Below, piece after piece: positions 1 through 44,658 of a DNA stretch of 44,658 nucleotides (its first letter is position 1; the number at the start of each line of letters is the position of its first letter). Made by a program: the position numbers and the translations under genes. Origin of the DNA: an uncultured bacterium (GTDB lineage Bacteria; UBP6; UBA1177); the NCBI GenBank assembly GCA_905235605.1, contig CAJOMF010000011.1, positions 5,001 to 49,658 of the forward strand, given 5' to 3'. The notes beneath the pieces are model-generated. The model ran no database searches, had not been told where the DNA came from, and saw only the letters and a program-made list of their open reading frames with translations.

Positions 1-6881: not shown

Positions 6882-7460
6882 GTGTTTTCACTAAAAGATA
6901 AACTCACTTTCGTCAATATTGATCAGGATTACTTGAAATATTTGCACGAAAACTGCTCTGAAGTCTTCTACAAACCGATTGGCTACGACAACAAACCTTA
7001 TATCGGAATTTTGATAAACGAAGATGAAAACAAATATGTTATTCCCCTTTCGTCCGCAAAGGAAAAACACAAATTCTGGAACAATATCGAGTCTGACAGA
7101 TTTCTGATATATGAAAGCAGCAATAAAAAACCGCTTTCAAAGAACGCTGTATTCAAGGAAAATCCCGACGGAACCGTCAAACAGATTTTTTCAGTCATCG
7201 ACTTGAAGAAAATGCTCCCGATAAAAGAAGGCTTATACACCAGAGTTGATTTGACAACCAATCCTCAAGATTCTGTCGAAACACGGAATTATAAAAACCT
7301 GATGAACAAAGAATTTGCTTTCTGTCTTAAAATTCTGCCTCTCATAATCCAAAAAGCGAACGAACTTTACGACAAACAGATATCGACAGGGAAAATCGTG
7401 AATTTCTGCTGCGATTTCAGACTTCTTGAAGAAAAAAGCAGAGAGTATTCCGCAAAATAA
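6882..7460 (+). CDS. Type III toxin, ToxN/AbiQ/CptN-family endoribonuclease
   Basis: A 192-residue protein with the hallmarks of the ToxN/AbiQ family. A 'x-ID-x-x-YLKYL' start is at ~12-21 and KPYIGILI at ~38-44. The active-site block PLSSAKEKH at 55-63 corresponds to the Thr/Ser-Ser-x-Lys active site of ToxN. IDLKKMLPI lies at 106-114, and the C-terminal CDFRLLEEKSREY at 177-189 matches the family's 'C-x-F-x-LLEEK-x-R-x-Y' ending. Such toxins cleave RNA and are held inactive in a complex with their antitoxin RNA; many give phage defence by abortive infection. Translation starts at GTG 6882 behind AGGTG (6873-6877), right after the terminator, as expected for low read-through expression. The gene is visibly more A/T-rich than the core genes, suggesting transfer. 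Which subfamily it belongs to is not resolved. Confidence 0.85.
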   Translation: MFSLKDKLTFVNIDQDYLKYLHENCSEVFYKPIGYDNKPYIGILINEDENKYVIPLSSAKEKHKFWNNIESDRFLIYESSNKKPLSKNAVFKENPDGTVKQIFSVIDLKKMLPIKEGLYTRVDLTTNPQDSVETRNYKNLMNKEFAFCLKILPLIIQKANELYDKQISTGKIVNFCCDFRLLEEKSREYSAK

Positions 7461-7495
7461 ATAAAGTCCGATGCATCCGTTCGGAGTGAGACCTT

Positions 7496-7577
7496 TTGCC
7501 CTCTCCGTCACTGTGTGACACTTCTCCCTGAGTGAGAGGCAAGAGCAAGCGCACGGTTTCATAAAACAATGGGTTGG
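7496..7577. repeat. Intergenic repeat with nested hairpins plus family C copy 2
   Basis: The first part has CCTCTC ... GAGAGG enclosing GTCA-ctgtg-TGAC. It is followed by AGCGCACGGTTTCATAAAAC (7548 on) and AATGGGTTGG, which matches family C. It sits directly after the toxin gene. The rest of the gap to 7782 is A/T-rich with no gene I can support. Confidence 0.55.
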
Positions 7578-7781
7578 GATTCCTTCTAAAACAGTTGCTC
7601 CGCTTTCCCTTGACTATCATCTTTTTTGCATTTACATTAAAGAATCCTTGTTTTCAAATTTATTTTTTCTTAATCTATCGTATGCTAAAAAAACTGTTTT
7701 TCTTTGCTTTCTTGGTTGCAATGAAAGATGAGGCGCTGAAAAAAAATGCCATAAATGGCAAAAATTTTCAATAGAGGCGGC

Positions 7782-8593
7782 ATGAAAGAGATAAAAAGAG
7801 ACATTTATTTGGAAAAATTGATAAGCAGACGTGAAAACGGGCTGATAAAGGTTATAACCGGAATCAGATCTTATCGAAAAAAAGCGATTCGGACAAATCG
7901 GAATATCTTAAAGCTCTTTTTGAGGAAACATATTTCAGGGATATAGTGGAGCGGAATCTTGTAAAAAGAACAGATGTGCTTGACAGCCTTGTCAATGTGC
8001 TGGCGTCTTCTGTCGGGTCGTTGACTAATCCGTTGAAAATATACGACACTTTCAAGAGTAAAGGTGAAAAAGATATTTCTTTAAACACGCTTACTTCTTA
8101 TCTCTCGCATCTGGAAAACGCTTTTATTGTCGAGAAGGCTTTGCGTTACGATGTCAAAGGGAGAAAATACATTCATACGCCCTGTAAATATTATTTTTCC
8201 GATCTCGGTCTCCGCAACGCGCGGCTGAATTTCAGGCAGCAGGAAGAAACTCATCTTATGGAAAATGCGATATTCAACGAACTTCATGTGCGGGGTTTCA
8301 ATGTTGATGTCGGAGTCGTCGAGATACGCAGTGACGGAAAACGCATTCAGACCGAAGTCGATTTTGTATGCAATAAAGGAAATGACAGGTGTTATATTCA
8401 GTCGGCTCTAAATCTTGACACGCATGAGAAAACAGTGCAGGAAAGCAGACCTTTGAACAATATCCCGGACAGTTTTAAAAAGATAATCGTTGTCAAAGAG
8501 CACATCAGGCCATGGCAGACAGATGACGGAATTCTGGTGATCGGGATTCTGGATTTTCTGTTGGAGAAGCAAAACTCTTATATCGGATTCTGA
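7782..8593 (+). pseudogene. AAA-ATPase/DUF4143 protein gene with a large internal deletion and frameshift
   Basis: The first ~28 codons (from ATG 7782, GAGGCGG upstream) encode the usual family N-terminus, MKEIKRDIYLEKLISRR...VITGIR, which should run straight into the Walker A 'RCGKS'. Instead the frame changes near 7867, and from about 7872 another frame continues with ...YLKALFEETYFRDIVERNL and a complete C-terminal DUF4143 half. That half includes GSLTNPLKIYDTFKS, YYFSDLGLRNARLNFRQ, EVDFVCNKG and SFKKIIVVKEHI. The whole nucleotide-binding core, Walker A and B, is missing; from family length about 170 residues are lost. The remaining 3' frame is open from 7946 to 8593 (215 codons). Intact relatives are common in gut bacteria, often near mobile DNA; their role is unsettled. 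Confidence 0.85.
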
Positions 8594-8633
8594 TTATAGT
8601 GCCGCAGGAAAATCTGATGGAAGTAATATCCTC

Positions 8634-8688
8634 TGTATCCGCCACGCCGATCAGCGCACGTTTTCACAAAACAATGGCTTCAATCTCA
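8634..8688. repeat. Intergenic repeat, family C copy 3
   Basis: TGTATCCGCCACGCC, then AGCGCACGTTTTCACAAAAC and AATGGCTTCAATC, closely matching the copy at 6572-6630 including the upstream 'TGT-TCCGC-ACGCC' block. It lies between the ATPase pseudogene and the Nudix gene. The rest of the 8594-8813 gap shows no gene; a TATAGT near 8765 could be a -10 element for the Nudix operon, but I see no good -35. Confidence 0.6.
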
Positions 8689-8813
8689 GTGGCTTTTTCA
8701 CTCCAATTGACGGCAGCTTTTGATAAAAATCGTAAAAATGCGTGGATTTTCTTAAAACATCTGTGTATAGTTTCAGCGTTTTTTTGCGTGAAATTTTAAA
8801 AAGTGAGGTAAAC

Positions 8814-9365
8814 ATGGCAAAAAACACGATAATTTCAGAAAAACAGGTCGCAGACATGCGCGTTTTCACGGTCTCTGAAGTCGAGCTCGACAAGTCGGGG
8901 CGTCGCGTAAAACATTCGATCATCAGGTTCTGCGGAACAGCATCGATTTTAGCGATCACGAAAGAGGGTAAAATCCTTCTCGAAAAGCAGTACAGAACGC
9001 CGATAGACCGCTGGATCTACGAGATCCCGGCTGGAAAAATCGACAAAGGTGAAGATCCGACGCACTGCATAATCAGGGAACTCGAAGAAGAGACCGGTTA
9101 CCGCCCGATAAAAATTGCAAAAACCTTCGAAGCCTACACCTCATGCGGCTGTAGCGACGAATACATGCACTATTTCACAGCTCTAGTCGAAAAAATTCCC
9201 GAAGGCGAGCGCAGACTTTTCCCGGAAATCGATGAAGACCTCGAAATACTCGAAGTAACGCTTGAAGAAGCTTGGAAAATGATTGAAGAAAAACAGATCG
9301 TCGATGCGAAATCGATCATGCTGATAACCGCTTTCAAAGCTGGTCTGGCGGGGTTTGAGGGATGA
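8814..9365 (+). CDS. Nudix hydrolase, ADP-ribose pyrophosphatase type
   Basis: A 183-residue protein with a complete Nudix box at residues 74-96: G74, E80, R88-E89-L90, E92-E93, G95, fitting GX5EX7REUXEEXGU. The preceding QYRTPIDRWIYEIPAGKI block is typical of ADP-ribose pyrophosphatases, which hydrolyse ADP-ribose to AMP and ribose 5-phosphate with Mg2+. Substrate is inferred from that block only. I chose ATG 8814, which has GTGAGG a few bases upstream, over an in-frame upstream ATG at 8742. Its stop overlaps the next start by 4 bp (ATGA), so it is translationally coupled to the rRNA methyltransferase gene. Confidence 0.88.
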   Translation: MAKNTIISEKQVADMRVFTVSEVELDKSGRRVKHSIIRFCGTASILAITKEGKILLEKQYRTPIDRWIYEIPAGKIDKGEDPTHCIIRELEEETGYRPIKIAKTFEAYTSCGCSDEYMHYFTALVEKIPEGERRLFPEIDEDLEILEVTLEEAWKMIEEKQIVDAKSIMLITAFKAGLAGFEG

Positions 9366-10471
9366 CGGAAGTCAAAATCGCGAAAATTATTTCAAACGGC
9401 TGCGGGATAGGCTGGACTGAGGGAAAAACTTTTTTTGTTCCCTACACTCTGCCTGGCGAAACGGTAAAAATCAAAAGCGCGGTGAAGGAGAAAAGTTTTT
9501 TTTACACAGACGATTTCGAGCTTCTTGAAGCCTCACCCGAAAGAAGAAAACCGCTCTGCAGATATTACGGGATCTGCGGAGGCTGCTCGCTCCAGCACAT
9601 CTCCTACCCTGCACAGCTCAGAATAAAAAAGCTAATATTTTCAGAACTTTTGAAGCAGAATCAAATAACTCTCGACATTGATCCGATTGTCATAACGCCG
9701 GGAGAAACAGGGCTCAGGACACGTGCAAAACTCTTTTCGTTCAAGGGAAAACCGGCATACCGCAAAAAAAGGAGCAGCGATTTCGTTCAGATCGAAAGTT
9801 GTCCGCTTCTTGACCCTGTTTTTTTTGAAAAAATTCTTGCAGACATTCCGAAAAGACGCAGAGACACACAGTTTGAATATTCAAAATTCACGGGTGATTT
9901 CATGCCCGGAGCCGAAACTTTGAGAAAATCGGTCTTGGGAAAAATAATGAAAATCCGCCGCGACAGTTTTTTCCAGTCTTCGGAAGAAGGCGCAGGAATA
10001 ATGTGCTCGCTCGTCATGCGCGAAGCGGAAGAAACAGGAGCCAGAAATGCAGTCGATCTCTTCTGCGGAAGCGGACTTTTCTCGCTTTTTCTCGCTGACA
10101 AAGGGATAAAAACGACAGGCTTTGAAATCGAAGATGCGGCATGCATTAGTTACGCCGAAAACCTTAGGGATAAGGCAAAAATCATAAAAATGAACGCCTA
10201 CGACCTGAAACACCTCGAAAAAACCGATCTCGTCGTGGCAGACCCGCCGCGCGCCGGACTCGGAGCGAAACTTTCCGAAATTATAAGCGACAGCACCGGA
10301 AATCTGGTCTACATCGCATGCGAACCGCCCAATCTGGTACGGGATCTGAAGACATTTTTCGCAAAAAGGTTTCACGTGAAACATTTGTATATTATCGACC
10401 TTTTTCCCGACACTCCGCACTTTGAAACAGTGTGCGTTCTGAGCCGAGCAAACACTCCGGTCGGAGGTTAG
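9362..10471 (+). CDS. 23S rRNA (uracil-5-)-methyltransferase, RlmD/TrmA family
   Basis: A 369-residue SAM-dependent RNA m5U methyltransferase. An N-terminal TRAM-like domain (~1-56) is followed by a [4Fe-4S] cluster motif: C66, C72 and C75 in CRYYGICGGC, plus C147 in ESCPLL. The methyltransferase core has DLFCGSGLFSLFLA (~232-245), DPPRAGL (~294-300), the catalytic Cys in YIACEPPNLVRD (C320) and the C-terminal base Glu in HFETVCVL (E355). The family's usual 'SCNP' is ACEP here. RlmD-type enzymes methylate 23S rRNA (U1939 in E. coli); family and cluster are clear, the exact uridine is inferred. It is translationally coupled to the upstream Nudix gene and ends just before a small membrane protein gene. 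Confidence 0.88.
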   Translation: MTEVKIAKIISNGCGIGWTEGKTFFVPYTLPGETVKIKSAVKEKSFFYTDDFELLEASPERRKPLCRYYGICGGCSLQHISYPAQLRIKKLIFSELLKQNQITLDIDPIVITPGETGLRTRAKLFSFKGKPAYRKKRSSDFVQIESCPLLDPVFFEKILADIPKRRRDTQFEYSKFTGDFMPGAETLRKSVLGKIMKIRRDSFFQSSEEGAGIMCSLVMREAEETGARNAVDLFCGSGLFSLFLADKGIKTTGFEIEDAACISYAENLRDKAKIIKMNAYDLKHLEKTDLVVADPPRAGLGAKLSEIISDSTGNLVYIACEPPNLVRDLKTFFAKRFHVKHLYIIDLFPDTPHFETVCVLSRANTPVGG

Positions 10472-10472
10472 A

Positions 10473-10985
10473 ATGGCGCCTTTTGTTGTGATCGAAGTAC
10501 TGATTTTTATCGTGACGATTCCGGCGATCACTTATTTTCTGATTTCAAAGCGGATGTTTCTGCCGGTTGCCGCATCTGCGCTCACTTCGATCATTCTGGA
10601 AATTGTCAACGAATGTGTTTTCGCAGGTCAGGGGACTTACTACCCCGCATCGCTACTGCTCTTTCCCGGTTTCGCATTTCCGGTCGCGATTGTTTTTCTG
10701 AGTGTTTTTTACTGCTGCTTTCTTAATTTTACCGCTTTCAAAATATCGGATTTGTCCGCAAAAAAACCTGTTTCGCTGCTTATTTTCAGCGTTTCGGTTT
10801 TTGTTCTCAACTTACTTTCGCTCGCAATAGAAAAGGCGGGGCTTGCATCAGGATACTGGCTGCCAAGGTACAATGCAGGCATGGCGGCAATTTACGGCCC
10901 GGTTTATCTTTTTTATCTTGCCGTTCTACTTTCGGGATCATTTTTTTTCATCCGCAGAATCATTTCCCGCACTCCTGAATTTTGA
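10473..10985 (+). CDS. Small polytopic membrane protein of unknown function
   Basis: A 170-residue, strongly hydrophobic protein with about five predicted membrane segments (~3-23, 29-48, 62-88, 100-119 and 137-160). A conserved-looking loop between the last two holds ASGYWLPRYNAG and a polar Asn-Glu pair (IVNECVF). No family is recognised. GGAGG (10463-10467), inside the end of the upstream methyltransferase gene, precedes its ATG, so it is probably the third gene of the Nudix operon. Its last 26 bp overlap the 3' end of the convergent minus-strand gene. Confidence 0.7.
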   Translation: MAPFVVIEVLIFIVTIPAITYFLISKRMFLPVAASALTSIILEIVNECVFAGQGTYYPASLLLFPGFAFPVAIVFLSVFYCCFLNFTAFKISDLSAKKPVSLLIFSVSVFVLNLLSLAIEKAGLASGYWLPRYNAGMAAIYGPVYLFYLAVLLSGSFFFIRRIISRTPEF

Positions 10986-12753
10986 AAAGTGTGCTCCCTT
11001 CGCTGTTTGTCCCGATTTTTCTCAGGCACGAAGAACTTTCGAGAGAACTTAACAACAGCTTGTCAGCCTTTATCTTCATGAACTCGTGCCAGACTACGAA
11101 ATGGACGCCCGCCTTCCGGAAAAACATCAGAGATTCCGCATCGGGCAGACGGTTTATGTGATACTGAAAAATCATGCGCGGCGTCGGAAAATAGCCGTTC
11201 ACGCCGTTTACCGAGTCTATTTTGTGCCGGTTCTGCCAGTTGGTATAGATGATTTCGCGGTTATACTGAAAAATGTCATCCCATGAATCGACGAACATTC
11301 CGATATTATTAACTTCAAGCTGCTGATTTTTCTCATTTTTTGTTACAAAATCGCGCGGATTGCCGAAATTTCTCATTTTTTCTTCCGGAAATTCGATATT
11401 CATTGCTGCCGGAAGTTCTAAAATCAGCGGGCGTTTTATGTTCTGCTGTTTCACAGTTTCGTAAATTTCGGGCACTTTTTCGGTGATTGCTGCATCAAAA
11501 CCCTTCAGCGGTATCGGCGTATTTTCAAAGAAGCTGAGCACAAAAAACGCGGCAGCTGCAAGATGAGGTTTCTTTACTCTGCCGCATATCCTTTCAAAAG
11601 AGAGCGCCGCCGAAACAGAAACGGCGAATAAAAATATGAAATAGGCTCTGACGGCAACACGGAGAAACTTCAAAACCGGAAGCGGCTTGTAGAAAATGTA
11701 GAGCGGCGAATAAAAAACCTCTTTGAAATTGAACATAAAGACCGGTCCGCAGGCAAAAAAGACGCCGACTGCGGCAAGAATTATGAACAAAAGTCTCTTT
11801 TCAGAGTTCCACTTGAAAAGCGAATAAACGAAAAGCGCCAGAGTAAGCAGCCCGATAAAGTCGCAGTGTCTCACAAAACCCCAGTTCATCGGAATGCCTA
11901 AACGGGAGGCAAGATCGGGATAAATCACATTGTCCGGAAGAACAAGGAGCATATCGATAAGGTTGAAACTCGCCATCTTCGCCGTATAAAAAGATTCAAA
12001 AACCGAAACAAAATCAAGATGATACAGCGTGTTGAGGTAGTAAATGAAATTGGGAAGCGCAATAACGAAAGCGGCTGCCGAATAAAAAAACAGATTTTTC
12101 ACAGCACTTTGAATTTTCACGCCCGATTTATGTGCAAGAAAATAGTAAAGAACAAAAACCATCAGAAACTGATAGAAAAAAACGTAAAAGGAAAAATATA
12201 TTTCCAAACCGGTTAAAACACTTGAAATTATTAGATATTTATTTTTATTTTCTTCGAAGTAGCGGTATATAAGATGAAGTGCCAGAGCCGGAATGAAAAA
12301 GAAAATTATCACAGAATCATCAATGTGCGCAAAAACCATGTTGCTGCACGCGAAACAGAATCCGGCAAAAAGCTGCGCCGGAAAAAACCTGGTGAAACTG
12401 CCGGTGAAGACAAAGATCCCGAACGCCGTCAAAGCAAGAAGAAGAGTGATAAAAAAATAGTTGGTCCAGGAATCGCTCAAGCCAAAAGCCTTGAAAAACA
12501 TTATCAGAATCTGCATTCCCGGGGCAGATTCGCCGTAAGCGAGCGGATTTTCAGCCGGAAACATCGCGCGCCCGGTCTCTTCGCCCGTAAAAACGGATTT
12601 CAGAGCTTCCAAAGTGCGGGCAGAATAAGTCAGCGCGAGCCATGAATCGCAGTTTCCGGAAATTTCGTGCCGCAGCGGAAGCTGGATAAAAAGAAGGGCA
12701 AAAAACAGAAAATAGAAAATAAACGCCGCAATATTGCGATGTTTCGTCAGCAT
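10960..12753 (-). CDS. Large polytopic membrane protein, GT-C glycosyltransferase-like
   Basis: A ~597-residue protein with about eleven hydrophobic segments in the first ~400 residues and a soluble C-terminal ~180 residues. The layout resembles GT-C-type membrane glycosyltransferases (lipid-linked sugar donors, periplasmic active site) and YfhO-like proteins. The first loop after TM1 has acidic and polar residues (RHEISGNCDSWLAL) where GT-C enzymes place catalytic Asp or Glu, but I see no decisive motif. It has no enzyme neighbours in this window that would indicate a pathway. The start is ATG 12753 with GGAGGTGG just upstream, rather than the first in-frame ATG at 12774. The 3' end overlaps the convergent membrane protein gene by 26 bp. 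Confidence 0.6.
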   Translation of the reverse strand: MLTKHRNIAAFIFYFLFFALLFIQLPLRHEISGNCDSWLALTYSARTLEALKSVFTGEETGRAMFPAENPLAYGESAPGMQILIMFFKAFGLSDSWTNYFFITLLLALTAFGIFVFTGSFTRFFPAQLFAGFCFACSNMVFAHIDDSVIIFFFIPALALHLIYRYFEENKNKYLIISSVLTGLEIYFSFYVFFYQFLMVFVLYYFLAHKSGVKIQSAVKNLFFYSAAAFVIALPNFIYYLNTLYHLDFVSVFESFYTAKMASFNLIDMLLVLPDNVIYPDLASRLGIPMNWGFVRHCDFIGLLTLALFVYSLFKWNSEKRLLFIILAAVGVFFACGPVFMFNFKEVFYSPLYIFYKPLPVLKFLRVAVRAYFIFLFAVSVSAALSFERICGRVKKPHLAAAAFFVLSFFENTPIPLKGFDAAITEKVPEIYETVKQQNIKRPLILELPAAMNIEFPEEKMRNFGNPRDFVTKNEKNQQLEVNNIGMFVDSWDDIFQYNREIIYTNWQNRHKIDSVNGVNGYFPTPRMIFQYHINRLPDAESLMFFRKAGVHFVVWHEFMKIKADKLLLSSLESSSCLRKIGTNSEGSTLFKIQECGK

Positions 12754-12777
12754 ATCCACCTCCGAAAAAAGCACGGC

Positions 12778-12783
12778 ATTATA
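12778..12783 (-). promoter_or_regulatory. -10 element upstream of the membrane protein gene
   Basis: A TATAAT on the minus strand, 24 bp upstream of the chosen start at 12753. The -35 is weak (GTGGAA at 17 bp). A perfect 6-bp dyad ATTCAG-caaagc-CTGAAT (12808-12825) lies between this and the plus-strand promoter at 12870. Confidence 0.45.
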
Positions 12784-12869
12784 ACTTCATTCCTGATAAT
12801 TTCCACAATTCAGCAAAGCCTGAATCACGGCAAAAGCGCAGACGGCAACACGGCGGAATCAGATTTACC

Positions 12870-12897
12870 TTGACATTTCAACTTTTCGGAGTATATT
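12870..12897 (+). promoter_or_regulatory. sigma-70 promoter of the DUF177-rpmF-plsX operon
   Basis: TTGACA (12870-12875), a 16-bp spacer and TATATT (12892-12897), followed by a short leader to the ATG at 12925. Confidence 0.75.
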
Positions 12898-12924
12898 CCC
12901 GCAGTTATTTTTTTGGTGGTTGAA

Positions 12925-13362
12925 ATGCTGCTTTATCTTAGTGAAATCACCGAGTCGAAGATCACACGCGATGTTGAATATCACATCGCCGGAGACGAGC
13001 TCGGAGAAAGTGCCGAAATAAAAAATGTCTCGCTCAAAGTCGAGTTTTACCGCGCATCAGAAACGATCTCTCTCAGATTTTTCGGAAATGCGACCGTAAA
13101 AACCGCATGCGACAGATGTCTGGCAGATCTTGAACTGGAAATGGATATTGATGAAAATTACTACCTTTTTCCTGAAAACACGCCCGATGTCGACTATTTT
13201 TATTCAGGTGACGAGATAGAGCTTGACGATTTCGTAAGAGAAACACTTGTTATGAACATGCCGGGTAAAGTGCTTTGCAGCGAGGACTGCAAAGGTCTCT
13301 GCTCGAAGTGCGGCGCAGACCTCAATCTCGGCGACTGCGGCTGCGATAGATCCGGCGAATAA
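12925..13362 (+). CDS. DUF177/YceD family protein
   Basis: A 145-residue member of the DUF177 (YceD) family, which is nearly always encoded directly before rpmF and has been linked to 23S rRNA maturation. The family core is visible at ACDRCLADLELEM, with a C-terminal Cys-rich tail (CSEDCKGLCSKCGADL...CGC) that likely binds zinc. I chose ATG 12925, preceded by GGTGG, because the upstream TTG/GTG codons at 12913 and 12916 lack a site. It is 21 bp from rpmF and part of the conserved DUF177-rpmF-plsX order. Confidence 0.88.
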   Translation: MLLYLSEITESKITRDVEYHIAGDELGESAEIKNVSLKVEFYRASETISLRFFGNATVKTACDRCLADLELEMDIDENYYLFPENTPDVDYFYSGDEIELDDFVRETLVMNMPGKVLCSEDCKGLCSKCGADLNLGDCGCDRSGE

Positions 13363-13383
13363 ACAATAAAATAGGAGGATTCA

Positions 13384-13566
13384 ATGGTTCCAAAGAGAAA
13401 ACACTGTTCAGCCCGCTCGAAAAAAAGAAGAGGCGGACACCTTAAATCAAACCCGATGGCTACTATTGCATGCCCGAAATGCGGCGAACCGATGCTTCCG
13501 CACCGTATTTGCCCGAGCTGCGGCAACTACAAAGGCAAAGAGATAATCTCTGTTTCCGAACAATAG
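13384..13566 (+). CDS. rpmF: 50S ribosomal protein L32
   Basis: A 60-residue protein starting MVPKRKHCSARSKKRR, with the L32 zinc ribbon CPKC...CPSC near residues 30-46. An AGGAGG site precedes the ATG. It lies between the DUF177 gene and plsX, the usual arrangement, which couples ribosome and phospholipid gene expression in many bacteria. Confidence 0.97.
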   Translation: MVPKRKHCSARSKKRRGGHLKSNPMATIACPKCGEPMLPHRICPSCGNYKGKEIISVSEQ

Positions 13567-13572
13567 GTTTAA

Positions 13573-14580
13573 ATGACATCAACTGTCATTGTTGATGCTA
13601 TGGGCGGGGACAACGCTCCTGTTGTTCCCGTTTTTTCATCCTTAGAAGTTTGCAACGAAAATCCTGACATCAAAGTTCTGCTCGTCGGTTCCGAAAAAGT
13701 GATCCGCGCTTGTCTCGGCGACGCGAAAATTCCGGAAAACCTTGAGATAATCGACGCCGGCGAAAGCATCGAGATGGGCGAAACCCCGTCTCTGGCTTTC
13801 CGCAGCAAAGGAAATTCTTCGATACATATCGGCATGGATCTTCTGGTCGAAGGGAAGGGAAACGCCTTTTTTTCAGCCGGGAACACCGGTGCGATCGTGA
13901 CGGCTGCATACTTCAAAAGCGGCGTTATCCCGAACATCACGCGTCCTGCGCTGGCGACAAGCTATCCTTCGGTCGACAAACACAAGCTCATAATCCTCGA
14001 TCTCGGGGCGACTCTCGACCCCAAGTCGGAAAACCTCTTTGATTTCGGAGTCTTGGGTGAGGCTTACCGCTTTTTTATGACGGGCCTTGAAGATTCGAAG
14101 ATTTCGATCCTCAATGTCGGCACGGAGGAAGGCAAGGGAAACAAAAAAATCGCCGAAGCCGCTGAGATGATTAAAAATTCACCGCTCAACTACAACGGTT
14201 TCATCGAGAGCAACATCCTTTTTTCACACCCTGAGACTGACGTAGTCGTGACTGACGCCTTCACCGGGAATGTCGCTCTGAAAACGGTCGAAGGGCTTAC
14301 CGAAACGATCTCACAGCTCATCAAGGCCAGGATCGCTCCGCTGCAGCTTGCCAAAGTCCAGACTTTTGTCTTCAACAAAGTTTTCGGCGAAGTTTTCAGA
14401 ATGTTCCAGTACAATCTTTACGGCACAGCCTTTCTGCTCGGGGTGAACCACTTTATCGGGATCGGACACGGAAGAAGCGACAAAAAGGCATTCAAAAACG
14501 CGATTTTGAGATTAAAACGCTATTCCGAGCGCAATTTCACGAAAAAGATCGCCGACAGAGTTCAGGCAGTCAAAAGTTAA
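13573..14580 (+). CDS. plsX: Phosphate acyltransferase PlsX
   Basis: A 335-residue PlsX, which converts acyl-ACP to acyl-phosphate, the first committed step of phosphatidic acid synthesis with PlsY. The family signature is complete: DAMGGDNAP at the N-terminus, SAGNTGAIV, LDLGAT, NVGTEEGKGN, VVTDAFTGNVALK, and GHGRSDKKAFKNAI near the C-terminus. It starts 6 bp after rpmF. No fabH/fabD/acpP genes follow as in many genomes; instead the giant lipoprotein gene starts 92 bp downstream, so the fatty-acid cluster is broken here. Confidence 0.96.
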   Translation: MTSTVIVDAMGGDNAPVVPVFSSLEVCNENPDIKVLLVGSEKVIRACLGDAKIPENLEIIDAGESIEMGETPSLAFRSKGNSSIHIGMDLLVEGKGNAFFSAGNTGAIVTAAYFKSGVIPNITRPALATSYPSVDKHKLIILDLGATLDPKSENLFDFGVLGEAYRFFMTGLEDSKISILNVGTEEGKGNKKIAEAAEMIKNSPLNYNGFIESNILFSHPETDVVVTDAFTGNVALKTVEGLTETISQLIKARIAPLQLAKVQTFVFNKVFGEVFRMFQYNLYGTAFLLGVNHFIGIGHGRSDKKAFKNAILRLKRYSERNFTKKIADRVQAVKS

Positions 14581-14672
14581 ATTCTTGTTTTTCTGTTTAA
14601 AATCAAGTAGTATAAAGAGCTTTTTTTGAAAAGTTGTTGTTTTTAACAGCAGAGCAGAGACTGGAGGGAAAA

Positions 14673-17600
14673 ATGAAGAAATTGTTGGCTCTTCTGGCAA
14701 TGTTGAGTTTGGTTTTCATGCTGGCCTGCGGCGGCGGTAAAAAGGAAACTCCGAAAACCGACAACGATCAGACTGAAATTTCAGATGACGATGCCGACAT
14801 AGCGGATATCGAGATATCAGACGAGGATTCCGACGATCCTCAAGAGCCCGATGAAGACACCGGCGAACCGGATGAAGATTCCGATGATTCAGATGATATC
14901 GATATATCAGATATCGAGATATCGGATCAAGACAACGATACCGACTCCGAAGAACCCGAGGCAACCGAAAACCACAAAATAACAGGAACCTACCAAATTG
15001 GTAACACTGTTTCAGGAGTTCACGCAGCACTTATCGAATGCGGCGGAACTGTTGAACTGGCTTCAGCCAATACCGATTCAGACGGAAAGTTCAGTTTTAA
15101 TGCAGACATTTCGGCTTCTAAAACATACTGCGTTAAAGCAGGTGATTTCGCAAGCTGCTTCAAGGGGATGAGCGACCATGTCGCAAATATTTCAGAAATC
15201 ACGAATGCGGCATATCTCCTTGACAAAAACTGCACAGACATCCGCAAAAGCGAAACGGCCGTCAGGGCATACGCTAAACTCGGAACCGGAGCATGGCTGG
15301 GTGAGCTTGATTATTCGCAGCTTTCGGGCATCAAGGAAGGCCTCAAACTTCTCTCTTCCTTCCTCGATACGACCGATTCAAAAACTCTCTCCGAAAAAAT
15401 CGCGGCTGACATTCAGAAAACCGACGGACGCGAGTTTTACAAGTTTTTCAACGGCTTCAAAGTGCTTTCCGACAGAAAGGAAGTCGTAATAGATGAAGCA
15501 GACACTTCAAACAATGAAATAAAATTCAATATCGAAGGCGGCAGCAACGATATCTCGGAAGGTTTCAAGATCCTCTGGATCGACATGAAACAGTCGGCTG
15601 AAGCGGCGACCCACAAGTTCAAAAGCACGGAAGCCGGCGAATACGTGATCCGCGCAAAACTCGTTTACGCAGGCGGCGGCGATCCCATCATGGGCGGAGA
15701 CCCGATAATGATTTCCGAAGATTCGCTGAGCGTACTCTATCTTCTCGAGAAACTTTCAGGAACGATCGATGTCAGTGACATGAGCAAAGATGTTTCGCAC
15801 TATATCACGAACGGGATTTATGCGGTCATTCCGAAAAACACCACGATCAAGAAAGGAAATTCCAAAGTAAATACGCTGAGTTACAAAATTTTATCAACAG
15901 GTGACGGTTCTCAGGTCTCAAAAATCGACTTTGGTCCTGACGGAACTGCTTTCACAGGCGACTCGCTCTATTTTGTTTATGAATTGGGCACAGTTTTCGG
16001 CGGCGATCCCATCATGCTTTCGGCAAAAAGAGCAAATGCCGACGGCTCAAGCGAAGTCCTTCAGTCTGCCGGAGGAGACCCGATAATGCTTGAAGCGGGC
16101 GGAGATCCGATAATGTTCTCGGCAGGCGGTGACCCCATCATGCAGATTGCACGCAGTGCAGGCGGTGACCCCATCATGATCTCGGCCGGCGGTGATCCGA
16201 TAATGATGGATGCGGGCGGTGACCCGATAATGCAGGCTGCCGGCGGAGATCCCATCATGACTAACGCGGCAGGAGACCCGATAATGTCAACTGCAGCAGG
16301 TGATCCTATCATGCTCGGAACGAGTTCAAGCGTCATGATCGCAAAGACCGGTCACTTCTCAGGATTCCTGCTAAACTCGGATTCACTTCCGGTTTCAGTT
16401 GAAACGCTCGTCAGCAGATGGTGCGACGGTTCATACTATCAGGGTTATTCACCGATAGAATTCATCAAAAAAGGTGTTCAGGAATACAAAACGGCAGGTA
16501 CTGACAAAGATGAGCTTCTTTCATATCTCACCTGTCAGAACAGGAAATTCAGTGAACTCGGAAACGACCTTTACGAGCTCATAAACAAGCAGATCGGCTT
16601 CCAGCGCAACCTCAATCTGATCGAAAACATCTACTACGTTTCGGAATTCTACAACCGCATGCTTGCAAGAAAGAATAACGGCGAAGTCGCTGCGGTGAAA
16701 AACGGGCTCGAACTCAGGTCTGCGCTCGCCTCTCTTTTCACTGCGACAACTTCCTACAACAGAAGTGCGACTCTGGCTGATCTTTTCGATTCGTCGAAGA
16801 TCCCGCTTACCTACAGCGGTGCGACTCCGGCGGACTATTCGGCTGACGCGCTGGCGGCTGTGACCGGTCTTTCCGAAGTAAACAGCAAATATGTTGCGAC
16901 CAAAAAAGAAGTTATGATTTTTGCAAACTACGTCACGACTTCTCCGAAAGGACCCGATTTCAGCGGCGTCACATCAGCTCTGACTCCCGACAAGTTCGTC
17001 TGCGCATGGTTCAACCCCGACACTGCGCCGCAGAGCTGCAGCAAGGTCTACAAGCTGAACGGCGAAGGTCACGTTGCGCTCGGCAGCACCGAAGTAAGCG
17101 TCACCGATGCAGAGAAAATTTTCGCAAAATTCTTCATGCCGATGAACAGCCGCTTGAGCAATGAAGAAAAACTCGGTCTGTTCAGAACTTACTACCTTGT
17201 TCTGAAGTATATCGGAACGGTTTTCTACGGCGGAGACAAAGTTGACAGCCTCAACAAAAAGCTGCTTGAAACGGCATATCTCGTTTTCGACGGGATCAAC
17301 CGCAACGCGAACGCAGTTTCCATCGTCGATACTTTCGACGCATCGGCAGACACGGTTCAGGTTTTTGAAAACGGCGGAATTGGAACAAAGCCTTATTTGA
17401 GCAGACTTTCAAGCCTTACAGACCTTATTTCGCTTGATGTCGCAACAGCGGCAAATGTTGAAAAAGTCCTTATAAATACAATCGGTTACGCTTACGACAA
17501 AATCACAGAGAACACTAGGACTTACTACAGTCCGGTCGGTGATCCGCTTGAAAATTCGATAATCCTCACTCCCGGCGAACTTCCGGCTGGGCTCAAGCCT

Positions 17601-20600
17601 CTCAAGGATCTCATCGGTCCGAACAATGTCGATGCTCTCGGAAACATCGTCGGAAAGATGACGGTCGTCGTCAACTCGAAGATTTCAGGCAAAACATATT
17701 CGACGCAGAAGACCTACGAATTTCTTATCAACGACAAGAGCGAAGGCGTTGAAACGAAACCGCTTCCGTCGAACCTTTTGATCCTTCTCGAAGACGCTTC
17801 GGGTCATGCGATCCCGCTTGAAAACAATCCCGGGATCATCCTCAATCCCGGTAACAAAACCTACTATCCGAATGAAGACGGTGAGATAAGAATCGAAAAT
17901 CTCGCTCCGGCTTCCTACACGATTTCCGCCTTTGCAGACGGCTACTACGCGAAAAATGTCGGCGTGAACCTTCCGGGAAATGCTACTTTAGGCGTTGAGA
18001 TCAGGCTCGATGAAGAGATCACTTCTTCCCATGAGGACGCAGATCTCACGATCAAAGTAAACATAAATACGGTTAAACATCCGGCAAAAGTCTACATCCA
18101 GATCTATGACGAAGATATGGAGCTCGTCGGGAACGAATCAGCGAAATTCAACGAAGCTTCACACGCTTACGACGATGCAACCTTTAGCATCGATTTCGGC
18201 AGATACACTCTTCTTGCCGTCGGCGAAGAGATGTACAACTACCTCGAAGCGATAACCGTAAACAGCGAAAATACGGTAAAAGAAATTACGGTTATTGCGA
18301 AAAACGCATGCGGAAACGGCATAATCGATGCTGGTGAAGAGTGCGAAACGGGTGATCTGGATTCGACAGAAATACGCTGCGGAGACGTTTTCCCGGCTTC
18401 GACGAATCCCGATAACAAAGCGGTATGCAACAGGACGACATGCGTTTACGACAAGGCTGCATGCGGCGCACCGACCTACTCCAACTGCGGCGACGGAATA
18501 ATCGATCCCGGCGAAGGCTGCGACGGCGGAAGCAAGGCATGCTCCGAAATTCTGGGTGCAAATGTAAAAGGCACAGCTCCCTGCAAAACGGACTGCTCCG
18601 ACTGGGTCATTGCGGGCAACTGCACGAAAACCACGGCTGACTGCGCCACTCTTCCCGAACACGCGATCTGGAATGACGGGATCGGCAGATTCACGCAGAC
18701 TTACAACGGCTCCGACTGGCTTCCGGCAGCAAAAAATGCGGCTTACGGTACAACACGTGAAGAATGCGTTTTCTCCTGCGACAAAGGCTACAAATGGAAC
18801 GGCGCGACTCAGCAGTGCCTTGCTGATCCGCTTTCTCTCGGCAGCATCTGTACCGGAGAGACCTCATGCTTCGACAACGGTTCGGAGGCCGAATGTCCCG
18901 CTTACGGAAAACTTTTCTTCGGCCAGGATGCTCAGTATGCTTTAGCCGGTTACTGCACGGCAAAGAGCTTCTCGCAGAAAGGAACTAACCCGCAGATGAT
19001 CGTCGTTGACGACTTCACTCACTCCGAGTGGCACAAAGTCTCCGGCGGCGCGCAGAACTGGGCTGCAGCTGAGGAATACTGCCGCACTTCGACTTACGGC
19101 GCAACGCAGCTTTACTGGAGACTGCCGAGCCCTGAAGAGCTTCTGACTATCGTTGACGCCGGCCGCGCAGACTCTCCGCTTACCTCGATTTTCAGCGCAT
19201 CCGGCAGCACTTTCTGGGCAAATGAAGACAGCTGGAACTCCGAAAACGCTTGGATGCTCGCTGCAAACGGCGCACTGGAAAGCGTTGCCAAATCGATGGG
19301 AAACGATGTTCTCTGCATCCACGTCAACGACTATGACGCACCGGCGGAACGCTTCAGCGCAGCAGATGAAACAGTCACCGACAATGTGAGCGGTCTCATC
19401 TGGCAGAAGCAGTACTCTTCATCGAAATCTTGGGCAGAAGCACTCTCCTACTGCGAAGACCTGACGACATCAGGGCATTACGACTGGAGACTTCCCAACA
19501 GAAACGAGCTTGCTTCCTTAATTGATTTTGCAAAAACTGACGAAGCTATGAGCAGTTTCCCCGGGATCGCAGCCAAAAAATTCTGGACATCGACAAGCTC
19601 GGTCACCGCAGCAACCGCAGCCTGGGCAGTCGGTTTTGCAGACGGAAGCATTTCAGCCGAAACAAAATCGGAAACGAACTACGTCCTCTGCGTAAGGAGC
19701 GAAAACGAGTGCATCGGAAACGACTGCGTTGACGCATGCAGCTTCGAGCCCTGCAGAAACATCAAAAATTCGACAGGCGTCTGCACTGCAACTGCAGGAA
19801 CTTTCATCTGCGGCTGCAAATCAAGATTCCACTGGAACAATTCAAGGTGCGAACTTGATACAGTCCTTCACTCGAACTGCGATCTCAACAGTCTGCCGAA
19901 GCACGGCCACTGGAACATCTACTCTTCGATCGACCAGACCTGCGACGACGAAGACGACTGCGACTGGTATCCGAGTCTGACCGGCCAGTACAACGAAACT
20001 CCGAACCCGAACGAATGCCGCTTTGTCTGCAACACTGACAAAGGTTATGTCTGGAACGGCGATGACTGTGTCGGAAAGACACAAATCGTCAACTGCGGTT
20101 CAGCAAATACGCTTCCTGACAACGCGCAGTGGCACGATTCGGGCATGATAGTTCAGCAGTGGGTCTGCAACGACACCGAAACTTCATGCAGCTGGGATAT
20201 CACGACTGATGCGGCATTCAGCGAAGATCCTGTTGAGAACAGATGCCGCTTCAAATGCAGCGAACACTACACCTGGCACGGAGAGAGCTGCGATGCAGAT
20301 GAGCAGCCGGCTACCTGTGAAGGACTTGCAGACAACGCTTGGTGGTGGAATACTTCGATCACCCAGACCTGGAACGGAAGCGGCTGGGAACCGTCAAAAA
20401 CCGGAAGCTACAGCAAGACCGCAGTTGACAACGAATGCGTCTTCAGATGCAACGACGGATTCTTCTGGGATGGCGAAAAGTGCGTAAGTCCGTGTTCCGG
20501 CGCAGCCGATCCCTGCAGCACCGACGCACATTCGACCGGCACCTGCACTGCAACAAGCATAGTTGACTACAAATGCGAATGCAGCGACGGCTACTACTGG

Positions 20601-22838
20601 TGGGATGGTCAGGGCTGCACCGACAAAAAGCCGCTCGCTCTGGGCAATATCTGCACTATCACCGAAGGTTGTTCCGACAACGAACGGAATATCCCCTGCC
20701 CGGAAGAGGGTGAAAATTTCTACGGTCAGCCTTCACAGTACGCGGCAAAAGGAATATGTGCCGCAAGAAACCTTTCTGTCAATGATTCAGTCGAAAATGA
20801 ACCTACTGTTTTCGATAACAATACCGGTCTTGAGTGGCAGAAGAATTTCTCTTCATCTTTCAATTCGCTGGAAACAGCTCTTGAATACTGCGAAAATCTT
20901 GAATACGGCGGTCACCGTGACTGGCGTCTGCCGACTCACTATGAAATGATGGCAGTTTTTGATTACTCTAAACAAAACCTGGCAGACGGATTTTATTATT
21001 ACGACTACTACTATTGGACTTCCAGCTTCGTATCGGATAAAAACGAAGATCCTATTTGGTCTACAAGTGAAGACGGTGCTTTGGTATGGTCATCAGGATA
21101 CCATAAATGGCTGCCTTCAAACTATACTCATTATATCGAGTATGCTATACCTGAATACAAGTTTGCATTCTGCGTCCGCGGAAACGAGCTGCCTGCAGCA
21201 GAATTTATTGTTTCTGAAATAAACGGCGATGAAGTCGTCAAAGATAGTGCAACAGGACTTATGTGGCAGAAAACATATACTATTGTTTCCTGGCAGAATG
21301 CGCTTTCATACTGCGAAAATCTGGATTATGCAGGTTTAACCGACTGGCGTCTGCCGAATACGAACGAACTTGCCTCCAACGACGATGTCTACAATCCGAC
21401 TCCGATCTTTGAGTGGGGTGAAAACTTGTGGTCTGCCGACTCTATAGGGTCGCAGGCTTATTATTGGAATCTTTCTACACTTATTCCGACATTTGACTCG
21501 ACTTACAAGGTTAATGGAGGATATCAATATACTGCAGTTGTCCGCTGTGTCCGTTCAGGTGTCTGCGGTGACGACAAGTTCTGGAACGGCTCCGAGTGCG
21601 TAAATCCGTGCAGTGCCGATTCATGCGGAGGTCCGGCTTATGAAGATGCAGTCTGCGTTCCCACGTCTTATCAGGATCATGTCTGCAAATGCGCTGACAG
21701 CGGATTTTTCTGGGACGGTTCAGCCTGCCTTGATCCGTGTGATGCCGATCCGTGCGCCGATATTCCGCACTCGACTCATGTCTGCACATCGACAGACTGG
21801 AACAAATATTCATGCGGCTGCGACGAAGGATATTTCTGGGACAGCACTCAGTGCGTGCCGATAACTTTGGGAAGAGTCTGCACTGGAAAGAACTTGTGTT
21901 CCGACAATTCAGGCGTAATAGCTTGTCCGTCACAAGGTGAAGATTTCTTCGGTCAGGACTGGCAGTATGCAAAAAAAGGCTTCTGCGCTCCGAGAGATTT
22001 CAGAGCAGAGACTGTCGAAGGTGACTCGGTTATCATTGACGGCACTTTAGAGCTTGAATGGCAGCAACTGTATTCGACGGAAGCGGATCAGCTTGACTGG
22101 TATGATGCTGTCGATTACTGCAATGATTTGGTTTATGCAGGGCATGACGACTGGAGACTTCCGTCCGTAAAGGAGTTCTTCAGCCTGAAGTATAATCCGA
22201 TCGACTGGGAGTTGGGACATGGCCGTTATTTGTGGACATCGCAGGAAAGAAGTGAAGATACTGCACTGATCGTATTTGACAGCTACTACGACAGTTACTA
22301 TTATATAAATGATACAAGCAAAGATCTTTTCTACGCAGTCCGATGTGTCCGCGGGAACACAATACCTGATGCAGATCTGCATTCTTCTACAGTTTCCTCA
22401 GGCGGCAGTAACTTTGAAATCGTCACCGATTCGACGACGCGCCTTATCTGGCAGAAGGATCCCGAGGACAGCAAAAAGAACTGGAAAAATGCTCTTGCAT
22501 ACTGCGAAAATCTGGAACACGCAGGCTTGAGCAACTGGCGGCTTCCCAACAATAACGAACTTGCATCACTGATCGACAACGACGGCAGTTCAAATTTCCC
22601 TGAAATATCGGATGCAACAGCAAGTGATTCGCGTGAGTTCTGGACATCATCTTCGCTTTATGAGGTCAGCGGCAGCGCTTTTACACTACATTCTTTCGGT
22701 ACTTGGACTATTGAAAGCAAAACCGGAAAAAATAATGTTCTCTGCGTCCACAATGACCCCTGCATGGAAGGAGAATGGTGGAACGGAAGTGAATGCTTAA
22801 CGAATCCGTGCAATGCAAATCCTTGCGGCACTGACTAA
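14673..22838 (+). CDS. Giant multidomain lipoprotein with AGGDPIM repeats and six Lcl_C domains
   Basis: A 2,721-residue predicted surface lipoprotein. The signal peptide ends ...FMLAC (Cys19), with GGAGGG before the ATG. Order: Asp/Glu-rich linker (~25-95); a regulatory-type beta domain with TDSDGKFSF (~100-190); a region with three scattered GGDPIM motifs, then a nonapeptide array (466-547); a long helical region (~560-1000); a second beta domain (~1030-1200); and two Myxococcus-type Cys repeats (CGNGIIDAGEECE from 1213, CGDGIIDPGEGCD). Then come three copies of a module: EGF-like or 'WNG/WDG' Cys-rich repeats, an 'LG..C...C.DN....CP..G..F.GQ..QYA..G.C' segment and two Lcl_C/DUF1566 domains (WRLPxxxEL). 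It ends at a TAA inside a Cys-rich repeat, and the frame stays open for 222 codons beyond it. Function is unknown; adhesion or carbohydrate binding is the natural guess. Modules are shared with the lipoprotein at 3008. Confidence 0.85.
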   Translation: MKKLLALLAMLSLVFMLACGGGKKETPKTDNDQTEISDDDADIADIEISDEDSDDPQEPDEDTGEPDEDSDDSDDIDISDIEISDQDNDTDSEEPEATENHKITGTYQIGNTVSGVHAALIECGGTVELASANTDSDGKFSFNADISASKTYCVKAGDFASCFKGMSDHVANISEITNAAYLLDKNCTDIRKSETAVRAYAKLGTGAWLGELDYSQLSGIKEGLKLLSSFLDTTDSKTLSEKIAADIQKTDGREFYKFFNGFKVLSDRKEVVIDEADTSNNEIKFNIEGGSNDISEGFKILWIDMKQSAEAATHKFKSTEAGEYVIRAKLVYAGGGDPIMGGDPIMISEDSLSVLYLLEKLSGTIDVSDMSKDVSHYITNGIYAVIPKNTTIKKGNSKVNTLSYKILSTGDGSQVSKIDFGPDGTAFTGDSLYFVYELGTVFGGDPIMLSAKRANADGSSEVLQSAGGDPIMLEAGGDPIMFSAGGDPIMQIARSAGGDPIMISAGGDPIMMDAGGDPIMQAAGGDPIMTNAAGDPIMSTAAGDPIMLGTSSSVMIAKTGHFSGFLLNSDSLPVSVETLVSRWCDGSYYQGYSPIEFIKKGVQEYKTAGTDKDELLSYLTCQNRKFSELGNDLYELINKQIGFQRNLNLIENIYYVSEFYNRMLARKNNGEVAAVKNGLELRSALASLFTATTSYNRSATLADLFDSSKIPLTYSGATPADYSADALAAVTGLSEVNSKYVATKKEVMIFANYVTTSPKGPDFSGVTSALTPDKFVCAWFNPDTAPQSCSKVYKLNGEGHVALGSTEVSVTDAEKIFAKFFMPMNSRLSNEEKLGLFRTYYLVLKYIGTVFYGGDKVDSLNKKLLETAYLVFDGINRNANAVSIVDTFDASADTVQVFENGGIGTKPYLSRLSSLTDLISLDVATAANVEKVLINTIGYAYDKITENTRTYYSPVGDPLENSIILTPGELPAGLKPLKDLIGPNNVDALGNIVGKMTVVVNSKISGKTYSTQKTYEFLINDKSEGVETKPLPSNLLILLEDASGHAIPLENNPGIILNPGNKTYYPNEDGEIRIENLAPASYTISAFADGYYAKNVGVNLPGNATLGVEIRLDEEITSSHEDADLTIKVNINTVKHPAKVYIQIYDEDMELVGNESAKFNEASHAYDDATFSIDFGRYTLLAVGEEMYNYLEAITVNSENTVKEITVIAKNACGNGIIDAGEECETGDLDSTEIRCGDVFPASTNPDNKAVCNRTTCVYDKAACGAPTYSNCGDGIIDPGEGCDGGSKACSEILGANVKGTAPCKTDCSDWVIAGNCTKTTADCATLPEHAIWNDGIGRFTQTYNGSDWLPAAKNAAYGTTREECVFSCDKGYKWNGATQQCLADPLSLGSICTGETSCFDNGSEAECPAYGKLFFGQDAQYALAGYCTAKSFSQKGTNPQMIVVDDFTHSEWHKVSGGAQNWAAAEEYCRTSTYGATQLYWRLPSPEELLTIVDAGRADSPLTSIFSASGSTFWANEDSWNSENAWMLAANGALESVAKSMGNDVLCIHVNDYDAPAERFSAADETVTDNVSGLIWQKQYSSSKSWAEALSYCEDLTTSGHYDWRLPNRNELASLIDFAKTDEAMSSFPGIAAKKFWTSTSSVTAATAAWAVGFADGSISAETKSETNYVLCVRSENECIGNDCVDACSFEPCRNIKNSTGVCTATAGTFICGCKSRFHWNNSRCELDTVLHSNCDLNSLPKHGHWNIYSSIDQTCDDEDDCDWYPSLTGQYNETPNPNECRFVCNTDKGYVWNGDDCVGKTQIVNCGSANTLPDNAQWHDSGMIVQQWVCNDTETSCSWDITTDAAFSEDPVENRCRFKCSEHYTWHGESCDADEQPATCEGLADNAWWWNTSITQTWNGSGWEPSKTGSYSKTAVDNECVFRCNDGFFWDGEKCVSPCSGAADPCSTDAHSTGTCTATSIVDYKCECSDGYYWWDGQGCTDKKPLALGNICTITEGCSDNERNIPCPEEGENFYGQPSQYAAKGICAARNLSVNDSVENEPTVFDNNTGLEWQKNFSSSFNSLETALEYCENLEYGGHRDWRLPTHYEMMAVFDYSKQNLADGFYYYDYYYWTSSFVSDKNEDPIWSTSEDGALVWSSGYHKWLPSNYTHYIEYAIPEYKFAFCVRGNELPAAEFIVSEINGDEVVKDSATGLMWQKTYTIVSWQNALSYCENLDYAGLTDWRLPNTNELASNDDVYNPTPIFEWGENLWSADSIGSQAYYWNLSTLIPTFDSTYKVNGGYQYTAVVRCVRSGVCGDDKFWNGSECVNPCSADSCGGPAYEDAVCVPTSYQDHVCKCADSGFFWDGSACLDPCDADPCADIPHSTHVCTSTDWNKYSCGCDEGYFWDSTQCVPITLGRVCTGKNLCSDNSGVIACPSQGEDFFGQDWQYAKKGFCAPRDFRAETVEGDSVIIDGTLELEWQQLYSTEADQLDWYDAVDYCNDLVYAGHDDWRLPSVKEFFSLKYNPIDWELGHGRYLWTSQERSEDTALIVFDSYYDSYYYINDTSKDLFYAVRCVRGNTIPDADLHSSTVSSGGSNFEIVTDSTTRLIWQKDPEDSKKNWKNALAYCENLEHAGLSNWRLPNNNELASLIDNDGSSNFPEISDATASDSREFWTSSSLYEVSGSAFTLHSFGTWTIESKTGKNNVLCVHNDPCMEGEWWNGSECLTNPCNANPCGTD
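16068..16313 (+). repeat. Nine-copy AGGDPIMxx nonapeptide array (27-bp DNA repeat)
   Basis: Nine consecutive units with core A-G/A-G-D-P-I-M. Seven are exactly nine residues to the next, one is stretched to twelve by IARS, and the last runs into LGT. Three further GGDPIM copies stand outside the array at 15672-15710 (two) and about 15998-16015. The spacing residues vary (LE, FS, IS, MD, QA, TN, ST) while GDPIM is invariant in all twelve. The third codon positions of DPIM vary among copies, so this is not a very recent duplication. Confidence 0.95.
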
Positions 22839-23507
22839 TCGACATGCACCCCGAAAACTTCCGTAAACTACGAATGCGGATGCAAGAATGAAGGATATTT
22901 CTGGGACGATCATGAATCTCACTGCATAAATCCTTGTTACCGCTGCGGTCAGCATTCGACCGGCGAATGCACCGCAACAGCATTGGATAAATATGTGTGC
23001 AGCTGCGAAGAAGGATACGCCGGGATAAATTCTCCATGCGTTGCATCCTCATACAGTTTTGAAGATGTAAACTCTTCAACTTATTCGTCAAATTTCATCT
23101 ATATACAATTTAATGAAGGCGGTTCTTCGAATCAATGGGCACAAAGGTCAGCATTTGGAGGATACTCGGGAGCTTACGCATTATGTTCCAACAGCATGTT
23201 TTACAACTCAAATTCAACCATGATTATACACATAAATATGCCGGCTGACGGAACAGTTTCCTTTTATCTGAAAGGAACATGCGAAGAACACGACGAGTTG
23301 AATGTTTACTATGACGGCGAGAACTGGATAAGCAGCAGAGATTTCTATACAGGCAGCAAAATAACAGGATGGTCGAGCTGGACCAGTCAAAGTGTTGATT
23401 TGTCTGCCGGAAATCATACTTTGACTTTCAATTACAGAAAAGACAATGAAACAAACGGCGGCGATGACAGATTCTGCATCGACGACCTTAGCCTGAGTTT
23501 TGATTAG
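22839..23507 (+). CDS. C-terminal part of the giant lipoprotein, cut off by an in-frame TAA
   Basis: This stretch is in the same frame as the giant lipoprotein and continues its Cys-rich repeat without a break: ...NPCGTD, stop, STCTPKTSVNYECGC..., matching other units such as DPCADIPHSTHVCTST...YSCGC. Two more EGF-like repeats follow, then a ~150-residue beta-rich domain (SYSFEDVNSS..., GTVSFYLKGTC, GNHTLTFNYRKD, DRFCIDDLSLSFD) resembling a MAM or jelly-roll-like extracellular domain. The first possible internal start, TTG 22983, has no ribosome site, so it is unlikely to be an independent gene. It is best read as the 3' end of a nonsense-mutated gene, a read-through product, or the result of a base-call error. 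Confidence 0.75.
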   Translation, partial: STCTPKTSVNYECGCKNEGYFWDDHESHCINPCYRCGQHSTGECTATALDKYVCSCEEGYAGINSPCVASSYSFEDVNSSTYSSNFIYIQFNEGGSSNQWAQRSAFGGYSGAYALCSNSMFYNSNSTMIIHINMPADGTVSFYLKGTCEEHDELNVYYDGENWISSRDFYTGSKITGWSSWTSQSVDLSAGNHTLTFNYRKDNETNGGDDRFCIDDLSLSFD

Positions 23508-23562
23508 GATCCAGGGTGTGACTATAAGAGCTTAAGGAACGCGTCCCTTCCTGCAATTCCTG

Positions 23563-24756
23563 CTAAGCCAGAAGTTTCATCAGAAAAGGCAGCGCCGCAA
23601 AAGTTCCGATCGAACTCCCGATTGATGAAAACAGCGATACGAGCAGAGCACGCGAAAGTTTGTTTTTCCACCATCCTTTGAGTTTTGTAGTATCCTGCGA
23701 AACAGTTTCAAGGTCGATCACACGCGGTTTCACGAGATAAAGCTGTACCAGACCTGTGACTATCCCGGCACCGATCGTCGGGTTGAGACTCGTTATCGGA
23801 GCAGCGATAAATCCAGCCAGAATAGTGAGCGGATGTCCCAGAGCAAGCGCGCAGCCGAGTGCCGAAAGCGTGCCGTTTATCACAATCCACCAGATCGCCG
23901 CTTCCAGCGTGTCGGGAGCATTGCCGTTGAAAAATCCGTAAATGAACATTCCGATAATGAGAACAGGGATTATCCACGGAATCATTTTCGTGATTTTCGA
24001 GCCTTTTGGAACGAAATTGATGTCGTCAAGGTTATCTTTTTCCGGTTTTTCCTCCTGCAGTCTGCGCAGAATGCCGGGAACGTGCGCCGCGCCGACGACA
24101 GCGACCGTTTTTTCACCTAAATTCTGTGCGATATTCGCCGCAAGATAGCGGTCTCTTTCATCAAGAATCGTCCTTTTGAGCGAAGGAAATTCATCCTGCA
24201 TCTCACCGATTATCTGCATCAGCATATCCCCTTTTTTCAGCTCTTCGATCGCCTTTTCATCAACGTCCTTGTCGTCTCCGAAAAGCATTCCGGTAAAAAA
24301 TTTCACCTTTTCCTTGAAGGTCATCGCGTTGATTGTCCGTTTCAACGTAACGGAAATATCGCGGTCTGCATTTACGAGCTTGAGATCCTTCTCTTCCGCG
24401 AGTTCGATCGCCTTTTTAAACTCGGAACCTGGAGCGGAACCTGTTTTTTCGGCAATTTTCTTCTGATAGCCCGACATGATGAGCTGAACCGTGAAAAAAA
24501 GCACTTTTTTCTTCTTGAAAATATCGATGATGTCGGTTTCTTCGTATTTTTTGCGGTTTTTAAGGACATCCATCCTGTTTTTGTCGAGTTCGACCGCGAC
24601 GGTATCGGGTTCGAATTCGTTTATGCACTCTTCGACAAATTTCACGGAATCGCCTGAAACGTGCGCCGTACCTATGAGATAAAGCACTTTTCCGTCATCA
24701 AAAGTTATCTTGTTAAGGTTGGTTTTCGGGGTTTCGATTGAAGAAACTGCAGACAT
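23563..24756 (-). CDS. TraB/PrgY family membrane protein
   Basis: A 397-residue TraB-family protein. The family N-terminus is recognisable in LIGTAHVSGDSVKFVEECI (~31-49), with VAVELDKNRMDVL soon after. Further on are VNADRDISVTLKRT, ILDERDRYLAANI and VVGAAHVPGI, the second conserved GxxH motif. Two or more membrane segments lie in the C-terminal ~150 residues (IPWIIPVLIIGMFIYGF and beyond). Relatives include enterococcal PrgY/TraB, which curb pheromone activity, and archaeal and eukaryotic homologues; the two GxxH motifs suggest a metal-dependent hydrolase. The precise role is unknown. GAGAGG precedes the ATG. It is convergent with the giant lipoprotein, with only 55 bp between and no clear terminator. 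Confidence 0.85.
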   Translation of the reverse strand: MSAVSSIETPKTNLNKITFDDGKVLYLIGTAHVSGDSVKFVEECINEFEPDTVAVELDKNRMDVLKNRKKYEETDIIDIFKKKKVLFFTVQLIMSGYQKKIAEKTGSAPGSEFKKAIELAEEKDLKLVNADRDISVTLKRTINAMTFKEKVKFFTGMLFGDDKDVDEKAIEELKKGDMLMQIIGEMQDEFPSLKRTILDERDRYLAANIAQNLGEKTVAVVGAAHVPGILRRLQEEKPEKDNLDDINFVPKGSKITKMIPWIIPVLIIGMFIYGFFNGNAPDTLEAAIWWIVINGTLSALGCALALGHPLTILAGFIAAPITSLNPTIGAGIVTGLVQLYLVKPRVIDLETVSQDTTKLKGWWKNKLSRALLVSLFSSIGSSIGTFAALPFLMKLLA

Positions 24757-24804
24757 CTTATCCTCTCAAAATGACAAAAAACGGCGCTTTATAGCACAAA
24801 AAAC

Positions 24805-24866
24805 ATGCCGCCGCAATCTTATCGTTATCACGGAATCCCGTAATTCCGGGATCCCGGCGGCGCCAA
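24805..24866. repeat. Palindromic intergenic repeat, family A copy 2
   Basis: On the minus strand it reads TTGGCGCCGCC, CCGGAATTACGGGATTCC, GTGATAACGATAAG and GCGGCGGCAT, the same order as copy 1 at 314-382. Its internal inverted repeat is GGAAT-cccgta-ATTCC. It fills the gap between the kinase and TraB genes, starting 3 bp after the kinase stop. Confidence 0.7.
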
Positions 24867-24869
24867 AAA

Positions 24870-27800
24870 TTAAATTCCCCCTTCTTCTTTGGAAATTTCT
24901 TCGCTTGTGAGAGTTTCCAGATAAAAGTCTTTAAGTTTCATGCCGGCCTCGCGCTCCATTTTGTGAAGAAGTTCTGCCGGAGTAAGTTCAAGCTCGGGTG
25001 CCACGAGCGGATAAAATCTGATTTTTCCGCCGGTACATATTCCGAGGAAGTTCTTGTCCCTTGCAAAAATCAGGCATCCCGGCTCTTTTTCGGTCGAAAT
25101 AGTGAGGAAGAGCCTGTGTTCAGGCACATTCCAGATCCTCACGCCGTTATGAGCAGCGACGGTTGCCGCAAAAGTCCCGTCGAAAGAGACTGCGATCTTA
25201 TCCGACGGATCAAATTTCCCGCTGAAATCCATGATCGAATTGTCATAAGTGTCGATGTGGCTGAGGATCCCTTTGTCAAAACCCGCCAAAAGAGTCGAAT
25301 CCGGCATAAATCCAAGGGAAACCGCCTTTCTTCCTTCGATTTTCACTTCATTCAAAACTGAAAAACCGGGTACTGCAAAAATCGTTATCGTGCTGCCGCA
25401 GAGTGCCGCCAGTTTTTTGCCGCCGGGCGAAAATACTGGTCTCACAGCGCCGTTCCGCACACATCTGCTGCTTTTGACTTCGTCTTTATCTAGAGAAACA
25501 AGATGGATCCCGCTGTCTCCCATGACTGCTGCGTGGTCGCTGTCAGGCGAGATATCAACCGACCGGATCTCTTCTTTAAGCTCAATATCCTTCTCTCCCG
25601 CATTTTCCCTGTCGTAAAGCCTGAGTACCGCTCCTTTTCCCGCAACCGCGGCATATCTTCCGTCTGAAGATACAGCAGCGTCTGTCACTTGAAATTTTTC
25701 TTCATGCTCGAACAGGATCCCGTCATTTTTTGATACAATCGAAATTTTGCTGCCGCTTAAAGCAAAAATCGATCCCAAACCTTTTAAGAATGCGGCTTTT
25801 CTGACATCATCCGACGCTATATCGAAGAGCTGCGTCACTTGCCTGCCATGCCTTTTCCAGACACGAAGAAGTCCGTCCTCTCCCGCCGAAACGATTTTGT
25901 CATCACCCGCAAAAAATGCCGCGCGGACTGCAGCGCCGTGACCGTCTATAACAAAAAGCGGGGCAAGTTTTCTGGTTTCCCAGACAACGATCTTCCCCTC
26001 TTTTGAAGCGGTCGCGAAATAGGCCGAATCTTTTTGGAAGTTTATATCCAGAAGTGGAGAAGTCCTGAACGAAAGTGTGTTTACGAGCTCTTTCGTTTCC
26101 ATTGAAAAAACGGCTGTCCTGCCGCTTTCAGTTCCTGCGAGAAGAATTTTTCCGTCAGGTGAAAGGGCAAAAGACGAAATTTTGTCGTTTTCTTTTTGAT
26201 ACCATTTTGAAAACAGGTCTGCAAATTCGGCATGACTGCCGCCAAACGTCCTTCCAACAGAGGTTTCAGCGGTTTTTGCCTGAATATCTATAACGAAATT
26301 TCTGTCTTCCGAAAGAGAAACGGAGAGTTTTTTGTCGTCATCGGAAAAACCGAATCTCACGACTCTGCCTTCGAGATCGAATTTGTATATTTCGGTAAGT
26401 GCCGGAAAGTTGAAAAGAGTCACCGTTCCGTTGTCACAGCCTGTCGCAACGGTTTTCTCGTCGTGTGAAACTGCGGCGGATGTCACTTTGCAGCCTATCG
26501 GAATGTCGCGCTCGAAAGTCGCTCCGCGGTGAAAACTCTTTATGTAGAACTTTGAAGCGGCGCTGGAAAGCATATCTTCGGGATCTCCCGAATGAGCCGA
26601 AAATCCGGCACTGTACTCCGGACTTTTTTTGTTGAGCGGATTGTAATACATCGCAGCAGCCGCATAAATCCTGGATGCAATGTAGCTTTTTTCGCTGTCG
26701 AGTTTGTTCGATTTTTCACTGAAAGCCTGCGCCGTGCGGTAGTTTGCCGTTATTTTCCCGTGTTCTGCTTCCCGCCTTGCAATATTCATTCTGTGGAAAG
26801 AAACCGCGATTTGCAGTACCGCGATGAAAGTTATCACAAAAATGACGACTCCTGCGGTGAAAGCCGCTTTATGCCGGGCTGCAATGAATTTCAGACTTTC
26901 AAAAACCGAATAGCGGTAAACCCTGACTTTTCTGCCCGACATATACGCTGAAAGGTCGTCGATCATCTCCCCGACCGAAGCGTAACGGTCTTCTTTATTC
27001 TTTGAGAGTGCCTTTTCAGCGACTGCCGCAAGTTCCGGCGGGATCTCTTTATCCCTTTCGACAGCGCTTTCGATATCCTCGTTGAGGACTTTCTGGAGTA
27101 TTTCGTCTGTCGTCCTCCCTGTAAACGGCGTCCTGCCTGTCAGGATCTGGTAAAGTATCGCTCCCAGCGAGTAGATATCGGAAATTTCGTCTATCTCGCC
27201 GATATTGCCCTCGGCCTGTTCCGGAGGCATGTAGGAAGGTGTCCCTATCGCCTGTCCGACAACGGTTTTTCCGACATCCTCATCCTCGTGGCGCACAAAT
27301 ACCGTTTCAGCAGAACCTTTGATTTTTGCAAGCCCCCAGTCAAGCACGACTGTTTCGCCGAACTCACCGATCATCACGTTTGAAGGTTTGAGGTCACGGT
27401 TTATGACTCCTTTGCTGTGGGCATAAGCGACAGCGTTGCAGACATTGTAAAAATGAGGAAGAAGCTCAAGCCTTTCCTGCACACTGCGGCATTTCCTTAT
27501 CGCAGTCAGCAGAGTTGTTCCTTTGACCAGGCGCATTGTGTAGTAGAACGAGCCGTTTGAATGACAGCCGATTTCGTAAACGGGCACGATCGACGGATGT
27601 TCCAGCCTTCCCGTTACCCTCGCTTCGCGCAGAAAGCGGTTCCTTATTGCCGTAGTTTGCGGATCATCATCTCTGGAAGGAGCTTTCGAGATATCCGAAA
27701 GGAGCTCTTTCATGGCGATTTTTCTGCCGACATGTCTGTCCTCAACGACAAGGATCCTTCCTGAACCGCCGCGGGCGAGCTCCTCGACGATTTCGTATCT

Positions 27801-27887
27801 GCCCGGCGTTTCTTCAGTCACCGTTTTAAGTTTTTCCGGCTCTGCTTCGCCGCTTTCCACAAGAAAATCAACGGTTTTATCGCTCAT
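24870..27887 (-). CDS. Membrane Ser/Thr protein kinase with WD40-repeat sensor domain
   Basis: A 1,005-residue eukaryotic-like kinase. Gly loop ARGGSG at 38-43, ATP-binding Lys60 (AMKE), and Glu88 as the likely alpha-C partner. The catalytic loop is INRDLKPSN (162-170), with Asn instead of His in HRD. The metal site is DWG (183-185) and the activation segment ends GTPSYMPPEQ. A single membrane segment (~341-363) separates it from a C-terminal region (~450-960) of WD40-like repeats (IVVWETRKL, LLRVWKRHG, GVRIWNV), probably extracytoplasmic. It may couple an envelope signal to phosphorylation; the FHA protein at 446 is a type of protein that could read such marks, but no link is shown. Its ATG overlaps the recC stop by 4 bp, so it is translationally coupled to recC. 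Confidence 0.88.
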   Translation of the reverse strand: MSDKTVDFLVESGEAEPEKLKTVTEETPGRYEIVEELARGGSGRILVVEDRHVGRKIAMKELLSDISKAPSRDDDPQTTAIRNRFLREARVTGRLEHPSIVPVYEIGCHSNGSFYYTMRLVKGTTLLTAIRKCRSVQERLELLPHFYNVCNAVAYAHSKGVINRDLKPSNVMIGEFGETVVLDWGLAKIKGSAETVFVRHEDEDVGKTVVGQAIGTPSYMPPEQAEGNIGEIDEISDIYSLGAILYQILTGRTPFTGRTTDEILQKVLNEDIESAVERDKEIPPELAAVAEKALSKNKEDRYASVGEMIDDLSAYMSGRKVRVYRYSVFESLKFIAARHKAAFTAGVVIFVITFIAVLQIAVSFHRMNIARREAEHGKITANYRTAQAFSEKSNKLDSEKSYIASRIYAAAAMYYNPLNKKSPEYSAGFSAHSGDPEDMLSSAASKFYIKSFHRGATFERDIPIGCKVTSAAVSHDEKTVATGCDNGTVTLFNFPALTEIYKFDLEGRVVRFGFSDDDKKLSVSLSEDRNFVIDIQAKTAETSVGRTFGGSHAEFADLFSKWYQKENDKISSFALSPDGKILLAGTESGRTAVFSMETKELVNTLSFRTSPLLDINFQKDSAYFATASKEGKIVVWETRKLAPLFVIDGHGAAVRAAFFAGDDKIVSAGEDGLLRVWKRHGRQVTQLFDIASDDVRKAAFLKGLGSIFALSGSKISIVSKNDGILFEHEEKFQVTDAAVSSDGRYAAVAGKGAVLRLYDRENAGEKDIELKEEIRSVDISPDSDHAAVMGDSGIHLVSLDKDEVKSSRCVRNGAVRPVFSPGGKKLAALCGSTITIFAVPGFSVLNEVKIEGRKAVSLGFMPDSTLLAGFDKGILSHIDTYDNSIMDFSGKFDPSDKIAVSFDGTFAATVAAHNGVRIWNVPEHRLFLTISTEKEPGCLIFARDKNFLGICTGGKIRFYPLVAPELELTPAELLHKMEREAGMKLKDFYLETLTSEEISKEEGGI

Positions 27888-30800
27888 ATACCGTTTTTGC
27901 CCCTCTTTGATGAATAAAATTTACTCCAAAGTCTGCCTGTTTCCAAAACTTCCTCAACAGGAAATTCTTTCAGGAAATGTTCTTTCCGCTGCAGAAACTG
28001 CTCTGCTGCGACAAGAAATTCCTGCGACAGAAACATACGTTCTTCATTTCTTTTAAGCCATTTTTCCTCAAAAAAAGAGGTGACCGCCGCCGGAACATCT
28101 TCAGGTGCCATGCCGGCAGTTTTTGCAATCAGTTCCGGATCAAAAAGCGGCAAATGTCTTTTTCCGAATTTCCAGAGTTTCAAGAATACGGCGAGATCTC
28201 TCTTCGCATCGTTTTCACCCGGTTTTGCCAAAGTGAAGGTCTTGTCGATAAAACAGAGTAAGGTGCAGGCATTCAGCCCGGCGGCATTTGCAGCAAGATG
28301 GCGGGTAACAGCTTCGATCTGGTATTTCTCCCTGCATTTCACAGGATAGACAAGGATCATGCAGTCAGGCCGCTCTATATTTTTTATCCTCCCGTACAAT
28401 TTCAGAGACAGATCTTCAAAATCGAGCGCGATATCCTCAAAATCAAGCCTCTTTCCGGTTATGTTCCCGGCAAGAGCGGAGAGGTTCGAATCTTCCGCGA
28501 ATCCTTTCAATTCCGCATCACCGAAGGCCCCGAAAGGGATTTTCCCTTCATTTTTCATACGCCGGATAAAAGCGGCGTCCAATTCATCAGGCTCCGGATC
28601 CTTCATACTCTGCGCCATATTGATATATGTCCTGCGGATATTGTAGGCAAGCAGATTGTCGCCGGAATAATCAAAAAGTTCTTCGTCCCCGCTTTCAGAG
28701 GAATCATCCGGCAAGGTGATTTTAAGAGTTTTTGTGAGATAGAATTTTATCGGATCCTTGAAGAATGAAGCCAGTTTTTCAAGGTCGGTCTCTGTTTCCG
28801 TTTTCTGATCCGGGACCTGCTCTGAAACCCGCTCCACATCTGGACCCGGCGCATTTTGTTCCACGTGAAACACTGCCTGTGCCAGCTTGAAATCCCTCTT
28901 CGAAAAAGTTTTGAAAACGCCGTCTTCCCTGAAATACTCCGAAGAAAAAGGCTGCACCGGATACTTCGTCTCCAAATCTTCCGCCTTCACGCCCGTTTTC
29001 GCCTCGATATATTTTTCCAGGATCTGAACCGGCATCGCCGCGCGGCGGTGTTTCTTGGAATCTTCGGAAAAATCTCTGGCTTCATAGCTTATGAAAAGTT
29101 TTTCACGCGCCGAAACGACCGCTTCCGCAAAAAGGTATTTGTCGTTGTCCCTCACGGAACGCGGCAAAGATGCTCCCTGCTCCTTTTTCTGCGTCAGATC
29201 GAACGCATACCGGTTTTCGCTGCGCGGGAATTCGCCGTCGCCCATGCCGACGAGGTAAATCACCCTGAAAGGAAGTGCCCGCAGAGGTTTGAGCGAGCAG
29301 AAGTTCACTTTTGCCGACAAAAATCCCCTGCCCGGCCGCTCTCTGCCTAGTTCATCTTCAAGATACTGAAGAAGCGCGTCAAAAGAGAGGGTGTCCGTGA
29401 ATTTCCCCGCAGTTTCGGCGAAATCGTCTGTCACGCTTCTGATGTAACGGATCTCTTCTTTGGCGCAGATATCGTTCCGGCCGCATGCAAAGAAGAAATC
29501 AAGCATTTCTTCAAGCAGATTTTTAAATTCGGACGGTGTTTTCTCTGCTGCAGAAAGGATTTTTGAATAACGGAAAAGCTCCTTTGCGAACGTAATAAAA
29601 CCGGAAATATTCTCAAAATCCTCTTTTGAAACGGACTCCATCGGAAGAATGCCGTCAAAACCGTCCCCGTTTTCCGCAAACGGCATAAGCTGGCTCATCA
29701 TTATCCTGGAAAGACCGAAATCCCAGGTGTTCTGCCCGGTGCCCCCGCAGATTTCACCTCTAGAACCGGCATCAAGTCCCCAGCGGACGCCGCTTTCGCC
29801 AAGAAATTTTTCTATCTCTCCGAGAGCTTTTTCAGCGACACCGAATTTTGCACAGACACTGGGCGTTCTGAAAATGGAAAGGACTTTCGATTTTTCGAAA
29901 TTTGAGCTGCCGAGCTTCAATATTTCAAGAAAAGCCGCTGCGATCCTGCTTTCGCTTGAAAAAGTCCTGTCGGAAATCACCCACGGAATGAATGTTTTGT
30001 CATTCGGATCGGTCCCCCCGAAAACTGCCGTGATATAAGGAACATAATCATTGATTTTCGGAGCCATGACCGCAATGTCCTCAGGTCTCAAAGTCTCGTC
30101 CATGCTGAACAGTTCAAGAAGTTTGTCCTTCAGGACTTCGATTTCGCGCATTTTGTCACGGCAGGATATGATTTGAACCGAGTCATCGTTTTCAGCCTTT
30201 TCCGGAACTTCCAGATCGCCGAGAATATCGCGCTGGATCGATGCGAGAAGCGTTTCTGCGGCCGGTGTTTCAAAATCGTCCTCATCGGGCAAACCGCTTG
30301 TAAAATTCAGGAAGTCGAGTCCTGCGGCACAGAATCTCCCGAAAAAAGTGTCAGGCAGATCTTCTGCTGAAAGTTCAGGCTTCCCGACGCTGTTAAAGCC
30401 GCCTTTTTTCTTCGACACCGAAAAGAATTCCCGACTCGGAGACATTGAAAAAAGACGGATCGGAAAAAGGCGCGAAATGTGTTGGAACATATCGAGCTGA
30501 TACTTGTTCATAATCGAAATACCGAACAGCATCAGAGTATCCGGATAATCGGCGTTTTCCAAAGGCGCATCTTTGCATTTTTCTTTGAAAAGCTGTGCAA
30601 AACTCTGCAGCCCGGCATTCCCGTTTTCCGCAAGTCTGCGGAATATATCGAACTGCCACGCCTCACTGCTGTCTGATGCCGTTTTTTTTCCGTCCTGCCA
30701 GGACTTCATCATATTAGGACGATAGACGAAATACTGCTCAAAAAGATCGGCGGCTACCCTGCTGAATCTGAAGGCGCGCGCATCGTTTCCACCGATATAT

Positions 30801-31144
30801 TTTCCCGTTCTCCCCGATTTTTCGTTCCTGAGCAGTGAATAGAGCAGCCATTCGGCATTTTTTTTGTTGTAAACCGAATCTGCCGTTATTCCGAAATATT
30901 TTTCGGCGAAATTTCTCAAAAAAACGTCAGGCGAAACAAATTCGAAATTTGCAAAAACACCTGTGTCCGTTGCAGCTTTCAGCGTAAGCCAGCGCGCCAT
31001 TCCTTCACTCTGAACTATGATGCTTTTCTTTTTCAGCGGAGCCTTTTCTGCAAGTTCCCTTATTATCGCAAGAGCTTTTCGGAGAAATTTTTCATTCTCC
31101 AGTTTATTGCTTTTATAAATTTTGAAATTGAAATTTCCGGACAT
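27884..31144 (-). CDS. recC: Exodeoxyribonuclease V gamma subunit RecC
   Basis: A 1,086-residue protein close to E. coli RecC length (1,122). The family N-terminus is clear: IVQSEGMARWLTLKAATDTGVFANFEFVSPDVF, then RPNMMKSWQ. Mid-region signatures are HISRLFPIRLFSMSPSREFF, APKINDYVPYITAVFG and LKPLRALPFRVIYLVGMGDGEFPR. RecC is the Chi-reading subunit of RecBCD, which processes double-strand breaks and degrades foreign DNA. No recB or recD lies next to it in this window: upstream is a nucleosidase-like gene 8 bp away, downstream the kinase overlapping by 4 bp. Either the partners are elsewhere or the system is incomplete. Confidence 0.9.
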   Translation of the reverse strand: MSGNFNFKIYKSNKLENEKFLRKALAIIRELAEKAPLKKKSIIVQSEGMARWLTLKAATDTGVFANFEFVSPDVFLRNFAEKYFGITADSVYNKKNAEWLLYSLLRNEKSGRTGKYIGGNDARAFRFSRVAADLFEQYFVYRPNMMKSWQDGKKTASDSSEAWQFDIFRRLAENGNAGLQSFAQLFKEKCKDAPLENADYPDTLMLFGISIMNKYQLDMFQHISRLFPIRLFSMSPSREFFSVSKKKGGFNSVGKPELSAEDLPDTFFGRFCAAGLDFLNFTSGLPDEDDFETPAAETLLASIQRDILGDLEVPEKAENDDSVQIISCRDKMREIEVLKDKLLELFSMDETLRPEDIAVMAPKINDYVPYITAVFGGTDPNDKTFIPWVISDRTFSSESRIAAAFLEILKLGSSNFEKSKVLSIFRTPSVCAKFGVAEKALGEIEKFLGESGVRWGLDAGSRGEICGGTGQNTWDFGLSRIMMSQLMPFAENGDGFDGILPMESVSKEDFENISGFITFAKELFRYSKILSAAEKTPSEFKNLLEEMLDFFFACGRNDICAKEEIRYIRSVTDDFAETAGKFTDTLSFDALLQYLEDELGRERPGRGFLSAKVNFCSLKPLRALPFRVIYLVGMGDGEFPRSENRYAFDLTQKKEQGASLPRSVRDNDKYLFAEAVVSAREKLFISYEARDFSEDSKKHRRAAMPVQILEKYIEAKTGVKAEDLETKYPVQPFSSEYFREDGVFKTFSKRDFKLAQAVFHVEQNAPGPDVERVSEQVPDQKTETETDLEKLASFFKDPIKFYLTKTLKITLPDDSSESGDEELFDYSGDNLLAYNIRRTYINMAQSMKDPEPDELDAAFIRRMKNEGKIPFGAFGDAELKGFAEDSNLSALAGNITGKRLDFEDIALDFEDLSLKLYGRIKNIERPDCMILVYPVKCREKYQIEAVTRHLAANAAGLNACTLLCFIDKTFTLAKPGENDAKRDLAVFLKLWKFGKRHLPLFDPELIAKTAGMAPEDVPAAVTSFFEEKWLKRNEERMFLSQEFLVAAEQFLQRKEHFLKEFPVEEVLETGRLWSKFYSSKRGKNGI

Positions 31145-31152
31145 AAAACACC

Positions 31153-31713
31153 CTAAACCGAGAGATTTTCAAAAACGGAAAAAATCTCCCGGATCTGCTT
31201 TTTCGCCTTGCCGAGTTCCTGCGTCACCTGCTCTCTGATGTCGCCTCTGCCCTGGTCGGAAACAAGCCTGACCGAGAAAAAATGCTTTTTGAATTCAAGG
31301 GTTATATTGCGGAAGCGCAAAGTTTCCATCGTGTAGAGAAGCGGCATTTCAAGAAGATCCGCCCAATCGTATTCTCCGCCAGTGTAAAGCCTGTCGTCAC
31401 CCGTTACAGCCGCAGTAGGAAGACCGGTGAAGCTCTGCGCCGAAGCGATTATCCCGCCGTTGAAATCGCAGAAAGTGGTGCATTCGTAAATATGTCCGAC
31501 AACACCTTTCGAGACCGAAGCCGCCGTGCCGAATTCGCACACGGTCTTTATTTCCGGGTATTCGGCAAGTGCCCTGCCTAAAGCAAGAACGCCGGTACTG
31601 CCCATTCCTGAGCACAAAAGCATCAGATTATCGTGGATTTTCGTTACTGTTCCCGTCGGGACCTTGTTCGGAAAAGGGTTTTCGTGTTTAAGAGGAAAGA
31701 CGATGAGGTTCAA
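31153..31713 (-). CDS. Nucleoside phosphorylase/nucleosidase superfamily protein
   Basis: A 186-residue protein resembling the PNP/MTA-SAH nucleosidase superfamily. It has a CSGMGSTGVLALGRALAEY nucleoside-site Gly-rich block, TVCEFGTAASVSKGVVGHIYE in the middle, LLEMPLLYTMETL in the place of the substrate-binding Met-Glu, and LVSDQGRGD near the end with the candidate catalytic Asp. Candidate reactions are cleavage of MTA/SAH, futalosine or another nucleoside; nothing here decides which. It is short for the family (usually 225-260 residues). It starts with TTG, with GGAG lying inside the end of the DUF4416 gene, 1 bp after that gene's stop. Confidence 0.7.
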   Translation of the reverse strand: MNLIVFPLKHENPFPNKVPTGTVTKIHDNLMLLCSGMGSTGVLALGRALAEYPEIKTVCEFGTAASVSKGVVGHIYECTTFCDFNGGIIASAQSFTGLPTAAVTGDDRLYTGGEYDWADLLEMPLLYTMETLRFRNITLEFKKHFFSVRLVSDQGRGDIREQVTQELGKAKKQIREIFSVFENLSV

Positions 31714-31714
31714 T

Positions 31715-32266
31715 TCAATTCTCCATATTTTTCAAAAGCGCCGCCCTTTTCGCCCGATACAGTTCGCGGACTTCGAGCAGAAACGAACGCGCAGGTTCGT
31801 AAAGATAGTCGCGGTAACTCCACGGAAGCTCCTTTATGACGTTTTTTTTGCCGAACATGAGCGTAACTTCGGCGAAAACGCCGCTTCCCAGATAAATTCT
31901 GTGGCTGTAGTTTTTGCCTGTCGCAAGAATGAAATTTTCGAGCGTGACCAAGCCCGGATCAAGGTTTACGAGCCTGTTCCCGTTCCCGGAATATCTTTTT
32001 TCAAGCTCCACGCAGAAAAGTTTGACATCCTTGAGGGTATCACGCGGAACCGGTTCTTTGAAGCTGAAAACGATCTTTTTTATGCCGCTGCCCATTTCCG
32101 GATCGTAGTACGGTGATATCGAAGAAAAATCATAAACCTCTGAAATCGCATCGATTTCTCCGTATTTTCTTTCGAGGATACCTCTTGTCTCTTCAAGCAG
32201 TGACTCGTCTCTGAACATAACTGAAATCGTGAGATTCGCCTTTACCGGCTCATTAAGTTCGCTCAT
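31715..32266 (-). CDS. DUF4416 family protein
   Basis: A 183-residue protein matching DUF4416, a family frequent in deltaproteobacteria and other anaerobes, with unknown function. The features are a central EVYDFSSISPYYDPEMGSG with FSFKEPV just after, RLVNLDPGLVTLENFILATGKNYSHRIYLGSGVFAEVTL, and the C-terminal LPWSYRDY. GGAGCG precedes the ATG. It is the first gene of the minus-strand run DUF4416 - nucleosidase - recC - kinase, which starts just after the rpoC terminator; a TAAAAT at 32300-32305 could be its -10. Confidence 0.8.
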   Translation of the reverse strand: MSELNEPVKANLTISVMFRDESLLEETRGILERKYGEIDAISEVYDFSSISPYYDPEMGSGIKKIVFSFKEPVPRDTLKDVKLFCVELEKRYSGNGNRLVNLDPGLVTLENFILATGKNYSHRIYLGSGVFAEVTLMFGKKNVIKELPWSYRDYLYEPARSFLLEVRELYRAKRAALLKNMEN

Positions 32267-32360
32267 AACGCTCCGTTTAAAAAACTCAAAAAGCGGGACA
32301 TTTTACCATTTTTTACGCAAATTTCGACATTTTTAAGAACAAAAACACTTGTTTTGAAAT

Positions 32361-32386
32361 AAAAAAAACCCCGCCGGAGCGGGGTC
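32361..32386 (-). terminator. Intrinsic terminator after rpoC
   Basis: On the minus strand ACCCCGC-tccg-GCGGGGT is directly followed by eight T, 28 bp downstream of the rpoC stop. It is a near-ideal rho-independent terminator closing the rpoBC operon. Confidence 0.95.
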
Positions 32387-32413
32387 ACACAACAACAATA
32401 AGGAGCAAAATCT

Positions 32414-36718
<4,305 letters not shown>

Positions 36719-36727
36719 GGTATCCTC

Positions 36728-39700
36728 CTATCTATCTTCAATCAAATTTACGTTAAGGCAGAGGCTCTGCATCTCTTTTACAAGGACGGAGAACGACGCC
36801 GGGATCCCCATTTCGTATTTGGTCTTGCCGCGGACGATGGCTTCGTAAAGTTTCTTTCTTCCTTCGACATCATCCGATTTTACGGTAAGGAATTCCTGCA
36901 GACAGTAAGCCGCGCCGTAAGCACCGAGCGCCCAAACCTCCATTTCACCGAGTCTCTGACCGCCGAACTGAGCCTTACCGCCGAGAGGCTGCTGCGTAAC
37001 GAGCGAGTAAGGACCGGTGCTTCTTGCATGGACTTTCTCGTCGACCAGGTGGTGGAGTTTGAGGAAGTACATGACACCGACCGTTACATCCGATTCGAAA
37101 GGCTCGCCTGTTCTGCCGTCGAAAAGTATCATCTTGCCGTTTTCACGCTCGCCCGTCTTCTTGAGAATGTCTCTGATCTCCGATTCCTGAGCACCGTCGA
37201 AAACCGGTGTTGCCGTGTAGATACCGCCTTTCATCGATTTGATGAAACTGCGGACATCGTCTTCCGAAGCCTCGTCGATCATTTTTGCAACTTCTTCACT
37301 CGGATCAAGTACTTCTTTGAGTTTTGCTCTGAGTTTGTCAACGCCGTAGTTTTCTTCCAGATAACGGTTGATCTGCTCACCGAGCTTTCTCGCACCGAGA
37401 CCGAGATGGACTTCGAAGATCTGACCGATGTTCATACGGCTGGGAACGCCGAGCGGGTTGAGGACGATATCGACCGTTCTGCCGTCTTCCATGTAGGGAA
37501 CATCCTCTTCAGGAAGAAGCATCGAAACGACACCTTTGTTACCGTGACGACCCGACATTTTGTCGCCGACCGAAAGTTTTCTCTTGACCGCGACGAAGAC
37601 CTTTACCGATTTTACAACGCCCGGTGTGAGATCATCGTCTCTCGTGATCTGCTTCAGCTTGTTGTCGTAGATCTTTTTGACCATATCGACTTTACGGTTC
37701 ATATTGAGGAAAAGCTCTTTCGCAGTTTTGAGAAGCTCTCTGTCTTTTACGCTGAGAGCTCCGAGAACGCCTTCAGGAATAGTTGCAAGAATTTCCGGAG
37801 TAAGTTCCGTACCTTTCTTGACGATAACGGCATCTTTTTCGTTCTTCAGATCTGCATCAGTCTTTTTGCCTACAAACATCTTTCTGATAAGTTCGTAGGT
37901 ATGTTTTTCGATAATGCGGACTTCGTCGTCGCGGTTTCTCTTGACGGCATCCATCTGCTCCTGCTGCTGCTCTTTCATACGGTTGTCTTTCTTGACACCC
38001 TTTCTAGAGAAGATCCTCGTATCGATGACAACACCTTCCGTGCCGGGATGGACATAAAGCGAATTGTCTTTTACATCGCCCGCCTTTTCGCCGAAGATAG
38101 CTCTAAGAAGTTTTTCTTCAGGAGTGAGGACCGTTTCACCCTTCGGTGTTACCTTACCGACAAGGATGTCGCCGGGTTTTATCTTCTGACCGATCCTGAT
38201 GATACCGCTTTCGTCGAGCTTTCTAAGAATCTCGTCGGAAGCGTTCGGAATATCGGCCGTGATTTCTTCCGGACCTCTCTTGGTGTCTCTTGCCTCGCAG
38301 ATGAACTCTTCGATATGAACTGACGTATAGTAGTCGTCCTTGAGGAGTCTGCGGTTTATGAGAACGGAGTCCTCGTAGTTGTAGCCGTTCCAGGGCATGA
38401 ACGCGATGAGAACGTTTTTGCCGAGTGCAAGTTCGCCGCGGTTTATAGCGGGACCGTCAGCGATGACGTCACCCTTTCTGACGAAGTCGCCGACCGAAAC
38501 GACCGGACGCTGGTTTATCGCCGTATTCTGGTTGGAACGTTTGAACTTTATAAGGTTGTAAATATCGACGTCAACGTTGTTGTCTTCTTCGACTTTGACA
38601 ACGATCCTGCTCGAATCGACCTTTACGACAGTGCCGTCACGCTGTGCAAAAAGAGTGTAGCCCGAGTCTCTGGCAACATACTTTTCCATACCGGTTCCTA
38701 CAAGCGGAGCATCCGTTCTGATAAGCGGAACAGCCTGACGCTGCATGTTCGATCCCATCAGGGCTCTGTTTGCGTCATCGTGCTCAAGGAACGGGATGAG
38801 AGCAGCAGATACCGAAACGAGCTGTACCGGAACAAGGTCGACAAGCGTAACTTCTTCACGCGGGACCCTGACAGGTTCACCGTCTTTTCTTGCGATAACT
38901 ATTTCGTCAATGATCTTACCGTTTTTATCAAGTTTTACAGAAGAAGGCATAATAACTTCTGTCTCTTCCTTTATGGCATCGAGATAGACTACTTCATCCG
39001 TAACCTGACAGTTTTTGACGACTCTGTAAGGAGTTTCGATATATCCGAACTTGTCTATCCTGGCAAAAGTCGTAAGTGAAACGATAAGACCTACGTTCGG
39101 ACCTTCAGGTGTTTCAACAGGACAGATCCTCCCGTAGTGCGTTCTGTGAACGTCTCGGACTTCGAAGCCTGCATGCTCGCGTGTCAAACCGCCGGGACCG
39201 AGTGCCGAAAGTCTTCTTTTGTGGGTCATTTCCGAAAGAACGTTCGTATGATCCATAAACTGACTGAGCTGACCAGTCGCAAAGAAGTCTTTCATAACTG
39301 CTGAAACCTGTTTATAGCTGATGACTTCATAAGGAGACTGGTTGTTTTCAGGAGATCCGCCGGCAAGCTTCTCTTTTATGCTGTGCGACATCTTGAGAAG
39401 ACCGGTCTTGAAGACATCTTCGAGAAGTTCTCCGACAAGGCGGACTCTTCTGTTCCCGAGATGGTCGATATCATCGATCTTGCCTCTGCCGTCGGTAAGT
39501 TCAAGAAGACAGATGACAGAATTCATCACGTCTTCCCTCTTAAGCTGTCTTTCAGACAAAGGATTGTTTTCCTTGAACTTGTAGTTCATTCTCAGACGGC
39601 CGACTTCGCTGAGGTCATAGCTTTCGGGATTAAGGAAAATGCCGCTGAAATAAGATATGGCGACCTCGGGTTTAACCGGATTCGAAGGCACCATTATCCT

Positions 39701-40906
39701 GTAAATTTCAAGCAGAGCTTCTTTCTGTGCCTCGGTAAGACGCCAGTTGTTCTCCTTTCTGCCGATATTGGAATCCGAAATATCATAAAACTTGGAATCC
39801 TTTTCGGCCGGGATTTTATCAGCCTTGAGAGTATTTGAAAGATACGGCGAATAATTCATATTTTCGAAGTAGATTATCGAAAATTCCTGAACACCTTTTT
39901 TGATTATGTTGTCAAGAAGAGTAGCGTTTATCTCATCGTTTACGTTAGCAAAGACTTCTCCGGTTTTAGGATCACAGAGCGGCGCATAAAGACGCTTGCC
40001 GAGAATATATTCCGCCGGAAGCGCGATCTCGCTTATGCCGGCCGCCTCGAGTCTTTTCAGGATACCGGATGAGAATTTTTTACCCTCTTTGGCAATTTCT
40101 TTGTCTTCAGGTCCCATAACATCAACAGGAACCTTTTGTTTGGAAAGATTTTCGTCATCGCGGGAGACGACTTTCGCAAGAATACCGTCGTGGACCGATA
40201 TCTTTTCAGGTATATAAAAAGCTGAAACTATTTCCTGAGTAGTATAACCCCACGCTTTCAGAAAAATAGTCGCCAGAATTTTCTTTTTTCTGTCTATTTT
40301 GACATAAAGCAGTCTTTTCGAATCAAACTCGAAATCGAGCCATGAGCCGTGATACGGAATAAGCCTCGAAGCATAAACCTCGTTTCCGCTTGTAGTCTTG
40401 TTTTTGTCGCAGTCAAAAAAAGTTCCGGGAGAACGGTGAAGCTGATTGACGATAACTCTCTCTGTTCCGTTGATGATAAATGTACCCCAATCGGTCATAC
40501 ATGGAATGGAACCGAAATGAACCTCCTGCTCGGTAATGGAGTTAAGTTTGCTCCTGTTCCCGTTTTCGTCAATATCGTAAGAAGCCAGAGCAGCCTTTAT
40601 TTTCAAAGGAAGCTCGTAAGTCGTGCCTCTGAGCTTGCATTCATCGACATCGTACTGCGGTTCGCCGATTGAATAATACAAGTAAGAAAGCTCAATAGCA
40701 TTGTTGAAACTTGTTATCGGAAAAATCGACAGAAACGCGTTATGCAAGCCGATTTTTTTCCTGTCCGCAGGAGCAACATCTTTCTGGAGCAGCTCCTGGA
40801 AAGAAGCCTTCTGCACTTCAAGAAGATCCGGAACGTCAGTAACGTTTTTTGCCACCTTTCCGAACCATTTTCTCGTTCTGTAATTCTGCTGTCCTAAGAT
40901 CCCCAT
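36728..40906 (-). CDS. rpoB: RNA polymerase beta subunit
   Basis: A ~1,392-residue RpoB. The rifampicin region reads QLSQFMDHTNVLSEMTHKRRLSALGPGG, keeping the Asp, His and Ser that are usual in rifampicin-sensitive enzymes (E. coli 516, 526 and 531). Later blocks are VRDVHRTHYGRICPVETPEGPN, SVGDKMSGRHGNKGVVS and GRTGEPFESDVTVGVMY. Two consecutive ATGs occur (40909 and 40906); the AGAGAGG site is better spaced for the second. It follows an attenuator-like terminator after rplL. Confidence 0.98.
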   Translation of the reverse strand: MGILGQQNYRTRKWFGKVAKNVTDVPDLLEVQKASFQELLQKDVAPADRKKIGLHNAFLSIFPITSFNNAIELSYLYYSIGEPQYDVDECKLRGTTYELPLKIKAALASYDIDENGNRSKLNSITEQEVHFGSIPCMTDWGTFIINGTERVIVNQLHRSPGTFFDCDKNKTTSGNEVYASRLIPYHGSWLDFEFDSKRLLYVKIDRKKKILATIFLKAWGYTTQEIVSAFYIPEKISVHDGILAKVVSRDDENLSKQKVPVDVMGPEDKEIAKEGKKFSSGILKRLEAAGISEIALPAEYILGKRLYAPLCDPKTGEVFANVNDEINATLLDNIIKKGVQEFSIIYFENMNYSPYLSNTLKADKIPAEKDSKFYDISDSNIGRKENNWRLTEAQKEALLEIYRIMVPSNPVKPEVAISYFSGIFLNPESYDLSEVGRLRMNYKFKENNPLSERQLKREDVMNSVICLLELTDGRGKIDDIDHLGNRRVRLVGELLEDVFKTGLLKMSHSIKEKLAGGSPENNQSPYEVISYKQVSAVMKDFFATGQLSQFMDHTNVLSEMTHKRRLSALGPGGLTREHAGFEVRDVHRTHYGRICPVETPEGPNVGLIVSLTTFARIDKFGYIETPYRVVKNCQVTDEVVYLDAIKEETEVIMPSSVKLDKNGKIIDEIVIARKDGEPVRVPREEVTLVDLVPVQLVSVSAALIPFLEHDDANRALMGSNMQRQAVPLIRTDAPLVGTGMEKYVARDSGYTLFAQRDGTVVKVDSSRIVVKVEEDNNVDVDIYNLIKFKRSNQNTAINQRPVVSVGDFVRKGDVIADGPAINRGELALGKNVLIAFMPWNGYNYEDSVLINRRLLKDDYYTSVHIEEFICEARDTKRGPEEITADIPNASDEILRKLDESGIIRIGQKIKPGDILVGKVTPKGETVLTPEEKLLRAIFGEKAGDVKDNSLYVHPGTEGVVIDTRIFSRKGVKKDNRMKEQQQEQMDAVKRNRDDEVRIIEKHTYELIRKMFVGKKTDADLKNEKDAVIVKKGTELTPEILATIPEGVLGALSVKDRELLKTAKELFLNMNRKVDMVKKIYDNKLKQITRDDDLTPGVVKSVKVFVAVKRKLSVGDKMSGRHGNKGVVSMLLPEEDVPYMEDGRTVDIVLNPLGVPSRMNIGQIFEVHLGLGARKLGEQINRYLEENYGVDKLRAKLKEVLDPSEEVAKMIDEASEDDVRSFIKSMKGGIYTATPVFDGAQESEIRDILKKTGERENGKMILFDGRTGEPFESDVTVGVMYFLKLHHLVDEKVHARSTGPYSLVTQQPLGGKAQFGGQRLGEMEVWALGAYGAAYCLQEFLTVKSDDVEGRKKLYEAIVRGKTKYEMGIPASFSVLVKEMQSLCLNVNLIEDR

Positions 40907-40970
40907 CATTACCTCTCTTTTGTTTGGTATCTGATATCTTCCGGCACTCCGAATAATTCGAATAAGCTAA

Positions 40971-41010
40971 AAATAAAAAAGCAGGTAAGACAGCACAAAA
41001 CTGCCTTACC
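40971..41010 (-). terminator. Attenuator/terminator between rplL and rpoB
   Basis: On the minus strand GGTAAGGCAG-ttttgtg-CTGTCTTACC (10-bp stem with one G-U) is followed by TGCTTTTTTATTTTT. Its place 50 bp after rplL and 64 bp before rpoB matches the rplL-rpoB attenuator known in E. coli, which keeps polymerase subunit synthesis below ribosomal protein levels. Any partial read-through here is inferred from that arrangement. Confidence 0.88.
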
Positions 41011-41060
41011 CCCAAAAAAGTCATAAGTTCTGCAACAAAATGCAGAATGTTTTCAGCAAC

Positions 41061-41429
41061 TTACTTGATCTCTATTTCAGCGCCGGCTGCAACGAGTTTC
41101 TCTTTGATTGCTTCCGCATCAGCTTTTGAGATACCTTCTTTTACAACGCCGTGGCCTTCAACAAGGTCTTTTGCTTCTTTAAGACCAAGACCGGTGATCG
41201 TTCTTATTTCTTTGATGACGTTAAGTTTGTTTGCGCCTTCAGACTTAAGAATAACATCGAACTCTGTTTTTTCTTCTGCCGGAGCTGCTGCCGCTGCTGC
41301 CGGACCAGCTGCTACTGCTACAGGAGCTGCTGCGCTTACGCCGAGTTCTTCTTCAAGTTCTTTAATAAGTTCCGAAAGTTCGAGAACGGTCATTCCTTTG
41401 ATAAATTCTTTTACTTCTTCTTTTGTCAT
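41061..41429 (-). CDS. rplL: 50S ribosomal protein L7/L12
   Basis: A 122-residue L7/L12 stalk protein. It has an N-terminal dimerisation domain ([19 protein letters not shown]), an Ala-rich hinge ([19 protein letters not shown]), and a C-terminal domain with [33 protein letters not shown] and the [10 protein letters not shown] loop. I chose the ATG at 41429 with GGAG upstream; an in-frame ATG at 41441 would add four residues. It lies 32 bp after rplJ, within the rplJL unit. Confidence 0.97.
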
Positions 41430-41461
41430 TGTTTTCTCCATAAAACAAAAAATTAATAAAA

Positions 41462-41983
41462 CTAAGCCTGTTCAAGTTTGTCTTTGTATGCAGCAAGCAA
41501 GCGTACGAAAGTCTGCGGAACAGCGTTAAGCAGCCGCACGAAATTCTGAGGTACAGCAAGCATTGTTGCAAGCAGCTTCGCCTGAAGCTCTTCTTTGCTC
41601 GGAAGGTCTGCGAGCATTTCCACTTCTTTCGCCGAAAGGATCTTTCCGTCCAGTGCGCCGGCTTTTACAACGATGCGTTCGTCTTTCTTTGCAATTTTCT
41701 TAACAACTTTCGCACCGCTGACCTGATCTCCCATCGTAAGAACAAGAGCCGTCATCCCGCTGAGGAACTGAGCAATGCCCTCGTAAGGAGTTCCTTCTAC
41801 CGCATGTTTCGCAAGAGTGTTTTTAACAACCAGCAGTCTGACCTGCTCTTTTGCACACTCTTTACGGAAAGGAGTGAAGGTCTCCATGTTTACGCCGTTG
41901 AAATCAATTACGACACATGACGAAGCCTTGGAAAGTGCATCTTTGATCTCCTCGATGATCTGCTGTTTTTTGCTTTTTTCCAT
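41462..41983 (-). CDS. rplJ: 50S ribosomal protein L10
   Basis: A 173-residue L10. The N-terminal rRNA-binding part has [39 protein letters not shown], and the C-terminal helix (residues ~145-173) repeats '[22 protein letters not shown]', where L12 dimers dock. It is preceded by an L10 leader RNA at 42005-42080, so autoregulation by the L10-L12 complex is expected. GGAG precedes the ATG. Confidence 0.97.
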
Positions 41984-42004
41984 TAAGCAACTCCATCAAT
42001 TTAC

Positions 42005-42080
42005 TTCTGGTCATCGAAGAACAATGACAGGTCTCAGACAGGAAATTAAGCCATTCGGCACCCGACTTCTACGACCAGAA
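42005..42080 (-). promoter_or_regulatory. Ribosomal protein L10 leader RNA
   Basis: Between rplA and rplJ on the minus strand, TTCTGGTC (42073-42080) and GACCAGAA (42005-42012) form a perfect 8-bp closing helix. They enclose conserved-looking segments (GTAGAAGTCGGGTG, CCTGTCTGAGACCTGTCATT). Place and layout match the L10 leader (Rfam L10_leader), bound by L10(L12)4 to repress rplJL translation. Confidence 0.88.
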
Positions 42081-42095
42081 ACGATTATTAAAAAA

Positions 42096-42803
42096 CTACT
42101 TAGCCTCGTTAGCGAGAGCTGATTCATCAAGTTTGAGTCCCGGTCCCATCGTGCAGGAAATCGTAACTTTCTTGATGAATGCGCCTTTTGCCGTTGCCGG
42201 TTTCAACTTCTGAAGGTCTTTGATAAACTCTACGACGTTGTCATAGATTTTGTCTGGACCGAAGCTGAGTTTGCCGACCATGCAGCAAAGGACACCGGCT
42301 TTGTTGACTTTAAATTCAACACGACCGGCCTTTACAAGTTTGATCGCCGCGGTGATGTCGTTGTTGACAGTACCGAGTTTCGGGTTCGGCATCAAACCTT
42401 TTCTTCCGAGAACCTTACCGAGTTTACCGATCTTACCCATCATTGCCGGAATCGTGACCAGTTTGTCAAAATCAGTCCATTCTTCCTGCATGATCTTGTC
42501 GATAAGCTCTTCGCTGCCGTAAAAATCAGCACCTGCGTTCTTAGCCTGCTCGACCATGTCTGCAGGAACGATAGCACAGACTTTTACAACTTTACCGACA
42601 CCGTGAGGGAATACGGTAGCACCACGAACCATCTGATCCGATTTCTTTGCGTTGATACCGAGGTTAACTGCAAGTTCAACCGTCTCGTCGAATTTTTTGG
42701 ATGCACTTTTCTGAAGAATCGTTACAGCTTCCTGAACGGAATACTTAACGTTTCTGTCAAAATTTTTTGCTGCATCTGTAAGTCTTTTTCCACAAGCTGC
42801 CAT
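42096..42803 (-). CDS. rplA: 50S ribosomal protein L1
   Basis: A 235-residue L1. Family segments visible are FDETVELAVNLGINAKKSDQMVRG, TVFPHGVGK, the central GRKGLMPNPKLGTV and the C-terminal FIKKVTISCTMGPGLKLD. In many bacteria L1 binds its own mRNA and represses the rplKA pair. It starts 10 bp after rplK. Confidence 0.97.
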   Translation of the reverse strand: MAACGKRLTDAAKNFDRNVKYSVQEAVTILQKSASKKFDETVELAVNLGINAKKSDQMVRGATVFPHGVGKVVKVCAIVPADMVEQAKNAGADFYGSEELIDKIMQEEWTDFDKLVTIPAMMGKIGKLGKVLGRKGLMPNPKLGTVNNDITAAIKLVKAGRVEFKVNKAGVLCCMVGKLSFGPDKIYDNVVEFIKDLQKLKPATAKGAFIKKVTISCTMGPGLKLDESALANEAK

Positions 42804-42813
42804 TTTCCCCTCC

Positions 42814-43236
42814 TTACTCTACGGTGATGCCCATACTGCGGGCAGTTCCGATGATAATTTGTTTTGCAGCTTCAAGATCTGTCGTGTTGAGGTCGACAAG
42901 TTTCATCTTTGCGATCTCAGCGATCTGATCCATCTTCAAAGAACCGATTTTCTTTTTGTTGGGCTCCCCGGATCCTTTACTCTTGTCTAATGCTTTCATA
43001 AGCAACTGGGATGCAGGCGGAGTTTTTGTAATAAACGTGAATGATCTGTCGCTGTAAATCGTAATGACTACAGGAATTACATAACCTTTCTGTTCCTGTG
43101 TCTTTGCGTTGAAAGCTTTACAGAACTCCATGATGTTTACGCCGTGCTGTCCGAGTGCAGGACCAACGGGAGGAGCCGGATTCGCTGCGGCTGCAGGAAT
43201 CTGCAACTTTACGTTTGCGACTACTTTCTTAGCCAT
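42814..43236 (-). CDS. rplK: 50S ribosomal protein L11
   Basis: A 140-residue L11. The N-terminus [34 protein letters not shown] carries the Pro-rich GTPase-centre segment, and the C-terminal rRNA-binding domain ends [17 protein letters not shown] precedes the ATG. It is the first of rplK-rplA, 21 bp after nusG. Confidence 0.97.
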
Positions 43237-43257
43237 TGTTTTACTCCTCTAAAATTG

Positions 43258-43830
43258 TTAATCCTCAACCTTCTCAACCTGCGAGAAGTTAAGCTCGACG
43301 GGTGTAGAACGCCCAAAAATATTAACCAATACTTCTAACTTTTCTTTTCCTTCCTTTACATCGTCGATAACTGCTTTGAAACCAGCGAAAGGACCGTCTT
43401 TGATGAGGATCATCTCGCCTTTCTCGTACATCGTAGAGGAAGAACCGGAAACCTCGCCCTCTTCCAGCATTCTCTTGATCTTCTGGATCTCGGCTTCCGT
43501 AATAACCATAGGCATAGCGAAACTCTGTTTCTGTTTCGCCGTTTGGAATCTCTTTTTTTCTCCTATGAAAAGCGGTTTCCTTGAAAAAGGAACTTCTTTG
43601 ACAAGAAGAAGCGCGTCTTCAGAAAACTCCATCTGAATAAAAACATAACCGGGATAGAGATTCTTTTTTACTATCTTCGTTTTGCCGTCCTTTTTCTCTT
43701 CTATTTCGACTTCGGGAACGATGATTTCACCGAAAGAATCCTGCATTTCCTTTTCCGCAATCAGTCTTTCGATCGCATTTTTCAGTTTGCTTTCTTCACC
43801 TGACTGTGTATGAATTGCATACCATTTCAT
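43258..43830 (-). CDS. nusG: Transcription termination/antitermination factor NusG
   Basis: A 190-residue NusG. The N-terminal NGN domain starts MKWYAIHTQSGEESKLKNAIERL with the typical KNLYPGYVFIQMEF core. The C-terminal KOW domain reads KDGPFAGFKAVIDDV ... VLVNIFGRSTPVELNFSQVEKVE. It links RNA polymerase to ribosomes and Rho. It sits between secE and rplK, the near-universal place. Confidence 0.97.
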   Translation of the reverse strand: MKWYAIHTQSGEESKLKNAIERLIAEKEMQDSFGEIIVPEVEIEEKKDGKTKIVKKNLYPGYVFIQMEFSEDALLLVKEVPFSRKPLFIGEKKRFQTAKQKQSFAMPMVITEAEIQKIKRMLEEGEVSGSSSTMYEKGEMILIKDGPFAGFKAVIDDVKEGKEKLEVLVNIFGRSTPVELNFSQVEKVED

Positions 43831-43846
43831 GGATGACCGCCCGATT

Positions 43847-44230
43847 CTAATAAATCAATCTGGAAAGATTTGACCAGATAAGATCGAAAACAACAAAAAC
43901 TACCAGCATGATACCGACAAATACGAAAACAGAGATCGTCGTGACTTTAGTCTCTTCTTTTGTCGGAGTTACGACCTTTTTGAGTTCGTCTATCGCTTTA
44001 TTAAGCTCGTCAAGGTAAAAACCTTTTTTTCCTTTCCAAAAGTAAAAAGTGATTCCTGCAGCAAGGATGAAACCGACAAGGTTTTTCACCGGCAGCACCG
44101 AAAGCAGTTTGACATCGGCGATATCAATCGCTCTGATTCCGAGCAGAGCATCTGATGCCTGTGTCATGAAATACATCAGAACAAGGAAAAAAACCGTATA
44201 AAGCCCAAGGACTATCTTTCCGTTTTTCAT
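43847..44230 (-). CDS. secE: Preprotein translocase subunit SecE
   Basis: A 127-residue SecE with three membrane segments (~5-24, ~43-63 and ~100-118), as in E. coli, rather than the single-span form of many bacteria. The cytoplasmic amphipathic segment ahead of the last span (LDELNKAIDELKKVVTPTKEETKVTT) is the conserved SecY-clasping part. I chose the ATG at 44230, with GAGGG upstream, because the longer frame from 44278 would run through the tRNA-Trp gene. Confidence 0.93.
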   Translation of the reverse strand: MKNGKIVLGLYTVFFLVLMYFMTQASDALLGIRAIDIADVKLLSVLPVKNLVGFILAAGITFYFWKGKKGFYLDELNKAIDELKKVVTPTKEETKVTTISVFVFVGIMLVVFVVFDLIWSNLSRLIY

Positions 44231-44248
44231 AAGACCCTCAATCAAAAA

Positions 44249-44324
44249 TGGCAGGCCAGGCAGGAATCGAACCCGCAACCCCCGGTTTTGGAGACCGATG
44301 CTCTACCAATTGAACTACTGACCT
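44249..44324 (-). tRNA. tRNA-Trp (anticodon CCA)
   Basis: A 76-nt cloverleaf with acceptor stem AGGTCAG/CTGGCCT, D arm GTTC/GAGC, anticodon stem TCGGT/ACCGG with loop CTCCAAA (anticodon CCA), T arm GCGGG-TTCGATT-CCTGC, discriminator G and an encoded CCA end. tRNA-Trp between rpmG or tuf and secE is a common bacterial arrangement. Confidence 0.97.
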
Positions 44325-44338
44325 GCCTCGAGACCAAA

Positions 44339-44515
44339 CTAAATCTTTACCTCTTTATGAACAGTGTGTTTTCTGTCATAGGGGCAGTACTTTTTGATTT
44401 CCATTTTATCAGCGGTGTTCTTTTTGTTCTTCATGGTCGTATAATTTTTTCTCTTGCACTCAGAACAGCAGAGAGCGATTTTGACTCTCGCACCGACTTT
44501 TTTCTTAGAACCCAT
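44339..44515 (-). CDS. rpmG: 50S ribosomal protein L33
   Basis: A 58-residue L33, beginning [20 protein letters not shown]. Family features are [22 protein letters not shown] and the terminal TVHKEVKI. The first zinc pair CxxC (CSEC) is kept, but the second reads CPYD where CPxC is usual, so the four-Cys zinc site is incomplete. It lies between tuf and tRNA-Trp. Confidence 0.95.
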
Positions 44516-44528
44516 TTTTTACTCCAAA

Positions 44529-44658
44529 CTATTCAATTATCTTGGAAACGACGCCTGCGCCGACCGTTCTTCCGCCTTCTCTGATTGCGAAACGGAGACC
44601 TTCGTCCATTGCGATCGGAACTATAAGATTTGCCGTGATTTTTACATGGTCACCCGGC
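44529..44658 (-). CDS. tuf: Elongation factor Tu, C-terminal end (partial)
   Basis: The last 42 codons and TAG stop: [20 protein letters not shown], then [19 protein letters not shown] and a final IE. This is the invariant C-terminal end of EF-Tu domain 3. The rest lies beyond the right edge. It heads the tuf - rpmG - tRNA-Trp - secE - nusG run. Confidence 0.97.

Follow-up and report, generated by a model that had tools for sequence, protein, structure and literature searches.

The pentapeptide GDPIM, found in twelve copies in one reading frame of the window (the whole 44,658-nucleotide stretch of DNA that was analysed, from an uncultured bacterium of the candidate phylum UBP6), recurs almost unchanged across unrelated, predicted surface proteins, which suggests an undescribed recognition tag. 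We consider the chances about even that xGDPIM, with x at position -1, is a multivalent peptide tag, which secreted lipoproteins carry in loops or as their tail and which a single trans-acting factor in each lineage recognises by its sequence. Almost nothing has been known so far about the surface biology of this uncultured UBP6 gut and rumen lineage, and no description of GDPIM was found in the open literature searched. A near-exact motif repeated hundreds of times, with its neighbouring residue switched in step, points strongly to a specific molecular partner. Once found, this partner would reveal a new system of surface attachment, modification or assembly, and would offer a peptide handle on organisms that cannot be grown.

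The window copies lie in a giant putative lipoprotein whose layout comprises a lipoprotein-like signal, an acidic linker, MG/FN3-like and ZU5-like domains that carry the arrays, as well as EGF-like domains and six Lcl_C domains. The features are as follows:

14673..22838, + strand: host gene of a giant putative lipoprotein (MKKLLALLAMLSLVFMLACGGGKKE...), from sequence and domain calls
15516..15740, + strand: MG/FN3-like beta-sandwich with GDPIM site 1 in its last hairpin loop (KLVY...ISEDS), low-confidence model
15678..15710, + strand: GDPIM site 1, two copies, period 6
15750..16397, + strand: ZU5-like domain with sites 2 and 3 inserted, from a low-confidence model, an FxPxGxxF motif and the HFS strand
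16002..16016, + strand: GDPIM site 2, single copy
16074..16313, + strand: GDPIM site 3, nine copies, 9 residues apart except for one interval of 12
16353..16361, + strand: His-Phe-Ser (HF|S) in the last ZU5-type strand pair, putative autoproteolysis position as in PIDD/CARD8-type ZU5 domains

The twelve exact copies start at 15678, 15696, 16002, 16074, 16101, 16128, 16164, 16191, 16218, 16245, 16272 and 16299. All share one frame of the ORF 14673-22838 (+), where they span residues 336-547 (M1 at 14673), and 0 matches to the degenerate GDPIM DNA pattern were expected from 100 dinucleotide shuffles of the window. The preliminary description had claimed twelve copies of a nonapeptide AGGDPIMxx with an invariant GDPIM and a strict nine-residue period. 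The twelve exact copies and their invariance were borne out. The flanking label proved loose, as the triplet that ends with the motif's own G is AGG in seven copies only (AAG in two, and GGG, MGG and FGG in the first three); ten copies have G before GDPIM and two have A. The strict period was not upheld: the copies are grouped 2 + 1 + 9, with intervals of 6, 102, 24, 9, 9, 12, 9, 9, 9, 9 and 9 residues (9 in only 7 of 11), and related loops have other periods. Codons differ between the copies (GAT/GAC, CCC/CCG/CCT, ATC/ATA and GGA/GGC/GGT), so that the protein sequence is conserved and not the DNA, pointing to selection at the protein level. A chance origin and a DNA-level repeat were ruled out by the expected count, this codon diversity and the reversed-pattern controls given below. 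In 15678-16313 the choice of Pro codon goes with that of Ile codon, every CCG being paired with ATA, and CCC and CCT with ATC; this linkage is no general rule among relatives.

The host ORF ends at a TAA (22836-22838) inside an EGF-like repeat, which is either a nonsense mutation or an assembly error. The frame stays open to 23509, about 220 codons more, and the stretch 22836-23509 (+) encodes additional EGF-like units and a beta-rich domain at the C-terminus; the ORF at 22983-23507 is its 3' part.

The degenerate pattern was used to survey 28 genomes of the phylum, with order and family placement taken from record titles and kinship labels. The window's own genome has 44 GDPIM copies on six contigs. 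In the window's order GDPIM was present in 24 of 25 genomes, with 3 to 111 copies each, and in the sister family in 0 of 3. The reversed pattern gave zero matches in every surveyed genome set except one, which gave a single match. The motif, being present in many proteins, is thus not filler confined to one protein, a possibility that the preliminary description had considered. A collection-wide contig scan, made with the 9-residue-spaced pattern only, returned at least about 80 loci, and the true spread may be wider. Among the matches listed, record titles place related array contigs in UBP6 and in ruminant or gut samples; some are titled Spirochaetales, yet have array proteins of the UBP6 type. 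GDPIM was additionally found in the family to which a Sphaerochaetaceae locus belongs (8 of 139 genomes), and the sole match among 392 genomes across the wider spirochaete phylum was the query genome. These spirochaete proteins, of about 120 aa, are predicted to be secreted or lipoproteins, and the array forms their C-terminus, usually ending exactly at GDPIM. Six of them (L032, L036, L041, L072, L074 and L076) consist of a signal peptide, mostly with a lipobox, six or seven GDPIM copies and little else, and terminate at the Met of GDPIM. No GDPIM array was found in viral contigs and plasmid matches were weak RTX-type alignments only, so a phage or plasmid origin was rejected. L140 and L141 have a single match each, in what is probably a chance frame.

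Most arrays occur in lipoproteins whose N-terminal part contains a ZU5 domain (PF00791), which scored over the curated cut-off in L060, L101, L037 and L080; the other hosts include alpha-2-macroglobulins, one amylase and one transglutaminase-like protein. In two alpha-2-macroglobulin-like proteins (L143 and L151), a loop that precedes the MG2 domain holds AGDPIM or SGDPIMSGDPIM. The hosts (ZU5, giant, alpha-2-macroglobulin, amylase, transglutaminase-like and the short spirochaete lipoproteins) are non-homologous, and their signal sequences and domain types suggest a surface location.

For the ZU5 family (53 paralogues), AlphaFold predicted a confident ZU5 core (pLDDT 82-95). Comparison of this model with the PDB gave ankyrin ZU5 domains at Z 13 (127-143 residues, rmsd 2.3-3.2) and GAIN domains at Z about 10, supporting a predicted ZU5/GAIN fold for the domain in which most arrays lie. 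The array is inserted ahead of the last two ZU5 strands, which bear H-F-S/T: in 90 of the 119 arrays that precede an H[FY][ST] motif, the last GDPIM stands exactly four residues before its His. H191 and F192 are invariant in the 53 sequences, and strands 184-191 and 194-200 flank the motif. An H-[F/L]-[S/T] signature, as used for ZU5/GAIN autoproteolysis, is thus located at the kink of the last two strands, and the window has its HFS at the position listed above. PIDD cleaves itself at HF|S (PMC3210808), and self-processing of ZU5 domains has been suggested in surface proteins of bacteria (PMC3482391); the HF|S/T near the arrays is named here a putative autoproteolysis site. GDPIM hosts share PF00791, the fold and HF[S/T] with the autoproteolytic ZU5/GAIN domains of PIDD, CARD8/NLRP1, UNC5b, adhesion GPCRs and bacterial ZU5 proteins (PMC3482391), but differ from them in having an array inserted right before the putative HF[S/T] cleavage strand.

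The window protein is a member of a second, giant family with the same array arrangement; weak fold evidence and a motif mark its domain as ZU5-like. The model of this domain has a mean pLDDT of 44, and ZU5 chains (ankyrin ZU5) were its top PDB comparison, at only Z 5. The ZU5 profile aligns to it over only 10 columns, covering just the FxPxGxxF motif, and Pfam PF00791 makes no call on the window protein. At site 1, orthologues carry 0-9 GDPIM copies in the same beta-sandwich loop.

The motif itself is nearly fixed. In a first locus set, 744 GDPIM copies in 96 proteins were accompanied by just two one-mismatch variants within arrays; in an enlarged set of 145 non-redundant arrays, 988 copies were exact and the same spans held 30 variants (up to 2 mismatches). 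Replacement of Ile by Val or Leu and of Asp by Asn or Glu is almost never seen in arrays, and Met is likewise nearly constant. Codon usage in the first locus set is mixed, with GGA/GGC/GGT 273/265/191 for Gly, GAT/GAC 469/275 for Asp and ATC/ATA/ATT 418/215/111 for Ile. The spacing of copies is mostly 9 residues, and also 6, 10, 11, 12, 13, 15, 17, 18 and 24. In sister genera, the equivalent site of the same domain is filled by hexapeptides only, (AGDPIM)n, (SGDPIM)n or (QGDPIM)n; period 10 occurs in one genome, and intervals of 9, 13 and 18 residues occur in the spirochaetes.

The residue at -1 is specific to the lineage and concordant within a genome over unlinked, non-homologous genes, such that ZU5 proteins, giant proteins and alpha-2-macroglobulins switch it together. 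It is Gln in f2 (31 of 31 copies, 6 loci), Ser in f1 g2-g4 (53/53 copies, 13 loci), Ala in f3 (56/60) and Leu or Met in G033 (42/46). Both codon families, TCN and AGY, encode this Ser, so that copying of DNA is an unlikely cause. Against the tag reading, G000 mixes G and A at this position; in the window's own genome, Ala precedes the motif in arrays outside the window, whereas the window protein has mostly Gly. Within-genome agreement of loci was 0.80, whereas 5,000 shuffles averaged 0.26 and reached at most 0.48; independence is overstated in this test, since many loci are paralogues.

Short tags that recur on secreted proteins as acceptor or docking sites include glycosylation sequons, sortase-type signals and dockerins. 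To our knowledge, no system of this kind has GDPIM as its motif. GDPIM resembles these tags in being short, in occurring on many unrelated secreted proteins and in the single reading machinery proposed here; it differs in being tandem, in lying inside loops and in its lineage-specific preceding residue. According to the proposed mechanism, xGDPIM would be displayed in many copies on surface loops, or as a tail, of secreted lipoproteins, and a reader dedicated to each lineage, either a surface receptor or scaffold or a modifying enzyme, would bind or modify it and co-evolve with the -1 residue. Should HF|S/T undergo the self-cleavage known from PIDD/CARD8-type ZU5 domains, the array would become the C-terminal tail of the membrane-anchored half, matching the layout that the spirochaete proteins have outright. 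We infer reading in trans, multivalency as a function and autoproteolysis in GDPIM proteins. The wider proposal, an undescribed lineage-wide tagging system with one reader or modifier per lineage, co-evolution of the -1 residue and passage of the motif between phyla of the gut habitat, is put forward more tentatively, at somewhat less than even chances.

A reader was not found among neighbour genes, nor in the transglutaminase-like candidate followed over 28 genomes. No gene family recurs widely beside array genes (none adjoins more than 7 array loci), and the spirochaete array genes have no shared neighbourhood. The transglutaminase-like GDPIM protein was rejected as a universal partner, being present in 6 of 28 genomes only; in G015 (84% complete) it holds all three GDPIM copies found. 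The sole GDPIM-negative genome of the order is G022, which belongs to the window's genus, is 97% complete and has 0 copies. The giant, window-type family was not detected in it, and its single remaining ZU5 lipoprotein, L132 (G022:C47), has an unrelated insert and GHLGS in place of GHF[ST]. G022 looks like the loss of a system, although most host proteins are gone too; that the tag was not lost alone counts against the tag reading.

It also counts against the tag reading that lineage-wide switching of the -1 residue could come from self-association of arrays. The main rival is therefore a homotypic one, in which arrays on different proteins bind one another into a cross-linked surface matrix, so that all arrays of one cell need to match. 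Agreement at -1 over unlinked genes would be accounted for without a separate reader, as would multivalency and the spread of the motif to new hosts. However, self-assembly normally tolerates conservative swaps, and Ile, Asp and Met are almost constant here; mixed spacings of 6, 9, 10, 13 and 18 fit poorly with in-register stacking, and AlphaFold, run on monomers only, showed no regular structure. We regard this explanation as unlikely.

Slightly less likely still is a structural repeat, a beta-roll or beta-solenoid that might depend on Ca2+ as RTX repeats do, with Ile and Met inside and Gly-Asp-Pro at the turns. Many GDPIM arrays share with RTX the period 9, the richness in Gly and Asp and, when aligned on Asp, Asp at position 6 and a hydrophobic residue at 8. 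RTX calcium-binding proteins were the best weak matches (E 1e-7); the PDB sequence search gave weak composition matches to RTX and ankyrin repeats, with RTX at E 0.001. The RTX consensus GGxGxDxUx has Gly at positions 1, 2 and 4 (PMC2174480). In the same alignment of GDPIM, Gly is found at these positions in only 34, 59 and 189 of 744 copies (about 5, 8 and 25%), Pro stands at 7, Ile-Met is invariant and arrays with periods 6, 10, 13 and 18 occur. PF00353 gave no match at E up to 1 for the whole window protein or up to 10 for residues 282-586. By sequence, then, the GDPIM repeat appears not to be RTX. No Pfam or NCBIfam profile exceeded its cut-off over the array (PGDYG and BQ00720 stayed below), so the earlier statement that the repeat matches no known family stands. 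The suggested solenoid or roll of strict nine-residue period does not: homologous loops have period 6 or 10 and irregular gaps. Array pLDDT was about 23-37 in the window protein, modelled as an ion- and partner-free monomer with no positive control for repeats, and 29-68, mostly below 55, in the 53-sequence ZU5 family, in ion-free (hence Ca2+-free) monomer models likewise lacking that control; no roll was seen. Spacings of 6-24 residues together with this low confidence make a fixed-rung solenoid unlikely. Near-exact copies, indifference to spacing and host, and co-evolution of the -1 residue are better fitted by a sequence-specific reader than by a structural repeat.

A labile or self-cleaving site, at which the Asp-Pro bond would break spontaneously or autocatalytically and shed peptides or domains, is very improbable. 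Gly-Asp-Pro is invariant, as this explanation would have it, and is shared with the GDPH of VWD domains, which cleaves itself (PMC10880436); in RTX self-processing modules, too, an Asp-Pro bond is reported to be processed (PMC7078468). Known cases, however, require a folded domain, and VWD also His after Pro; here the sequence is GDPI, Ile-Met follows invariantly in many copies per protein, the array is predicted to be unstructured and no VWD domain was matched by Pfam in GDPIM proteins. Moreover, acid lability alone needs no Ile, no Met and no lineage-specific -1 residue. A passive flexible linker, whose copies would be alike through recent tandem duplication and gene conversion, agrees with the tandem arrangement and the variable copy number of orthologues at site 1, but is hardly tenable, because such processes would homogenise codons too, and these are strongly diversified, with amino acids almost unchanged and both codon families used for Ser at -1.

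Elsewhere in the window, 3008-5266 (+) encodes another large Lcl_C-domain protein, without GDPIM, and 24873-27887 (-) encodes a 1005-aa fusion of a protein kinase with a WD40-type beta-propeller.
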